Origin: Rhodopseudomonas rhenobacensis
GTDB taxonomy: Bacteria > Pseudomonadota > Alphaproteobacteria > Rhizobiales > Xanthobacteraceae
Direction of reading: 5' to 3'
Length of the DNA: 64,000 nucleotides
Assembly: GCF_014203125.1 (NCBI RefSeq)
Contig: NZ_JACHIH010000018.1
Span: 1-64,000 of the forward strand
The first letter of the stretch is position 1. Every line of letters starts with the position of its first letter. This document shows, piece by piece, positions 1 to 64,000 of the stretch. The position numbers were made by a program, and so were the translations under genes. The notes under the pieces were generated by a model, which did not search any database, was not told the origin of the DNA, and was given only the letters and a program-made list of their open reading frames with translations.

Positions 1-105
1 GGGGCGGGGGGGGCGCTTCTCTCGGGCCGCCCGCGCCGCGCGGGGGGGGGGGGGGGGGGGGGGGGGGCGCGGGCGGGGGGGGGGCGGCCCCCCCCGCGTC
101 TCATC
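1..105. other. G/C homopolymer stretch at window start
   Basis: The first ~105 bases are almost only G and C, including an uninterrupted G run of more than 25 bases and a C run. No coding or structural signal is visible. It resembles low-quality sequence at a contig end rather than biology, although a real G-tract cannot be excluded from sequence alone. Confidence 0.7.
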
Positions 106-127
106 GAGTCCGGCCTGGCTGCGACGC

Positions 128-176
128 CCCCTCACCCCAACCCTCTCCCCGCAAGCGGGGAGAGGGAGCGCGCTGC
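128..176. repeat. REP-like palindrome (CTCTCCCCGCAAGCGGGGAGAG family)
   Basis: The core is a perfect hairpin, CTCTCCCCGC-AA-GCGGGGAGAG, preceded by CCCTCACCCCAACC. The same family recurs at 4363-4407, 4506-4553, 15328-15479 and 30549-30705. It lies just upstream of the rhodanese gene and is a dispersed intergenic palindrome, not coding. Confidence 0.75.
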
Positions 177-220
177 GGATCACGGCGGCCGACCATGACA
201 GATCGAGATGAGGTTCAATC

Positions 221-646
221 ATGCCCCAGCACATCACCCGCGGCATCAAGGCGCTGCTTGCCGAGGCCAACGCGCAGATCGAGACGCTGAGTGCTACGGA
301 CGTCATCGCCGCCTATCAGGTCGGCGCCGACAACGACGTGGTGATCGTCGACATCCGCGATCCCCGCGAGATCGAACGCGAGGGACGGATTCCGGGAGCG
401 TTTTCCTGTACCCGCGGCATGCTGGAATTTTGGATCGATCCGGACAGCCCCTATGCCAAGCCGGTGTTTCAGGGCGACAAGAAATTCGTCTTCTACTGCG
501 CCGGCGGCATGCGCTCGGCCTTGGCGGCGAAGACCGCGCAGGACATGGGACTGCATCCGGTGGCGCACATCGAAGGCGGCTTTGCGGCCTGGCGCGACGC
601 CGGCGGCGCGGTGGAGCACGTCGAGCCGCGCAAGGCGAAGGCGTGA
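221..646 (+). CDS. Rhodanese-like domain protein
   Basis: This is a single-domain rhodanese of 141 residues, a family that carries persulfide sulfur on an active-site cysteine. The N-terminal half has the CH2-like motif VVIVDIRDPREIEREGRIPGA (about residues 40-60, split here for length only), and the candidate catalytic Cys93 sits in FYCAGGMRS. No signal peptide is seen, so it is probably cytoplasmic. The ATG follows a weak purine-rich stretch. A two-domain sulfurtransferase lies about 300 bases downstream on the same strand, so the pair may share sulfur-relay work (inference). The physiological acceptor cannot be told from sequence. Confidence 0.88.
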   Translation: MPQHITRGIKALLAEANAQIETLSATDVIAAYQVGADNDVVIVDIRDPREIEREGRIPGAFSCTRGMLEFWIDPDSPYAKPVFQGDKKFVFYCAGGMRSALAAKTAQDMGLHPVAHIEGGFAAWRDAGGAVEHVEPRKAKA

Positions 647-717
647 GTCGACGCGCACGAAGCGCACGTCTCATTCTGCTCGTTCGGTGCAGCGAGAGAC
701 ACTGAGGCCGAGGCATT

Positions 718-855
718 GTGTCCCGGGCGCGGTGCAGCGCTCTGCGCGCTGCGCCGCAGACCCGGGACCATTCCAAGCGCTGCGCTTCGTAACGGCCCCG
801 GATCTGCAGCGCACCACGCCGCTGACGCGGCGTAGTGCGCTGCGTCCGGGGCACG
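718..855. repeat. 138-bp dispersed repeat, copy 1
   Basis: This ~138-base element begins GTGTCCCGGGCGCGGTGCAG and ends GCGTCCGGGGCACG. It occurs again at 28979-29116 in the same orientation with scattered substitutions, upstream of thiC. Internally GTGTCCCGGGCGC and GCGTCCGGGGCAC form imperfect inverted ends, and CGGGACC/GGCCCCG segments could fold. The remainder of the 647-961 gap holds no convincing gene. It is a non-coding mobile-type repeat of unknown class. Confidence 0.8.
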
Positions 856-961
856 CTTCCAGTTGATTCATTCAGCCGGGGGAACGCCCGCGTGCAGCGT
901 TTCAGCCTGGACAACTGCGTCAATTCCGGCTCACTAAGCGTACACAAACACGGACCATCCC

Positions 962-1819
962 ATGACATTTCCGCACGACCCGCTGGTCTCGCCGCAATGG
1001 CTCGCCGACCACATCGCCGATCCGAAGCTCCGCGTCGTCGACGCCTCCTACAAAATGCCGGCGGCGCGGCCGCCGAGCGCGCATGACGAGTATCTGGCGC
1101 GGCATCTGCCGGGTGCTGCGTTCTATGACGTCGACGCCGTCGCCGAGCCGGGCAACCCGCTGCCGCATATGGTGCCGTCGCCAGAAGATTTCGCCCGCTA
1201 TGTCGGCGCGCTCGGCGTCGGCAATGACAGCCTCGTGGTGGTGTACGACGCCGGCAACTATCTCGGCGCGCCGCGCGCCTGGTGGAGCTTCAAGCTGTAC
1301 GGCTTCGACAATGTGCGGGTGCTGGAAGGCGGGCTGAAGGCCTGGGTGGCGGACGGTCGCGCCACCGAGAGCGGCGCGGTGGCTTCTCCGACGCAAGACT
1401 TTGCGCCGCGGTTCGACGCCGCGCGGTTGCGCAAGATCGACCAGATGGTGGCCAATCTGACCTCGCAGGCCGAGCAGGTGCTCGATGCGAGGTCGCGCGA
1501 GCGCTACGAGGGCGCGGTCGCCGAGCCCTGGCCGGGCCGCCGCCCGGGGCGGATCCCCGGCAGCCTCAGCGTGCCGTTCGGTGAGCTCCTCAACGCCGAC
1601 GGCACGATGAAATCGCCCGACGCGTTGCGCGCGGTGTTCGCCGCGGCCGGGGTCGATCTCGACAAGCCGATCGTCACCAGCTGCGGCTCCGGCGTCACCG
1701 CGGCGGTGATCACGCTGGCGCTGGCGCGGATCGGCATCGATCGCACCGCGCTGTATGATGGCTCCTGGGCGGAATGGGGCCTGCCCGACGGACCGCCGGT
1801 CGCGACCGGAGCGGCGTGA
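962..1819 (+). CDS. sseA: 3-mercaptopyruvate/thiosulfate sulfurtransferase
   Basis: A 285-residue two-domain rhodanese. The N-terminal domain (about 8-130) is catalytically inactive, and the C-terminal domain (about 165-280) carries Cys241 in the CGSGVTA loop, the form typical of 3-mercaptopyruvate sulfurtransferases rather than the CRKGVT of thiosulfate rhodaneses. Family members transfer sulfur from mercaptopyruvate to cyanide or thiols. Length matches the family (about 280). The ATG at 962 is preferred over longer in-frame options because the alignment-type start FPHDPLVSPQWLADH begins right after it. No signal peptide, so cytoplasmic. Substrate preference is inferred from the loop only. 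Confidence 0.9.
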   Translation: MTFPHDPLVSPQWLADHIADPKLRVVDASYKMPAARPPSAHDEYLARHLPGAAFYDVDAVAEPGNPLPHMVPSPEDFARYVGALGVGNDSLVVVYDAGNYLGAPRAWWSFKLYGFDNVRVLEGGLKAWVADGRATESGAVASPTQDFAPRFDAARLRKIDQMVANLTSQAEQVLDARSRERYEGAVAEPWPGRRPGRIPGSLSVPFGELLNADGTMKSPDALRAVFAAAGVDLDKPIVTSCGSGVTAAVITLALARIGIDRTALYDGSWAEWGLPDGPPVATGAA

Positions 1820-1823
1820 GCGG

Positions 1824-2720
1824 TTAGTTTCCGAACGGCGAGGGGGTCGCCTGAGCAGCGGTCGCGCGGCGTGGACTGCGCGCCCGTGCCACCGGGCGGC
1901 GCTTCGCCGGCTTGCGCGCCTGCGCACGCTTTTTCTTCTTCTTGACCGCGGCTTTCGGCGCCTCGGCGACCTCGCCCGCCGAGGCGGTCTGCGGCAGAGT
2001 CGCGAGCTTGGCCTCTTCCAGGCTCGGACGATCGACCAGCGCGTCGGCGGGGACTGGCGTCATGGCGTTGCGCGGGGCGGGCGGCTCGGCCAGCGCAGCC
2101 AATTTTTCCGGATCGGCGAGCGGCGCCGGCGGAGCGGCGGGCGGCGGCAGGGCGGCCACGACCGCGGCGACGCTGGTCGGCTCGGCCTTCGCCGGTTCGG
2201 CTTTCGCGGGCTCGGCCTTTGCCGGCTCGACCTTCGCCGCTTCCGGCAGCGCGGCCCCGGTCTTCGGCGGCTCGATCTTGGCAGTTTCAGTCTTGGCAGT
2301 CTCAGTCTTGGCAGTCTCAGTCTTGACGGGCTCCGCCGGCGTGGGGTCGGCGACCGCCGCGACGGCAGGCGGGCTGGCGTCAGGGCTTGTCGCAGGCCCC
2401 GGCGTCGCAACGGGTTCATCGGTCACGCGGGCGGTCGCGGCGGAGGGCTGCGGCGTGGCCGGCTCATCGAGCGAGGCGGCCGTCAGGCTGGCGCGCTGCG
2501 GCAGCGGCCGCTCCGGCGCCGGATCGACCCGCAGCATGGTCAGCACCGGCGGCGCCGGCTCGATCGCGCGGGCGAACAGCGGCGCGGCCGCGCGGATGAT
2601 CGGGGCGGCGACGAATTGTTCGTGCGAGGCGCGCAGCAGCGCCGCGGCACCGAGGCCGAACACCAGCAGCGACACCGACAACACCACCGCCGCGAACAGA
2701 AAACGGAATCCGGGGAGCAT
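1824..2720 (-). CDS. Membrane-anchored Ala/Pro-rich hypothetical protein
   Basis: I do not recognise this 298-residue protein. From the internal ATG at 2720 it begins with one hydrophobic segment (residues 5-28, FLFAAVVLSVSLLVFGLGAAAL), followed by a long Ala/Pro/Lys/Glu-rich disordered region. That region has short tandem repeats (KTETA three times, AKAEP three to four times) and a very basic C-terminus (KKKKKRAQARKPAKRR). This layout suits a single-pass inner-membrane protein with a flexible periplasmic or cytoplasmic linker. The 5' extension to 2867 lacks protein-like composition and was left out. It ends 4 bases from sseA, convergent with it. The function is unknown. Confidence 0.6.
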   Translation of the reverse strand: MLPGFRFLFAAVVLSVSLLVFGLGAAALLRASHEQFVAAPIIRAAAPLFARAIEPAPPVLTMLRVDPAPERPLPQRASLTAASLDEPATPQPSAATARVTDEPVATPGPATSPDASPPAVAAVADPTPAEPVKTETAKTETAKTETAKIEPPKTGAALPEAAKVEPAKAEPAKAEPAKAEPTSVAAVVAALPPPAAPPAPLADPEKLAALAEPPAPRNAMTPVPADALVDRPSLEEAKLATLPQTASAGEVAEAPKAAVKKKKKRAQARKPAKRRPVARARSPRRATAAQATPSPFGN

Positions 2721-3076
2721 TCGTCTTGTTCCGCCTTCGCCGGGGCGAAGTGACTTGAGCCAACAGGAACGCGGTGACACCACAACACCAGCTTGATCGG
2801 CGCGACGCGAATCAGCTGCAGCTGAGAATATCGTAAGCGCTGCGCCGATTCGCAGAAATTTCCGCAACCTCGCGCCGAAAGCGCAAGAACAGCCGGCGAT
2901 CGGCGATCGGTCTCAATCAGTCTGCGAACAGATCGCCACAGATCGATCACAAATGTCTCAGGTTCCGGAAATATGCTCGATTTCCGCGGCTTTCGGCCGG
3001 TTTTGTCTTGAATGTGCCGTGATCGTCCGCCATCCCCGTTAAGGATCCGGTGTGGCTTGAGGTTTATACAAAAGTA
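2721..3076. other. Divergent intergenic region
   Basis: These 356 bases separate two divergent genes, both encoding exported or membrane proteins. The stretch is less GC-rich than its neighbours near 2820-2960. A possible -10-like TATACA sits about 10 bases before the L,D-transpeptidase start. No palindrome or small gene stands out. Confidence 0.4.
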
Positions 3077-4300
3077 ATGACGATCAAACGCATTCTGACG
3101 ATTCTCGCGACCGTGGCCGCCAGCGGCGCGGTGATGCCCGTTGCGCTCGCGCAAAGCAATCTTCCCGCCGAAGGTTCCTACGCCGCGCCCGAGGCCTATC
3201 CGCCGCGCGGCACCAGCTCGATGCCGGATTTTGACGCGCTCGACGACGAAGACGGCGGCCGCGGCCCCGGCTCGGTGGCGCTGCCGGCGCCCGGCCCGGT
3301 GATGTCGCCCGACGATCCGCGCTACGGCCGTCCGGCCGGCGCGCCGGTGTATTCCGATCGCGGGGCGCCGTCGCAGGCCGCGCCGCAGGGCCAACCGCTC
3401 GGTCCGGTAATGTCGCCGGACGATCCGCGCTACGGCCGCCCCGCCGGTCCGCCGCCGGTGATCTATTCCGACCGCCCCGCCGGTCCGGCGCCGACCTATT
3501 CGGATCGCGGCAATGAGTCAGGCCGCGGCCCCGGCGCGGGCTTCATCTATCCCGGCGACGATAATCGCCCGGTTCGTCCGCCGGAAGGCGTCGGCGCGCC
3601 GTCGCAAGCCGGGGCCGCGCCCGGTGGCGCTGTCGGCAATGACGGCCGCCCGACGACGCTGGCGGCGCTGCCGCCGGAAGAACAGCCGGAAGCCGACACC
3701 AATTTCCAGCTGCCCCCGAATTTGCGCCGCCAGGAGGTCGCTTTCCCGACCAAGGAGCCGCCGGGCACGCTGGTGGTCGATACCCCGAACACGCATCTGT
3801 ATTACGTGCTGGGCGGCGGTCGCGCGATCCGCTACGGCGTCCGCGTCGGCCGCGACGGCTTCACATGGAACGGGGTGCAGAAGGTCTCGCGCAAGGCCGA
3901 GTGGCCGGATTGGCATCCGCCGGCGGAGATGATCGAGCGCCAGCCCTATCTGCCGCGCTTCATGGCCGGCGGCCCGGGCAATCCGATGGGTGCCCGCGCG
4001 ATGTATCTCGGCTCCACGGTGTACCGCATCCATGGCACCAACCAGCCCTCGACGATCGGCAAGTTCGTCTCCTCGGGCTGCATCGGCATGCTGAACGACG
4101 ACGTCTCCGACCTGTTCGATCGGGTCAAGGTCGGCACCCGCGTCGTGGTGATGCCGGCCGGCCCGCGGCCGGCGGTCCCAACCACCACCGCGCAGGCGCA
4201 GCCGATCGGTGGCCCGGGCGCCGCGGTGCAGGTCTCGCCGGTCCCCGGCACTGCGCCCACCGTGGTGCCGCCGCTGCCGGCGCCGGTCACGGTGCGCTGA
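3077..4300 (+). CDS. L,D-transpeptidase (YkuD/ErfK family), exported
   Basis: A 407-residue protein with a signal peptide (MTIKRILTIL...VALAQ, cleavage near residue 25), a Pro/Gly-rich linker holding two copies of GPVMSPDDPRYGRPAG, and a C-terminal YkuD domain (about 235-360). YkuD enzymes make 3-3 peptidoglycan cross-links or attach proteins to peptidoglycan in the periplasm. His and Cys are present (IHGTN; SSGCIGM, Cys335). The residue two after the Cys is Gly337 instead of the usual Arg of the HGC-x-R-type motif, so activity may be altered. A paralogue with the intact SSGCIRL motif is at 36236-36955. The ATG at 3077 fits the signal peptide better than the upstream start at 3050. Confidence 0.88.
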   Translation: MTIKRILTILATVAASGAVMPVALAQSNLPAEGSYAAPEAYPPRGTSSMPDFDALDDEDGGRGPGSVALPAPGPVMSPDDPRYGRPAGAPVYSDRGAPSQAAPQGQPLGPVMSPDDPRYGRPAGPPPVIYSDRPAGPAPTYSDRGNESGRGPGAGFIYPGDDNRPVRPPEGVGAPSQAGAAPGGAVGNDGRPTTLAALPPEEQPEADTNFQLPPNLRRQEVAFPTKEPPGTLVVDTPNTHLYYVLGGGRAIRYGVRVGRDGFTWNGVQKVSRKAEWPDWHPPAEMIERQPYLPRFMAGGPGNPMGARAMYLGSTVYRIHGTNQPSTIGKFVSSGCIGMLNDDVSDLFDRVKVGTRVVVMPAGPRPAVPTTTAQAQPIGGPGAAVQVSPVPGTAPTVVPPLPAPVTVR

Positions 4301-4362
4301 TTGCACGCACCTCAAGACTTCCAGGCTTTCTGACGTTTAGGCCAAAATGACGACCGCCTCTG

Positions 4363-4407
4363 CTCCCCTCCCCCTTGCGGGGAGGGGGTGGGGGTGGGGG
4401 TGGGGGT
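4363..4407. repeat. REP-like palindrome, left member of inverted pair
   Basis: CTCCCCTCCCCCTTGCGGGGAGGGGG followed by GTGGGGGTGGGG; the first part is split here as core CCTCCCCC-TTGC-GGGGAGGG. It pairs in inverted orientation with the copy at 4506-4553, giving a two-palindrome element about 190 bases long downstream of the L,D-transpeptidase. Confidence 0.7.
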
Positions 4408-4505
4408 CAACAAGCACCGATTCCCGATCGCTTCACCGTCAAGCCGAGCGTGCGGGCGACCTTTTTGCACCTTGCTTGTTCGACTTGAATGAGCGCTGGC
4501 GCTCG

Positions 4506-4553
4506 CTTTACCCCCACCCCCAACCCCTCCCCGCAAGGGGGAGGGGAGCGCGC
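4506..4553. repeat. REP-like palindrome, right member of inverted pair
   Basis: ACCCCCACCCCCAACCCC then CTCCCCGCAAGGGGGAGGGG. This is the same family as 128-176 and inverted with respect to 4363-4407. It ends with GCGCGCTG, as does the copy at 128-176. Confidence 0.7.
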
Positions 4554-4594
4554 TGCCAGCTGAGAAGGGCAGTGCGTTCCACGCGGGCGTGCAG

Positions 4595-4807
4595 TCAAGC
4601 TGAGCGCGAGTTCCCTTTGCGGCCGTACTTTGCCTCCCAGGCCGGTCCCGGTCCGCGCATATAATGCAATTCCGGCCGGTACGGGCTAAACGCGGCGACG
4701 AAGAACTGCCGCCAGAATGCGCGGATTTCCTCGAACGGCCGGGCCGGCGGCTCGAAAGCCTGCTCCGGAGACGGCGACGACGTCGTGCTGACGCTTGCCA
4801 TGGCCAA
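4595..4807 (-). CDS. Small hypothetical protein with HYMRGPGPxW motif
   Basis: A 70-residue ORF, not recognised. Its C-terminal part reads YRPELHYMRGPGPAWEAKYG. The same HYMRGPGP-x-W block preceded by YRP occurs in the small ORF at 14667-14876, whose surrounding frame is otherwise different. The shared motif across two distant loci argues that both are real and related. It has no signal peptide or membrane segment; the N-terminus is Ser/Pro-rich and probably disordered. The start could also be the second Met at 4801. It is monocistronic on the minus strand between repeats and the ettA promoter. Confidence 0.5.
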   Translation of the reverse strand: MAMASVSTTSSPSPEQAFEPPARPFEEIRAFWRQFFVAAFSPYRPELHYMRGPGPAWEAKYGRKGNSRSA

Positions 4808-4926
4808 TGCCTGGTTTGGTGCCCCGCCTGACCGCCAAACGCGCGCAGGGCCCGCAGCAAGTGTTCGCCGAACTCATTAAAAACTGGTTCGAATTGCTGC
4901 GATCGAGTCTTATGGGCGGCTCATCG

Positions 4927-4942
4927 TTAATGAAGCCTTAAC
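4927..4942. promoter_or_regulatory. Candidate CtrA-type box upstream of ettA
   Basis: TTAATGAAGCCTTAAC fits the alphaproteobacterial CtrA consensus TTAA-N7-TTAA(C) exactly. It lies about 90 bases before the ettA start and 120 bases before the divergent small ORF. This is a pattern match only; such sites also occur by chance. Confidence 0.35.
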
Positions 4943-5031
4943 GAGGCGTTCACTCGGGTTGCCCTTTGCAAGGCACACCGCTACATCAGCGGCAACCTCT
5001 TCACATATCCGACGGCTTTTCAGGGATCCCG

Positions 5032-6681
5032 ATGGCGCGCCAGTTCGTCTATTTCATGCAGGGTCTGTCCAAGACCTATCCGAGCCGCAAGGTGCTCGAT
5101 AACGTCAACCTGTCGTTCTACCCGGACGCCAAGATCGGCGTGCTCGGCGTCAACGGCTCCGGCAAGTCGACGCTGCTCAAGATCATGGCCGGGCTCGACA
5201 AGGAATACACCGGCGAGGCCTGGGTCGCCGACGGCGCCCGGGTCGGCTACCTCGAGCAGGAGCCGCAGCTCGATCCCGCCTTGAGCGTGCGCGAAAACGT
5301 CATGCTCGGCGTCGCCAAGCAGAAGGCGATCATGGATCGCTACAACGAACTAGCGATGAACTATTCCGAAGAAACCGCCGACGAGATGACCAACCTGCAG
5401 GACCAGATCGAGGCCGCGGGGCTGTGGGATCTCGACAGCAAGGTCGACCAGGCGATGGACGCGCTGCGCTGCCCGGCCGACGACGCCGACGTCACCAAAC
5501 TGTCCGGCGGCGAGCGCCGCCGCGTCGCGCTGTGCAAGCTGCTGCTCGACCAGCCCGACCTGCTGCTGCTCGACGAGCCGACCAACCATCTCGACGCCGA
5601 GTCGGTGTCGTGGCTGGAAGGCCACTTACGCAACTATCCCGGCGCGATCCTGATCGTCACCCATGACCGCTACTTCCTCGACAACGTCACCTCCTGGATT
5701 CTCGAGCTCGACCGCGGCAAGGGGATTCCCTACGAGGGCAACTACTCGTCCTGGCTGAAGCAGAAGCAGAAGCGGCTGGAGCAGGAGGGCCGCGAGGACG
5801 CCGCCCATCAGCGCACCCTGATGCGCGAGCAGGAATGGATTTCGGCCTCGCCGAAGGCGCGGCAGGCCAAGTCCAAGGCGCGCTACCAGCGCTATGAGGA
5901 GCTGCTCAACAAGGCCAGCGAGAAGCAGAGCCAGACCGCGCAGATCATCATCCCGGTCGCGGAGCGGCTCGGCCAGAACGTGGTCGACGTCGAAGGCCTC
6001 AGCAAGAGCTTCGGCGATCGCGTACTGATCGACAATCTGACCTTCAAGCTGCCGCCCGGCGGCATCGTCGGCGTGATCGGCCCGAACGGCGTCGGCAAGA
6101 CCACGCTGTTCCGCATGATCACCGGGCAGGAGAAGCCCGACACCGGCAGCATCACCGTCGGCGAGACCGTGCATCTCGGCTATGTCGACCAGTCGCGCGA
6201 CAGCCTCGACGGCAACAAGAACGTCTGGGAGGAAATCTCCGGTGGCAACGAATTGATTCTGCTCGGCAAGCGCGAAGTCAATTCGCGCGGCTATTGCTCG
6301 TCGTTCAACTTCAAGGGCGGCGACCAGCAGAAGAAGGTCGGCTCACTGTCGGGCGGCGAGCGCAACCGCGTGCATCTCGCCAAGATGCTGAAATCCGGCA
6401 GCAACGTCCTGCTGCTCGACGAACCGACCAACGATCTCGACGTCGATACGCTGCGCGCCTTGGAAGAGGCGCTGGAAGACTTCGCCGGCTGCGCCGTGAT
6501 CATCAGCCATGACCGCTGGTTCCTCGACCGTATCGCCACGCATATCCTCGCCTTCGAAGACGACAGCCACGTCGAATGGTTCGAAGGCAACTTCCAGGAC
6601 TACGAGAAGGACAAGATGCGACGGCTCGGCCAGGACTCGGTGATCCCGCACCGCGCGAAGTACAAGAAGCTGACCAGGTAG
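5032..6681 (+). CDS. ettA: Energy-dependent translational throttle protein EttA (ABC-F)
   Basis: 549 residues, close to the usual 555. EttA is a soluble ABC-F ATPase that binds the ribosomal E site and gates the first steps of elongation according to the ATP/ADP ratio. Two ABC domains are visible: Walker [10 protein letters not shown], signature SGGERRR and Walker [13 protein letters not shown] in the first; [16 protein letters not shown] and [11 protein letters not shown] in the second. They are separated by the charged linker containing [19 protein letters not shown] and [17 protein letters not shown]. The C-terminus [16 protein letters not shown] is EttA-like. No membrane segments. The ATG at 5032 ([16 protein letters not shown]) is the family start; the longer 5' extension is untranslated leader. 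Confidence 0.96.
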
Positions 6682-6689
6682 GGGGCGGG

Positions 6690-7091
6690 TCACTCCGGCG
6701 CGATCAGTTCGACATCCGGAAAATAGCTGCGGTAGCGCCGAATGTCGCGAGTCAGAATCGGTAGTCCCGCCGCCACCGCATGCGCGCCGATGAAAAAATC
6801 GGCGAGGATGCTGCTGCGAGGGCCGCCGGCGCGGCGATAGTTGCGGAAGGTCTGGCCAGCCAGATACAGCGCAGCTTTTGGTAACCATTCGAATTGAAGC
6901 TGCAAACCTTCGACAACGCCGTCCAGATGTTGCTGCGAGGAGTAACGGTCCGAAAGCTCGGCATAGACTATCTCGTTGATCACGACCGGACCGCGCTGGG
7001 ACTGCTTTTCGATGGCCGTGGCCGACCATGATCTCCAACCTTGGTCGGCTGTGAGGATGTCGATCAGGACGTTGGTATCGACCAGCGTCAC
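6690..7091 (-). CDS. vapC: VapC-type PIN-domain toxin
   Basis: 133 residues, the normal size for a PIN-domain ribonuclease toxin. Acidic residues expected to bind Mg2+ are present: Asp5 in MTLVDTNVLID, Glu in VVINEIVYAEL, and Asp in SILADFFIGAHAVA with a further Asp in ILTRDIRRY. VapC toxins cleave specific RNAs and are neutralised by VapB. It starts with GTG, overlapping the vapB stop by four bases (GTGA), so translation is probably coupled. It is convergent with ettA, 8 bases apart. The target RNA cannot be predicted. Confidence 0.9.
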   Translation of the reverse strand: MTLVDTNVLIDILTADQGWRSWSATAIEKQSQRGPVVINEIVYAELSDRYSSQQHLDGVVEGLQLQFEWLPKAALYLAGQTFRNYRRAGGPRSSILADFFIGAHAVAAGLPILTRDIRRYRSYFPDVELIAPE

Positions 7092-7345
7092 GGCTTCGGA
7101 TCCTCGGCAGGATCTCCGCGCAGTTCAAGCATGATCTCGTCCGTGGTGGCGCCTCGGATCGGATATTTCCTGGCGATCTCCTCCAGCTTTTTGCGATATG
7201 CGCTCGCGGCCCCCGGCTTCTCGATATAGACACCGCCCGAGGCCGTGTTGCGCACGTCGACCTTATCGCCGGGCTTGATGCCGGCGGCGTCGCGGACCTT
7301 CTTGGGCAGCGTGACTTGGCCCTTGCTCGTCACCGTGGTGGTCAT
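7088..7345 (-). CDS. vapB: VapB-type antitoxin (AbrB/MazE swapped-hairpin fold)
   Basis: 85 residues. The N-terminal AbrB/SpoVT motif (TVTSKGQVTLPKKVRDAAGIKPGDKV, residues 4-29) is a DNA-binding swapped hairpin. The C-terminal ~35 residues are presumably the toxin-binding tail. It is the first gene of the pair. AbrB-fold antitoxins repress their own promoter, and the palindrome at 7357-7377 lies just upstream of the start as expected. It is separated from the BrnTA operon by only about 90 bases. Confidence 0.9.
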   Translation of the reverse strand: MTTTVTSKGQVTLPKKVRDAAGIKPGDKVDVRNTASGGVYIEKPGAASAYRKKLEEIARKYPIRGATTDEIMLELRGDPAEDPKP

Positions 7346-7356
7346 GACCTCTCCGT

Positions 7357-7377
7357 ATTACTATTCAAATAAGTAAT
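7357..7377 (-). promoter_or_regulatory. Candidate vapBC operator/promoter
   Basis: ATTACT and AGTAAT form a 6-bp inverted repeat around a 9-base AT-rich centre (TATTCAAAT region), 12-32 bases upstream of the vapB ATG. It is the only AT-rich patch in the area. Autoregulation by VapB is inferred from the family. Confidence 0.45.
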
Positions 7378-7432
7378 GCAGCGACCTTTGGCGTCAAGTC
7401 GGGGGAAATGGCCCCGCTCTTGCCGGTCTAGC

Positions 7433-7693
7433 CTACCCCACCTTCTCCGCCAGCCAGATCTTGATCAGCGACTGATACGGCACGTCGCGCTTGTTGGCGG
7501 CGATCTTGATCTGCTCCAACAGGCCGACCGGCAGCCGCAGCGAGATCGACGTGGTCGATGGTTTGAGGTTCGGGAAGCGGACGGGCACCGCCTTGCTGAG
7601 GTCGAGATAGTCCGACGTGTCGTGTGACTCCCAGAATGCACGCTCCTCCGCCTCATCGGCAAATTTCGGGATCGGCTTAAACTTCTTCGGCAT
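7433..7693 (-). CDS. brnA: BrnA antitoxin
   Basis: 86 residues. It has the BrnA layout: an acidic N-terminus (EAEERAFWESHDTSDYLD) that contacts the toxin, and a C-terminal ribbon-helix-helix (STTSISLRLPVGLLEQIKIAANKRDVPYQSLIKIWLAEK). The family neutralises BrnT and represses the operon. As usual it lies downstream of brnT, with a 17-base overlap. Confidence 0.9.
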   Translation of the reverse strand: MPKKFKPIPKFADEAEERAFWESHDTSDYLDLSKAVPVRFPNLKPSTTSISLRLPVGLLEQIKIAANKRDVPYQSLIKIWLAEKVG

Positions 7694-7979
7694 AGCGGGC
7701 GCGCTCCTTGGCGCTCATCGGGCGGGCGGAAATTATCCGCAGCAGCGTTTCATCCTGGCGCAACGTAAAGCTGATCTGCAACAGCCGGCCGGTGTTGCTC
7801 TTGCCATAGGCATGGTAGCGCAATTCGCTCTTGCTATGGGTCGGATCGTGCAGGAGCAGCAGCGGCTTGTTCGCGAACACCTGCTCCGCCTCCGCCTGGC
7901 TGATGCCATGCTTGTCGGTGCTCTTCCGGCTGTTGCCGGGGTCCCAATCGAACCCGGCGATATGGTCCAGATCGAACAT
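7677..7979 (-). CDS. brnT: BrnT-type ribonuclease toxin
   Basis: 100 residues with the BrnT hallmark FDWDPGNSRKSTDKHGISQAEAEQVF near the N-terminus, and RIISARPMSAKERARYAEE near the C-terminus, in which the R-x-I-S-A-R segment is characteristic. BrnT is a RelE-like toxin that inhibits translation. It is first in the brnTA operon, transcribed leftwards; the next operon (vapBC) lies immediately downstream on the same strand. Confidence 0.9.
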   Translation of the reverse strand: MFDLDHIAGFDWDPGNSRKSTDKHGISQAEAEQVFANKPLLLLHDPTHSKSELRYHAYGKSNTGRLLQISFTLRQDETLLRIISARPMSAKERARYAEEV

Positions 7980-7982
7980 GGC

Positions 7983-8003
7983 TGTATGTTGTCATCATAT
8001 ACA
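7983..8003 (-). promoter_or_regulatory. Candidate brnTA operator
   Basis: TGTATGTTGTCATCATATACA is an imperfect palindrome (TGTAT...ATACA ends with TG/CA internal matches) starting 4 bases upstream of brnT. BrnA-type RHH proteins bind such sites; assignment here is by position. Confidence 0.4.
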
Positions 8004-8238
8004 GAGACGTCAAGCCGCCACCGGGTGCGCCGGGCCGCACTGCGCCGCGGCTCGCCACCGCCGTTGGGCGCGCCGGCCGGACAAGGACGGTGCCAGGGCG
8101 GAACGCCGGCGTTGCAATGCCGCGACAGGTCGGCCGCACCCGAGCAAACTTTTCCCTCGCAATTTCGTATCTTGCCCGGTGTGGCGCGCTGGCATAATGG
8201 CAGGGCGCGGTGGGGCAGGGTGTACGGGGAATTGACGG

Positions 8239-9009
8239 ATGGCCGACTGGAACGCCGAGCAGTATCTGAAATTCGAGGACGAGCGCACCCGACCGGCGCG
8301 CGACCTGCTGGCGCAAATCCCGCTCGACGATCCGCGGCGGGTGACCGACCTCGGCTGCGGGCCGGGCAATTCCACCGAGCTTCTGGTGAAGCGCTGGCCG
8401 CAAGCCCGCGTCACCGGCGTCGACACTTCCGCCGACATGCTGCGGCAAGCCCGCGAGCGGCTGCCCGGCCATAATTTCATCGAAGCCAATATCGCGCATT
8501 GGGCGCCGCCGGTCGGCACCGACGTGGTGTTCGCCAACGCCGTTTTGCAGTGGGTTCCGAACCATCTCAAGCACATGCAGCGGCTGGTCGGCGCGCTGGA
8601 GCCGGGCGGCGTGCTGGCGGTGCAGATGCCGGACAATCTCGACGAGCCGACGCACATCATGATGCGCGAAGTGGCGTTCCAGGAGCCGTGGCGCCACCAG
8701 CTCGCCGAGGCCGCGCAGCTGCGCGACGCCTTGCCGAAGCCTGGAGCCTATTATGACGCGCTGCGGCCGTTGTGCAGCCGGCTGGAGATCTGGCACACCG
8801 TGTATAATCACCTGCTGGACGATCCGATCGCGATCGTCGAATGGGTCAAGGGCACCGGGCTGCGGCCGTTCATCGATCCGTTGGAGCTGCCGGAGCGCAA
8901 GGCCTATCTCGCCGCCTACACCGCCCGGATCGCCGCCGCCTATCCGCCGCAGGCCGACGGCAAGGTGCTGCTGCGGTTTCCGCGGCTGTTCATCGTCGCG
9001 ATCAAGTAG
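8239..9009 (+). CDS. tam: Trans-aconitate 2-methyltransferase
   Basis: 256 residues, the family length. It is a SAM-dependent class I methyltransferase: motif [13 protein letters not shown] (35-46), acidic loop [11 protein letters not shown], and [12 protein letters not shown] around the substrate pocket. Tam methylates trans-aconitate, an off-path aconitase product that inhibits the TCA cycle, in the cytosol. The conserved N-terminus [24 protein letters not shown] supports the ATG start. It stands alone between the toxin-antitoxin block and yqhA. Confidence 0.93.
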
Positions 9010-9123
9010 CCGCCGGGACGTTTCGGCTGCGGCCAGTTGCCGCGCGGGGCGCGTTCCCGGCGTCGGCTATAAGGCGACGCGGATGCGCTCCGCGATTCCC
9101 GATTGCAGCGAGACCCTCGACAG

Positions 9124-9708
9124 ATGTCCATGACGCCCGAAACGCCGTTGCCGCCCAAGGGCGTGCGCTTGGGTCCGATCGCGATGCTGATCTTCGGCTC
9201 GCGCTGGCTGCAGCTGCCGCTCTATGTCGGGCTGATCGTCGCGCAATGCGTCTATGTGGTGCTGTTCCTCAAGGAACTGTGGCACCTGTTCGCGCACGCC
9301 TTCGACTTCAGCGAGCAGCAGATCATGCTGGCGGTGCTCGGGCTGATCGACGTGGTGATGATCTCCAACCTGCTGGTGATGGTGATCGTCGGCGGCTACG
9401 AGACCTTCGTGTCGCGGCTCAATCTGGCGGGCCATCCGGATGAGCCGGAATGGCTCAGCCACGTCAACGCCAGCGTCTTGAAGATCAAGCTGGCGATGGC
9501 GATCATCGGCATTTCCTCGATCCATCTGTTGCGCACCTTCATCGAGGCCGGCGGGCTCGGCTCGGCGCGTGCCGGCAACTACACCGAGACCGGGGTGATG
9601 TGGCAGACCATCATCCACACCGTATTCATCCTGTCGGCGATCGGCATCGCCTATGTCGACAAGCTCTCCAACGACGCCACCGAGGCCGCCAAGCACGCCG
9701 CGCATTGA
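9124..9708 (+). CDS. YqhA/UPF0114 family inner-membrane protein
   Basis: 194 residues from the ATG at 9124 (the next ATG at 9130 is also possible). It has four hydrophobic segments: [66 protein letters not shown] and [20 protein letters not shown]. The [10 protein letters not shown] motif between the second and third is typical of UPF0114. The function of the family is unsettled. The upstream in-frame extension to 9103 lacks an ATG. Confidence 0.85.
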
Positions 9709-9779
9709 GGCTTCGCGGGCGCGCTGCCGGGTTGCGGGATGCCGCGCGCGTGGTAGGCTCGCGGCAGACAAGGTGAACC

Positions 9780-9980
9780 ATGGCCGACGTCGACAACCTC
9801 GTGCTCGAGCATTTGCGTCACATCCGCGGCGCGGTCGACGGACTGCGCGACGACATGCGCGAGGTGAAGCAGCGGATCGGCAACCTCGAAAGCCAATATG
9901 CCAGCCTGTCGAACCGGCTGGACCGCATGGATCTGCGCATCGAGCGCATCGAGCACCGCCTCGATCTGACCGAAGCCTGA
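9780..9980 (+). CDS. Small coiled-coil protein, duplicate copy A
   Basis: 66 residues, predicted to be one long helical coiled coil with heptad Leu/Val/Ile spacing, no cysteine and no signal peptide. The first 34 residues are identical to those of the neighbouring gene at 10088-10330, and the C-terminal EHRLDLTEA is also identical; copy A lacks an internal ~14-residue block. The upstream DNA (GCAGACAAGGTGAACC before the ATG) is duplicated too. Function unknown; small Rhizobiales proteins of this type are usually hypothetical. Confidence 0.75.
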   Translation: MADVDNLVLEHLRHIRGAVDGLRDDMREVKQRIGNLESQYASLSNRLDRMDLRIERIEHRLDLTEA

Positions 9981-10087
9981 GCCGGGTGCCGCATCCGCGA
10001 CAGGCAACCCTGGCCGTCGAACGCGGGCCGGAGTCGGGTTACAGCATGGTGGCCGCGTGGTAGTCTTGCGGGCAGACAAGGTGAACC

Positions 10088-10330
10088 ATGGCCGACGTCG
10101 ACAACCTCGTGCTCGAGCATTTGCGCCACATCCGCGGCGCGGTCGACGGACTGCGCGACGACATGCGCGAGGTCAAGCAGCGGATCGGCGCGGTGGAGCG
10201 GGAAGTGGCCTTGATTCACGTCGAATTGGCTCAGGTCCATGTCAAGGTGGCTGAGCTGTCCGACCGGGTTGATCGTCTGTCTGATCGCATCGAGCGTGTC
10301 GAGCACCGCCTCGATCTGACCGAAGCATGA
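10088..10330 (+). CDS. Small coiled-coil protein, duplicate copy B
   Basis: 80 residues, all-helical heptad pattern (VEREVALIHVELAQVHVKVAEL then SDRVDRLSDRIERVEHRL, split for length). It is a paralogue of the gene at 9780. Its TGA overlaps the ATG of the lytic transglycosylase (ATGA), so the two are probably translated together. Copy A is followed by the same GAGCCGGGTGCCG sequence that here forms the first codons of the transglycosylase. That suggests copy A arose by duplication of this locus, including the start of the next gene. Confidence 0.78.
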   Translation: MADVDNLVLEHLRHIRGAVDGLRDDMREVKQRIGAVEREVALIHVELAQVHVKVAELSDRVDRLSDRIERVEHRLDLTEA

Positions 10331-11571
10331 GCCGGGTGCCGGGTTTCAACAGCCGCCTCGCCGTCGTTTTGTCGCTCTTGCTGACGCTGCTGCTGCCCGG
10401 CTCGGCGCGCGCCGCCGACGCCGGCTTCACCGCCTTCGTCGCCTCGCTATGGCCGGAGGCGCGCGAGGCCGGGGTGCCGCGCGCCACTTTTGAGGCGGTC
10501 ACCGCCGGCCTCGAGCCGGACTACAAATTGCCCGACCTGTTGCTGCCGGGCCGGCCGCCGACCGGCGCGCCGTCGCAGGCCGAGTTCGTCCAGGTGCCGG
10601 CGGACTACGTCAAGGAGGCCTCGATCGCCCGGCTGGCGACCGAAGGCCAGCGGCTGCTGAAGCTGCATCGCGCCACGCTGGCGGCGATCGAGCAGCGCTT
10701 CGGCGTGCCGGCCACCGTGGTGCTGGCGATCTGGGGCCGCGAGACCGATTTCGGCCGCTACCGGCTGCCCTATGACGCGGTGCGGGTGCTGGCGACGCAG
10801 GCCTATGTCGGCCGCCGCAAGGAGCAGTACCGTACCGAATTCATCATGGCGCTGAAGATCATCGGCGAGGGCCACGTGGCGCGTAAGGACATGCGCTCGT
10901 CGTGGGCCGGCGCCACCGGGCTGACGCAGTTTCTGCCGTCGGAGTTCTACAACCACGGCGTCGACTTCGACGGCGACGGCCGGATCGACATCTGGGGCTC
11001 GATCCCGGACGCGCTGGCCTCCGCGGCCCAGCAACTCGCCAACAAGGGCTGGCAGCGTGGCCTGCGCTGGGCCTACGAGGTGCGCGCGCCCGCCAATGTG
11101 GATTGCTCGCAGGGCGTGCCGGAGATCACCAAGCCGATCGGCGAGTGGCTGCGGGCGGGCTTCGTGCCGGTGCGCGGCCAGACGCTCAGCGCCGCCGAGC
11201 GCGCCGAGCCGGCCTCACTGCTGCAGCCGGAGGGGAGCTACGGCCCGGCGTTCCTGACCACCAAGAACTACTTCGTGATCAAGCAGTACAATTTCTCCGA
11301 CCTCTACGTGCTGTTCGTCGGCCATCTCGCCGATCGAATCCTCGATCCGCAGCCATTCGCCACGCCGTGGGCGGCGACCACCCAGCTGCGCAGCAAGGAT
11401 GTCGAGGCGATGCAGCAGCAGCTGACCAAGCTCGGTCTCTACGCCGACAAGATCGACGGCAAGGCCGGGATGCAGACCCGCGCAGCCCTCGGCGCCTACC
11501 AGAAATCCGCCGGGCTGAAGCTCGACTGCTGGCCGAGCGACGCGGTGCTGCGGTCGCTGGCGGGGCGATAG
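10327..11571 (+). CDS. Lytic murein transglycosylase (MltB/SLT_2 family) with PG-binding domain
   Basis: 414 residues. It has a signal peptide (LAVVLSLLLTLLLPGSARA, cleavage near 29) and an SLT_2 catalytic domain (about 32-325) with the catalytic Glu139 in AIWGRETDFGRY. The core has ATGLTQFLPSEFY and FDGDGRIDIWGS. The C-terminal PG_binding_1 domain (about 345-410) contains VEAMQQQLTKLGLYADKIDGKAG. Such enzymes cleave the MurNAc-GlcNAc bond with anhydro-ring formation in the periplasm. It is co-translated with the upstream coiled-coil gene. A perfect hairpin follows the stop. Confidence 0.93.
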   Translation: MSRVPGFNSRLAVVLSLLLTLLLPGSARAADAGFTAFVASLWPEAREAGVPRATFEAVTAGLEPDYKLPDLLLPGRPPTGAPSQAEFVQVPADYVKEASIARLATEGQRLLKLHRATLAAIEQRFGVPATVVLAIWGRETDFGRYRLPYDAVRVLATQAYVGRRKEQYRTEFIMALKIIGEGHVARKDMRSSWAGATGLTQFLPSEFYNHGVDFDGDGRIDIWGSIPDALASAAQQLANKGWQRGLRWAYEVRAPANVDCSQGVPEITKPIGEWLRAGFVPVRGQTLSAAERAEPASLLQPEGSYGPAFLTTKNYFVIKQYNFSDLYVLFVGHLADRILDPQPFATPWAATTQLRSKDVEAMQQQLTKLGLYADKIDGKAGMQTRAALGAYQKSAGLKLDCWPSDAVLRSLAGR

Positions 11572-11602
11572 AAGGGCGTCGCCAGGGAGCCATCCGGCCA
11601 GC

Positions 11603-11633
11603 AAAAAGCCCGGCCGAAATCTCGGCCGGGCTT
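11603..11633. terminator. Bidirectional hairpin terminator
   Basis: AAGCCCGGCCGA-AATC-TCGGCCGGGCTT is a perfect 12-bp stem with a 4-base loop. A run of five A precedes it on the + strand, which is a U-run for leftward transcripts, so it most clearly terminates the gene at 11687-11971. It also sits 32 bases after the transglycosylase stop. Confidence 0.75.
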
Positions 11634-11686
11634 CAACACTCCAACGCGGCGCAGCGATGCGCCCGCGCTTCAACTCGCGCGCTGCA

Positions 11687-11971
11687 TCAATCGCAGACGC
11701 GGACCGGGCGGCTGCGCCAGACGCCGCGGTAGTCGTCCCAGAAGCGCTCGCGAACCACGCGGCAGGCCGGCTCTTCGACATAGACCGGGGCGGGTTCGGC
11801 GTAACCATAGGCCGGACGGCTCGACGCGATCGCGCCACCGAGCAGGGCGCCGCCGATCAGACCGCCGGCAACGCCGGCGGCGATGCGGCCGCCATCGGCC
11901 TTGGCCGGCGCAACCGCTGCCAGCGAGGCAACCGTGGCAACCGCGAGCAGGGCGGAAATCGTCTTCTTCAT
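11687..11971 (-). CDS. Small secreted glycine-zipper protein
   Basis: 94 residues with a clear signal peptide (MKKTISALLAVATVASLAAVAPAKA). A Gly-rich zipper (AAGVAGGLIGGALLGGAIA) follows that could insert into or associate with a membrane, then a short domain with two cysteines ending RSRPVRVCD. The C-terminus resembles that of the protein at 12187-12507 (RFWD-x-Y...R-x-VRVC), so the two are paralogues. Function unknown. It has its own terminator at 11603-11633. Confidence 0.75.
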   Translation of the reverse strand: MKKTISALLAVATVASLAAVAPAKADGGRIAAGVAGGLIGGALLGGAIASSRPAYGYAEPAPVYVEEPACRVVRERFWDDYRGVWRSRPVRVCD

Positions 11972-12186
11972 GTGGGGCTCTCCTGAAGGTGCGCCGCAAA
12001 TCGGCGCGGGGTTGAGGGGCTACTCGCACGCCCGGTTCACAAGGCCAAACGCCATGAAAAGCGCATGACCGTCAAATTGCAGTAAACGCTTGCCGTTCAT
12101 TGACGGGCAAAAACGGACTTTTTTCGGGCCAGTTTCGCTTTGGTTCCAAAATCAGCCTGTTTCGCACCGCGGCCAATGCTGAGGCG

Positions 12187-12507
12187 TCATTCGCAAACCC
12201 GCACGCGGCGCAGCCGCCAGCCGTAGCCGTCCCAGAAGCGCTGCTGCTGCCAATAGCAGCCCGGCACCGCCAGATAGGCCGGCCCGCCGTAGCCGTAGCC
12301 GCCGTAGTAAGCCGGACCATAGCCATAATAGCCCGGGCCGTAATAGTAGCCGGGGCCGGCCAGCGCCCCGCCGACGATTGCGCCGCCGAGCAGGCCGGCA
12401 GCGATTCCCACGCCGAGGCCGCGCTGGGCATGGGCCGGGGCGGGCAGCGCCACGGTGGCAACGGCCAGGGCGGCCACCGCGCCGAGCGCCAACAATCTCT
12501 TGGTCAT
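12187..12507 (-). CDS. Small secreted glycine-zipper, Tyr/Gly-rich protein
   Basis: 106 residues from the ATG at 12507: signal peptide MTKRLLALGAVAALAVATVALPAPAHA, Gly zipper GVGIAAGLLGGAIVGGALAG, a Tyr/Gly/Pro-rich middle (GYYYGPGYYGYGPAYYGGYGYGG) and a C-terminal QQRFWDGYGWRLRRVRVCE. This matches the layout of the neighbour at 11687-11971. Upstream in-frame codons lack protein-like sequence, so the internal ATG was chosen. Likely outer-membrane or periplasm associated; role unknown. Confidence 0.75.
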   Translation of the reverse strand: MTKRLLALGAVAALAVATVALPAPAHAQRGLGVGIAAGLLGGAIVGGALAGPGYYYGPGYYGYGPAYYGGYGYGGPAYLAVPGCYWQQQRFWDGYGWRLRRVRVCE

Positions 12508-12928
12508 GGCATTTACCTTTGCATCAAGTCTCTGGATCGTCTCGTTGGGATCCGACGGGGGTCGGGTCGGCAGGGCAAGCATTCCACAGCACAGTTGAAC
12601 ACTCCATGAACGTCGACGCCGCAGGCCGGCCATGATCGTCCCCGGCTGGATCGGCCGGGATCGGGGCGGCCGCGCCATCAGCAGCGGCGGCAGGCCCCGG
12701 TTGCGTTGTCCGGATGCGGCCGAGCGCAAGCCGCGGAACCTGAGGAACCCGACCGGCCCCCTACTATGTGCGAACTCTTAGCAATGCGGCGCCTTTGAGG
12801 AATATCAAAACACCACCGGTAGTTTGGAATAGCTTCAAAACACGGCTTTTGGTTTTGCATCGCGCGATTACAAGTTGCATATGAGTTTCAACAGCGTCGC
12901 CACTCACCCTCGGGAATAGCGTGACCTT
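12508..12928. other. Intergenic region upstream of bfd
   Basis: 421 bases without a convincing gene. The part next to bfd is AT-richer and contains two short imperfect palindromes: TTTGAGGAATATCAAAA (12794-12810) and TTTGGAATAGCTTCAAAA (12823-12840). Because bfd and bfr are iron-controlled in alphaproteobacteria (Irr/Fur/RirA), these are candidate regulator sites, but neither is a clear match to a consensus I can vouch for. Confidence 0.35.
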
Positions 12929-13336
12929 ATGATTGTCTGTTCTTGCAATGTCCTTACCGACACCGAAATCCGCGGCGCCGTTCTGGCCTCTGAAGCTCCC
13001 CTGACCACAGGTGAGGTCTATGGGTGCCTCGGCTGCAGCCGGCAATGCGGTCGCTGCGCCCGGACCATCAAGAAGATCATGCACGAGGCGCTGACCGACG
13101 TCTGTTCCGCGGCGTGCACCGGCGAGCAATGCAACGACGGCCACGCCCATCCGGAAAAGCCGGCTCACGTCCACGCCCATCCCCATGCCCACGCCCATCC
13201 GCATCAGCACGGCCATGGGCATCCGCATGGTCATGGCCACGCGCACCCGCACGTCGACCCGCATCATCATACCCACGATCTCTCCCGCGCCACCGAGCTT
13301 AAGGCCGAGCGCGAGCTGGCGGCCGAAGCCGCCTGA
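12929..13336 (+). CDS. bfd: Bacterioferritin-associated ferredoxin with His-rich C-terminal tail
   Basis: 135 residues, about twice the usual 55-75. Residues 1-55 are a BFD [2Fe-2S] domain: C4-x-C6 and Cys33/36/40/43 in YGCLGCSRQCGRCART. Bfd reduces heme in bacterioferritin to release stored iron. Residues 72-116 hold 21 histidines, mostly in H-x repeats with A, P and G, followed by a short acidic helix. Such tails bind Ni, Zn, Cu or Fe in metallochaperones, so the tail may buffer or hand over metal (inference). bfr lies 165 bases downstream on the same strand. Confidence 0.92.
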   Translation: MIVCSCNVLTDTEIRGAVLASEAPLTTGEVYGCLGCSRQCGRCARTIKKIMHEALTDVCSAACTGEQCNDGHAHPEKPAHVHAHPHAHAHPHQHGHGHPHGHGHAHPHVDPHHHTHDLSRATELKAERELAAEAA

Positions 13337-13501
13337 GCCGCTCCAGCGCGGTTGGGCCTGCGAACGCGTCGTATTCTGTGTTGTCGTTTTGTTGCGCTGC
13401 TCCTAGAACAGTCGGAGACACGATCCGCTTCGGATTGATTTGTCTCAGAATCCGACGTGCAACAGCCGCCGACCCCGAGGCGGCCATAGGAGAGCGACCA
13501 C

Positions 13502-13984
13502 ATGAAGGGCGACCCCAAGGTCATCGAATATCTCAACAAGGGCCTGCGCAGCGAGCTGACCGCGATCAGCCAGTATTGGCTGCACTATCGCCTGCTGGAC
13601 AATTGGGGTCTGAAGGACATGGCCAAGCAGTGGCGCAAGGAGTCCATCGAGGAGATGGAACACGCCGACAAATTGACCGACCGCATCATCTTCCTCGACG
13701 GCTTCCCGAACATGCAGGTGCTCGATCCGTTGCACATCGGCCAGAACGTCAAGGAAGTGCTCGACGCCGATCTCGCCGCCGAAGTCGGCGCCCGCACGCT
13801 GTACCAGGAAGCCGCGACCTACTGCCACGGCGCCAAGGACTACGTGTCGCGCGACCTGTTCGAGCAGCTGATGAAGGACGAGGAACACCACATCGACTTC
13901 CTCGAAACCCAGCTCGATCTGATCAGCCGCATCGGCATCGAACTCTACCAGTCGACCCGCGTCGGCGAACTCGAACACGACTAA
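13502..13984 (+). CDS. bfr: Bacterioferritin
   Basis: 160 residues, standard length. It is a 24-mer iron-storage protein with heme at subunit interfaces. The heme ligand Met52 and ferroxidase ligands Glu18, Glu51, His54, Glu94, Glu127 and His130 are all in place, so it should be catalytically active. The start follows an AGGAGAG ribosome-binding site. Pairing with bfd implies joint control of iron storage and release. Confidence 0.97.
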
Positions 13985-13995
13985 ATCGTCTTCGA

Positions 13996-14035
13996 CTCGA
14001 ATCATCGCGTCGTTGCGACGACGCGATGATTCGAG
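13996..14035. terminator. Perfect 18-bp hairpin after bfr
   Basis: CTCGAATCATCGCGTCGT-TGCG-ACGACGCGATGATTCGAG, starting 12 bases after the bfr stop. The 18-bp stem is perfect with a 4-base loop, but no U-run follows in either direction. It may act as an mRNA 3'-end stabiliser or be a REP-type element rather than a classical terminator. Confidence 0.6.
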
Positions 14036-14269
14036 GATGGGGCGCCATCGGCTGTTGCGTCCCTCATTTCAAACCGTCGTTCCAGCGCGACGCCCGGCGT
14101 CAGCCGCAAGCGAATCCGCTCTCTGCAACTGCGGCGGACATCACCGCGGGCTTGTTCACTCCTCCGCGCACACATCGTTGAGACTTGGCCGCGGCGCTTG
14201 ATCGGGGCGTCCCTGCGTATGCAGAGCCCCTACGGCGCGAAGCTGCGTTGTCACCATGAGTGGAAACCT

Positions 14270-14521
14270 ATGCTCACGTCTCGGCCACTTATGCCGCCCC
14301 TATATCTCGGCGCGCCCGATCGCTGGATGCGGTTGACCGCGGCGCTCGCCGAGGACGGCACCGCGGCGGGATTGAAATACGCGCTGAGCCTGCTTGGGCT
14401 GATCGCGCCGCATCTGCGGCTGCCGATGGTCGAGCCTAGCCAAGCCGCCAAGGCGGCGATCGCCCGGGCGCTGATGGCCGGCGTCGACGACGCGCGTGAC
14501 CGACGCTTCGATTTGGATTGA
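14270..14521 (+). pseudogene. DapA-like C-terminal fragment
   Basis: 83 residues from the ATG at 14270. The segment GLKYALSLLGLIAPHLRLPMVEPS resembles the C-terminal helices of dihydrodipicolinate synthase-family aldolases (K-x-AL-x-LLGL-x-x-P-x-LRLP-x-x-EPS). The TIM-barrel with the Schiff-base Lys is absent, so it cannot be an active aldolase. It is either the remnant of a lost dapA-like gene or a small conserved protein derived from one. There is no obvious upstream homologous sequence in the preceding 250 bases. Confidence 0.5.
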
Positions 14522-14542
14522 TGCGCTTCAATATTCCCAGGC

Positions 14543-14660
14543 TGTCATTCCGGGGCGCGAGCAGCTTTAGCTGCGAGCGAGCCCGGAATCCATAACCCTG
14601 CAGGCGATATGGATTCCGGACTTGCTCGTTCTAGCGAACTCGCAATCCGGATTGACGACT
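14543..14660. repeat. REP-like element (ATTCCGGGGCGCGAGC family)
   Basis: GTCATTCCGGGGCGCGAGCAG ... GAGCCCGGAATCCAT ... ATGGATTCCGGACTTGCTC ... an imperfect set of inverted motifs. The same family occurs at 40754-40800, inside each unit of the 40807-41690 array, and at 46975-47093. Intergenic and non-coding. Confidence 0.7.
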
Positions 14661-14666
14661 TGATGA

Positions 14667-14876
14667 CTAACTCGGCCGCTGCGGCGGATCGCAATCGAAC
14701 GAACCACGGGCCTGCTTGTCGTGCCACTTCGGCCCCGGTCCGCGCATGTAGTGCGCGCCGGGGCGGTATCGCTCCGGCCCGCGCCAGTTGCGGTAGAGCC
14801 GCTTCAACAGCGCGCCCATCACCTTGGCATGGGCGCCGATCCGCTCGAACATCGCGTCGGAACGGGCCCGGCTCAT
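14667..14876 (-). CDS. Small hypothetical protein with HYMRGPGPxW motif
   Basis: 69 residues (ATG at 14876). It has a helical N-terminal half (MFERIGAHAKVMGALLKRLYRNW), then YRPGAHYMRGPGPKWHDKQA. It shares the YRP...HYMRGPGP-x-W block with the ORF at 4595-4807. Its ATG overlaps the TGA of the upstream ORF (14873-15172) by four bases, so the two are translationally coupled. The coupling and the motif are the main evidence that it is real. Function unknown. Confidence 0.55.
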   Translation of the reverse strand: MSRARSDAMFERIGAHAKVMGALLKRLYRNWRGPERYRPGAHYMRGPGPKWHDKQARGSFDCDPPQRPS

Positions 14877-15172
14877 CGCCGGCCTCCATTGGATGAGGCG
14901 GCGTTCCCCGTGCGCTCGTAGCGCACGCCGCGCAGCGAAAGTTCGGTGCTGAGCCGATGCAGCTTGGCGCCGGCAATCGCCGCCAGAATGGTTGCGATAA
15001 AGCGATCGAACCGGCCGGCTGCGCTGCGCGGGGCGCGCGGGATTTGCCAGCCGCGGACGCGGCCGCGGCGCGCGGCGCGCGCCTTGATCCGCGCATGAGT
15101 GCCGGCGATCTGCGCCAGCCCGGCATGCAGGCCGTGCCGCGAGATCAGGATCTGAGAAATCGAATGCGTCAT
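14873..15172 (-). CDS. Small basic hypothetical protein
   Basis: 99 residues from the ATG at 15172. It is strongly basic, with an amphipathic start (THSISQILISRHGLHAGLAQ) and a possible short hydrophobic stretch FIATILAAIAGAKL. I do not recognise it. Four-base overlap with the downstream gene indicates a two-gene operon. The region upstream (15173-15519) contains repeats, and CTCCACCTCAATT on the + strand gives a weak AGGTGGAGA ribosome site for this strand. Confidence 0.5.
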   Translation of the reverse strand: MTHSISQILISRHGLHAGLAQIAGTHARIKARAARRGRVRGWQIPRAPRSAAGRFDRFIATILAAIAGAKLHRLSTELSLRGVRYERTGNAASSNGGRR

Positions 15173-15327
15173 CGCAACTCTCCACCTCAATTTGGTGAAG
15201 TGAAGATGCGCAGCGCGGCGTAGGAAATCGAGACGAGGCGCGGGCGCGCGTCATAGCCGCGGCATAAGTGTCACCAAGGAAGTACGTTAAATGTCGAAGT
15301 TGAATCGAAGCGGCGCGGCATCCATTC

Positions 15328-15479
15328 CCTCGCCCCGCTTGCGGGGAGAGGGTGGCTCGAATGCGCGTAGCGCGTTCGAGTCGGGTGAGGGGGCGTTGCG
15401 ATCTGTCGAGGCGCCCCCTCACCCGACCCGGCTACGCTCCGCTTCGCCGGGTCGACCTCTCCCCGCAAGCGGAGAGAGG
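15328..15479. repeat. Composite REP-like palindrome (CTCTCCCC family)
   Basis: CTCGCCCCGCTTGCGGGGAGAG, then GCTCGAATGCGCGTAGCGCG, a GGTGAGGGGGCG/CGCCCCCTCACC inverted pair, and finally CTCTCCCCGCAAGCGGAGAG. These nested inverted repeats make one ~150-base element at the 3' end of the chemoreceptor gene, and account for most of the 15173-15519 gap. Confidence 0.75.
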
Positions 15480-15519
15480 TGAAGTCAGTGCTTGCAACTG
15501 GTGTTGTTCAATCAGCCGC

Positions 15520-17547
15520 TCAGGCCGCGCGCACCGAGTCCAGGAACCGTGCGACTTCGCGCTTCAGGTCGTCGCTGTCGTGCGACAGCGACTGCGCGGC
15601 GACCAGCACCTGCGACGACGCCGAGCCGGTCTCCGAGGCGCCGCGCTGCACGTCGGCGATGTTGGACGACACCTCGGTGGTGCCAAGCGCTGCCTGCTGC
15701 ACGTTGCGGGAGATTTCCTGCGTCGCGGCGCCCTGCTGCTCCACCGCGGAGGCGATGGTCGAGGAGATTTCCGACATCTGCGAAATCGTCGTGCCGATCT
15801 CGTGGATCGCCGCCACCGATTCTTCGGTGGCCGATTGCATGCCGGTGATCTGCTGGCTGATCTCGCCGGTGGCTTTGGCGGTCTGCTCCGCCAGCGCCTT
15901 CACTTCGGAGGCGACCACCGCGAAGCCGCGGCCGGCCTCGCCGGCGCGAGCAGCCTCGATCGTGGCATTGAGGGCGAGCAGGTTGGTCTGCCCGGCGATG
16001 GTGTTGATCAGTTCGACGACGTCGCCGATCCGGCTCGCCGCCTGCGCCAGCTGGGTGATCCGCGCGTTGGTCTTCTGCGCCTGCTGCACCGCGGAGCCTG
16101 CGATCCGCGCGGAATCCTGCACCTGGCGGCTGATCTCGTTGATCGAGGAGGCCATCTCTTCGGTCGCCGAGGCCACCGTCTGCACGTTGGTCGAGGCCTG
16201 CTCGGAGGCCGCGGCGACCACCGTGGTCAGTCGTTCGGTCTGCTCTGCGGTGGCGGTGAGGGTGCCGGCATTGGCTTCCAGTTCGGCCGAAGCGGACGAC
16301 ACCGTCTGCACGATCTTGCCGACCGCGCCTTCGAATTCGTCGGCCAGCCGATGCATGTCCTGCTTGCGGCGTTCGATCGCGGCATGCTCCTGCTCGGCCA
16401 TCGCTTCGGCTTCTTGCTGGGCGCGCTGCGCGGCGTTCTCGCGGATCACCACCACGGTCTTGGCGATGTCGCCGACCTCGTCGCCGCGCTTGGCGCCGGG
16501 AATTTCCACGTTGAGCTCGCCGCCCGCCATCTTGCCGAGCGCGCCGTTGAGCTTCATCAGCGGCCGCGACACGCTGGCGAAGCCGAACACCACCGAGACC
16601 ACCGACGACAGCATCACCAGGATGCCGAGCGCGAAATTCACGCGGTTGGCGGAGGTGAGGTCGTCCTTGGCGCGGGACTTGGCCTCGTCGGCCAGCGTCT
16701 CGCCGGCGCTCACCGCGGTGCGCATCAAGTCCAGCGCGCGGTTGCCGAGCGGCATGGTCTGCACCTCGACCAGCTCTTTGCGGGCGAGTTCGGTGGCGAC
16801 GCCATCGGCGGAGGCGTCGTAATAGCCGGTCAGGATCGAATTCATGAAGTCGACGTCGCCGATGAATTCCGGGTCGTCGTTCAGCCGGCGCAGCCGCATC
16901 AGCTGGGCGTTCAAATCGCCGGGCAGCTTTTCGATGATCGCCTTCTGCTCGGGCTCGCCGGTGTTGGTGAATCGCCAGGTCGCGGCTTCCAGCAGGTTGA
17001 AGGTGGCGTCAGTGGCGTACAGCACCTTTTCGAGGTCGGCGCGGCGATCGGCTTCGATGTTGATCAGCTGCGCCTGCGCCGATTCCATCGCGCGGCGCCA
17101 TTCGCCGGTAATCACGGTGCGCATCTCGAGGATTTCCAGCGACTTCAGCTGGGTCTTGGCGATTTGCTCGGCATGGCGGGCGTAGTCGGCCGCGACCGTC
17201 TTGACGGTCTCCAGCCGGCTGTGGTTCTCGGAGGCGGTGGTCTCGCGGGTCGCGGCGTCGAGCTCGCGCATCGCCAGCGCATTGGCCTCGCGCAGACTGG
17301 CCTGCGCCTTTTCGACCTCGGCGGCGGTCTTGGCCAGCCGGATATCGCGCACCGCAAGCTGCATCCGGCGCAGCCCGACGTCGGCCTCCAGCGCATGGCG
17401 GGCGATGCTCTGCTGGGCATCGGCGCGGTCGTTGCCGCGATTGACCGCGGATTCCGAGACCATCTGATTGGCCGACATGGTCAACGACAGCGCGATACCA
17501 ACCAGGCCGGCGAAGCCGAGCTTGTAGGCAATGCGGTTCAGTTTCAT
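15520..17547 (-). CDS. Methyl-accepting chemotaxis protein
   Basis: 675 residues. TM1 spans about 9-27, and a ~275-residue periplasmic helical sensor domain follows. TM2 is about 303-326 ([20 protein letters not shown]), and HAMP about 327-380 ([19 protein letters not shown]). The cytoplasmic signalling hairpin has the conserved tip ([35 protein letters not shown]). It senses an extracellular or membrane cue and controls CheA; the ligand is unknown. No CheB/CheR C-terminal pentapeptide is visible (ends DSVRAA). It is an orphan receptor with no che genes nearby. Confidence 0.95.
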
Positions 17548-17691
17548 GGCCCCGGTGCCCCCTTGGCGCCGGACAGTCGAGCGCCCGAGCTAACGGGATG
17601 CTGATCGACTGACGCGGCAGTCCTGCTCCGTATCAGAAAGATGACGGAACAACATTCTCCTGCGGAGTACGCCGGGGTCGTGAAGTTCGGA

Positions 17692-18264
17692 TTAATTTCG
17701 CGTCACAAACTGAGTAAAGATTGCCGGAAATGAGCTGCGCCGGTGGCGGAGTGCGTAGTTGTCGGTATGACTTTCGTCGATCGTGCTCAGTGCGAACTGA
17801 TCGGCTTCGCCGGAACGCGCGGCATCGGTCGTCGTTGTCAAGGCTGCTTGACGCCACGGCCAGTCGATCACCTCGGCACAATACAGAGCCCACCAGATGA
17901 TTACCGGCTGCAGCACCAGCCGGGGTCCATGATACCACCAGGTGCTCGGCAGTCCCGGCAGGTCGATGCCCTCGACCGCGTGCTTGATATTGGCCGGCCA
18001 CACCAGCAGGGCGTAGAGCGCAAACGCCACGCCGGCCCACCAACGCAGCGAGCGGGTGACCAGCGCCAGCGCGCCCGCGATCTCGCACAGCCCGGTGACG
18101 AAGATCAGTTGCGGCGCGAACGGCACGAAGGACGGCGTGATCGCCAACAGCTTGTCGGGCGCCGCGAGGTGCAGCACCCCGGCGGCGACGAACAGCGCCG
18201 CCATGATCCAGCGCATCACCGCGCGCGCCGGGTCGGAGGCGCCGCGCGGCGTTTCGGTCGGCAT
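17692..18264 (-). CDS. DoxX-like membrane protein
   Basis: 190 residues from the ATG at 18264. Four hydrophobic segments lie in the first ~145 residues (WIMAALFVAAGVLHLAA, LIFVTGLCEIAGALALV, WAGVAFALYALLVWPANI, RLVLQPVIIWWALYCAEV), as in DoxX/DUF4267-type proteins. The last ~45 residues (after WPWRQA) are hydrophilic, basic and Ser/Thr-rich, and look unlike the family. They may be a real tail or read-through of a decayed stop. It starts 2 bases after the stop of the DUF2188 gene, so they form an operon. Confidence 0.75.
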   Translation of the reverse strand: MPTETPRGASDPARAVMRWIMAALFVAAGVLHLAAPDKLLAITPSFVPFAPQLIFVTGLCEIAGALALVTRSLRWWAGVAFALYALLVWPANIKHAVEGIDLPGLPSTWWYHGPRLVLQPVIIWWALYCAEVIDWPWRQAALTTTTDAARSGEADQFALSTIDESHTDNYALRHRRSSFPAIFTQFVTRN

Positions 18265-18266
18265 AG

Positions 18267-18512
18267 TCAGGATTTGTCGACGATGTCGGTGCGTGGGCGG
18301 TCGTCGCCGCGCGAGGTTTCCTCGTGCCACTTGCCCTGTTCGTCCTCGTATTGGATCACCTCGGTGCTCCCCGGCACGCGTTGCTCGGCGGCGGCGCGGC
18401 GCGCAGCCGCGGCGGCACTCTTATGGTCCGGAAAGGCTTCCGAGAACACGTCGCCGACCTTGTAGGCCCATCCGCCGTCATGTTCGACAATCTTGTAGAC
18501 GACCTCTGCCAT
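18267..18512 (-). CDS. DUF2188-like small protein
   Basis: 81 residues: YKIVEHDGGWAYKVGDVFSEAFPDHKSAAAAARRAA then TEVIQYEDEQGKWHEE, a pattern typical of DUF2188, whose role is unknown. Soluble, with no signal peptide. It is upstream in a two-gene operon with the DoxX-like gene. Confidence 0.75.
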   Translation of the reverse strand: MAEVVYKIVEHDGGWAYKVGDVFSEAFPDHKSAAAAARRAAAEQRVPGSTEVIQYEDEQGKWHEETSRGDDRPRTDIVDKS

Positions 18513-18698
18513 GGGACCTCGCTGTAATCGATTGCCCGCGGCAAAGCATCCGGAGGCTGCGGTGTGGGGTAAACAACGCGCCCGATCCGCTCGGGTTCCG
18601 GCGCGTCGCGCGCATCATATTACCACTTCAACGATTCGCTTGCACGCGGCCCGTGCAGCCGGCCATGATCACCTCAAATAAGAAAAGGGAGGGACACC

Positions 18699-19025
18699 AT
18701 GGTGATCGCGACACGGCTGTTGAAGCTGCGCGGCGAAAGCGCGGAAATTCCGATCCGGATCTTTGCGCCGGTTGAGGCCGGACGCGGCTGGGAATGCAGC
18801 TTTGAGATCGGCTGGCCGCAGGGCGTGCAGCGCAAGCGCGCCAACGGCGCCGACGCGGTGCAGGCGCTGGAATACGCGCTGCGGCTGATCGGGACGCTGC
18901 TCTACAGCAGCGATCTGCACGAGGACGGCCGGCTGATGTGGGACGAGCCCGGCCGCGGCTACGGCTTTCCGGTGCCGCCGTCGCTGCGCGATCAGCTGAT
19001 CGGCGACGACGCCCGCCTGCTGTGA
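18699..19025 (+). CDS. Conserved hypothetical protein (DUF6968-like)
   Basis: 108 residues, soluble. It contains IPIRIFAPVEAGRGWECSFEIGWP and GADAVQALEYALRLIGTLLY, matching the small proteins annotated DUF6968 as far as I can recall. A strong ribosome-binding site (GGGAGG) lies 7 bases before the ATG. Function unknown; no operon partner, since the next gene is convergent. Confidence 0.7.
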   Translation: MVIATRLLKLRGESAEIPIRIFAPVEAGRGWECSFEIGWPQGVQRKRANGADAVQALEYALRLIGTLLYSSDLHEDGRLMWDEPGRGYGFPVPPSLRDQLIGDDARLL

Positions 19026-19102
19026 AGGCGCCGGATGACGCGCGGTCGCGGCGTCATCCGGGCCTCGTGTCGCTGCGTGCGTTTTCCGAACAGCGCCAGG
19101 CG

Positions 19103-20272
19103 CTACGCCGCGCTGCGGCCGGGGCCGCGGGCGTCCTGGCTGGCCGGCAGCACCACCAGCGCGTCGTCCTTGCGGCAGATGCCGAAGGTGCCCTGGTTGT
19201 TCGCGGTGAGCAGCATGGTCGGCTCGCCGCAATGCTCGCAGACGAAGATGCCGGCGTCGTCGAACCGGCCGCGCAGCTTGTCGGTTTTGGCGATCAGCGT
19301 GCATTCGTGGCTGACCGGATCGATGCCGACCTTGGCGCCGCAGGAGAAGCAGAACCGCACTTCGCTCTCGGTCTGGCCTTCGTCGATATTGGCCGGAATC
19401 CGCGAGGCGCAGACCGGGCAGGCGACGGTGACCGCGACGGTGGCGTGCGAGGCACCGCGGGCCCGCACGAACACCGCGCCGTTGGTGGCGCGATGCGCAT
19501 GGAAGCGCTGCTTGCAGCTCTCGCAGGTCGGCGTGGCGCTGTCGCCGGGGTGCACGCCGATCTGAAAGGTCACCGGCTTCTTGCAGTTCGGGCAGTTCTC
19601 GGTGACGGAGGCGGGCAGAGCCGTCGGCGCCGCAGCCGGCGTTGCGCCTGCGGCTGCCTGCACGGCGCCGGGTTCAGCCGCGAGCACTTGCGCCGCGACG
19701 GCGCCGCCGTCGAGCCAGGCCAAAAGCTCCTGGACGTTGTCCTTCATCGAGGACACCAGCGGCTGATACTGCGCCATCTCGCTGACCGGCTGCGCCTCCA
19801 AGAGCTTGCCGAAGTCCTTGAGCAGGCCGCGCACCCTGGCGCTCTCGCAGCTTTGCAGCGGCACCGCGCCGGTGAGCTTGCCGAGCTCTTGGATCACGCC
19901 CGAGACATTGGCGATGCTCTGCTCGATCTGGCCGAAATACACCGCGGGGTGCTGCGAATCGGCGAGGCCGAGCTTGACCGAATTGCGTATCTGTTTGGTG
20001 GAGAGTTCGAGTTGCCGCGCCAGCACGCCGAGATGGCCGCTGACGCGGGTCTCCGAGGCGTCGTGGCCGAAGGTCCAGGCGATCGCGATCGCCGCCAATG
20101 CCGCGCCGGCGATCGCCAGGATCTGGCCGGAGAACCACACCCAGCCGGTCTGCGAACCGAGCAGCACGCCGATCGCGATGATGAAAATCCCGATCGCGGC
20201 TGCAATGGTTTCGACCGGGTGAGCTAAAAAGAAATCGTCAAGTTTTTTGCTGAGCACCACACACCCGCCCAT
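19103..20272 (-). CDS. Membrane-anchored multi-zinc-ribbon protein
   Basis: 389 residues from the ATG at 20272. Two N-terminal membrane segments (about 21-39 and 46-68) are followed by a helical region, then three Cys clusters. The first is CPNC...CESC, the second CPVC...CFSC...C and the third CEHCG...C, consistent with tandem zinc ribbons. The final segment resembles stand-alone zinc-ribbon proteins. I do not recognise a named family. The architecture suggests a membrane-tethered nucleic-acid- or protein-binding adaptor (inference). The longer start at 20350 is unlikely on composition. Confidence 0.7.
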   Translation of the reverse strand: MGGCVVLSKKLDDFFLAHPVETIAAAIGIFIIAIGVLLGSQTGWVWFSGQILAIAGAALAAIAIAWTFGHDASETRVSGHLGVLARQLELSTKQIRNSVKLGLADSQHPAVYFGQIEQSIANVSGVIQELGKLTGAVPLQSCESARVRGLLKDFGKLLEAQPVSEMAQYQPLVSSMKDNVQELLAWLDGGAVAAQVLAAEPGAVQAAAGATPAAAPTALPASVTENCPNCKKPVTFQIGVHPGDSATPTCESCKQRFHAHRATNGAVFVRARGASHATVAVTVACPVCASRIPANIDEGQTESEVRFCFSCGAKVGIDPVSHECTLIAKTDKLRGRFDDAGIFVCEHCGEPTMLLTANNQGTFGICRKDDALVVLPASQDARGPGRSAA

Positions 20273-20539
20273 AGGATCAGTTGTGGATAACCTACCAAGG
20301 ATTCTGTGCGCCTGATAGGCGTACCTTCGATCTGCGCCGCAATTTCGCAAGCAACGTTAAAGCACGCGGAAGATGCCGCAACGCAATAGCTTTGCCTATA
20401 CCCTGTTACTCCACAGTCCCGAAACTTTGGTCGAACGCGGTGTCGCCGATCGGCCGATTGCGAGACGCTCCGAATGCGCTAGGTTGCCGCCGATCGCGCC
20501 GAGCCGCGCGCGAGGCCGCTCGAGCGATCCGCTGCAGGT

Positions 20540-20851
20540 ATGACGGTGACTGATTCTGCGCCCAGTGTAATGCCAAAACAGGCCGAACCCGAGCCGGTGG
20601 CGTCCGACGTGATCGTCGGCAGCCACGCCTTCCGCCGCGGCGTCGCCGAGGTGCGCACCGGGCGCAGCCCGCGATTCGACGACGAGGTGCTGGCGCAGGA
20701 CGGCATGCAATGGGCCTATGAGTGGGGCCGGCAATTCGCGCTCTTGGCGCCGCCCGACCTGCCGCTGATCTCGCCCGACGAAGGCACCCTGAACCCCAAG
20801 GCGGTGTATCTGTTCAACATCTATCTGCAGCGCGGGCAGTTGTGCAGGTAG
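20540..20851 (+). CDS. Conserved-looking hypothetical protein
   Basis: 103 residues, not recognised. The C-terminal half (YEWGRQFALLAPPDLPLISPDEG, then NPKAVYLFNIYLQRGQL) looks folded, and the N-terminus is disordered. No membrane segment. The spacing and codon usage fit the surrounding genes. It is followed at once by the REP/RAYT region. Confidence 0.6.
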   Translation: MTVTDSAPSVMPKQAEPEPVASDVIVGSHAFRRGVAEVRTGRSPRFDDEVLAQDGMQWAYEWGRQFALLAPPDLPLISPDEGTLNPKAVYLFNIYLQRGQLCR

Positions 20852-20858
20852 GTGGGGG

Positions 20859-20950
20859 GATGGGTGTCGCAAGCGCTCAACCCATCCTACCGGCGAGGGA
20901 CGACTAAACAGTTTTCGTGTCGGATGGGTTGAGCCCTTGCGAAACCCATC
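20859..20950. repeat. Inverted pair of REP palindromes (GGATGGGTTGAGC family)
   Basis: GATGGGTGTCGCAAGCGCTCAACCCATCCTAC (20859-20890, split here only by reference) and CGGATGGGTTGAGCCC...GAAACCCATC (20921-20950) are inverted copies of one REP, about 30 bases apart. Together with the pair at 21229-21312 they bracket the RAYT remnant, as expected for REP/RAYT systems. Further pairs are at 25686-25768 and 26695-26803. Confidence 0.8.
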
Positions 20951-20968
20951 GCTACGCAACGATCTCGA

Positions 20969-21214
20969 ATGACCAATTATCGGCGTAACGCAATTGCCGG
21001 TGGCCGTTTCTTCTTCACCGCCAATCTCGCGGATCGTCGGCTGCGCCTGCTCACCGATCACATCGATCTGTTGCGTGGTGCGTTGCAAGAGACGCGGCAG
21101 AGGCATCCCTTCGTGATCGACGCGATCGTTGTGTTGCCCGAACACCTTCATACGATTTGGACGCTGCCGGAGGGCGACGCCGCCGATGTCGGCGGCGATT
21201 TCGGCGAGCGGTGA
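20969..21214 (+). pseudogene. RAYT (REP-associated tyrosine transposase) N-terminal remnant
   Basis: 81 residues: N-terminal MTNYRRNAIAGGRFFFTANLADRR, then VIDAIVVLPEHLHTIWTLPEGD, which carries the HUH-type metal-binding motif (EHLH) of Y1/TnpA-REP transposases. Full RAYTs are about 150-180 residues and have a catalytic Tyr in the second half, which is missing: the frame stops 45 bases after the motif, next to a REP. So it is a truncated, inactive copy that nevertheless sits between its presumed REP targets. Confidence 0.85.
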
Positions 21215-21228
21215 ATCGCGGAGTCGCC

Positions 21229-21312
21229 GTAGGATGGGTTGAGCTCTTGCGAAACCCATCAGATACGCAGTCGCGTGCGCGATGGGTTTCGCAAGGGCTC
21301 AACCCATCCTAC
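21229..21312. repeat. Inverted pair of REP palindromes (GGATGGGTTGAGC family)
   Basis: GTAGGATGGGTTGAGCTC...GAAACCCATC (21229-21260) and the reverse GATGGGTTTCGCAAGGGCTC...CCATCCTAC (21281-21312). The first lies 15 bases after the RAYT stop codon, so insertion or deletion at the REP may have truncated the gene. Confidence 0.8.
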
Positions 21313-21374
21313 AACGCTCTTCTCCCCATCTTCGCGTTACAGCCCGCACCGCGACGCGCGACACGCCGCGCTGA

Positions 21375-21839
21375 TCAATTGCCCTTGCCGAAATGGCATT
21401 GATTGGGGTCGTCCGACGCGCCCTCCGCCGCGCCTTCGGACCGCTCGCCGCGGCCGTTGACGATGTGCTTGCCGATGGCGTTGCCATACAGCCGGTACTT
21501 GACGACAAAATCCTTGGCGAAGTTCACGGTGTCGGCGCCGAGCGTGGCCTCGGCCTGCTGCCGCTTGGCGGCGCTGACGAACTTGGCCAACTGGCCGGCC
21601 TTGTCGATCATCTTGATCGCCCGCACCACGTCGTGCAGGCCGATGCGGATGCTGCCGCCTGCCGCGAGATACGTCGGCTCGATCGGCGGCGGCGCTTTGC
21701 GTGCGGGCGGCTTGCGCGCGCCGGCCGGCTTGCCCGGCTTCGCGATCTTGCCGGCGGCTTTGCCGCTGCTCTTGCTCTTGGCGCTGCTCTTGGTCTTGGC
21801 TTTGGTCTTGGCTTTGGCTTTCGACGCTTTCTTGGCCAT
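21375..21839 (-). CDS. Lys/Ala-rich (histone H1-like tail) hypothetical protein
   Basis: 154 residues. Residues 1-50 are a low-complexity Lys/Ala/Ser/Pro tail (AKKASKAKAKTKAKTKSSAK...), similar in composition to histone H1-like tails of bacterial DNA-binding proteins. Residues 55-140 look folded and helical (IRIGLHDVVRAIKMIDKAGQL, FVVKYRLYGNAIGKHIV). It may bind nucleic acid (inference from the tail). It is 12 bases downstream of the lipoprotein gene stop on the same strand side, so the two may be one transcript with the lipoprotein second. Confidence 0.6.
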   Translation of the reverse strand: MAKKASKAKAKTKAKTKSSAKSKSSGKAAGKIAKPGKPAGARKPPARKAPPPIEPTYLAAGGSIRIGLHDVVRAIKMIDKAGQLAKFVSAAKRQQAEATLGADTVNFAKDFVVKYRLYGNAIGKHIVNGRGERSEGAAEGASDDPNQCHFGKGN

Positions 21840-21850
21840 GGCGGGATCCT

Positions 21851-22852
21851 TTACGGCGAAACGACGATGGTCGGTCGGAACAGCTTCAGCGCCAGCACCT
21901 GGTTGACGGCTTCCGCGGCGCTGGCTTCGGCGGCGGTGCTGGGCTTTGCGCTGAGCAGCGGCAGGTACTGATAGGAGCGCAGCTGCGCCAGCGCCGGCAG
22001 GCCGGGGCCGGGCACCGCGAGGCCCATGGTGATCTTGTGCAGATCGGTGCGGGTGGCTTCGCCGGTGAGCGCGGCGTTGCTGACCTGCAACCCCGAGCGC
22101 ACCCCGGAGAACGCGATCTTCGGCGCCACGCTGCCGCTGATCACGGTCTGGAATTCCAAGGCGTCGACCAGCGTCGGCGGGCCGTCGCGCTTGTCCTTCG
22201 GGCCGCCGAGGTTCTCGAAGATCGTCATGTTGATGAAGTCCTTGATGAAGCCCTTGACGCCGATCTCCCCGGTGATCGGATAGATGGTGTTCGGACCTAC
22301 CAAATGAGTATAGTCGCGGCCGATCGAGGCGCCGCTGCAGTAGTGATCCGGCAGCCGCAACAGCCCGCTGAAGCTGTCGGTGATGGTGAAGACGCGCTCG
22401 TTCTTGCGCAGGCGGTTGGCCTTGCCCTTGATGCCAAGCGTGAAATTCGACGACGAGAACGGCTGCAACAGGTTGATCTCGGTGCCGAGGTTGTTCTCCT
22501 CGGTCATCTCCAGATCGAAGGTGGCAGCGACGCCGGTGCCGAAGAAGGTGTTCAGCACGTCGCGGGCGTGACCCTGGAACAGTTTTGGCTCGAATTGCTG
22601 GATCGGGCGGCCGTTGCGAAATTCCACGCCGATCTCGTAGCCGCGCTGATCGACGCGTTTTTCGGCGAGATTGCGCTCGTCGGTCAGCCAGCCGAGCGCG
22701 AGGTCGATCGCCGCCTGCCGGGTCTCGCAGCGCACTTGTTTGACGATCACCGGCGTCGGCACCCCGGCGACGTCCTCCGGCAGCGGCCGGATCGCGCAGC
22801 CGGCCAACAGCGCGCAGGCGACCAGCAGGGCCGCACGGACCACCCCAGACAT
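21851..22852 (-). CDS. Hypothetical lipoprotein
   Basis: 333 residues with a type II signal peptide: VVRAALLVACALLAGCAI, lipobox LAGC with Cys19. The rest is a soluble domain rich in beta-type sequence that I do not recognise, including NNLGTEINLLQPFSSSNFTLGIKG and GEIGVKGFIKDFINMTIFENLG. Likely anchored to the outer or inner membrane facing the periplasm. A 7-bp palindrome lies 46 bases upstream. Lipoprotein assignment is firm; function unknown. Confidence 0.75.
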   Translation of the reverse strand: MSGVVRAALLVACALLAGCAIRPLPEDVAGVPTPVIVKQVRCETRQAAIDLALGWLTDERNLAEKRVDQRGYEIGVEFRNGRPIQQFEPKLFQGHARDVLNTFFGTGVAATFDLEMTEENNLGTEINLLQPFSSSNFTLGIKGKANRLRKNERVFTITDSFSGLLRLPDHYCSGASIGRDYTHLVGPNTIYPITGEIGVKGFIKDFINMTIFENLGGPKDKRDGPPTLVDALEFQTVISGSVAPKIAFSGVRSGLQVSNAALTGEATRTDLHKITMGLAVPGPGLPALAQLRSYQYLPLLSAKPSTAAEASAAEAVNQVLALKLFRPTIVVSP

Positions 22853-22897
22853 CGACGCCTCCTGCGCCGGGACGGACGGCTGCCGCCCTGCGGACGC

Positions 22898-22917
22898 AAC
22901 TAACAGACTAGTTAGTT
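22898..22917 (-). promoter_or_regulatory. Palindromic operator-like site upstream of lipoprotein gene
   Basis: AACTAAC-AGACTA-GTTAGTT, a perfect 7-bp inverted repeat in an otherwise GC-rich gap, 46 bases before the start at 22852. The form resembles TetR-family operators. No TetR gene is adjacent. The rest of the 22853-23281 gap shows nothing else convincing. Confidence 0.45.
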
Positions 22918-23281
22918 AAGCGTCGCGACGCTGTAACTTGCGGGCAACAGGCTGCAAGAATGAGTTGTGGTATCAGGAGGGGTTCAGCCCAGGCGGGTAG
23001 AGCGCGGTCGCGCGGTTAGCGTGGGAACGCTGGCGCGGCGCCGGCGGGATCGACGGCGAATGCGCCGCGCCGCGGTCGAGCTATCATCGACGCCAGGAGG
23101 CCTGCGACGTGTCCGCGCGGAATTTGCAACGTGAGGATGGCGGTGCGTGGCCGCGGTGCCGGCCGGCGACGCTGCGACGCGATCGCGCCGCCGCGGCTGG
23201 GATTTTTACGGGGGTCTTAACTTACCGTAAAGCCCGGTCTGCTAACCCGCTGCGGCGAGTCGCAGGGATGAAAACAACAAA

Positions 23282-24694
23282 ATGGTCCCGTTTCAATGGA
23301 ACGCGCTGTTCGAAACCGGCAATGCCCGGATCGATCGCCAACATCGCACGCTGTTCGAGCTTACCAACGATCTCGCCCGCGCCGTCCAGAACGGTGAAAA
23401 GCTCCCGGAAATCTCTGCCCTGGTGATCAAGCTGCGCGATTACGCGGCGACGCATTTCTGCGACGAAGAACAGCTGATGCGCTGTTCGGCGCTGCCGATC
23501 CAGGAAAAGACCCGCCACGCCTGCGCGCACCGCTCGTTCATCAGGAAGGTCGAAGAGCTCGCGTCGCGCAGCGATCTGTCGAACGTCGAAGCGGTCAGCG
23601 AATTCCTGCAGTTTCTCGTCACCTGGCTGGTGACGCACATCCTCAAGCTCGACCATCGGATGACCAAGGCGCTGCTGCGCGACCACGCGCCGGACGCCGA
23701 GCGGCGCATCACCGTCGAACAGATCCTGATCTCCGCGCTGATGGAGACCGAGCGGCGGTTTCGCGTGATTTCCGACGAGGCGCCGACGCTGATCTGGATC
23801 TGCGGCATCGACGGCGTGCGCGACTTCGCCAACAAGGCGTGGTTCGACCTGGTCGGCGCCACCGGCGCCGAAGGCGGCCCGGTCGATTGGACGAACTATC
23901 TGCATCCTGAAGACAAGGAGCGCTACCCGGCCTTGATCGCCGGGCTGATGGACGCGCCGCTGCAAGTCGAGACCGAATTCCGCGTCCGGGGCGCGGCGGG
24001 AGACTGGCGCTGGATACTGGAAAAGATCACGCCGCGGATGGACGGCGAGCGGCCGATCGGGCTGATCGCTTCGGGGATCGACATCACCGACATCAAGTTG
24101 TCGGAGGGCCTGGTCAACGAGGCCAACAGCCGGATGGAGCAGCAGGTCGCCGAGCGCACCCGCGAATTCCAGCGGCTCGCCCACGCCGACCCGTTGACCG
24201 GGATCGCCAATCGCCGACTGCTGATCGACCGGCTGGACAGCGAAGTGGCGCGCGCGGCGCGCTGCGGCGAGGCGCTATCGGTGCTCTATGTCGACATCGA
24301 TTACTTCAAGAGCATCAACGACACGTTCGGCCATGCCGCCGGCGACAGCGTGCTGGTCGAGCTCGCCGCCACCATGAAGGGCCTGGTGCGGCAGACCGAT
24401 CTGGTGGCGCGGATGGGCGGCGAGGAGTTCGTGGTGTTGCTGTTGAACACCGAACAGTCCGCGGCGTTGCGGGCCGCCGATCACCTGCGGGAAGCGATCG
24501 CGCGCTGCCGGTTCGCGCCGATCACCCGGCCGGTGACGGTCAGCGTCGGGGTCGCCGGCCATCAAGCCGGCGAGGACGCGGCGCAGCTGCTCGCTCGCGC
24601 CGATCACGCGCTGCTGCAGGCCAAGCGCAGCGGACGAAATCAATGCATCCTGGCGCGCGCCGAGGTCGGTGCGCTGGCGGTGCTGCCGGCGTAG
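23282..24694 (+). CDS. Diguanylate cyclase with bacteriohemerythrin and PAS domains
   Basis: 470 residues. Residues 1-130 are a bacteriohemerythrin with its full set of di-iron ligands: RQHRTLFE, THFCDEEQLM, HACAHRSF and HILKLDH. A PAS domain with PAC spans about 155-285 (ETERRFRVISDEAPTLIWI ... ASGIDITDI). GGDEF spans about 300-465 with the active motif GGEEF in RMGGEEFVV. It should make cyclic di-GMP in response to O2 or redox state of the di-iron site. A possible RxxD-type inhibitory site is RQTD, placed just ahead of the active motif. Soluble and monocistronic. Confidence 0.93.
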   Translation: MVPFQWNALFETGNARIDRQHRTLFELTNDLARAVQNGEKLPEISALVIKLRDYAATHFCDEEQLMRCSALPIQEKTRHACAHRSFIRKVEELASRSDLSNVEAVSEFLQFLVTWLVTHILKLDHRMTKALLRDHAPDAERRITVEQILISALMETERRFRVISDEAPTLIWICGIDGVRDFANKAWFDLVGATGAEGGPVDWTNYLHPEDKERYPALIAGLMDAPLQVETEFRVRGAAGDWRWILEKITPRMDGERPIGLIASGIDITDIKLSEGLVNEANSRMEQQVAERTREFQRLAHADPLTGIANRRLLIDRLDSEVARAARCGEALSVLYVDIDYFKSINDTFGHAAGDSVLVELAATMKGLVRQTDLVARMGGEEFVVLLLNTEQSAALRAADHLREAIARCRFAPITRPVTVSVGVAGHQAGEDAAQLLARADHALLQAKRSGRNQCILARAEVGALAVLPA

Positions 24695-24733
24695 CCGCGC
24701 CGCCTCATCCGATCCGCGACGCGCCGGCCGTCG

Positions 24734-25177
24734 TCATTTCGCGCCGGGCTCGGGGACCGGCGTCATATCCTTGACGCCGACCGCGCCGATATAGACGCCG
24801 AGCAGGCGCATCGGCGTGGTGCCGGTGTTGACGCTGAAATGCGCCACGTCCATCGCCTCGACGAGGGAGTCCCCCTGGCGATAGACCCGCTTGCCGTAGC
24901 CGCCGTAGTCGACGGTCAATTCGCCCTCGAGGATATAGGCGAACAGCGGCACGTCATGCTTGTGCAGGATGGCGCGTTGCCCCGGGGCCAGCGAGACGAT
25001 CGCCGCATCGACATGGGGATCGCCCGCGGGATAGCGGATCTTCTGGCCGAGAATGGTGGTGCCGGTCGACAATAGCGGCACCGCGGGGTAGCCGAGCTGC
25101 GCGTCCTGCGCGGCGGCGGGAGCGGCCAAAGCGCAGGCGAGCAGGGCGAGTGCTATCACTGGAGCGTGGCGGTGCAT
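24734..25177 (-). CDS. Exported cupin-domain protein
   Basis: 147 residues with a signal peptide (MHRHAPVIALALLACALAAPAAAQ). The single cupin has motif 1 ILHKHDVPLFAYILEGELTVDYGG and motif 2 GDSLVEAMDVAHFSVNTG. The His ligands HKH and the AHF His are present, so metal binding is likely, although motif 1 lacks one expected His spacing. Periplasmic. The substrate is unknown. The start at 25177 matches the signal peptide better than 25213. Confidence 0.8.
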   Translation of the reverse strand: MHRHAPVIALALLACALAAPAAAQDAQLGYPAVPLLSTGTTILGQKIRYPAGDPHVDAAIVSLAPGQRAILHKHDVPLFAYILEGELTVDYGGYGKRVYRQGDSLVEAMDVAHFSVNTGTTPMRLLGVYIGAVGVKDMTPVPEPGAK

Positions 25178-25285
25178 CGGCGATCCTTTGCGAGGGGTTG
25201 CGTCGCCGATCAATCAAGATCAGCGCGCCGACAGGAAGTCAATCGCCGCTGCGGATGTCGCTTCGCTGAGCTGGGTTTCCCCTTG

Positions 25286-25462
25286 CTACGCGGGCTCGCC
25301 GCGACTGTTGGCTTGAGCGGTCTCGCCGGCTGCCGCGGACGCCGTTGCCGTCTCCGCCACGATGCGTTGCCGGCTGTTCAACCGAAACAACGTGTGCACC
25401 TTGTTGCCGACCGTCGCGACGCCGCCGCGCATATTGGGCAAGATCAAAACCGCTTCGCTCAT
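25286..25462 (-). CDS. Small protein (58 aa), hypothetical
   Basis: Read directly from the minus strand: MSEAVLILPNMRGGVATVGN then KVHTLFRLNSRQRIVAETAT, ending in an Ala/Glu/Ser-rich tail. A good ribosome-binding site (CAGGAG) is placed 7 bases before the ATG. Upstream is an AT-rich region with TTAACC-type half sites (25500-25555 on the + strand). The N-terminal block looks structured. I do not recognise it; it may be a genuine small gene. Confidence 0.45.
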   Translation of the reverse strand: MSEAVLILPNMRGGVATVGNKVHTLFRLNSRQRIVAETATASAAAGETAQANSRGEPA

Positions 25463-25625
25463 CGTCCGCTCCTGAATGAATTTCCTGCGGTGACAATGGG
25501 ATGGTTAAACTTTGGTTCATTGTGGATGAGTTTATGGTTAGTATTTGGTTAAGGCGCCATTTGCGGGCTTCGCGGCCGTGCCGGATCCGGGTGACCAGGA
25601 TGTCTCCGGTTGCGATGATCGAGCT

Positions 25626-25665
25626 GTAGCGCCGTAGCCCGCGTGAGCGCAGCGATACGCGGGAA
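25626..25665. repeat. Short palindrome (CGTAGCCCGCGTGAGC family)
   Basis: CGTAGCCCGCGTGAGCGCAG followed by CGATACGCGGG; related to CGTAGCCCGGATGAGCG...CGATATCCGGG at the head of each 40807-41690 repeat unit. The CCCGCGT/ACGCGGG arms are inverted. Intergenic. Confidence 0.65.
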
Positions 25666-25685
25666 GCGACACCGCTAACGCCGCC

Positions 25686-25768
25686 GTAGGATGGGTTGAG
25701 CGCAGCGAAGTCCATCAGCCCCGCGCTAGTCCTTGCGATGGGTGTCGCAAGCGCTCAACCCATCCTAC
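25686..25768. repeat. Inverted pair of REP palindromes (GGATGGGTTGAGC family)
   Basis: GTAGGATGGGTTGAGCGCAG...CCATC and the inverse GATGGGTGTCGC...CCATCCTAC, same family as 20859-20950 and 21229-21312. With the previous palindrome this fills the gap between the small ORF and the next lipoprotein gene. Confidence 0.8.
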
Positions 25769-25871
25769 GGGCTACGGGCTCGCTGCTTGGGCCGCGTTCG
25801 TATCAGAGAGCAGGGAGGGCAAAGTGAAGCGTGCCGACCGCGTGGATGCCGAAAATCCCATCTCATCCCCG

Positions 25872-26495
25872 CTAGATCTCCGGCAGCACGTCCCTGATCG
25901 CCTCGTCGAGCGCCTCGTCGGTGTCGTCGGGCTGGTCTTGCCGCCTGTCGTCCAGCATCGGGCTCTGGCAGGCCGCCAGCACCTCTTTGAGGACCGGGTC
26001 GTCGGGGTCCCAGCGGAATCCGGCGTCGTGCATCTCGAACACCGAGCGCGACACCCGCACCTTCAGCGTGGTCGACGCGCGCAGCTCGGCGAGGAAGGCG
26101 GTGGCGGTCGGCTGATAATCGATCACCACGATGTTGCGGCGCAGGCCGCGCACCAGCACGGTCCCGGTCTGCTCGGCGGCGTCGTTGAAATGATACGCCA
26201 CCGAAATCGGCCCGCCGCGCAAGCCCACGTCGTAGGCGAGCCGGACGCGCGGCTTGCCGCGATAACAACTCGCCTCCAGCGCGGCGCGGCGTGGCAACAG
26301 GATGGCCGTGGTCTCGGCGCGGCCGAGCAGGATGGCGACCGGGCGCGTCTCATGGGCCTTGCGCCATCTGCCGTCGAGCGGCGTGGTGAACGCCGACTGC
26401 CGTTGCGACAGAACGACCTTCTGCTGCTGCGCGGTGACGCAACCGGCCAGCAGGCTCAGACTCATCGCTACGACGACGCGATACGCCACACGCAT
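25872..26495 (-). CDS. Hypothetical lipoprotein
   Basis: 207 residues from the ATG at 26495: signal peptide with lipobox (MRVAYRVVVAMSLSLLAGC, Cys19). A ~150-residue soluble domain contains PRRAALEASCYRGKPRVRLAY and GTVLVRGLRRNIVVIDYQP, followed by an acidic C-terminal tail (DDRRQDQPDDTDEALDEAI). Not recognised. Monocistronic between REP elements. Confidence 0.7.
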   Translation of the reverse strand: MRVAYRVVVAMSLSLLAGCVTAQQQKVVLSQRQSAFTTPLDGRWRKAHETRPVAILLGRAETTAILLPRRAALEASCYRGKPRVRLAYDVGLRGGPISVAYHFNDAAEQTGTVLVRGLRRNIVVIDYQPTATAFLAELRASTTLKVRVSRSVFEMHDAGFRWDPDDPVLKEVLAACQSPMLDDRRQDQPDDTDEALDEAIRDVLPEI

Positions 26496-26694
26496 CGAAA
26501 AGCCCCCTTGCACGCAAGGCTAGTTAATCCCGCCGCGGCGGACAAGAGGCTGTGGTGGTAATCGCGGGTGGTCATCGCGTGAGCCGACGCAACACATCGG
26601 CGTCGGCTTAGGAGGCGCGCCGCGCCGCCGCGCACCCGCGGGCTTCTGCCCCGTGGGGAGAATCCCGATCGTTATTACGTAGCATGGGCTGAGC

Positions 26695-26803
26695 GTAGGA
26701 TGGGTTGAGCGCAGTTGAGCGTAGGATGGGTTGAGCGCAGCGAAACCCATCAGCCACGGGCGATCCGTCGCGATGGGTTTCGCAAGGGCTCAACCCATCC
26801 TAC
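26695..26803. repeat. REP cluster (GGATGGGTTGAGC family)
   Basis: A partial copy (GTAGGATGGGTTGAGCGCAG, 26695-26714) is followed by a full inverted pair (26720-26803: GTAGGATGGGTTGAGCGCAG...AAACCCATC and GATGGGTTTCGCAAGGGCTC...CCATCCTAC). It lies downstream of thiC. Confidence 0.8.
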
Positions 26804-26837
26804 GGGCCACGGGCTACGGTCTGCCGATCAACATAAC

Positions 26838-26857
26838 GGCCGGGCTTTCGCCCGGCC
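26838..26857 (-). terminator. Hairpin downstream of thiC
   Basis: GGCCGGGC-GAAA-GCCCGGCC on the minus strand: an 8-bp perfect stem closed by a GNRA tetraloop, followed by GTTATGTT. It lies 66 bases after the thiC stop and probably ends the thi operon; the U-run is weak. Confidence 0.6.
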
Positions 26858-26923
26858 ATTGTTTCCAGATGGAGGCCCCGGGGCAAGCCCCGGCATGACG
26901 TGATGCTGGCGACAAAGCGGCCC

Positions 26924-28885
<1,962 letters not shown>

Positions 28886-28978
28886 TTATCGACGGGTAGC
28901 GTTTGTAGTCGTTATCCTGAGGGGCAATCGCCCCGTCATTGCGAGTTAGGAACAACCTCATCCGCTTACTGAGCTTTG

Positions 28979-29116
28979 GTGTCCCGGGCGCGGTGCAGCG
29001 CTCTTCGCGCTGCTCCGCAGAACCGGGACCGTTCCATATGCTGCGTTCCGTAACGGCCCCGGCTCTGCAGCGCACCACGCCGCAAGTGCGGCGCGTTGCA
29101 CTGCGTCCGGGGCACG
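28979..29116. repeat. 138-bp dispersed repeat, copy 2
   Basis: Same element and orientation as 718-855 (starts GTGTCCCGGGCGCGGTGCAG, ends CGTCCGGGGCACG). It is inserted between thiE and thiC and ends 20 bases before the thiE stop. It contributes most of the intergenic distance and could carry folding or promoter activity. Confidence 0.8.
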
Positions 29117-29136
29117 TTTGTCGGTTCCGTCGTTCA

Positions 29137-29745
29137 TCACGCCGCCGCGGCGACATGGTCGAGCCAGGCCCGCACCCGCGCGTCGGGGTCTGGGTTCTGC
29201 GTCACGTCGCTGACCACCGCGATGGAGTCTGCGCCGGCGGCAAAGATCTCGGCGGCCTGTTCCAGCTTGATGCCGCCGATCGCCACCAATGGAATCGTGC
29301 CCACGCGCTTCTTCCACTCGCTGATCTTCGCAATGCCTTGCGGCGCAAAGCGCATCGATTTCAGCGTGGTCGGAAAGATCGGGCCGAGCGCGATGTAGTC
29401 CGGCCGTGCGGCGAGCGCGGTCTCGAGTTCGGCGTCGTCGTGGGTCGATAGCCCGAGCGTCAGCCCGGCGTTACGGATTTCGGTAAGATCGGCGTCGGCA
29501 AGATCCTCCTGGCCGAGATGCAGATGCTGCGCGCCGGCGACGATCGCGGCGCGCCAGTAATCGTTGATCACCAGCCTGGTCGGGGTGTCCTTCACCAAGG
29601 CGAGTGCGTCGGTCACCAGCTGCAGCGCCTGCGAATCGTCGAGCTCCTTGACCCGCAGCTGCAGCGTGCCGACGCCCTGCGCGACCAGCCGCGCCACCCA
29701 GGCGAGGCTGTCGACCACCGGATAGAAGCGATCAGGATACGGCAT
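29137..29745 (-). CDS. thiE: Thiamine phosphate synthase ThiE
   Basis: 202 residues, a TIM-barrel enzyme joining HMP-PP and thiazole phosphate into thiamine phosphate. Motifs: QLRVKELDD (diphosphate side), [41 protein letters not shown] and AIGGI. Its start overlaps thiG by 14 bases. The first residues [17 protein letters not shown] are shifted from the usual LYLIT start, but the rest is regular. Confidence 0.93.
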
Positions 29746-30514
29746 GCCAGAACGGTGTCCCGATCACAGGAGTGGAGGGCGAGGCGAAATCGCGGGCGTC
29801 CATCAGCCCGGACTCGTAGGCGATACGGCCGGCTTCGACCGCGAGCTTGAAGGCGCCGGCCATCGCCACCGCGTCGGCGGCCTTGGCGATCGCGGTGTTG
29901 AGCAGCACGGCGTCGAAGCCGAGTTCGAGGGCGGCTGCGGCATGGCTCGGCGCGCCGAGCCCCGCATCGACGACCAGCGTGATATCGGGCAGCCGGTCGC
30001 GCAACAGCTTGAGTGCGTCGCGGTTGGTGATGCCGCGCGCGCTGCCGATCGGCGCCGCCCAGGGCATCACCACACGGCAGCCGGCGTCGACCAGCCGCAT
30101 CGCGACGCTGAGGTCCTCGGTGCAATAGGGAAACACCTCGAAGCCGTCATTGACCAGTTCGGTCGCGGCTTCGACCAGGCCGACCACGTCGGGCTGCAGC
30201 GTGTCGTTGTCGCCGATCACTTCGAGCTTGATCCAGTTGGTGCCGAATAGTTCGCGCGCGAGTTTCGCGGTGGTCACCGCCTCGCGCACGGTGCGGCAGC
30301 CCGCGGTGTTCGGCAGCACGGTGACGCCGAGGTCGCGGATCAGCGACCAGAACACGTCGCCGGCCTTGCCGCCGGCGGTCTCGCGCCGCAGCGACACCGT
30401 GACGATCTGCGCGCCCGACGCGCGGATCGCGTCCTGCATGATCGCGGGCGATTCATACAGCGCGCTGCCGATCAGCAGCCGCGAGGAGAATTCCTTGCCG
30501 CAGAAGTTCACCAT
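29732..30514 (-). CDS. thiG: Thiazole synthase ThiG
   Basis: 260 residues. Forms the thiazole ring from DXP, dehydroglycine and ThiS thiocarboxylate. The N-terminal [43 protein letters not shown] (Schiff-base Lys) and [21 protein letters not shown]-like region (seen as [19 protein letters not shown]) are all family features. It lies between thiS and thiE; dehydroglycine would come from ThiO. Confidence 0.96.
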
Positions 30515-30548
30515 GATCGTGTCCTCGCGCTGCTCCCCGGAGCACGGC

Positions 30549-30705
30549 GCGCTCCCTCGCCCCGCTCTTGCGGGGAGAGGGGTGGGGTGAGGGGCGAGCC
30601 CTCGGCGAATCCCGACGATGGATGGAAGGCCGTGCTCAGCCCCTCACCCGACCGACTTCGCTTCGCTTCGCCGGTCGACCTCTCCCCGCGTAGCGGGGAG
30701 AGGTG
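30549..30705. repeat. Composite REP-like element between thiS and thiG
   Basis: CCCTCGCCCCGCTCTTGCGG...GAGAGG, an AGGGGCGAGCCC / GCCCCTCACC inverted pair, and GACCTCTCCCCGCGTAGCGG...GAGAGG. Same family as 15328-15479. It occupies most of the 209-base gap that splits thiS from thiG. Confidence 0.75.
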
Positions 30706-30723
30706 AAGAAAGTGATCCATCGC

Positions 30724-30921
30724 TCACCCTCCCTGTCGCGGGGTGATGATCTCGATCTCGTCGCCGCTGTTGAGCGCCGTGTCGGCCCATTTGGTCCGCG
30801 GCACCACCTCGAAATTCACCGCCACCGCGACGTGGCTGCCGGCGTAGTCGAGCTCGCTCAAGAGCGCGTCGACGCGGCCGGCGGCGACTTCGGTGTGCTC
30901 GCCGTTGACGATCACACGCAT
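30724..30921 (-). CDS. thiS: Sulfur carrier protein ThiS
   Basis: 65 residues with a beta-grasp pattern (MRVIVNGEHTEV ... LLSELDYAGSHVAVAVN) and the obligatory C-terminal Gly-Gly (TPRQGG) that becomes the thiocarboxylate donor for ThiG. The ATG overlaps the end of thiO by 10 bases. It is inside a longer open frame, but the internal ATG gives the exact family length. Confidence 0.95.
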   Translation of the reverse strand: MRVIVNGEHTEVAAGRVDALLSELDYAGSHVAVAVNFEVVPRTKWADTALNSGDEIEIITPRQGG

Positions 30922-31952
30922 TGCATCACCTCGTTGTTGATGACGCCGCGCTGCACATAGGCGAGCGTCATCTCGGCGAGCGCCGGCGACAGCAGGAAGC
31001 CGTGGCGATACAGCCCGTTGACCGCGATGCGGCCGTTGCCGAGCGCGATCCGCGGCAGGTTGTCCGGGAACGCCGGGCGCAGCCCGGAGCCGAATTCGAG
31101 AATCCGCGCTTCGCCGAACGCCGGATGCAGCGCGTAGGCCGCGGTCAGCAGCTCCAGCGCAGAGCGCACGCTGACGCCCTCGTCCTCGCTCTCGATAGTG
31201 GTGGCGCCGACCATGAAGACGTTGTCGGGCCGCGGGATCACATAGACCGGCCAGCGCGGGTGCATCAGCCGCACCGGGCGCGACAACTGCACGTCCTTCG
31301 ACTCGATGACGATCATCTCGCCCTTGACGCCGCGCAGTTCCGGCGCCGCGTCCCGCGCGGACAATCCGCGGCAATCGATCACCACGCCGTCGAGTTCGTC
31401 GGGGTTCTGCGCCGACATGAAGTGAATAGTTCCGCCGGCTGCGATCAGCCGCTCGTGCAGCTTGGCGAGCACCACGCGCGGCTCGACATGGCCCTCATCG
31501 GCGAAGAACAGGCCTTCGCGGAAGCGGCCTTCCAGCGCCGGCTCGAGCTCGGCGATGCCCTTGGCGTCGAGCCGCTGATGTCCGGTGGTCAATTTGGCGA
31601 AGCGCTCGTAGTCGGCGCGGTCGCGCGGATGCGACACCACCAAGGAGCCGTTGAACGGCGTCTCGGGAAATTCCTCGCGCCAGATGTCGAGCGAGCGCAT
31701 GCCGATCCGGCTGATCACCGGCTCGGCCGATTCGGCCTCGCACCACGGCGCCAGCATGCCGCCGGCCCAATGGCTGGTGGCTTGCGTCATTTCGGAATCG
31801 CCGCTCTCGTAGAGCGTCACATCGCGTCCGGCGCGGGCCAGCATCAAGGCCTGCCAGGCCCCGGCAATGCCGGCGCCGATCACCGAAATCGGTGCATTTG
31901 TGCGGAGATCAACGGGCAACGGCCCGCGCTTAGTCTGCGTCGTCTGGTACAT
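30912..31952 (-). CDS. thiO: Glycine oxidase ThiO
   Basis: 346 residues. FAD-dependent amine oxidase of the DAO fold making dehydroglycine for thiazole synthesis. Dinucleotide motif ISVIGAGIAGAWQALMLARAG (about 24-44, cited in part), MTQATSHWAGGMLAPWCEAE, and a C-terminal NGRIAVNGLYRHGFLLSPALA. It is first in the thi operon, with its ATG directly after the TPP riboswitch, so its translation is under riboswitch control. Confidence 0.95.
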   Translation of the reverse strand: MYQTTQTKRGPLPVDLRTNAPISVIGAGIAGAWQALMLARAGRDVTLYESGDSEMTQATSHWAGGMLAPWCEAESAEPVISRIGMRSLDIWREEFPETPFNGSLVVSHPRDRADYERFAKLTTGHQRLDAKGIAELEPALEGRFREGLFFADEGHVEPRVVLAKLHERLIAAGGTIHFMSAQNPDELDGVVIDCRGLSARDAAPELRGVKGEMIVIESKDVQLSRPVRLMHPRWPVYVIPRPDNVFMVGATTIESEDEGVSVRSALELLTAAYALHPAFGEARILEFGSGLRPAFPDNLPRIALGNGRIAVNGLYRHGFLLSPALAEMTLAYVQRGVINNEVMQCV

Positions 31953-32075
31953 CCCTGTCCCTTCGCCGGCATGACCCGGATCAGGTTCAAAGGGTCACCG
32001 CGCCCCGGTGATTCGCACGATGCGAATGCCAGCAAGCGGTATCTCAGCTCCTCGTCGGAGCCCCCCTCGGAACAG
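31953..32075 (-). ncRNA. TPP riboswitch (THI element)
   Basis: On the minus strand the THI-box signatures occur in order: GGGGGCTCC, GGAGCTGAGATA, then CCCTTTGAACCTGATCCGGG and TCATGCCGGCGAAGGGA. An extra GCATTCGCA...TGCGAAT stem (P3a-type) is present. The 3' end CAGGG is followed directly by the thiO ATG, so ligand binding probably hides the ribosome-binding site and reduces translation when TPP is plentiful. Confidence 0.95.
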
Positions 32076-32277
32076 CCCGCAATGTAGGCCGATGGCGCCC
32101 GGTGTCAACGCGCCTTTGGCTGCGGCCGTCGCAACTAACGCGCGCAGCTGCACTTGATTTTCATGGCGTCGTGACAGGCGCGATGGAACCCGCCGTCAGG
32201 CGTGAAAATTGTCGCAGGTCCGGAACATGCGCGCGCGACCGTCGTTTCGCCATGACCGTTACAACAGGGAGACAAAC

Positions 32278-32823
32278 ATGTTCGCGAAATCCATTACGGC
32301 CGGCTTGCTCGGCACCGCGTTGCTGGCCACCGCCGCCGTCGCGCAGACGCCCAGCGCCACCACCACGACGCCTGCGCCCAGCGCGTCCGCTTCGTCGGGC
32401 TCCAGCATGTCGCATCAGGGTCAATGGCGCAGCTCGAAGCTGATCGGCATCAACGTCTACAACGACAACAACGAGAGCCTCGGCGAGATCAGCGAATTGC
32501 TGGTCGATCAGTCCGGCAAGGTGCAGGCCGCGGTGATCGGCGTCGGCGGTTTCCTCGGCATGGGCGAGCGCAACATCGCGATCCCGTTCGAGAAGATCAA
32601 ATGGGTCAACGAGCCGCTGCGCAGCGCCGCCAACAATCGTCCGGCCGGCTCCGCCGCGACCGGCACGGCGGCCGGCACCGGCACGGCGGCGAGCACCACC
32701 ACAGGCTCGGCCGCGTCGACCGCGTCCAGCTCCAGCGCCAACAAGTGGTATCCCGATCATGCGGTGTTCAACGCCAGCAAGGACGAGCTGAAGGCGCTGC
32801 CGGAGTTCAAGTACTCCAACTGA
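32278..32823 (+). CDS. Exported PRC-barrel domain protein
   Basis: 181 residues. Signal peptide MFAKSITAGLLGTALLATAAVAQ, a Thr/Ala/Ser-rich linker, then a PRC-barrel (about 45-115: SSKLIGINVYNDNNESLGEI, VQAAVIGVGGFLGMGERNIAI). A second Ala/Thr/Ser linker precedes a short conserved-looking tail (NKWYPDHAVFNASKDELKAL). PRC barrels bind RNA or proteins; periplasmic versions are common in Rhizobiales and uncharacterised. GGGAGAC lies before the ATG. A strong terminator follows. Confidence 0.85.
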   Translation: MFAKSITAGLLGTALLATAAVAQTPSATTTTPAPSASASSGSSMSHQGQWRSSKLIGINVYNDNNESLGEISELLVDQSGKVQAAVIGVGGFLGMGERNIAIPFEKIKWVNEPLRSAANNRPAGSAATGTAAGTGTAASTTTGSAASTASSSSANKWYPDHAVFNASKDELKALPEFKYSN

Positions 32824-32848
32824 ACGCCATCGATTCGTAGTGTTACGA

Positions 32849-32879
32849 GGCCGGGTGGCGTTGCCGCCCGGCCTTTTTA
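32849..32879 (+). terminator. Rho-independent terminator
   Basis: GGCCGGGTGGC-GTT-GCCGCCCGGCC followed by TTTTTAT; an 11-bp stem with one G-T pair and a U-run, 26 bases after the PRC-barrel stop. Confidence 0.9.
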
Positions 32880-32945
32880 TTGCATGCGTGAAGCGCAATG
32901 GAACGGCGCCGTGCTAGGCTCGCGCGGCACAACGGGGGCAGACGC

Positions 32946-34280
32946 ATGACTGAACTGGCGAGCGCAGCCAAACGGCCGCACCGCATCGTGGTGGCGGGCG
33001 GCGGAGCCGGCGGGCTCGAACTGGTCACCAAGCTCGGCGATACGCTGGGCAAGCAGGGCCTCGCCAAGGTGACGCTGGTGGAGCGCTCGCGTACCCATAT
33101 CTGGAAGCCGTTGCTGCATTCGGTGGCCGCTGGCAGCCTGCGCCGCTCGCAGCACGAGCTGAACTATCTGGCGCAGGCGCATTGGCACAATTTCGTCTAC
33201 CGCTACGGCGAGGTGGTCGGGCTCGACCGCGCCGAGAAACAGCTCAAGCTCGCGGCGATGCTCGACGAAGAAGGCCGCGAGATCACCCCGGCGTCGAGCC
33301 TGCCCTACGACACGCTGATCATGGCGATCGGCAGCATCACCAATGATTTCGGCACCCCGGGCGCCGCGGAATTCGCGGTGCCGCTGGAAACCCCGGAGCA
33401 GGCCAGCCGCTTCAACCGCCGCATCGTCAACGCCTGCCTGCGCGCCAACGCGCAACCCGAAGGGCCGCGGCCGGGGCAATTGCACATCGCGATCATCGGC
33501 GCCGGCGCCACCGGCACCGAACTTGCCGCCGAACTGCACCACACCGTGCGCGACGTGGTCGGCTACGGCATGGACCGCATCGATCCTTCGCGCGACATCC
33601 ACATCGTGCTGATCGAGGCGTCGCCGCGGATCCTGCCGGCGCTGCCGGAGCGGATCTCGGGCGCCACGCAGGATCTCTTGAAAGAGCTCGGCGTCGAAGT
33701 GCGTACCAGCGCCCGGGTCGCCGAGGTGCGCGCCGACGGCGTGGTGCTGTCGAGCGGCGAAATGATTCCGTCCGAACTGGTGGTGTGGTCGGCCGGGGTC
33801 AAGGCGCCGGACTTTCTCGCGGGTCTCGACGGGCTGGAGACCAACCGGATCAATCAGCTCATGGTCGACACCTCGCTGCGCACCACCCGCGATCCGAGCA
33901 TCTTCGCGATCGGCGATTGCGCCTCCTGTCCGCGCCCGGGCTTTGACGCGCCGGTGCCGCCGCGCGCCCAGGCGGCGCATCAGATGGCGACGCACATCAT
34001 CCGCAACATCGCGCCGATCATGGCCGGGCAGCCGGTGCCGCCGTTCGAGTATCGCGATTTCGGCTCGCTGGTGTCGCTCGGCAAGTATTCCGCGGTCGGC
34101 AATCTGATGGGCTACGCGATCGGCCGCAGCATGTTCATCGAGGGCATGTTCGCGCGGCTGATGTATCGCTCGCTCTACAAGATGCACGAGGCGGCGCTGC
34201 ACGGCCGCTCCACGGTGTTCTGGCGGGCGATGCTGTCCACCATCTCGCAGCGCCCGACGCCCAGCGTCAAGCTGCATTGA
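32946..34280 (+). CDS. ndh: Type II NADH:quinone oxidoreductase
   Basis: 444 residues from the ATG at 32946. It has two dinucleotide folds: FAD motif RIVVAGGGAGGLELVTKLG near the N-terminus, and NAD motif LHIAIIGAGATGTELAAEL at about 190. The FAD-closing motif is FAIGDCASCPRPG, about 325-337. The C-terminal amphipathic region (MYRSLYKMHEAALHGRSTVFWRA) anchors it to the inner membrane face. It oxidises NADH and reduces quinone without proton pumping. Transcribed alone. Confidence 0.95.
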   Translation: MTELASAAKRPHRIVVAGGGAGGLELVTKLGDTLGKQGLAKVTLVERSRTHIWKPLLHSVAAGSLRRSQHELNYLAQAHWHNFVYRYGEVVGLDRAEKQLKLAAMLDEEGREITPASSLPYDTLIMAIGSITNDFGTPGAAEFAVPLETPEQASRFNRRIVNACLRANAQPEGPRPGQLHIAIIGAGATGTELAAELHHTVRDVVGYGMDRIDPSRDIHIVLIEASPRILPALPERISGATQDLLKELGVEVRTSARVAEVRADGVVLSSGEMIPSELVVWSAGVKAPDFLAGLDGLETNRINQLMVDTSLRTTRDPSIFAIGDCASCPRPGFDAPVPPRAQAAHQMATHIIRNIAPIMAGQPVPPFEYRDFGSLVSLGKYSAVGNLMGYAIGRSMFIEGMFARLMYRSLYKMHEAALHGRSTVFWRAMLSTISQRPTPSVKLH

Positions 34281-34420
34281 GGAGGCGGATCAGCGGCTCG
34301 ACATTGTTGCCGCATCCTTCGAGGCTCGCCTGCGCCTGCTGCGTAGTAACGCTGCCGTCGTCGTCGGCGAGCGCCTCAGGATGACGGCGCTTAGTTGGGT
34401 GAAGCTCCTACAAAGTAACC

Positions 34421-34474
34421 GTCATCCTGAGGAGCCCGGCTGAGCGCAGCGCAGCCGGGCGTCTCGAAGGATGG
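34421..34474. repeat. Short dispersed palindrome (CATCCTGAGGAGC family)
   Basis: GTCATCCTGAGGAGCCCGGC...GCCGGGCGTCTCGAAGGATG. Inverted arms CATCCT...AGGATG enclose a GCCCGGCTG/CAGCCGGGC stem. The same type occurs at 57988-58084. It sits in the 220-base gap between ndh and the DUF4403 gene. Confidence 0.7.
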
Positions 34475-34500
34475 GCTGCGAGCACGCACGCAGCAACCCC

Positions 34501-36042
34501 TCACAACTTCGGCAGCGCGGTCACGGTGACGTTCAAGAAACCGTCCGCCGCGGCGGTGACGCGCAGCGTGGTGGAGTCGAAGGCCAGCGCGGTCAGCCGC
34601 AGGCTGTCGATTTCCGAGGCCACCCGCAGCCCTTCCTCGTTGAGATGATAGTCGGCGATCATCGCGCCGATCCGGCGCTGCAGGTTGCTGGCGAACGGCT
34701 TCAGATCGAGCACCGCCTTGTCGGCTAAGGCCTGCTGCAACAGCGGCATCGCGGCGCGGGTGGCGCCGCCGAGCAGTCCGAACGCCGCCTCGGATTCCAC
34801 CGCGAGTTCGAGATTGGCGAGCCGCAGCGTCTGCTTCTCGGAATCGAGCACCGGCTTGCCCCAGATATACACCGTGGCGTCGCCGCCGAGGCCGAAGAAA
34901 CTCTTCTTCTCGCGGGCGTTGACCGTGAGCGCGATCAGCAGCCGATCGCCGGAGGCCTTCACCGTCGCGTGCTTGACGGTGACTTCGACGGCGCCGGAGC
35001 CGTCCTCCGGGAAGGTCTTGTTGGCGAGCTGGGCCTCCAGAATGCGGTCGATTTCGGTGAACGGCGTGTCGATCGGCACCGCGATCGAGACGCCGGCGGC
35101 CTCCGCCGGCACGATGCCGAGCGTCGCCGGGAACGGGCAGTCCGGCTTGGTCTGCGCCGCGGTGACGCGGGTTTCGGCCTCGATGCCGAGCGTCAGCGTC
35201 ACCGCGCTGCCGTCGACTTTCGGCTGCGCCGCCAGCGCCCGGGTGGGGCGCAATTCCAGCCACAGCCCTTGCACCGCGATGCCCTGCAGCGGGATCGAGC
35301 GGCACATCCGGCTCCATTCGCGCCGCGCGTTCTGCTCCAGCGTGGCGTCGTTGCGGATCCGCTGCTGCAACGAGGCGAGCTGCTCGTTGACCGCCTTGTC
35401 GATCATCGGCTTGACCTGCGCCGGCACGTTGACGTGCATTCCGGCGACCGCGACCGAGCTGTCGCCGAGCGAGACTTGGGCTGTGAGATTCGGCTCGACC
35501 CGCCAGTTCGGCGTGATGGTCGGCCGCGCCGCCATCATGATGGCGCCCTTGATGTCGGCGTTGGCGTGGAAGTTCTTGATGTTGACGCCGATCTGCGCCG
35601 CGGCCTTGCCGCCGAGCAGCTTGCCGAGCACGTCGTTGACCGCGCCCTTGGCGTTGCCGTTGAGCGCGCCCTTCACCGCAAGCGTGCCGTTGATCGGCGC
35701 CGCCAGCCCGAGCTGGTTCTGCGAACCGGCGGCGGTGATGGCGCCGCGCGCCGCGGTCCAGTTGATGTCGGCGTCCTGCAACAGCTGCGGCATCGGATTG
35801 GGCGCCTTACCGGCGAAGTTGCGCGGCGCGGCGCGTTCGGCGACGTCGCGGATCGCGTTCAGCGTGATCGACACCGGCACCACGATGGTCGAGGTCCGCG
35901 CCGCGGGCAGCGCCGGCAACGGCGCCAGCGGCGGCGCCTTGGTCTCGACGACGCGCGGCGACAGCCGATCGACCGCGATCAGGCCGGCAACGGACGACAC
36001 GGCCAGCACGGCGACCGTGATTAGGATGGTTTTCAGACGCAT
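34501..36042 (-). CDS. DUF4403 family exported protein
   Basis: 513 residues from the ATG at 36042, with an N-terminal hydrophobic segment (LKTILITVAVLAVSSVAGLIAV) that may be a signal anchor. The remainder is a long beta-rich repeat-type domain (IVVPVSITLNAIRDVAERAAP; VNIKNFHANADIKGAIMMAA; PLQGIAVQGLWLELRPTRAL) that matches DUF4403 as I know it. That family is periplasmic with a suspected lipid-binding fold; function unproven. One repeat carries ADYHLNEEGLRVASEIDSL near the end. Monocistronic. Confidence 0.8.
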   Translation of the reverse strand: MRLKTILITVAVLAVSSVAGLIAVDRLSPRVVETKAPPLAPLPALPAARTSTIVVPVSITLNAIRDVAERAAPRNFAGKAPNPMPQLLQDADINWTAARGAITAAGSQNQLGLAAPINGTLAVKGALNGNAKGAVNDVLGKLLGGKAAAQIGVNIKNFHANADIKGAIMMAARPTITPNWRVEPNLTAQVSLGDSSVAVAGMHVNVPAQVKPMIDKAVNEQLASLQQRIRNDATLEQNARREWSRMCRSIPLQGIAVQGLWLELRPTRALAAQPKVDGSAVTLTLGIEAETRVTAAQTKPDCPFPATLGIVPAEAAGVSIAVPIDTPFTEIDRILEAQLANKTFPEDGSGAVEVTVKHATVKASGDRLLIALTVNAREKKSFFGLGGDATVYIWGKPVLDSEKQTLRLANLELAVESEAAFGLLGGATRAAMPLLQQALADKAVLDLKPFASNLQRRIGAMIADYHLNEEGLRVASEIDSLRLTALAFDSTTLRVTAAADGFLNVTVTALPKL

Positions 36043-36235
36043 GTGGGCCCCGGAGGTTGCGTCTGGCGAGATTACAGCCGTCAGGCGAGCCGCGCCAGCC
36101 GCGCCGAACGGATCGTCGGCACGGCGGGAGGCAGCTATCCAAATACGTCGGGGATAAGGCGGGGCAAATCGGACCGTGGTCGGTTGCGGCATCGCGGGCA
36201 GGGTGGCGTTATTTGCGCCACCCGATCCGGCGTGA

Positions 36236-36955
36236 TCAGCCGCGGCTGCGCTCCGCAGCGTCGGCGCGACGATCGATCGGCAGCACCACCACCTTGGTGC
36301 CGACATTGACCCGCGAATACAGATCGGCGACGTCGGCATTGGTCAGCCGGATGCAACCGGACGACACCCTTGTGCCGATGGTGGAGGGCGCGTTGGTGCC
36401 GTGGATGCGATAGATCGAACCGCCGAGATACATTGCGCGGGCGCCGAGCGGGTTGCCGGGGCCGCCGGCCATGAAGCGCGGCAGATAGGGCTGCCGGGCG
36501 ATCATCTCGGCGGGCGGCGTCCAGTTCGGCCATTCCGCCTTTCGGGTGATCGGCTGCACGCCGGCCCAGGTGAAGCCGTCGCGGCCGACCCCGATGCCGT
36601 AGCGCATCGCCCGACCATTGCCGAGCACCAGATAGAGATAGGTGTTGCCGGTGTCGATCACGATGGTGCCGGGCGCCTCGCGCGTCGTGTAGTTCACCAC
36701 CTGGCGGCGCAGCCGCGCCGGCAATTCGTTGGTCACCACGGCGTCGTCATCCTGCGGAACGGCCTCGGCCTGCGGCGCGGGCTGCATCGGCTGCTGCAGC
36801 ATCGGCAGCGGCAGGAACGGGAACAGCGGCAGCGGCGCGGCGGCGGCCGGGCCGGCAAAGCCGGCGACGCCGATCGCCAGGGCTGCGAGCGAGGCAATGC
36901 TGCGGCGGGACGTCAACTTGCCACCAGCGAGCTTGGGATGAGCGGACTTGAACAT
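36236..36955 (-). CDS. L,D-transpeptidase (YkuD/ErfK family), exported
   Basis: 239 residues from the ATG at 36955. It has a signal peptide with twin Arg (LTSRRSIASLAALAIGVAGF, possibly Tat) and a short Pro linker. The YkuD domain spans about 95-225 with the catalytic His185 (RIHGTN) and Cys201 in SSGCIRL, an intact motif. It cross-links or decorates peptidoglycan in the periplasm. It is a close paralogue of the enzyme at 3077-4300: both have the block EWP-x-W-x-PPAEMI and the sequence RQPYLPRFMAGGPGNP. Confidence 0.92.
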   Translation of the reverse strand: MFKSAHPKLAGGKLTSRRSIASLAALAIGVAGFAGPAAAAPLPLFPFLPLPMLQQPMQPAPQAEAVPQDDDAVVTNELPARLRRQVVNYTTREAPGTIVIDTGNTYLYLVLGNGRAMRYGIGVGRDGFTWAGVQPITRKAEWPNWTPPAEMIARQPYLPRFMAGGPGNPLGARAMYLGGSIYRIHGTNAPSTIGTRVSSGCIRLTNADVADLYSRVNVGTKVVVLPIDRRADAAERSRG

Positions 36956-37264
36956 GACCTGTCTCCGTTTTGAGCGCCCTGTGAGCGCCCTTGCGGCGCT
37001 TCGTTGGTTGCAGAGATAGGCCGCAATGGTTTCCGGACGTTGTTGTCGATGGCGGGAAATGGTTTCATTGGCGCCGGAATTGTGTCGTCGCGGCCACCTT
37101 TGTGCCAACAGCGTTGCCAAGCTTTGGGCGGGATGCCGCAGTTTCGTGCGCTCGAATTAGCAATCGGTTCATCGACGGCGCGGCCCGGCCGGATCGCAAA
37201 CGTTCCTTTACCTTCTTGCGCCAGGGTGGCCGCAGCATCGTCCTTCCGACGCGAGAGAACGCCC
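36956..37264. other. Divergent intergenic region
   Basis: 309 bases between the divergent L,D-transpeptidase and small Pro-rich protein genes. GAGCGCCCTGTGAGCGCCCTTGCGGCGCT near 36973-37000 is a short direct/inverted GC repeat. No gene or clear operator is visible. Confidence 0.4.
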
Positions 37265-37585
37265 GTGAACAAGCTCCAGTATTGCGTCACAGCCATTGCG
37301 GCGCTGGCGTCGACCTCGGCATTCGCCGCCGACTACATGGCGGCGCCGTATCAGCCGCGCTATGTGCGCCGCGCGCCGCCGCCGATGTATTACGCCGCCC
37401 CGATGCCGCGGATCCCGCAGGCGCCGCCGGTGGTCTGGGTGCAGGCGCCGCCGAACTACGTCCGGCATCTGGTCCCGGTGCAGGGCTGCGGCGGCTGCGG
37501 CCCCGGCTATGCCTCGGTCGGTGAATGGCAGCAGACGCTGCCGCCGGGTCCGTTCGACCGCTATATCGACGACTACGGCTACTAG
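37265..37585 (+). CDS. Small secreted Pro/Tyr-rich protein
   Basis: 106 residues starting with GTG at 37265: signal peptide (LQYCVTAIAALASTSAFAAD), then a Pro/Tyr/Met/Arg-rich segment (RYVRRAPPPMYYAAPMPRIP) and a Cys/Gly cluster (VQGCGGCGPGY) before GPFDRYIDDYGY. Resembles short exported proteins of unknown role in Bradyrhizobium relatives. Upstream frame lacks protein-like composition, which decides the GTG start. Confidence 0.65.
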   Translation: MNKLQYCVTAIAALASTSAFAADYMAAPYQPRYVRRAPPPMYYAAPMPRIPQAPPVVWVQAPPNYVRHLVPVQGCGGCGPGYASVGEWQQTLPPGPFDRYIDDYGY

Positions 37586-37810
37586 CGCCACGCGCCGTCC
37601 CCCATCGCTCGTCGCGCGAGACAGAAAATCTCTCGCCGCCGCGACGCGAAGTGACATCATGCTACGCGAGACGGCGTGATCTGCCGGCGCTGAGGATGCG
37701 AGACGAACCGTCTTTGCGTCGCACCAAATTCGAAATTCCATTTCGTTGACGGAAGTTATTCGCCGGCCCCATCATTTGCGGCAGATCGATGCTGCAAACT
37801 GGAGACCGCG

Positions 37811-38902
37811 ATGCCGACCACTGATAACAAGGCGGTGCTCAACCGCCGTGCCTTGCTCCGCGGCAGTGCCGCCGCGGCGTTGGCCGCGCCGCTCGGGGTG
37901 TGGGGCGCTAGCGCCTTCCCCGGCCGTCCGGCGCCCGCGATCGACTTCTCCGAATTTCCGATCTGCCGCGCCTCGTCGGAAGCCCCGGCGCCGACCGGCG
38001 CGCCGCGCAAGCTGAAGATTTCCTGGAACGCCAACGCGATCTGCGGCGTCACGCTGCCGGTGGCGATCGACCACGGCTTCTTCCAGAAGCAGAATCTCGA
38101 CGTCGAGCTGGTGAATTTCTCCGGCGCCACCGATCAGTTGCTGGAGGCGATCGCCACCGGCAAGAGCGACGCCGGCATCGGCATGGCGCTGCGCTGGCTG
38201 AAGCCGCTGGAGCAGGGCTTTGACGTCAAGATCGTCACCGGGACGCATGGCGGCTGCCTGCGCGCCATCGCGCCGGTGAACTCCGGCATCACCAAGGTCG
38301 CCGACCTCAAGGGCAAGACGGTCGCGGTCGGCGATCTCACCGGGCCGGACAAGAATTTCTTCTCGATCCAGCTCGCCAAGCAGGGCATCGACCCGATCAC
38401 CGAGGTGGAGTGGCGGCAATATCCCGGCAATCTCTTGCGGCTCGCGGTGGAGAAGGGCGAGGTGCAGGCGCTGATGGCGTCCGATCCGATCGCCTATCTC
38501 TGGCTCAAGGACGGCGCGTTCCGCGAGATCGGCTCCAATCTTGATGGCCCCTACAAGGACATCTCCTGCTGCATCGTCGGCGTGCGCGGCAGCCTGATCC
38601 GCGACGAGCCGCAGGTGGCGCGCGGCATCGCGGTCGGCCTGCGCGATGCGGCGATGTTCATCACGCAGAATCCCGACAAGGCCGCGGCGTCGTATCTGCC
38701 CTATGCGCCGAAGACTGCGACCGAAGACGATCTACGGTCGCTGGTGCGCTACCACACCCATCATCATCACCCGGCGGGCGATCAGTTGAAGCGCGAGCTG
38801 AAGGGCTACGCCGACGATCTCAAACTGGTCTCGGTGTTCAAGCCGTCGACCGACACCGCGAAATTCGCCGAAAGGATTTATGCCAATGTCCTCGGCGTCT
38901 AA
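37811..38902 (+). CDS. ABC transporter substrate-binding protein (SsuA/TauA/NrtA type)
   Basis: 363 residues. A Tat-type signal (NRRALLRGSAAAALAAPLG, R12-R13) implies export in folded form. The NMT1/SsuA fold shows KLKISWNANAICGVTLPVAI and DHGFFQKQNLDVELVNFSG, then AIATGKSDAGIGMALRWL and DLKGKTVAVGDLTGPDK. Near the C-terminus a short His cluster (RYHTHHHHPAG) is unusual for the family and could bind metal. The substrate cannot be deduced; nitrate, sulfonate, taurine or a pyrimidine precursor are possible. First of a three-gene operon. Confidence 0.9.
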   Translation: MPTTDNKAVLNRRALLRGSAAAALAAPLGVWGASAFPGRPAPAIDFSEFPICRASSEAPAPTGAPRKLKISWNANAICGVTLPVAIDHGFFQKQNLDVELVNFSGATDQLLEAIATGKSDAGIGMALRWLKPLEQGFDVKIVTGTHGGCLRAIAPVNSGITKVADLKGKTVAVGDLTGPDKNFFSIQLAKQGIDPITEVEWRQYPGNLLRLAVEKGEVQALMASDPIAYLWLKDGAFREIGSNLDGPYKDISCCIVGVRGSLIRDEPQVARGIAVGLRDAAMFITQNPDKAAASYLPYAPKTATEDDLRSLVRYHTHHHHPAGDQLKRELKGYADDLKLVSVFKPSTDTAKFAERIYANVLGV

Positions 38903-39929
38903 TTCGGAATTCACCCTGCCGCAGTCGGCCGAGGAGGGCGCCGCTTTCGCCGGCGCCAATTGGCCGCCGCTGGCGACGCTATTGGCCGGCTCGACCGGAT
39001 TGCTCGCAGGGCTTGCCTGGGCGGCGTTCGGGCTGGTGTCGCTGCTGCTGCCCGACGTCGAGGCCGGCGACTGGTCGCAGACCCGCAACGTCGGCGCCGC
39101 GGCGCTCGGCATTGCGGCGGCCATCGCGATCCTCAGCCTCGGCGCGCCGTGGTTCGGCCGCGTCGGCGCGGGCTTGCGCAAACGCGCGCCGTGGCTGCTG
39201 CTGCTCGGGCTGCTGCTGACGGTGTGGGAACTGGCGACCGCGAAATTCGGCTGGCTGCCGCTGCCGTTCTTCCCGCCGCCGCAGGCGATCGTCGAGGTCT
39301 ACACCGACGACCTGCCGAAACTTGCGGCCAGCGTCTGGGCCTCGGTCAAGCTGCAACTCGGCGGCTACGCCATCGGCGCGCTGCTCGGCTTCGTCACCGG
39401 GGTCTCGATCGGCTGGTCGGTCGCGGTCGGCTACTGGATTCATCCGATCCTGCGTTTCATCGGCCCGCTGCCGGCGACCGCCTGGCTGCCGATTGCGTTC
39501 TTCACCTTTCCGTCGAGCTGGAGCGCCTCGACCTTCCTGATCGCGCTGGCCACCGGCTTTCCGGTCACGGTGCTGACCTGGTCCGGCGTCGCCAGCGTCA
39601 GCAACGCTTACTACGACGTGGCGCGTACGCTCGGCGCCAAGCCGTCGTTCCTGGTGCTGAAGGTGGCGATTCCGGCTGCGCTGCCGCACGTCTTCGTCGG
39701 GCTGTTCATGGGGCTCGGCGCGTCGTTCGCGGTGCTGGTGGTGGCGGAGATGATCGGCGTCAAGGCCGGGCTCGGCTGGTATCTGCAATGGGCGCAGGGC
39801 TGGGCCGCCTACGCCAACATGTATGCGGCGCTGATCGTGATGTCGCTACTGTGCTCCGGCGCCATCACGGCGTTGTTCCGGGTGCGCGACGGATTGCTGA
39901 TCTGGCAGAAGGGTGTCGTGAAATGGTAG
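38880..39929 (+). CDS. ABC transporter permease with N-terminal membrane extension
   Basis: 349 residues, about 80-90 more than SsuC/TauC. The extra N-terminus contains two or three hydrophobic segments (LATLLAGSTGLLAGLAWAAF, LGIAAAIAILSLGAPWF). The standard six-segment BPD domain then starts near APWLLLLGLLLTVWELA. The EAA-like loop is VARTLGAKPSFLVLKVAIPA, which docks the ATPase. Overlaps the binding-protein gene by 23 bases; a second ATG at 38886 is possible. Confidence 0.9.
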   Translation: MPMSSASNSEFTLPQSAEEGAAFAGANWPPLATLLAGSTGLLAGLAWAAFGLVSLLLPDVEAGDWSQTRNVGAAALGIAAAIAILSLGAPWFGRVGAGLRKRAPWLLLLGLLLTVWELATAKFGWLPLPFFPPPQAIVEVYTDDLPKLAASVWASVKLQLGGYAIGALLGFVTGVSIGWSVAVGYWIHPILRFIGPLPATAWLPIAFFTFPSSWSASTFLIALATGFPVTVLTWSGVASVSNAYYDVARTLGAKPSFLVLKVAIPAALPHVFVGLFMGLGASFAVLVVAEMIGVKAGLGWYLQWAQGWAAYANMYAALIVMSLLCSGAITALFRVRDGLLIWQKGVVKW

Positions 39930-40714
39930 CGCTGGCGCTGAAACAGGAGGCACCGCTCGCCGGCGCCGCGCTCGACATCGACGACGTCAGCCATCACTTC
40001 GACATCGACGGCAAATTGCTGCCGGTGCTGGATCACGTCTCGCTCAATGCCAAGCCCGGCGAATTCGTGGCGCTGCTCGGGCCGTCCGGCTGCGGCAAGT
40101 CGACCTTGCTGCGGCTGGTCGCAGGTCTCGAGCCGCCACGCTCGGGGTCTCTCACCGAAGACGGCCGTCCTATCAAGGGGCCGCATCCGTCGCGCGTGGT
40201 GGTGTTTCAGGATCCGACGCTGTTTCCCTGGCGCACGGTGTGGAAGAACGTCGCGCTCGGGCTCGAGGCGCAGGGCATCATCAAGAGCCAGCGCCCCCGC
40301 GTCGACGCCGCGATCGAGCTGGTGGGCTTGAGCGGTTTCGCCAACGCCTATCCGCATCAATTGTCCGGCGGCATGGCGCAGCGCGTCTCGCTGGCGCGTG
40401 CGCTGGTCAACGATCCGCAGATCCTCATTCTCGACGAGCCGCTCGGCAAGCTCGATTCGCTGACGCGGCTCAGCATGCAGACCGAGATCGTCTCGCTGTG
40501 GCAGCGCAACGGCTTCACCACGCTGCTGGTGACGCACGACGTCGAGGAAGCGCTGTTCCTGGCGCAGCGCGTCATCGTGTTCAGCGATCGGCCGGCCAGC
40601 ATCAAGGCCGACATCACGGTGGATACGCCGTATCCGCGGCACCGCGGCGACGCTTATCTCGCCGAGCTGCGTCAGCAGATCCTCGGCCTGCTCGGGCTCG
40701 ATGCGACGTGGTGA
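39923..40714 (+). CDS. ABC transporter ATP-binding protein
   Basis: 263 residues. Walker A GPSGCGKST, Q-loop VVFQDPTLFPWRTV, signature LSGGMAQRVSLARAL, Walker B ILILDEPLG, switch His in VTHDVEEA: a complete, active importer ATPase. Its ATG overlaps the permease stop by 7 bases. The last ~20 bases of the gene (GGCTCGATGCGACGTGGTGA) reappear at the end of each downstream tandem repeat unit. Confidence 0.95.
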   Translation: MVALALKQEAPLAGAALDIDDVSHHFDIDGKLLPVLDHVSLNAKPGEFVALLGPSGCGKSTLLRLVAGLEPPRSGSLTEDGRPIKGPHPSRVVVFQDPTLFPWRTVWKNVALGLEAQGIIKSQRPRVDAAIELVGLSGFANAYPHQLSGGMAQRVSLARALVNDPQILILDEPLGKLDSLTRLSMQTEIVSLWQRNGFTTLLVTHDVEEALFLAQRVIVFSDRPASIKADITVDTPYPRHRGDAYLAELRQQILGLLGLDATW

Positions 40715-40753
40715 GATGAGTTAGCGGGTCGACGCTCCCAAATTGAAAGCCGT

Positions 40754-40800
40754 CATTCCGGGGCGCGAGCAGCGAAGCTGCAAGCGAACCCGGAATCCAG
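40754..40800. repeat. REP-like element (ATTCCGGGGCGCGAGC family)
   Basis: GTCATTCCGGGGCGCGAGCAG ... GCGAACCCGGAATCCAG, 40 bases after the ATPase stop; the same family as inside the array that follows. Together with the array it forms the 990-base gap between the ATPase and the next gene. Confidence 0.7.
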
Positions 40801-40806
40801 CTAGCG

Positions 40807-41690
40807 GTGACCCGTAGCCCGGATGAGCGTAGCGATATCCGGGACTCTTCGTCGCGGCGTCTCCCCGCTAAGAGCCGTCATTCCGGGGCGCGCGCGGCGC
40901 AAGCCGCGCGCGAACCCGGAATCTCGCAACACGTGGCGGAGGCCTGCACCCGCAGCAAGATTCCGGGTTCGCTCGTTCTGACGAACTCGCGCCCCGGAAT
41001 GACAGTCTTCTTTGTATCGGGCGCAACCACCCGCTGTCTCCCGCATATCGCAGCGCTCATGCGGGCTAATGGCTCGATGCCACGTGGTGAGCTGAGCTAG
41101 CAGTGACCCGTAGCCCGGATGAGCGCAGCGAAATCCGGGACTCTTCGTCGCGGCGTCTCCCCGCTAAGAGCCGTCATTCCGGGGCGCGAGCGGCGCAAGC
41201 CGCGCGCGAACCCGGAATCTCGCAACACGTGGCGGAGGCCTGCACCCCGCAGCAAGATTCCGGGTTCGCTCGTTCTGACGAACTCGCGCCCCGGAATGAC
41301 AGTCGTCTTTGTATCGGGCGCAACCACCCGCTGTCTCCCGCATATCGCTGCGCTCATGCAGGCTACTGGCTCGATGCAACGTGGTGAGCTGAGTTAGCAG
41401 TGACCCGTAGCCCGGATGAGTGCAGCGATATCCGGGACTCCTCGTCGCGGCGTCTCCCCGCTAAGAGCCGTCATTCCGGGGCGCGCGCGGCGCAAGCCGC
41501 GCGCGAACCCGGAATCTCGCAACACGTGGCGGAGGCTTGCACCCGCAGCAAGATTCCGGGTTCGCTCGTTCTGACGAACTCGCGCCCCGGAATGACAGTC
41601 TTCTTGGTATCTGGCGCAACACCCGCTGTCTCCCGCATATCGCAGCGCTCATGCGGGCTAATGGCTCGATGCCACGTGGTGAGTTGCGGC
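40807..41690. repeat. Tandem array of three ~296-bp units
   Basis: Units start at 40807, 41103 and 41400 (each GTGACCCGTAGCCCGGATGA), giving periods of 296 and 297 bases. The third ends around 41690. Units differ by only scattered single-base changes. Each contains a CCGGATGAGCG...CCGG palindrome, two inverted ATTCCGGG/CCCGGAAT REP-like segments, GTTCGCTCGTTCTGACGAAC, and ends in a copy of the last ~20 bases of the ATPase gene. Open frames inside the units (about 94-97 codons) are repeat-derived, not genes. Confidence 0.9.
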
Positions 41691-41705
41691 GCTTTTCTCG
41701 CCCGC

Positions 41706-41954
41706 TCAATGCTTGGTCTTGTGGTCGACGTTGAGAAACGGCCGCCGCGCCGATTCGTGTTTTTCGAACAATTCGAGCCAGCGGCCGTCTTCCGGCAGCG
41801 ACCAGTCGTCGCCGGCGAGCTGTGAGCGCGGGCAGGACTCGGCGATCGCGTCCTCGAGCCGGAAGAACTCCGCGGTCTCCTCGACGGTGAGCCCGATCAG
41901 CACGCGGTTGCCCTGCGCGTCGAGCTGATAGCGGTCGTCGTCGTCGATCATCAT
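41706..41954 (-). CDS. Small acidic hypothetical protein
   Basis: 82 residues (the start may be the second Met, at 41951). Acidic, soluble: VLIGLTVEETAEFFRLEDAI then DDWSLPEDGRWLELFEKHES. The first segment looks like a helical motif found in small Bradyrhizobium hypothetical proteins. No signal peptide. Function unknown. It is separated from the array by 15 bases. Confidence 0.65.
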   Translation of the reverse strand: MMIDDDDRYQLDAQGNRVLIGLTVEETAEFFRLEDAIAESCPRSQLAGDDWSLPEDGRWLELFEKHESARRPFLNVDHKTKH

Positions 41955-42103
41955 GCCGTCGTGTGCGCCGCGCCGGCCGCGCCGTCAACGCGTAGATGCA
42001 CTTAACCTAACCGCTCAACCTTAACGGCAGTGCCGCGATGGTTAACCGGCGATGAACGCGCGCCACGAACAGATCGTTAAACAAGTTGTTCGATTGTGCG
42101 CGA

Positions 42104-43276
42104 ATGACGCGCGGAGTTTGTTTGTATCTCGTCGGCTCCTTCGTCCTCGTTGCGATGGCTGGTTGCGGTCGGTATCAAGCCGAACGCGAGCCCTGGCGCG
42201 CCGAGGCCGAGATCGCTTGCCTGAAATCCGGCGCGGTGAAGGAGACCCAGGATCTGGTGCGGATCGATCCGATCTCCGGTCCCGGGGTCTGCGGCGCCGA
42301 GTTTCCGCTGAAGGTCGCAGCGTTGGGCGAAAGCGCCAGTCTCGGCTTTGCCGACGACCTGCGGCCGCCCGGCGCGATCGGCGGCAACCAGCCGCGCTGG
42401 CCGGTCAACCCGCAGCGCTCCTCGCAAAGCGCCTATCCGGTGACCCGGGCGCCGCAATCGCAATCCCCATCCGCCGCCGGACCGATGACGCTGAACCCGC
42501 CCGGCGTCGCGCAGCCGGCCGAAGACATCGAGCTGCCGCCCGAGGGCGCCGCGCAGCGCATGGAACCGGCACGTTATCGCCCGGCGGCGGCCGCAGGCGG
42601 CGGCTATTCGGCCGATCGCGGCGCTGCCCAAGGTTTGCCACAAGATTATTCGCAGCCGCGGCTCGGTCCCGGACCGGACAATAATGTCACCGGCGCGGTC
42701 GGTCCGGTGGCGGTGAAGCCGGTGGCGACGCTGGCCTGTCCGATCGTCTCGGCGCTCGACAAATGGCTGGCGGATGCGGTGCAGCCCGCGGCGGTGCGCT
42801 GGTTCGGCGTCCGCGTCGTCGAGATCAAGCAGATCTCCGCCTATTCCTGCCGCGGCATGAACGGCAATTCGCGCGCGCATATTTCCGAACACGCTTTCGG
42901 CAACGCGCTCGACATCGCCGCCTTTACGCTCGCCGACGGCCGGCGGATTTCAGTCAAGGACGGCTGGAAGGGACTTCCGGAAGAGCAGGGCTTCCTGCGC
43001 GACGTGCAAGGCTCGGCCTGTCAGGTGTTCAACACCGTGCTGGCGCCGGGCTCCAACGTGTTCCACTACGATCACATCCACGTCGATCTGATGCGCCGCT
43101 CGAGCCGCCGTATCATCTGCCAGCCGGCCGCGGTGTCCGGCGAAGAGGTCGCGGCGCGGGCCCAGCAGCGCAACCCCTATGCGTCGAGTTCGCCTTCAAC
43201 CACAGGGTCTTTGGGCGCTCACAAGGTGCCGCCGCGGCACAAGCCGGCCAGCGACGACGATTACGAAGACGAGTAG
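42104..43276 (+). CDS. Extensin-like lipoprotein (M15-like fold)
   Basis: 390 residues from the ATG at 42104; an upstream TTG at 42086 is possible. Lipoprotein signal (VGSFVLVAMAGC). A long Pro/Gln/Ala-rich middle is followed by an extensin-like C-terminal domain (about 225-345). It has SEHAFGNALDIAAF and FHYDHIHVDLMRR, a His/Asp/His-x-His arrangement like that of zinc peptidases of the VanY/M15 type. The family is annotated as extensin-like, and peptidoglycan hydrolysis or binding is inferred. Several TTAAC elements lie upstream (42008-42080). Overlaps the TetR gene end by 16 bases (convergent). Confidence 0.85.
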   Translation: MTRGVCLYLVGSFVLVAMAGCGRYQAEREPWRAEAEIACLKSGAVKETQDLVRIDPISGPGVCGAEFPLKVAALGESASLGFADDLRPPGAIGGNQPRWPVNPQRSSQSAYPVTRAPQSQSPSAAGPMTLNPPGVAQPAEDIELPPEGAAQRMEPARYRPAAAAGGGYSADRGAAQGLPQDYSQPRLGPGPDNNVTGAVGPVAVKPVATLACPIVSALDKWLADAVQPAAVRWFGVRVVEIKQISAYSCRGMNGNSRAHISEHAFGNALDIAAFTLADGRRISVKDGWKGLPEEQGFLRDVQGSACQVFNTVLAPGSNVFHYDHIHVDLMRRSSRRIICQPAAVSGEEVAARAQQRNPYASSSPSTTGSLGAHKVPPRHKPASDDDYEDE

Positions 43277-43977
43277 TCGTCGCGCTTGACCTGATAGGTG
43301 GCGAGAAACATCCGGATCGCGCTGTCGACGACCCGCGCGATCTCCTCGGCAGAGGGGGACGGCTTGGCGTTAAAAAGAAACGGCATGAACAAGGTGGCCT
43401 GGCAGCACTTCATGAATTGCGATGCCGCCAGGTGGAAGTCGTCGATGGCCAGCTCGCCGAGGCCGGCGCGCTGCTCGAGATAGTTCGCCAACCGATCGAT
43501 CACCCGAGCGATCACATTGTGGTAGTAGCGCTGCCCGACCTCCGGCATGCGCTCGGCGATGGCCATCACCGTGCGGATCGATGAACCGCCGCCCGGTCGG
43601 CACAACAACTGAATATAGGCCATTCCGAAATCCCGCAGCGTCGAGGGGGTGTCGCGGGCGACATCGAAGTTGAACGCGATCTTGGACTGTTCGAGCACTT
43701 CACGGGCGACGATGGCTTCGAACAACGCGCTCTTGTCGGTGAAATAGACATAGAGCGTGCCCTTCGACACCCCGGCTGCCCGCGCGATCTCTCCCATGCT
43801 GGCGCCGTCGAAGCCGAGCTCGAGAAACACCGCGCGCGCGCCGTCGAGAATCTGCCGGCGTTTGGCGCTGTCGTCTTCACCGGGAGAGCCGGCGTGCGAG
43901 CTGGAAACTGCCACCATGGTTGGTTTGTCCGCTGAGACGGCCTTCTGAACGATTTCGAAGGGGGATTTCCTTACCAT
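43261..43977 (-). CDS. TetR-family repressor of the emrAB-type pump
   Basis: 238 residues from 43977 (an alternative ATG at 43917 gives 218). N-terminal HTH: QILDGARAVFLELGFDGASM, GEIARAAGVSKGTLYVYFTDK. The C-terminal domain resembles AcrR/TetR_C_7-type ligand domains. It is divergent to the EmrA/EmrB genes, and a perfect operator palindrome lies between, so it very likely represses the pump and itself until an inducer binds. Confidence 0.9.
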   Translation of the reverse strand: MVRKSPFEIVQKAVSADKPTMVAVSSSHAGSPGEDDSAKRRQILDGARAVFLELGFDGASMGEIARAAGVSKGTLYVYFTDKSALFEAIVAREVLEQSKIAFNFDVARDTPSTLRDFGMAYIQLLCRPGGGSSIRTVMAIAERMPEVGQRYYHNVIARVIDRLANYLEQRAGLGELAIDDFHLAASQFMKCCQATLFMPFLFNAKPSPSAEEIARVVDSAIRMFLATYQVKRDDYSSS

Positions 43978-43995
43978 CGAGAATAAGAATCTACG

Positions 43996-44016
43996 TTGAC
44001 CGAACCGTTCGGTCAA
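43996..44016. promoter_or_regulatory. TetR operator palindrome
   Basis: TTGACCGAAC-C-GTTCGGTCAA: a perfect 10-bp inverted repeat with a single central base, 19 bases from the regulator start and 66 bases before the EmrA start. Position and symmetry make it the likely operator for the adjacent TetR protein. The first part TTGACC could double as a -35. Confidence 0.85.
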
Positions 44017-44081
44017 TGGTAATTTGCTTCGTGCAGGGGCGGTTGCGTCCGCCTCCATCAAAATTGCCCAAGGAGCCTGCG

Positions 44082-45305
44082 ATGGCCGGAAGCCAGACTG
44101 CCCGCATTCTGCCGGTCGACACCGATGCCGACGGCGTGCCGGCGCGCGTCGCAGCGCCTGCCCACGATCCGCTTCGCCCGCAGCCGGAGCAGACGGCGTC
44201 GCCGCGCGCCGAAGCGCCGCTGCAGGAGCCGACCGAGGCGGTGGCCGAGGTCGCGCCGCGCCCGGCGTCCGGCAAGTCCAACAAGCGCAAGCTGATCGGG
44301 CTCGGCGTCGCGGCCTTGCTGGCGCTGGCCGCGATCTATTTCGGCGTCAACTACATGCTGGTCGGCCGCTTCATGGTCGGCACCGATGACGCCTATGTGC
44401 GGGCCAACAACACCACGCTGGGCGCCCGGGTGTCGGGTCATCTCGCCGCGATCCTGCCCGGCGACAACGTTCAGGTCCGCGCAGGCGACGTCGTGTTCCG
44501 GATCGACGACGGCGATTATCGGATCGCGGTGGATTCGGCGCGCGCCAAGATCGCGACGCAACAGGCGACCATCGAGCGGATCGGCCGCCAGGTCATTGCG
44601 CAGCAAAGCGCCGTGGAGCAGGCCAAGGCGCAGCTCGCCTCTGCCGACGCCGCGTCGAAGCGCGCCGGCCTCGATTTCGATCGCCAGCAGGCGCTCAGCA
44701 CCAAGGGTTTTGCGTCGCGCGCCACGTTCGAAGTGTCGCAGGCCGGCCGCGACCAGGGCGCTGCGGCGGTGCAGGCGGCGCAGGCGGCTTATGCGGCGGC
44801 CAGCGACAATGTCGAAGTCACCAAGGCGCAGCAGCTCGAGGCCCGCGCGCAACTGGTGGAGTTGCAGTCCGCGCTGGCCAAGGCGCAGCGCGATCTCGAT
44901 TTCACCATCGTGCGCGCCCCGGTCGACGGCATCTTCTCCAATCGCTTGGTCAACACTGGCGACTTCATCCAGGCCGGGCAGCGGCTCGGCAATGTGGTGC
45001 CGCTCGACGACGTCTATATCGACGCCAACTTCAAGGAGACCCAGCTGCGCCGGCTGAAGCCCGGCCAGAAGGTCGAGATCTCGGTCGACGCCTTCAGCAA
45101 CCGGCACATCGAAGGCACGCTGGACAGCCTGTCGCCGGCGGCCGGCGCGGTGTTCACGCTGCTGCCGCCCGACAACGCCACCGGCAATTTCACCAAGATC
45201 GTGCAGCGCGTGCCGGTGCGGGTGAAGGTGCCGGCCGAGGTGGCGCGGGAGAACATGCTGCGCGCCGGCATGTCGGTCTACGTCACCGTCAACACCAAGG
45301 ACTAA
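44082..45305 (+). CDS. emrA: EmrA-type membrane-fusion protein
   Basis: 407 residues. Start set by AAGGAG 7 bases before the ATG. A disordered N-terminus precedes one membrane anchor (LIGLGVAALLALAAIYFGVNYM, about 68-90). Barrel-sandwich/HlyD half-motifs (TDDAYVRANNTTLGARVSGH; APVDGIFSNRLVNTGDF), a coiled coil of about 130 residues, then a beta-barrel (FKETQLRRLKPGQKVEISVD). It links the inner-membrane MFS pump to an outer-membrane channel; no TolC gene is nearby. Forms an operon with the pump gene 46 bases downstream. Confidence 0.93.
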   Translation: MAGSQTARILPVDTDADGVPARVAAPAHDPLRPQPEQTASPRAEAPLQEPTEAVAEVAPRPASGKSNKRKLIGLGVAALLALAAIYFGVNYMLVGRFMVGTDDAYVRANNTTLGARVSGHLAAILPGDNVQVRAGDVVFRIDDGDYRIAVDSARAKIATQQATIERIGRQVIAQQSAVEQAKAQLASADAASKRAGLDFDRQQALSTKGFASRATFEVSQAGRDQGAAAVQAAQAAYAAASDNVEVTKAQQLEARAQLVELQSALAKAQRDLDFTIVRAPVDGIFSNRLVNTGDFIQAGQRLGNVVPLDDVYIDANFKETQLRRLKPGQKVEISVDAFSNRHIEGTLDSLSPAAGAVFTLLPPDNATGNFTKIVQRVPVRVKVPAEVARENMLRAGMSVYVTVNTKD

Positions 45306-45351
45306 CAGCGTCGGCGCAGCTTAAAGCGCCATCATCAACCCGGACTGCTTC

Positions 45352-46947
45352 ATGTCGGATACCACCGCATCCCCGGCCGCCGCCGGCGCGCCGCCGGCCC
45401 CGCCGGTGGCGTCGGATCACATCGCGCCGATGCGGCTGTTGGCGTTTCTGATCATGGTGTTCGGGATGTTCATGGCGATCCTGGACATCCAGATCGTCTC
45501 GGCGTCGCTGTCGGACATCCAGGCCGGCTTGTCGGCGAGCTCCAGCGAAATCTCCTGGGTGCAGACCGCCTATCTGATCGCCGAAGTGATCGCGATTCCG
45601 CTGTCTGGATTCCTGTCGCGCGCGCTCGGCACCCGCTATCTGTTCGCGATCTCGGCGGCGGGCTTCACCGGCGCCAGCCTGATGTGCGGCTTCACCTCGT
45701 CGATCGAGCAGATGATCCTGTGGCGGGCGATCCAAGGCTTCGTCGGCGCCGGCATGATCCCGACCGTGTTCGCCTCCGCCTACACGGTGTTTCCGCGCAG
45801 CAAGTTTCACATCGTCGGTCCGATCATCGGGCTGGTGGCGACGCTGGCGCCCACCGTGGGGCCGACCATCGGCGGCTACATCACCGACCTGATGTCGTGG
45901 CACTGGCTGTTCTTCATCAACGTCGTGCCCGGCATCGGCATCACTATCGGCGTATTGCTGCTGGTCGATTTCGACGAGCCGCATTTCGCATTGCTCGACC
46001 ACTTCGACTGGTGGGGGCTCGCCTTCATGGGAGGTTTCCTCGGCTCGCTGGAATACGTGCTGGAGGAGGGGCCGCGCAACGACTGGTTCCACGACGATTC
46101 GATCGCGATCTTCGCGGTGGTTTGCGTGCTGTCGGCGGTGGCGTTCTTCTGGCGGGTGCTGACCGCGCACGAGCCGATCGTCGACATCAGAACTTTCGCC
46201 AACCGCAATTTCGGCCTCGGCTGCATGTTCGCCTTCGTGGTCGGCATCGGGCTGTACGGCCTGACCTATCTGTATCCGCGCTATCTCGCCGAAGTGCGCG
46301 GCTACAGCGCGCTGATGATCGGCGAGACCATGTTCGTCTCCGGCGTTGCGATGTTCCTGTCGGCGCCGATCGTCGGCCGGCTGATGCAGAAGGTCGACAT
46401 GCGGCTGATGATCGCCGCCGGCATGCTGCTGTTCGCGTTCGGCACCTGGCAGATGACCTGGATGACGCGGGATTACGACTTCTACGAATTGCTGTGGCCG
46501 CAGATCTGCCGCGGCGTCGGCATGATGCTGGCGATGGTGCCGGTCAACACCGTGGCGCTCGGCACGCTGGCGCCGGCGCGGCTGAAGAACGCCTCCGGGC
46601 TGTTCAATCTGATGCGCAATCTCGGCGGCGCGGTCGGGCTGGCCGCGCTCAACACCGCGCTCGACGACCGTACCGATTTCCACATCTCGCGGCTGCACGA
46701 CAAGGTGACCTGGGGCAACGCCCAGGCGGTCGATCTGCTCCACACCTTCACCCAGCGCTTCCAGGGCCTCGGCGACGCGTCATTGATGGCGATGAAGCAG
46801 CTCAACCAGATCGTGCACCGCCAGGCGGTGGTGATGAGCTTTGCGGATTCGTTCCTGCTGATGACGGTGATGTATATCGGGCTCAGCACGCTTGTGGTGC
46901 TGTTGGCCAAGCCCGGCAACCCGATGGGCGCGCCGGACGCGCATTGA
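45352..46947 (+). CDS. emrB: EmrB/QacA-type DHA2 multidrug transporter
   Basis: 531 residues, 14 predicted TM segments. MFS DHA2 signs: FLIMVFGMFMAILDIQIVSAS with an Asp in TM1, QTAYLIAEVIAIPLSGFLSR, and the GP-type motif C PTVGPTIGGYITD. Proton-driven export of hydrophobic toxicants through the EmrA partner. Intact. Confidence 0.95.
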   Translation: MSDTTASPAAAGAPPAPPVASDHIAPMRLLAFLIMVFGMFMAILDIQIVSASLSDIQAGLSASSSEISWVQTAYLIAEVIAIPLSGFLSRALGTRYLFAISAAGFTGASLMCGFTSSIEQMILWRAIQGFVGAGMIPTVFASAYTVFPRSKFHIVGPIIGLVATLAPTVGPTIGGYITDLMSWHWLFFINVVPGIGITIGVLLLVDFDEPHFALLDHFDWWGLAFMGGFLGSLEYVLEEGPRNDWFHDDSIAIFAVVCVLSAVAFFWRVLTAHEPIVDIRTFANRNFGLGCMFAFVVGIGLYGLTYLYPRYLAEVRGYSALMIGETMFVSGVAMFLSAPIVGRLMQKVDMRLMIAAGMLLFAFGTWQMTWMTRDYDFYELLWPQICRGVGMMLAMVPVNTVALGTLAPARLKNASGLFNLMRNLGGAVGLAALNTALDDRTDFHISRLHDKVTWGNAQAVDLLHTFTQRFQGLGDASLMAMKQLNQIVHRQAVVMSFADSFLLMTVMYIGLSTLVVLLAKPGNPMGAPDAH

Positions 46948-46974
46948 GATCACGTCAGCCGCCATCATTAATCG

Positions 46975-47093
46975 CCGTCATTCCGGGGCGCGAGAGCGAA
47001 GCTCGCGCGAACCCGGAATCTCGCTCCAGATGCTGGCCGCGCAGCGAGATTCCGGGTTCGCTTGGCCTGCGGCCTCGCGCCCCGGAATGACGG
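46975..47093. repeat. REP-like element between convergent genes
   Basis: CGTCATTCCGGGGCGCGAGAG ... CGAACCCGGAATCTCG ... CGAGATTCCGGGTTCG ... CTCGCGCCCCGGAATGACGG: two nested inverted arms, the same family as 14543-14660 and the 40807 array. It sits between emrB and the cupin gene and may stop both transcripts. Confidence 0.75.
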
Positions 47094-47123
47094 CGGTGGT
47101 TGTTGCAGTGAGGCGACGCTGAA

Positions 47124-47624
47124 TTACGCCTCCGCGCCGATGAACTCCGCGATCGTCTTGTTCTGGCGCAGCGTCGCCAGTTCGTCGGAGCGCGGCAGTT
47201 GCGGCCGGTCGCGGTCGGCGTTGACCAGGCAGAGGAAGCCCAGGATCTCGCCGGCATTGGCGCGGAACTGATGCCAGGTCATCGGCGGGATGAACACCAG
47301 GTCGCCCACCGCGACGTCACTGATCACCTCGCCGACCAGGCATTGGCCGCGGCCGCGATGGATCATGGTGGCGTGGACGTGGTGATGCCGCTCCAGCGTC
47401 GAATAACCGCCCGCGGCGACTTCGAAATAGCGCCACTCGCAGCCGAGCCGCGGATCCGAAAACAGCACCTGACGCGTCACCGAACGGAACGGCGCCGCGT
47501 CGTCCTGCTTGTAGGCCATCAACTCGACGTCTTGCCATCGGCCGGGGCCGGCCGCGGCGCGCACGCCAGGTTGTTCTGACTGTCGTTCGGTTTCGCCGTA
47601 CGTCGTCGTTCTATCGTTGACCAT
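47124..47624 (-). CDS. Cupin-domain protein next to RubisCO-like protein
   Basis: 166 residues from the ATG at 47624. A single cupin: motif 1 STLERHHHVHATMIHRGRGQCLVG with a HHH-x-H cluster, motif 2 GDLVFIPPMTWHQFRAN. Several His ligands imply a bound metal. It overlaps the RubisCO-like gene by 14 bases on the same strand, so the two are co-translated. In Rhodospirillum rubrum an RLP isomerase acts with a cupin that releases methanethiol from 1-methylthio-xylulose 5-phosphate; by analogy this is a candidate for that step (inference). Confidence 0.75.
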   Translation of the reverse strand: MVNDRTTTYGETERQSEQPGVRAAAGPGRWQDVELMAYKQDDAAPFRSVTRQVLFSDPRLGCEWRYFEVAAGGYSTLERHHHVHATMIHRGRGQCLVGEVISDVAVGDLVFIPPMTWHQFRANAGEILGFLCLVNADRDRPQLPRSDELATLRQNKTIAEFIGAEA

Positions 47625-48717
47625 GGCTGGCAACCCTATCGACAAATCGTGACGCTTGTTCGGTCAACTGCTCCCGCGCGGCCAGCAGGCTGCCACCGAT
47701 CAGCAGCATCACGTCCTGTCCGTAGAACTGCAGCAACTCATTGACGCGATGCAGCATGATGCCCCCCGCGGGCACCGGCATGCAAGCATTCAGTTGGTCC
47801 CAGGGATCGCGCGACGCCGCAGCCAGCGCGCGGCAGGTGTCGGTCGAATAAGCAAAGCGGCCGCCGTAGTTCGGAAACACCGTGGCGTCGGCGCCGAGCA
47901 GTCGGAACAGCCTGCCGAGCAGCAGCGGCGGAGCAATTTTGACCGCACCCGCCATCGCCGGATGCGCCACGACAACGAGACCCGCGGCCTCCTTCACAAT
48001 CGCGTGGAAGTTCGAAAGCCCGACGATCATCGGCGCCACCAGCAGCGCGCCGATGCCTTCCTCGCGGATGATGCTGAGCTGCCGCCGCATGTCGTCGAGC
48101 GTGCCGGAAATATTGGGCGCATAGAGCGTACGACCGCCGCTCGCCGCATTGGCCTCGCGCACCGCTTGGCCGACCGCCACGGCGCGCGCCGCGAATGGGC
48201 TGAAGGCCTGGTCGGCGAGGCCGTGATCGTCCTTGATCAGATCGACGCCGCCCCGCGCCAGTTGCTCGGCGATGCCGGCCAGCGCCGCGGGCGACAGCCC
48301 CTGCGGCTTCAGCGCCGAGGCGGTGAGGGCGCGCTGCGATGCGCCGGTCAGCGCCCGGATCCCCGCGAGGCCGACCCGCGGCCCGCCGAACGCCGCGAGG
48401 TAGCTGTCCGGCAATGCGACGTCGGCGAGCGCGACGTCGTCCTGGATCGCGCTGTTGCCGAACAGCATGTTGAGCAATTGGCCGGGCTCGGCAGGCGCGG
48501 TTGCCGCCGCAAGGCCGACGCGCACCGCATAGCGGCCGGGTTGCAACTCGACGATGTCCTCGACCCGGCCGACGATTGTATCGAGAATGGCCGGATCGCC
48601 GATCGCCTCCAGCGGGCATTCGACGCTCTGCTCGATGGCGAGCCCCTGCGCGCGCTGCTCGATGCGGTCGGCGTCGCTGGCGATGTGATAGGTGGCGATG
48701 ATGCGCGGCTCGGTCAT
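47611..48717 (-). CDS. RubisCO-like protein (form IV)
   Basis: 368 residues, short of the ~460 of true large subunits. The RubisCO fold is visible, with ALKPQGLSPAALAGIAEQL (Lys175-type region) and DLIKDDHGLADQ, where the carbamylated Lys and Asp are kept but the next Glu is His. VFPNYGGRFAY replaces the usual strand 6 region and the loop-6 Lys334 is missing, so CO2 fixation is not expected. RLPs act as enolases or isomerases in methylthio-sugar salvage; the adjoining cupin favours the R. rubrum-type isomerase. Lies just downstream of rnpB. Confidence 0.9.
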   Translation of the reverse strand: MTEPRIIATYHIASDADRIEQRAQGLAIEQSVECPLEAIGDPAILDTIVGRVEDIVELQPGRYAVRVGLAAATAPAEPGQLLNMLFGNSAIQDDVALADVALPDSYLAAFGGPRVGLAGIRALTGASQRALTASALKPQGLSPAALAGIAEQLARGGVDLIKDDHGLADQAFSPFAARAVAVGQAVREANAASGGRTLYAPNISGTLDDMRRQLSIIREEGIGALLVAPMIVGLSNFHAIVKEAAGLVVVAHPAMAGAVKIAPPLLLGRLFRLLGADATVFPNYGGRFAYSTDTCRALAAASRDPWDQLNACMPVPAGGIMLHRVNELLQFYGQDVMLLIGGSLLAAREQLTEQASRFVDRVASHGQR

Positions 48718-48788
48718 CCGGCTTGCTTTCGCAGGGCACGAACTGGCGAGGGGCCCGGCGTGTTGCGCCGAACCCCTCGTTCGTAAGT

Positions 48789-49216
48789 ATCAGCCGGCCT
48801 GTAAGCCGGGTTCTGGAGGGCACCGCCCGCTTGCACGAGCGATACGCGACGGCCATTCCTCTGGGACAACGTTTGCACGCTGCCTCTAGCAACCTACCCG
48901 GACGGCGAGCTTGACATCGCCCTGCGGAGTTATCGCCCGAAAGCGAACTGTCCGCGATGCCGTCCCTATTCGGTTTTGCTCCCGGTGGGGTTTACCCTGC
49001 CGTTTCCGTTGCCGGAAACGCGGTGCGCTCTTACCGCACCTTTTCACCCTTACCCGGCTTCGTCCTTGCGGACTTCGCCGGGCGGTTCGTTCTCTGTGGC
49101 ACTTTCCCTGGGGTCGCCCCCGCCGGACGTTATCCGGCACCGTATGTCGATGGAGCCCGGACTTTCCTCCCTCGCAGCCTTTCGACCGTAGCGAGAGCGG
49201 CCGTCCGGCCGACTGA
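48789..49216 (-). ncRNA. rnpB: RNase P RNA
   Basis: The minus strand carries the class A landmarks: near the 5' end GAGGAAAGTCCGGGCTCC, in the middle AGGGTGAAAAGGTGCGGTAAG followed by AGCGCACCGC, and at the 3' end CAGAACCCGGCTTACAGGCC. The spacing is that of an alphaproteobacterial A-type RNA of about 420 nt. It is the catalytic subunit maturing tRNA 5' ends. End positions are approximate to ±10. Confidence 0.96.
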
Positions 49217-49261
49217 CGCGAGAAGCCATGCGGGCTTCGCGCCGCCGCGTCAAGGCTGCCG

Positions 49262-50047
49262 TTACAGCTGCCTGGCGGCGACCGTGGGCGCCTCGCGGCG
49301 GCGGTCGAGCAGCTTCTGCAGCGTTGCCAGAGTCGAGGCGTCGGCCATGCCGTCGACCCGCTGTGGGCGGAAGTGCCGCTGGAACGCGGTCACCACCTCG
49401 GCGGTGGCGGGGTCGTAGCGGCCGTTCGGCGTCAGGCCGTAGCCGTAGTCGGCCAGCGCCCGCTGCAGCGCCATCACCTCGTCGCCGTCGGTGCCGAGCT
49501 TCAGCGCGTCGCTGCGCACGATCGGCGCCGGCGGCACCCAATGCCCGACCCCGGAATCCGACAGCGACTGCCAGGGGAATTTCTCGCCGGGATCCTTCTT
49601 GCGCGACGGCGCCACGTCGGAATGCGCCAGCACCCGGTGGCCCTGCACGCCGCGCCGGATGATGATGCCGCGGCATAGCGCAATCGTCGCTGCGACCTGG
49701 CGCAGCGGAAAATCCGGATAGCCCCAGTCGTGGCCGCGGTTGACGATTTCGATGCCGATCGAGCAGGAGTTGATGTCTTCCTCGCCGGCCCACGAGGCGA
49801 CGCCGGCGTGCCAGGCGCGCCGCGCTTCCGGCACGCATTGGATGATCCTGCCGTCTTCCAGCACCACGTAATGCGCCGACACCTCGGTGCCGGCCTGGCA
49901 CAGCCGCGCCAGCGCGCCTTCGACATCGGGCATCCCGGTGTAGTGCAGCACGATCATGTCGGGCAGTCGGGCCTTGTTCCGCTCGCCATGATTGGGCGAC
50001 GGAATCACGTCGGAGACGACGGATGAATCCGGGGTAAAGGTCTTCAT
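49262..50047 (-). CDS. N-acetylmuramoyl-L-alanine amidase (AmiD/AmpD type) with PG-binding domain
   Basis: 261 residues from the ATG at 50047. Amidase_2 domain (about 18-165): IVLHYTGMPDVEGAL (zinc His), EGAL..AHYVVLEDG, SWAGEEDINSCSIGIEIVN, and VLAHSDVAPSRKKDPGEKF with His, Asp and the catalytic Lys. PG_binding_1 at about 180-245 (LQRALADYGYGLTPNGRYD). No signal peptide is visible from this start, so it could act in cytosolic muropeptide recycling as AmpD does, although AmpD normally lacks the binding domain. Lies next to rnpB and the rsmH cluster, a common Rhizobiales arrangement. Confidence 0.88.
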   Translation of the reverse strand: MKTFTPDSSVVSDVIPSPNHGERNKARLPDMIVLHYTGMPDVEGALARLCQAGTEVSAHYVVLEDGRIIQCVPEARRAWHAGVASWAGEEDINSCSIGIEIVNRGHDWGYPDFPLRQVAATIALCRGIIIRRGVQGHRVLAHSDVAPSRKKDPGEKFPWQSLSDSGVGHWVPPAPIVRSDALKLGTDGDEVMALQRALADYGYGLTPNGRYDPATAEVVTAFQRHFRPQRVDGMADASTLATLQKLLDRRREAPTVAARQL

Positions 50048-50711
50048 CTCAGCGACGCCCTTGGGGACGGGGAGGGACCGTCGACGCTTCGGATCTGGTC
50101 GTGCAACTGCAAACGGAGCTGAGAGCATGGGACAACCTAATCCAGGCAGGAGGACGGCAGCGATGCCCTGCAGCCCACCGGCTGCTCGCGCCTACTATCC
50201 GGAGCCGGGAGTCGCGGTGCAACGGTTGCGTGACAGGATGATGCCATTTTCTGTGGAGTGTGGACGCTCTGCACCACTCGCATACCGTTCCGCGTCGACG
50301 GCAAGTCTGACGGGGACGCCAAACGCCCGCCTCGGCAGCTTCAATCCGATCGGTCCCGTCAACGGTTTCTTAACGCTAAGTGACGTTACTCAATGCTGAA
50401 GAGCCGAGCCCGGTGGGGTCGGCCGAGGCCCTTTTGACGCCCGAGCCATGGTCACCGATGCAATTCCATGCGGCGCGCCGGGTTTGCCTGCACGTCGCCC
50501 GGGCCTCGGGATCGATGCGCGCGCGCGATTGGTCGGTCGCGCGACCTTGCCAGCGGCCGCGGGGACGGCGGCAAGGCATGGATCAAGGCTTGGAAATCAC
50601 GGGTGGAATGGGCTGGTTGATGTCGGATTGGGGCAGCCGCCGCGGACGCGGCATCACGCAATGGCCGGGGCGACCCGGATTGCGGCCCCACGCGGCTGCA
50701 GGGCCGCGCCG
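50048..50711. other. Intergenic region before rsmH; no mraZ seen
   Basis: 664 bases with no convincing gene. An ORF with a good-looking AGGAGG site at 50163-50399 (78 codons) has protein-unlike composition. mraZ, which usually precedes rsmH, is not visible in any frame. TTAACGCTAAG...CGTTACT (50371-50393) is the most AT-rich stretch and may hold the promoter of the cell-wall cluster. Confidence 0.5.
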
Positions 50712-51704
50712 ATGAGCGAGCCGTCCCGCCATATTCCGGTGCTCGGCCAGGAGGCCGTCGACCTGCTGGCGCCGCGCGACGGCGGCGTCTATGTCGACGC
50801 CACCTTCGGCGCCGGCGGCTATTCGCAGATGATCCTGTCGACCCCCGGCAGCCGGGTGATCGGCATCGACCGCGACCGCACCGCGATCGCCGGCGGCTTC
50901 GACCTGGTCGAGCGATCGGGCGGCCGGCTGACGCTGGTGGAAGACCGCTTCTCCAACCTCGCCGAAGTCTGCGCCGCGCAGGGCGCCGAGACCGTCGACG
51001 GCGTGGTGATGGACGTCGGGGTCTCCTCGATGCAGCTCGACCAAGGCGAGCGCGGCTTTTCGTTCCGGCTCTCAGGGCCGCTCGACATGCGGATGGGGCA
51101 GAGCGGCCCCTCCGCCGCCGACGTGATCGCGGTGGCCTCCGAGGCCGAACTCGCCAACATCATCTACATCTTCGGCGAAGAGCGGCATTCCCGCGCGGTG
51201 GCGCGTGCCATCGTGGCGGCCCGCACCAATGCGCCGATCACCACCACCAAGGCGCTCGCCGATATCGTCTCCAAGGTGGTGCACGCCAAGCCCGGCGAAA
51301 TCCATCCGGCGACGCGGACGTTCCAGGGCTTGCGGATCTTCGTCAACGCCGAGCTCGACGAGCTGCATCTGGCGCTTTCCGCCGCCGAGCGGGTGCTGAA
51401 GCCCGGCGGCCGGCTGGTCGTGGTCTCGTTCCACTCGCTGGAAGACCGCATCGTCAAGAATTTCTTCAACGCCCGCGGCAAGACCGGCGGCGGTTCGCGG
51501 CATCGGCCGGAGCTCGACCAGGAGGCGCCGAGCTTCGCGATCCTGACCAAGCGGCCGATCACCGCAGGTTCCGCTGAACTCGCCGGCAATCCGCGCGCGC
51601 GCTCCGCCAAGCTGCGCGCCGGCGAACGCACCGCGGCGCCGGCCCATGCCGGCGGCGACCTGCCGGCCTGGCCGACGCTCGATACTGTGATGGGGAGGCG
51701 CTGA
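50712..51704 (+). CDS. rsmH: 16S rRNA (cytosine-1402-N4)-methyltransferase RsmH
   Basis: 330 residues. [19 protein letters not shown] at the N-terminus, [19 protein letters not shown] as the SAM motif, [31 protein letters not shown], and [26 protein letters not shown] near the C-terminus. It methylates C1402 of 16S rRNA. First of the dcw cluster; its TGA overlaps the ftsL ATG. Confidence 0.97.
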
Positions 51705-52084
51705 TGCGGCTGCTCCATCTTCTCGTGATCGGCGCGCTGCTGTTCGCCGCGGCCTATGTCTACCAGATCAAAATGGAATCCACCGCGCGCACCGAGCGGG
51801 TGCTGCGGCTGCAGGCCGAGGTGCGCGAGCAGCGCGAGGCGATCGCGGTGTTGCGCGCCGAATGGGCCAAGCTCGACGCGCCGTTGCGGCTGCAGGGGCT
51901 GGCCGAGCGGCATCTGAAGCTGAAGCCGGTGTCGGCGCAGCAATTCGATTCCTTGAAGAACCTGCCGGAGCGGCCGCCGAATCTCGCCAATCCCAGCGAA
52001 TCCGATTCGATCGGGGCGATGATCGACACCATCGATCCCGACATCATCACCGGCTCGTTGCCGGCGCCGGAGGTGGGGCGGTGA
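51704..52084 (+). CDS. ftsL: Cell division protein FtsL
   Basis: 126 residues. One TM segment (LHLLVIGALLFAAAYVYQI, about 3-21), then a periplasmic coiled coil (ERVLRLQAEVREQREAIAVL, RAEWAKL) and an extended tail. FtsL bridges FtsB, FtsQ and the FtsW/FtsI synthase at the septum. Its position between rsmH and ftsI and its size are diagnostic, since the sequence is poorly conserved. Confidence 0.92.
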   Translation: MRLLHLLVIGALLFAAAYVYQIKMESTARTERVLRLQAEVREQREAIAVLRAEWAKLDAPLRLQGLAERHLKLKPVSAQQFDSLKNLPERPPNLANPSESDSIGAMIDTIDPDIITGSLPAPEVGR

Positions 52085-53835
52085 GCATTCAACCGAATTC
52101 CAAGCCGAAGCCGACGGAGCCCTGGCGACAGCGGCTGATCCGCGGCCTGTTGTACGGCCGCGACGTCGACCGCGCGGTCAAGGCGCGGGCCCGGGTCGGC
52201 TTCGCGATGCTGGCGTTCGGCGCGATCTATGCGGTGATCGGATTTCGCCTGGTCACCATCGCGGTGGTCGGCGACACCCATAGCGGCCGCCGCGCCGCAG
52301 CCCAGGACGCGGTGGCGACCGCGCGGCCCGACATCGTCGATCGCAACGGCGAAGTGCTGGCGACCGACGTCAAGACGCCGTCGCTGTTCGCCGAGCCGCG
52401 CCGCATCGTCGACAAGGACGAGGCGATCGAGCTGTTGACCGCGACCTTGCCCGATCTCGACACCGGCGAAGTCCGCGACCGGCTGATGTCGAAAAAAGGC
52501 TTCGTCTGGCTGAAGCGCGAAATCACCCCCTTGCAGCAGCGGGAAATCCGCAAGCTCGGCGTGCCCGGCGTCGGCTTCCTGCGCGAGAACAAGCGGGTCT
52601 ATCCGTCCGGCCCCGCGGTGTCGCATCTGATCGGGCTCGTCAACATCGACAACCAGGGCATCGCCGGCATCGAGAAATGGCTCGACACCAACGGCCTCGC
52701 CGACCTGCATCGCGCCGGCTTCGCCTCGGACCGGCTGCAGAAGCCGGTCGAGCTGGCGGTCGACCTGCGGGTCGAGCACGCCTTGCGCGACGAGCTGATG
52801 AAGGCCAAGGAGAAATACAGCGCCAAGGCCGCCTCCGGCCTGGTCTCCAACGTGCGCACCGGCGAGATCGTCGCGATGGTGTCGCTGCCGGATTTCGACC
52901 CGAACAATCCGCGCGAGGCGCACGACCCCGACCGCATCAACCGGCTGACCACCGGCGTCTACGAGATGGGCTCGACCTTCAAGACGCTGACGCTGGCGAT
53001 GGCGCTGGATTCCGGCAAGGCCAATCTCAACACACTGTACGACGCCCGCGGCGCGCTGCATTTCGGCAAGTTCGCGATCCACGACACCCATAATCTCGGC
53101 CGCGCCATCACCTTGACCGAGGTCTTCACCTACTCGTCGAACATCGGCGCGGCCCGCGTCGCGCTGGCGCAGGGCGTCGAGGCCCACAAGGCGTTCCTGA
53201 AAAAGGTCGGCCAGATGGATCGGCTGCGCACCGAATTGCCGGAAAGCGCAGCTCCGATCGTGCCGAAGCGCTGGAGCGAGCTCAACACCATCACCATTTC
53301 CTTCGGCCACGGCATCGCGGTGGCGCCGCTGCAGGCGGTGATGGGCATCAATGCCATGGTCAATGGCGGCTATCTGATTCCGCCGACCTTCCTGAAACGC
53401 ACCGAGCAGGAGGCGCTGGAGATCGGCAAGCGCGTGGTGCGCAAGGACACCAGCGACAAGATCCGCTACCTGATGCGGCTGAACGCCGAAATCGGCACCG
53501 CCAAATCGGCCGAGGTGATCGCCAAGGGCTATTATATCGGCGGCAAGACCGGCACCGCCGAAAAGGTCGTCGGCGGCCGCTATTCGAAGAAGCAGGTGCT
53601 GAACTCCTTCACCGCGATTCTGCCGGCCGACAATCCGCAGTTTCAGGTGCTGGTGATGCTGGACGAGCCGAAGGCGCTGCCGGAAACCCACGGCTTCATC
53701 ACCTCGGGCTGGAATGCGGTACCGGCAGGCGGCAAGGTGATCGCCCGCATCGCGCCGCTGTTGGGAATCGAGCCGCGTTTCGATCTGCCGCCGTCCGACC
53801 GCCTCATTCTTGCGGCATCGAAGGTCACTCAATAG
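52081..53835 (+). CDS. ftsI: Peptidoglycan D,D-transpeptidase FtsI (PBP3)
   Basis: 584 residues, GTG start overlapping the ftsL stop (GTGA). One TM ([19 protein letters not shown]), a PBP dimer domain (about 75-230), then the transpeptidase with the catalytic Ser in GSTFKTLT, the SSN motif in TYSSNIG and KTGTAEK. It makes septal peptide cross-links and is a beta-lactam target. All three active-site motifs are intact. Confidence 0.97.
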
Positions 53836-53948
53836 TGATTCCACCGGCCGAGGCCGGCGGAGAGGGCGCAATCGGTTGCGCTGGGGTCTGGTTGCGCTAA
53901 AAGCTCCGGGACCGTTGGGACGTCGGTTGTTCGCATGCGCCGGACTGG

Positions 53949-55412
53949 ATGAATATGAAGCTCCGCGAGCTTTTCAGCGATGATGCCGCGATGGCCGCCG
54001 AGGCCGCCGCGATCGAGGTCCGCGGCGTGGCGTCGGACAGCCGCGCGGTGATGCCCGGCGACGTGTTCTTCGCGCTGGCCGGGACCAAGACCGACGGCGC
54101 GCGCTACGTCGATCAGGCGATCGCCAACGGCGCGGTGGCGGTTGTCGGCGAGCAGCTTGCCGACAACGACTGTCGCGTCGCGCTGGTGCGCGTGGCCAAT
54201 CCGCGCCGCGCGCTGGCGCTGGCTGCGGCACGCTTTTTCCCGCGCCAGCCCGCCACCATCGCGGCGGTCACCGGCACCAGCGGCAAGACCTCAGTCGCCG
54301 CGTTCACGCGGCAGATCTGGCAGCGGCTCGGCTTTGCGGCGGCCAGCATCGGCACCATCGGCCTCGTCACCCCGCATCGCAACGTCTACGGCTCGCTGAC
54401 CACGCCGGACCCGATCGCGCTGCATCGGGAGATCGACGAGATCGCCGGCGAGGGCGTCACCCATCTGGCGCTGGAGGCCTCGTCGCACGGGCTCGATCAG
54501 TTCCGGCTCGACGGCGTGCGGATCGGCGCCGGCGGCTTCACCAATCTGTCGCGCGACCATATGGATTACCATCCCGACGTCGCGCATTATCTTGCGGCAA
54601 AGCTGCGGCTGTTCACCGACCTGGTGAGCGACGGCGGCGCCGCGGTGATTTCCGCCGACCACGAGCATTCCGCCGCGGTGATCGCCGCCGCGCGCGCCCG
54701 CGGGCTGCGGCTGATCGCGATCGGCCGCAACGCCGAGGGGCCCGACAGCATCAAGCTGCGCGCCGCGAGCATCGACGGCTTCGCGCAGCGCCTCGTCATC
54801 GAGCATCGCGGCCGCGAGCGCGGCTTGCGGCTGCCGCTGGTCGGCGAATTCCAGATCGAGAACGCGCTGATCGCGGCCGGTCTGGTCATCGGCACCGGCG
54901 GCGACGCCGAGCAGGTGTTCGCGGCACTCCAGCATCTCGAAGGCGCCAAGGGCCGACTCGAACTGGTCGGCGACCGCAACGGTGCGCCGATCTTCGTCGA
55001 CTACGCGCACAAGCCCGACGCGCTGGCGAAAGCCTTGCAGGCGCTGCGGCCTTACGCCAGACGCAAGCTGATCGTGGTGTTCGGCGCCGGCGGCGACCGC
55101 GACGCCGGCAAGCGGCCGTTGATGGGCGCGATCGCCGCCGAAGCGGCCGACCGCGTCATCGTCACCGACGACAATCCGCGCAGTGAAGATCCCGCCGCGA
55201 TCCGCGCCGCCATCATGGCGGCGGCGCGCGGCGCCACCGAGATCGGCGACCGCGCCGAAGCGATCCGCACAGCGATCGGCGCGCTGCAGCACGGCGACGC
55301 GCTGCTGATCGCCGGCAAGGGCCACGAGACCGGACAAATCATCGGCGGCCAGGTGCTGCCGTTCAGCGATCACGAGGCCGCCGCGGCGGCCCTTTCATCG
55401 AGTGCTGCATGA
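53949..55412 (+). CDS. murE: UDP-MurNAc-tripeptide synthetase MurE
   Basis: 487 residues. Mur ligase P-loop TGTSGKTSVAAF, substrate motifs LEASSHGLDQFRLDG and NLSRDHMDYH, and the DNPRSEDP motif that selects meso-diaminopimelate over lysine. Adds DAP to UDP-MurNAc-L-Ala-D-Glu in the cytosol. Starts 113 bases after ftsI; a second ATG two codons on is possible. Confidence 0.97.
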   Translation: MNMKLRELFSDDAAMAAEAAAIEVRGVASDSRAVMPGDVFFALAGTKTDGARYVDQAIANGAVAVVGEQLADNDCRVALVRVANPRRALALAAARFFPRQPATIAAVTGTSGKTSVAAFTRQIWQRLGFAAASIGTIGLVTPHRNVYGSLTTPDPIALHREIDEIAGEGVTHLALEASSHGLDQFRLDGVRIGAGGFTNLSRDHMDYHPDVAHYLAAKLRLFTDLVSDGGAAVISADHEHSAAVIAAARARGLRLIAIGRNAEGPDSIKLRAASIDGFAQRLVIEHRGRERGLRLPLVGEFQIENALIAAGLVIGTGGDAEQVFAALQHLEGAKGRLELVGDRNGAPIFVDYAHKPDALAKALQALRPYARRKLIVVFGAGGDRDAGKRPLMGAIAAEAADRVIVTDDNPRSEDPAAIRAAIMAAARGATEIGDRAEAIRTAIGALQHGDALLIAGKGHETGQIIGGQVLPFSDHEAAAAALSSSAA

Positions 55413-56848
55413 ATAAGATGCCCCTCTGGACGGCTTCGGCGATGGCGGAGGCGATGCGCGCGACCGCGAGCGGCGCGCTGCCCGACGCGATCCTCGGCCT
55501 CTCGATCGACAGCCGCACGCTTTCCCCGGGCGACGCGTACTTCGCGATTCACGGCGATGTCCATGACGGCCATGATTTCGTCGCCGCTGCGCTGAATGCC
55601 GGCGCCGCGCTCGCGGTGGTGGAGCGCGCGCAGCGCGACAAATTCCCCGCCGACGCGCCGCTGCTGGTGGTCGACGACGTGCTCGACGGCCTGCGCGATC
55701 TGGCGCGCGCGTCGCGGACGCGGCTCGGCGGTCAGGTCGTCGCGGTCACCGGCTCGGTCGGCAAGACCTCGACCAAGGAGGCGCTGCGCGCGGTGTTCGC
55801 CGCGCAGGGCGAGACCCACGCCTCGGTCGCGTCGTTCAACAATCACTGGGGCGTGCCGCTGTCCTTGGCGCGCTGTCCGGCCTCGGCGAAATTCGCGGTG
55901 TTCGAGATCGGCATGAATCATCCGGGCGAGATCGAGCCCTTGGTGGCGATGGTGCGGCCGCATGTGGCGATCATCACCACGGTGGAGCCGGTGCATCTGG
56001 AATTCTTCGCCAGCGTCGAGGCGATCGCCGACGCCAAGGCGGAAATCTTCTTAGGGCTGGAGCCGAACGGCGCCGTGGTGCTGAACCGCGACAATCCGCA
56101 ATTCGCGCGTCTGCGCAAACGCGCCAAATCGCTCGGCATCAGCCGCATCGTGTCGTTCGGCGCCGACCCCAAGGCCGACGCCCGGCTGCTCGACATTGCG
56201 CTGCAGGCGGACTGCTCGGCGGTGCGCGCGGCGATCTTCGGCGACGACGTCACCTACAAGCTCGGCATCCCCGGCCGCCACATGGCGATCAATTCGCTGG
56301 CGGTGCTGGCCGCGGCGGAGCTGGTCGGCGCCGATCTGGCGCTGGCGGCGCTGACGCTGTCGCAGGTGCAGCCCGCCGCGGGGCGCGGCGTGCGCCGCGC
56401 GTTGCAGGTCGCCCATGGCGAGGCGACGCTGATCGATGAGAGCTACAACGCCAACCCGGCGTCGATGGCTGCGGCGCTCAACGTGCTCGGCCAGGCCGCG
56501 GTCGGTCCGCACGGCCGCCGCATCGCGGTGCTCGGCGACATGCTGGAACTGGGACCGCGCGGGCCTGAGCTGCACAGCGGCCTCAACGACGCGGTCAAGG
56601 CCAACGCGATCGACACGGTGTTCTGTTGCGGTCCGCTGATGCGGCAATTGTGGGACGCGCTTTCCCCCGGCAAGCGCGGCGGCTATGCAGAGACTGCGGC
56701 CGCGCTCGAATTACAGGTCATCGCCGCGATCCGCGGCGGCGACGTCATCATGGTGAAGGGCTCGCTCGGCTCGCGCATGAAAACCATCGTCACCGCGCTG
56801 GAGCGGCGCTATCCCGGCAATGCTGCGCTCAGCGACGCTGCGGTGTAA
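55409..56848 (+). CDS. murF: UDP-MurNAc-tripeptide:D-Ala-D-Ala ligase MurF
   Basis: 479 residues. N-terminal MurF domain with [16 protein letters not shown]-loop [24 protein letters not shown], and [12 protein letters not shown] near the C-terminus. Completes the UDP-MurNAc-pentapeptide. Overlaps murE by four bases (ATGA), so translation is coupled. Confidence 0.97.
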
Positions 56849-56859
56849 GGGCGGCTTGC

Positions 56860-57945
56860 ATGCTTTATTGGCTGATCGATTTTTCCAGCGCGTTTCCGGC
56901 GTTCAACGTGTTTCGCTACATCACCTTCCGCACCGGCGGCGCGATGGTGACGGGAGCGCTGTTCGTGTTCCTGTGCGGCCCCTGGATCATCGACAATCTG
57001 CGGCTGCGCCAGGGCAAGGGCCAGCCGATCCGCAGCGACGGTCCGCAATCGCATCTCAGCAAGAAGGGCACGCCGACCATGGGCGGGCTGATGGTGCTGA
57101 TGGGTCTCGTGGTCGGCACCGTGCTGTGGGCCAACCCGCTCAACCCCTATGTGTGGATCGTGCTGGCGGTGACGCTCGGCTTCGGCTTCGTCGGCTTCTA
57201 TGACGACTATCTGAAAGTGACCAAGCAGAGCAGCCAGAACGGCTTCGCCGGCCGCTGGCGGCTGCTGATCGAGGCGGTGATCGCCGCTGCGGCCTGCTAC
57301 GCGCTGGTGCGGCTCGGCCGCGACCCGTTGTCGAGTTCGCTGGTGATCCCGTTCTTCAAGGACGTCGCGATCAATCTCGGCTGGTTCTTCGTGGCGTTCG
57401 GCGCCTTCATCGTGGTCGGCGCCGGCAACGCGGTGAACCTCACCGACGGCCTCGACGGCCTCGCCATCGTGCCGGTGATGATCGCCGCGGCGAGCTTCGG
57501 GCTGATCTCCTATCTCGCCGGAAACGCGGTGTTCGCGGATTATCTGCAAATCAATTACGTCGCCGGCACCGGCGAATTATCCGTGTTATGCGGCGCGCTG
57601 CTCGGCGCGGGCTTAGGCTTTCTGTGGTTCAATGCGCCGCCGGCCTCGATCTTCATGGGCGACACCGGGTCGCTGGCGCTCGGCGGCATGCTCGGTTCGA
57701 TCGCGGTGGCGGTGAAGCACGAGATCGTGCTGGCGGTGATCGGCGGGCTGTTCGTGCTGGAGGCGGTGTCGGTGATCGTGCAGGTGGCGTCGTTCAAGCT
57801 CACCGGCAAGCGGGTGTTCAAGATGGCGCCGATCCACCATCATTTCGAGCAGAAGGGCTGGACCGAGCCGCAGATCGTGATCCGGTTCTGGATCATCGCG
57901 GTGATGCTGGCGCTCGCCGGCCTGTCGACGCTGAAGCTGCGGTGA
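56860..57945 (+). CDS. mraY: Phospho-MurNAc-pentapeptide-transferase MraY
   Basis: 361 residues, 10 TM segments. Family marks: [27 protein letters not shown] with the Mg-binding Asp pair, [34 protein letters not shown], and [13 protein letters not shown]. Makes lipid I at the inner membrane. Starts 11 bases after the murF stop. Confidence 0.97.
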
Positions 57946-57987
57946 ATAGATCCCAGATGATGATACGAACTGTGCCGCACGCGCGGC

Positions 57988-58084
57988 CTCATCCTGAGGA
58001 GCGGCCCGTAGGGCCGCGTCTCGAAGGATCGGGCCTCCCTCGTCCTTCGAGACGCGCGCAACTGCGCGCTCCTCAGGATGAGGG
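57988..58084. repeat. Dispersed palindromic element inside the dcw cluster
   Basis: CCTCATCCTGAGGAGCGGCC ... CTCGAAGGATCGGGCCTCC ... CGTCCTTCGAGACGCGCGC ... GCGCTCCTCAGGATGAGG: a long inverted repeat with perfect CCTCATCCTGAGGAGC/GCTCCTCAGGATGAGG ends. Fills most of the 175-base gap between mraY and murD and may weaken cotranscription. Confidence 0.8.
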
Positions 58085-58120
58085 CGGGGCGTTGGCCGTG
58101 GTCTTGATTGGAGCTGTCCT

Positions 58121-59536
58121 GTGATCCCCATTACATCCTTCGCCGGCAAGACGGTTGCCGTATTCGGTCTCGGCGGCTCCGGGCTCGCCAGTTGCCGCGC
58201 CTTGCAGGACGGCGGCGCCGACGTCGTCGCCAGCGACGACAATATCGACCGGCTGGTCGAGGCGGCGCAGGCCGGCTTCATCACCGCCGATCTGCACAGC
58301 GTGAACTGGAGCAACATCGCAGCCTTGGTGCTCACCCCCGGCGTGCCGCTGACCCATCCGGCGCCGCACTGGAGCGTGCTGGCGGCGCAGGCCGCCGGCG
58401 TCGAAGTGATCGGCGACGTCGAATTGTTCTGCCGCGAGCGCAGGCTGCTCGCGCCGCACGCGCCGTTCGTCGCCATCACCGGCACCAACGGCAAGTCCAC
58501 CACCACGGCGCTGATCGCGCATCTGTTGCGGCAGGCCGGCTTCGACACTCAGATGGGCGGCAATATCGGCACCGCGATCCTGTCGCTGGAGCCGCCGGCC
58601 GACGGCCGCGTCCATGTCATCGAGATGTCGTCCTATCAGATCGATCTCACACCTTCGCTCGATCCGTCGGTCGGCATCCTGCTCAACGTCACCGAGGATC
58701 ATCTCGATCGCCACGGTTCGATCGAGCACTACGCCGCGGTGAAGGAGCGGCTGGTCGCCGGGGTGCAGAACGGCGGCACCGCGATCGTCGGCGTCGACGA
58801 CGATTTCAGCGCCACCGCTGCCGAGCGCGTCGCGCTGGGCGGCCGCAAGTTTCCCGACCGCACCGTGCTGCGGCTGTCGGTGAAGCGGCCGCTCGCCGAC
58901 GGCATCGTGGTGGATCGCAACGTGATCTATCGCGTCCATGACGGCGCGCGCGAGGAGCTTGCGCGGATCGATGGCATCGGCTCGCTGCGCGGGGCGCACA
59001 ACGCCCAGAACGCCGCCGCCGCCGCCGCCGCGGTGCTGGCGCTCGGTGTCTCGCGCGACGTCTTGCAGCAAGGGCTGCGCAGCTTCCCGGGTCTCGCGCA
59101 TCGCATGGAGCAGGTCGGCCGCCAGGGCGAGACGCTGTTCGTCAACGACTCCAAGGCCACCAATGCCGACGCCGCCGCCAAGGCGCTGGGCTCGTTCGAG
59201 GAGATCTTCTGGCTCGCCGGCGGCAAGCCGAAGACCGGCGGCATCGACAGCCTCGCCGGGTTCTTTCCGAAGATCCGCAAGGCCTATCTGATCGGCGAAG
59301 CCGCGCAGGAATTCGCCGCGACGCTTGAGGGCAAGGTGGAGTACGAGATCTGCGAGACGCTGGAGGTCGCGGTGCCGCACGCCGCGCGCGACGCCGCGGC
59401 GTCCGAGCTGGTCGACCCGGTGGTGCTCTTGTCGCCGGCCTGCGCGTCGTTCGATCAGTTCCGCAATTTCGAAATCCGCGGCAACCGGTTTCGCGAACTG
59501 GTCACCGCGCTGCCGCATGTCGTGCCGGTGGTGTGA
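58121..59536 (+). CDS. murD: UDP-MurNAc-L-Ala:D-Glu ligase MurD
   Basis: 471 residues with a GTG start. N-terminal [20 protein letters not shown], ligase P-loop [39 protein letters not shown], and [15 protein letters not shown] near the C-terminal domain. Adds D-glutamate to UDP-MurNAc-L-Ala. This is the last dcw gene here; ftsW does not follow as it usually would. Confidence 0.97.
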
Positions 59537-59545
59537 GGGAATTGC

Positions 59546-61093
59546 TCACGCCGCACACGCCTTGTTCGGCCAGTAGCGGTCTTTCAGATGCCGCTTCACC
59601 AGCTTGCCGGTGGGCGTGCGTGGCAGTTCGGCCTCGAAGTCGACGCTCTTCGGGCATTTGATCGGCGACAGCTTCTGCCGGCAATAGGCGATCAGCTCGG
59701 CTTCGAACGCCGGCCCCGCCAGCGCCATGTCGCGCGGCTGCACCACCGCCTTGACCTCTTCGCCCATCTCCTCGTTCGGCACGCCGAACACCGCGACGTC
59801 GGCGATGTCGGGATGCGTCAGCAGCACGTCCTCGGTCTCCTGCGGATAGACGTTCACGCCGCCGGAGATGATCATGTAGCTCTTGCGGTCGGTGAGATAC
59901 AGAAAACCCTCGGCGTCGAGATAGCCGACGTCGCCGAGCGTCGACCAGCCGCGGGCGTTGAACGCGCGGCTCGTCTTCTCCGGATCGTTGTGATAGCTGA
60001 ACAACGGCCCGCCGGCGAAATACACCGTGCCGATCTGCCCGGCCGGCAGTTCCTCGTCGTTGTCGTTCAAAATCTTGATCTGGCCGACCACCGGCCGCCC
60101 CACGGTGCCGCGATGGCCGAGCCATTGCTGCGAATTCGACACCGTGACGCCGTTGCCCTCGGAGCCCGCGTAGTACTCGATCAGGATCGGCCCCCACCAC
60201 TCGATCATCTTGGCTTTGACGTCGATCGGGCAGGGCGCCGCGGCGTGGATCGCGCCCTTCAGCGAGGAGACGTCGTAACGCGCGCGGACTTCTTCCGGCA
60301 GCTTCAGCATCCGCACGAACATGGTCGGCACCAGCTGCGACTGCGTGACCTTGTGCTTCTCCACCAGCGCCAGGAACGCCTCGGCGTCGAAAGTCTCCAT
60401 GATGATGGAGCTGCCGCCGAGCGTGATCGCCATCATGTTGAAGCGCAACGGCGCGGCGTGATACAGCGGCGCCGGCGAGAGATAAATGCTGTCGGCGCTC
60501 ATGCCGCACATCCCGGCGCAGAGGATCTTCAGGAACGGATTGGGCAGCTCGATCGGATTGTTCTCGAAGCCGCGCTTGATGCCCTTCGGCCGGCCGGTGG
60601 TGCCCGACGAATACAGCATGTCACTGCCTGCGACCTGGTCGGCGATCGGCGTTGCCGGCTGAGTCGCCAGCGCCTCGTGCCAGGAGCGAAAGCCCGGTTG
60701 CGCCTCGTCGACGCTGAAGAACGCCACCTCGGGTAACTCGGCGAGCAGCGGCGCCAGCGTGGCGACGCCTTTGGCCGAGGCGATGACGACGCGGGCGCCG
60801 CAATCCTTGACGATGTAGCCGATCTCGTCCGGCGTCAGATAGCGGCTGATCGCGGTGTAGTAGAGCCCTGAGCGCTGCGCCGCCCAGCAGATCTCCATGA
60901 ATTCGAGGCGGTTCTCCAGCAACAGCGCGATATGCGCGCCGGCCTGCAAGCCCAGCGCGCGGAACAGCTGCGCGCCCTGATTCGAGCGCTCGTCCAGCTC
61001 GCGATAGGTGAGGGCCTTGCCCGATCCCGCCATCTGGTAGGCGATCTTGTCGGGCTGGGTCTTTGCAAGGATCGAGGGGTGGGTCATCGGCAT
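59546..61093 (-). CDS. Acyl-CoA synthetase (AMP-forming)
   Basis: 515 residues. ANL-superfamily motifs: LYSSGTTGRPKGIKRGF (A3 P-loop), EYYAGSEGNG (A5), GWSTLGDVGYLDAEGFLYLTDR (A7/A8), and PRTPTGKLVKRHLK with the catalytic Lys (A10). Activates a carboxylic acid, probably a fatty or aromatic/alicyclic acid, to the CoA thioester. The start at 61093 has GGGAGGAC five bases ahead; 61087 is the alternative. Divergent to a TetR gene, so probably its target. Convergent with murD, 9 bases apart. Confidence 0.93.
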   Translation of the reverse strand: MPMTHPSILAKTQPDKIAYQMAGSGKALTYRELDERSNQGAQLFRALGLQAGAHIALLLENRLEFMEICWAAQRSGLYYTAISRYLTPDEIGYIVKDCGARVVIASAKGVATLAPLLAELPEVAFFSVDEAQPGFRSWHEALATQPATPIADQVAGSDMLYSSGTTGRPKGIKRGFENNPIELPNPFLKILCAGMCGMSADSIYLSPAPLYHAAPLRFNMMAITLGGSSIIMETFDAEAFLALVEKHKVTQSQLVPTMFVRMLKLPEEVRARYDVSSLKGAIHAAAPCPIDVKAKMIEWWGPILIEYYAGSEGNGVTVSNSQQWLGHRGTVGRPVVGQIKILNDNDEELPAGQIGTVYFAGGPLFSYHNDPEKTSRAFNARGWSTLGDVGYLDAEGFLYLTDRKSYMIISGGVNVYPQETEDVLLTHPDIADVAVFGVPNEEMGEEVKAVVQPRDMALAGPAFEAELIAYCRQKLSPIKCPKSVDFEAELPRTPTGKLVKRHLKDRYWPNKACAA

Positions 61094-61235
61094 GTCCTCC
61101 CTGAAGACGGCGGATGTTTCCGCTCGTGGCGTGTCGGCGGGGGTCAATTCGCGCACCGCGAGCAGGGCCGAGTGGTTCGGCGGAGGTCCTGACCTGCAGG
61201 CGGCATTTCCGGTCTGTGCCTGGATGATAGGCGGA

Positions 61236-61274
61236 GTTAATCGGCCAATTAGCTTTTAGTCAATCGGTCAATTA
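61236..61274. promoter_or_regulatory. Candidate TetR operators in the divergent promoter
   Basis: GTTAATCGGCCAATTA (61236-61251) and GTCAATCGGTCAATTA (61259-61274): two 16-mers differing at two positions, spaced 23 bases, i.e. about two helical turns. The first core AATCGGCCAATT is nearly palindromic. They sit in the AT-rich gap between the divergent acyl-CoA synthetase and TetR genes, where a FadR/PaaR-type TetR repressor would bind. Confidence 0.6.
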
Positions 61275-61339
61275 AAACACTTGAGCTTCGCCGCAACATC
61301 GGATTATGTGCGCATCACGTTGATCGATTTGGAATTGGA

Positions 61340-61999
61340 ATGCCTCATCTGAGTACCAGCGTTATGCATCGGTTGCCGTCGGGCAAGACCACCACGGCCG
61401 ATCGGCTCTTGGTGGCGGCCGGCGAGTTGATGACCGAGCGCAACTCCATCGACGTGTCGCTGCACGACATCGCCGAGAAGGCCGGCGTCAACGCCGCGCT
61501 GGTGAAATATCATTTCGGCAACAAGGACGGCTTGATGCTGGCGCTGCTCGAGCGCGACGCCGTCACCGAGATGGCCAATCTGGAATATCTGCTGGCGCAG
61601 CCGATCTCGCCCTCGGCGAAGATGCGGCTGCACATCGCCGGGATCATCAAGACCTATCACCAGTTTCCCTACATGAACCGGCTGATCCATTACATGCTGC
61701 ACGAGAGCGGCGGCGAGGCCGCCGACGAGGTGTCGAAATTCTTCGTCGGCCCGCTGCTGGATTTCCAGCGCCGGCTGTTGGCGCAGGGCGTTGCCGCGGG
61801 CGAATTCCGCCACGTCGATCCGGTGCTGTTCTACACCAGCCTGGTCGGCGCCTGCGATCACCTGTTCTTCAGCCGCCACTCGATGACGCGCGCGATCGGC
61901 GTCGGCCCGGTGACCGATCAGGTCTGCCGCGACTACATCGCCCACATGGAGACGTTGATCCTCGACGGCCTGTTGCGGCCGGAGCGGGCGGTCAGCTAG
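61340..61999 (+). CDS. TetR-family transcriptional regulator
   Basis: 219 residues. HTH: LLVAAGELMTERNSIDVSLHDIAEKAGVNAALVKYHFGNKDGLMLALLE. The C-terminal domain (about 80-210) contains MNRLIHYMLHESGG and resembles regulators of acyl-CoA metabolism. Divergent from the acyl-CoA synthetase and upstream of the dehydrogenase genes, so it likely represses the catabolic cluster until an acyl-CoA inducer appears. Inducer unknown. Confidence 0.9.
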   Translation: MPHLSTSVMHRLPSGKTTTADRLLVAAGELMTERNSIDVSLHDIAEKAGVNAALVKYHFGNKDGLMLALLERDAVTEMANLEYLLAQPISPSAKMRLHIAGIIKTYHQFPYMNRLIHYMLHESGGEAADEVSKFFVGPLLDFQRRLLAQGVAAGEFRHVDPVLFYTSLVGACDHLFFSRHSMTRAIGVGPVTDQVCRDYIAHMETLILDGLLRPERAVS

Positions 62000-62858
62000 C
62001 GGCCCACGCCATCAGACAACACCAAGTTCAACACCAACCAGTTCAACACCAAGAAGAAACGGCACCACCCACTTCGCAGCATCAAAATGAATACGGAAAC
62101 GCCCAAGGACAGACTTCAAAGATTTCAAAAATAAGAAGCGTCCAAGGACAGGTTGATAACAAGAAACCACGGAAACGCCCAAGGACTTCAATTCAAGCAG
62201 CGCGACCAAGACCAACAAGAACACTGACAACAAGTAACAAGAACACCAAGACCAATCGGAAACGCCCAAGGACTTCGCCTTCACGCTGACCCCGGCACCA
62301 GATTGGGGGAGCGCCCAAGGACTTCGCAACAAAGGACTTCGCAACACAACAACAGAACAAAATACGGAAACGCCCAAGGACCCAGGGAGACTTCAAAGCA
62401 GACGTCATGGCGGCCGCCGAACCAGCTTCAGCGGATGACCACAGACTGCGACAAGCAGCGACGCGCGCGATCCCGGCATCAGATCAGGACGCGCCCAAGG
62501 ACGGAAGAGACGACATAACAAAACAAAAACCGATACGGAAACGCCCAAGGACTTGTCTTTCCGAAAACCTGACTCACAGCTTCAACGAAGTCAGGACTTC
62601 GACGTCGTCATGGGGCAATCGTGATGACGCGGCGTTGTTGCGACGACGCATCCAGGGCACCACGCGATGCCCTGGATGCTTCGCTTGCCGAGCGGGCGCC
62701 GCCTCGGCGCGCGGCGACGTAACACTCAAAGAATCGATCGAAGGATCCGGCGACAAGGATCCGCGCGCGACATCTGTGCTGCAAGATTTGCTTCAAGCCG
62801 GTCTCGACAGCCAAGTCGGGAAACGCCCAAAGCAAGGGGCAAGGAAAGGTTCGCTACG
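62000..62858 (+). other. A/C-rich non-coding region with repeated GGAAACGCCCAAGGAC motif
   Basis: 859 bases without a convincing gene. From 62000 to about 62560 the + strand is rich in A and C, poor in T and much less GC-rich than the flanks. Five perfect copies of GGAAACGCCCAAGGAC start at 62095, 62171, 62258, 62366 and 62537. Variants are at 62134, 62307, 62487 and 62819. Three perfect copies share the longer ATACGGAAACGCCCAAGGAC. The part from 62600 on returns to normal GC and holds a 12-bp hairpin. Long leader RNA, multi-motif regulatory RNA, Rho-dependent termination region or protein-binding region are all possible. Confidence 0.8.
62648..62679. repeat. 12-bp hairpin, REP-type
   Basis: GCATCCAGGGCA-CCACGCGA-TGCCCTGGATGC: perfect 12-bp stem with an 8-base loop, preceded by GTTGTTGCGACGAC, a string also similar to the loop of the hairpin after bfr. 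No U-run. Probably a dispersed palindrome. Confidence 0.65.
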
Positions 62859-63617
62859 ATGCAGTTGCAAGACGTCTCCGTCCTGATCACCGGCGGCGGC
62901 TCTGGACTGGGAGCCGCCACCGCGCGGGCGATGGCCGCCAAGGGCGCCAAGGTCGCGGTGCTCGACATGAACAAGGATAATGCCGAAGCGGTCGCCGCCG
63001 AGATCGGCGGGGTGGCCTGCGTCGGCGATGTTTCCGAAGAAGCCCCGGTGCAGGAAGCGATCGCCAAGGCGGAAGCCGCGCATGGCGTGATCCGCGTGCT
63101 GGTGAATTGCGCCGGCATCGGCGCCGCGGCGAAGACCGTCGGCAAGAACGGCGCGCTGCCGCTCGATCAGTTCTCCCGCGTCATCAAGGTCAATCTGATC
63201 GGCTCGTTCAATTGCATTCGCCTGGTCGCCGAGCGGATGCAGAGCGCGCCGCCGATCGGCGAGGAGCGCGGCGTCGTCATCAGCACCGCGAGCGTGGCGG
63301 CGTTCGATGGCCAGGTCGGGCAGGCGGCGTATTCCGCCTCCAAGGGCGGCATCGTCGGCATGACGCTGCCGGTGGCGCGCGATCTCGCCTCGTTGAACAT
63401 CCGCGTCATGACCATCGCGCCCGGCCTATTTCTGACGCCGCTGCTGAAGGGCCTTCCCGAAGAAGCGCAGAAGAGCCTCGGCGCCCAGGTGCCGCATCCG
63501 GCGCGGCTCGGCGATCCGTCCGAATACGCCATGCTGGCCGTGCACATCGTCGAGAACCCGATGCTGAACGGCGAGACCATCCGGCTCGACGGCGCGATTC
63601 GCATGGCGCCGCGCTAG
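62859..63617 (+). CDS. Short-chain dehydrogenase (3-hydroxyacyl-CoA dehydrogenase type II-like)
   Basis: 252 residues from the ATG at 62859, set by AAGGAAAGG upstream. Classical [23 protein letters not shown] for NAD binding, Asp at the end of strand 2 ([10 protein letters not shown] preference), NCAGIG, Ser in [12 protein letters not shown] and the catalytic YSASKGG. The C-terminus [19 protein letters not shown] is like type II 3-hydroxyacyl-CoA dehydrogenases (HSD17B10). Expected to oxidise a 3-hydroxyacyl-CoA in beta-oxidation. Followed at 64 bases by an acyl-CoA dehydrogenase gene. Confidence 0.92.
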
Positions 63618-63681
63618 AAGAGGCGATCCGGAGACGATGCGCCGCGCGGTGCGCGCGGCAAAAAACATGGGACCAACGCCA

Positions 63682-64000
63682 TGAATTTCGATTTCTCCGA
63701 CGAACAGAAACAACTACGCGAGCAGGCGCGGCGCTTCCTCGCCGAGAAGTGCCCGCCGAAAGCGGTGCGCGAGGTGCTCGACGGCAAGGCGCCCTACGAC
63801 CGCGCGCTGTGGCAGGGCTTTGCCGAGATGGGATTTCTCGGCGTGGCGATTCCCGAACAGTACGGCGGCGCCGGCGCCGGCCAGCTCGAGCTCTGCGTGC
63901 TGGCCGAAGAGGTCGGCCGCGCGCTGGCCCCGGTGCCGTTTTCTTCCACGGTGTATCTCGCCGCCGAGGCCTTGCTGATGGCGGGCTCCGAGGCGCAGAA
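63682..64000 (+). CDS. Acyl-CoA dehydrogenase, 5' part (cut by window end)
   Basis: The first 106 residues are visible: MNFDFSDEQKQLREQARRFL, then GFAEMGFLGVAIPEQYGGAG and ELCVLAEEVGRALAPVPFSS. This is the N-terminal helical domain of acyl-CoA dehydrogenases. The frame is open to the last base; the FAD and catalytic Glu regions lie outside. With the SDR and CoA ligase it makes a beta-oxidation-type set. Confidence 0.9.

Follow-up and report, generated by a model that had tools for sequence, protein, structure and literature searches.

Bfd-driven release from bacterioferritin (Bfr) is described as the best understood exit of iron from a ferritin (PMC12363616). In P. aeruginosa, Bfd docks on Bfr and electrons go to the haem of bacterioferritin (PMC12363616; PMC7762939), and the interface hot spot at residue 5 of Bfd is reported to be Leu, Ile or Val (PMC12363616). 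For Rhodobacter sphaeroides, a 12.3-fold upregulation of bfd under iron limitation is reported (PMC3413700). Nickel-binding histidine stretches are documented in other proteins, with 24 His in 39 residues in HypB and 16 in 34 in CooJ (PMC8704837), and the zinc-related C-terminal extension of plant HMA4 is described as having a dispensable His stretch and essential di-Cys motifs (PMC6255694). No description of a His-rich Bfd was found among the top-ranked titles and abstracts of the open-licence literature. A Bfd-like [2Fe-2S] domain is joined to metal handling in the copper chaperone CopZ of Archaeoglobus, with another partner domain.

The DNA analysed here, referred to as the window, is a stretch of 64,000 nucleotides from Rhodopseudomonas rhenobacensis (contig NZ_JACHIH010000018.1), and its features of interest are collected in Table 1. 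The locus was compared with a sample of the family in which 181 of 198 genomes matched; the best 149 of the 181 genomes were read, giving 150 loci because one genome was represented twice. The genus comprised this one genome only. Three other BFD-domain genes of the same genome (L001-L003) and the window copy itself (L085) were excluded from the counts. Eighty named loci were retrieved because they resembled the query; 41 of the 80 entered the structure alignment, two codon pairs were drawn from the set, and none entered the frequencies.

Table 1. Features of the bfd-bfr locus in the window
Feature	Position	Strand	Basis
Palindrome TTGA-N6-TCAA	12795..12808	+	Exact match occurs twice in the window (0.36 expected)
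Conserved upstream box TTTGGAATAGCTTCAAA	12823..12839	+	Similarity to TTTGGAATAGCTTGAAA
bfd, 135 aa, Bfd domain and tail	12929..13336	+	ORF with ATG start; PF04324
Bfd [2Fe-2S] domain, about residues 1-56	12929..13096	+	PF04324, alignment, model pLDDT
Bfd-Bfr interface residues	12932-12943 (bfd), 13703-13744 (bfr)		Comparison with P. aeruginosa
Cysteine patch, residues 59-68 (C59, C63, C68)	13103..13132	+	Sequence; common in family tails
Histidine stretch, residues 72-116, 21/45 His	13142..13276	+	Composition count; low model confidence
Predicted C-terminal helix, residues 111-134, end LAAEAA	13259..13330	+	AlphaFold2 model
bfr, bacterioferritin, 160 aa	13502..13984	+	TIGR00754, 202 bits; 165 bases downstream of bfd

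An earlier note made from the sequence had proposed that a Bfd domain and a tail of 21 histidines are combined in one protein, and the ORF, the Pfam match and the His count all bear this out. PF04324 (Fer2_BFD) matched residues 2-53 with 31.5 bits, above the Pfam cut-off of 26, and the NCBIfam Bfd equivalog PRK10509 scored 31.7 bits, under its cut-off of 75; the name Bfd is given on the strength of the domain, the pairing with bfr and the nearest structures, and not of PRK10509. The cysteines C4, C6, C40 and C43 form a C-x-C and a C-x2-C motif and match the cluster cysteines of P. aeruginosa Bfd in the alignment. By sequence, the nearest solved structures were P. aeruginosa Bfd (4e6k) and its truncated mutants. 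Foldseek likewise returned P. aeruginosa Bfd as the top matches (probability 0.99, target TM 0.78-0.79), with an E value of only 0.15 and none at 0.001. The AlphaFold2 model had a mean pLDDT of 69.9 and a pTM of 0.42, and its domain part was of fair quality (block mean pLDDT 73-84 over residues 1-60). PF04324 matched four times in the genome, the other three matches lying within longer open frames of 376-1000 aa.

The window Bfd resembles P. aeruginosa Bfd in the [2Fe-2S] domain over residues 1-61, in the spacing of the cluster cysteines and in having a bacterioferritin partner. It differs in adding a CLGC pair, a cysteine patch and a His stretch, and the solved Bfd structures are without such a tail. 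The CLGC pair (C33 and C36; 13025-13036), located just ahead of the second pair of cluster ligands, was present in 148 of the 150 family loci listed. At the N-terminus, Tyr2 and Leu5 of P. aeruginosa Bfd are replaced by Ile2 and Ser5.

The partner gene bfr follows bfd in 148/150 family loci listed. The window Bfr carries the residues that we take to be expected at the ferroxidase and haem-ligand positions. Residue 5 of Bfd is Ser in the window and in all 148 family loci counted, and so falls outside the Leu, Ile or Val of the described hot spot. As an observation in its own right, residues at the known Bfd-Bfr interface differ from those of P. aeruginosa on both partners together, with Ile2 and Ser5 in Bfd and Gln81 in Bfr (148/148) together with Phe68 in Bfr (140/148); the hot-spot numbering other than Leu5 is our assumption.

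Along the tail, the cysteine patch is followed by the His stretch and then by the predicted C-terminal helix. Residues 61-120 were modelled with block mean pLDDT values of 47-66, and residues 121-135 with 86 and 85. The count of 21 His in residues 72-116 agrees with the earlier note, from which the patch and the helix were absent. Against the 2.0% His frequency of five hand-picked window genes, the binomial chance of 21/45 His is 4e-24. Across the window, the second-best 45-residue stretch held 11 His (590 open frames of at least 60 aa). A chance or wrong-frame stretch was rejected as a candidate by this difference of 21 versus 11 His and by the frame-specific retention of the codons. Within the tail, 17 pairs of histidines are two residues apart and few carboxylates stand among them. 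The His density is similar to that of HypB, UreE, CooJ and Hpn, in which the stretch is likewise flexible (PMC8704837); this likeness is one of composition and does not imply membership. The window stretch is located on an iron-release ferredoxin and is accompanied by a cysteine patch. The His stretch is best read as part of a probable metal-binding tail, and we take the ORF to encode a genuine Bfd to which an additional tail has been joined that would bind metal.

The distribution of the tail parts was then taken from the loci listed. At least two tail Cys were found in 138/150 family loci and at least three in 114/150, and at least two lay inside the first 20 tail residues in 137/150. Histidines were far less common: at least one in 96/150 tails, at least five in 30/150 and at least 15 in 9/150, leaving 120 tails with under five. 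The patch took the form C-x3-CC-x2-CPH in 48 of the 150 loci; in 26 it was C-x2-C-x3-C with a subsequent P or A. In other families of the order, each of six loci (L236, L274-L276, L278 and L279) had three tail Cys and at most two His per protein. From other alphaproteobacterial orders, 24 Bfd-like matches with the highest scores among 387 genomes sampled across the class were read, and none had more than three His in the whole protein; one of them, L259, sits in a 940-residue frame. For 397 genomes sampled across the phylum, the match table lists nothing from outside the order that spans the Bfd start to beyond query residue 80 without a stop. Given these family, order, class and phylum comparisons, the cysteine patch seems characteristic of the order, and within the loci read pronounced His tails occurred in this family only. 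The assertion that ordinary Bfd has no such tail accordingly fits the best-scoring matches from other orders, but inside the family the tails are recurrent and graded.

The tail recalls the extension of plant HMA4, in which Cys motifs are also followed by a His stretch (PMC6255694). HMA4 is a membrane ATPase, and homology with the window Bfd is not claimed; by analogy, the function of the tail may reside in its cysteines.

The history of the tails was read from a tree built on 148 concatenations of Bfd domain and Bfr, from which the tails were omitted, as were L184 and L234 (one genome, without adjacent bfr). On this tree, the label of at least 15 His required six changes and that of at least five His 18 changes. 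A single clade for the nine His-richest loci, a group defined by the number of His without sight of the tree, was rejected (p-AU 5e-32). The window grouped with the tail-less L088 and L089 (support 100/94), and L086, with 18 His, grouped with the tail-less L216 (98/78); within a clade of seven (99/94), His-rich tails occurred in the window and L086 only. The tail-less proteins of L006 (Rhodopseudomonas palustris JSC-3b) and L012 (R. faecalis) are the same or nearly the same as those of L089 and L088. Tails of this kind have been acquired or lost repeatedly among related bacteria, gain and loss being inseparable on a tree whose bootstrap was not fully settled. Tailed Bfd is a real, recurrent variant of Bfd. 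Recent loss by a new stop codon was tried as an origin of the tail-less forms and rejected: no His-rich remnant was found in three frames over about 160 bases downstream in L216, L088, L089, L229 and L231, a result that bears on this kind of loss and no other.

Five of the six nearest relatives of the window are without a His-rich tail, so that it is dispensable among near relatives. The earlier note had named absence from close relatives, or patternless variation among them, as grounds against its reading. The absence is real for those five, but the His codons of the tails change mostly synonymously. In eight tail pairs aligned as DNA, 22 of the 29 single-step changes at His codons were synonymous, against 3.2-6.4 expected (transition weight 1 to 4), and the histidines therefore look selected. 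At the other tail codons, 58/101 were synonymous against 27.7-31.3 expected, a smaller excess than at His; when every changed His codon was counted, the figure was 22/39. The excess is an upper view, because the alignment favours identity and the pairs were hand-picked, with at least 15 His in both members of only three of the eight; another two pairs were omitted, as each had one tail in common with a pair already included.

These data bear on the possibility that the tail is a low-complexity passenger, in which slippage makes His-x repeats at a tolerant C-terminus and no specific role exists. Such an origin would suit the variable tail length, the close relatives without a tail, the repeat-like copies by which L132 and L228 differ, and a tandem-repeat signal in the tail, albeit a weak one (71-79% matches). 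The synonymous excess at His codons, the enrichment of His itself beyond the neighbouring residues and the recurrence of tails in separate lineages speak against it. So does the mixture of CAC and CAT (9:12 in the tail, not different from the 22:12 of five window genes, p 0.16); given this mixture and the weak tandem-repeat signal, the tail does not give the impression of having expanded recently. We consider a mere passenger unlikely.

For the preferred reading, that of a functional Bfd whose tail buffers Zn, Ni, Co or Cu beside the Bfr-Bfd complex, we would put the chances at about even. As in the family at large, the [2Fe-2S] cluster of Bfd would pass electrons to the haem in the bacterioferritin encoded next to it, whereupon the stored Fe(III) would be reduced and iron released. 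The flexible tail would offer two modules of metal ligands, the cysteine patch beside the domain and the multi-site His stretch, and would most likely bind more than one kind of first-row divalent metal, with Zn, Ni, Co or Cu ahead of Fe. It would serve as a local buffer, so that competing metals reach neither the exposed cluster nor Bfr while iron is being released. Against such buffering stand the dispensability of the tail among the nearest relatives, the large majority of listed family tails with few His, and the case of plant HMA4, whose His stretch could be spared (PMC6255694).

General coordination chemistry makes iron a less likely candidate for the bound metal than Zn, Ni, Co or Cu. 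Fe(II) ranks below Zn, Ni and Cu as a partner of polyhistidine, and this preference, together with the scarcity of carboxylates in the window's His stretch, weakens the idea of the earlier note that the tail catches Fe(II) leaving bacterioferritin and hands it on. The tail is part of Bfd, the protein that in P. aeruginosa docks on Bfr (PMC12363616), and this position would fit such a receiver, which we nevertheless regard as quite improbable. A further proposal is a pH or charge switch, in which a fall in pH would make the His stretch positive and alter binding to the acidic Bfr shell. The near-neutral pKa of its many histidines would allow a switch of this kind, but the cysteine patch would be left unexplained, and we rate it as very improbable.

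Another proposal is a regulatory gate, in which metal on the Cys patch and His stretch would alter Bfr docking, cluster stability or turnover. It is favoured by the position of the cysteine patch next to the domain, by the frequency of the patch in the family and by the three tail Cys of all six loci from other families of the order. We judge such a gate rather improbable, and with it the linked proposal that another metal pool would thereby set the rate of iron release. The same low expectation attaches to an order-wide form, in which the Cys patch would be a high-affinity Zn/Cu site to which the His tails add capacity, the metal pool again setting release.

Upstream of bfd, about 60 of the 149 upstream regions matched TTTGGAATAGCTTGAAA with at most two mismatches, the best shuffle having five. 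The palindrome TTGA-N6-TCAA was exact in 13/149 family upstream regions against 0.4% of shuffles, all shuffles being mononucleotide ones, and in each of the seven loci that make up the window's clade, where it starts 28 bases before the start of the TTTGGAATAGCTTGAAA-like box. It resembles what we take to be an FNR/FixK site. The box TTTGGAATAGCTTCAAA may belong to the core promoter or represent an iron control element in degenerate form, and the palindrome and box at a fixed offset suggest possible oxygen-linked control of bfd. The promoter scan gave no sigma-70-type site, and the sole terminator-like site was no better than shuffles give. An Irr-type iron control element, by the consensus that we assume for it, was found exactly between bfd and bfr in 47/148 family loci; in window positions 13337-13501 it was not recognisable, the best candidate having six mismatches.

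Several further observations were made. The Bfd C-terminus is AA, or AA plus one residue, in 68/150 loci (among them AAE in 22, AAA in 14 and AAC in 14; 13319-13333 in the window), and Bradyrhizobium-like Bfd ends in forms such as AANDE...FALAAC. These latter ends resemble an ssrA-type protease tag, and the AA-type C-termini could mark regulated Bfd turnover. On the minus strand, two adjacent small ORFs (11687-11971 and 12187-12507) have signal-peptide-like starts and similar ends (RFWD...RVRVCE and RFWDDY...RPVRVCD), and neither had a Pfam match at 0.001. On the plus strand, a small ORF beginning MADVDNLVLEHLRHIRGAVDGLRDDMREVKQRIG is present in tandem near-copies (9780-9980 and 10088-10330).

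The recurrent gain or loss of tails suggests a possible metal-handling role. The interest of tailed Bfd lies in the sister species, some tailed and some not, which make a role of metal testable: Cys/His tails gained or lost beside tail-less sister species provide natural pairs for the role of other metals in iron release. If the gate reading were true, the state of another metal pool would directly govern how quickly iron leaves bacterioferritin.
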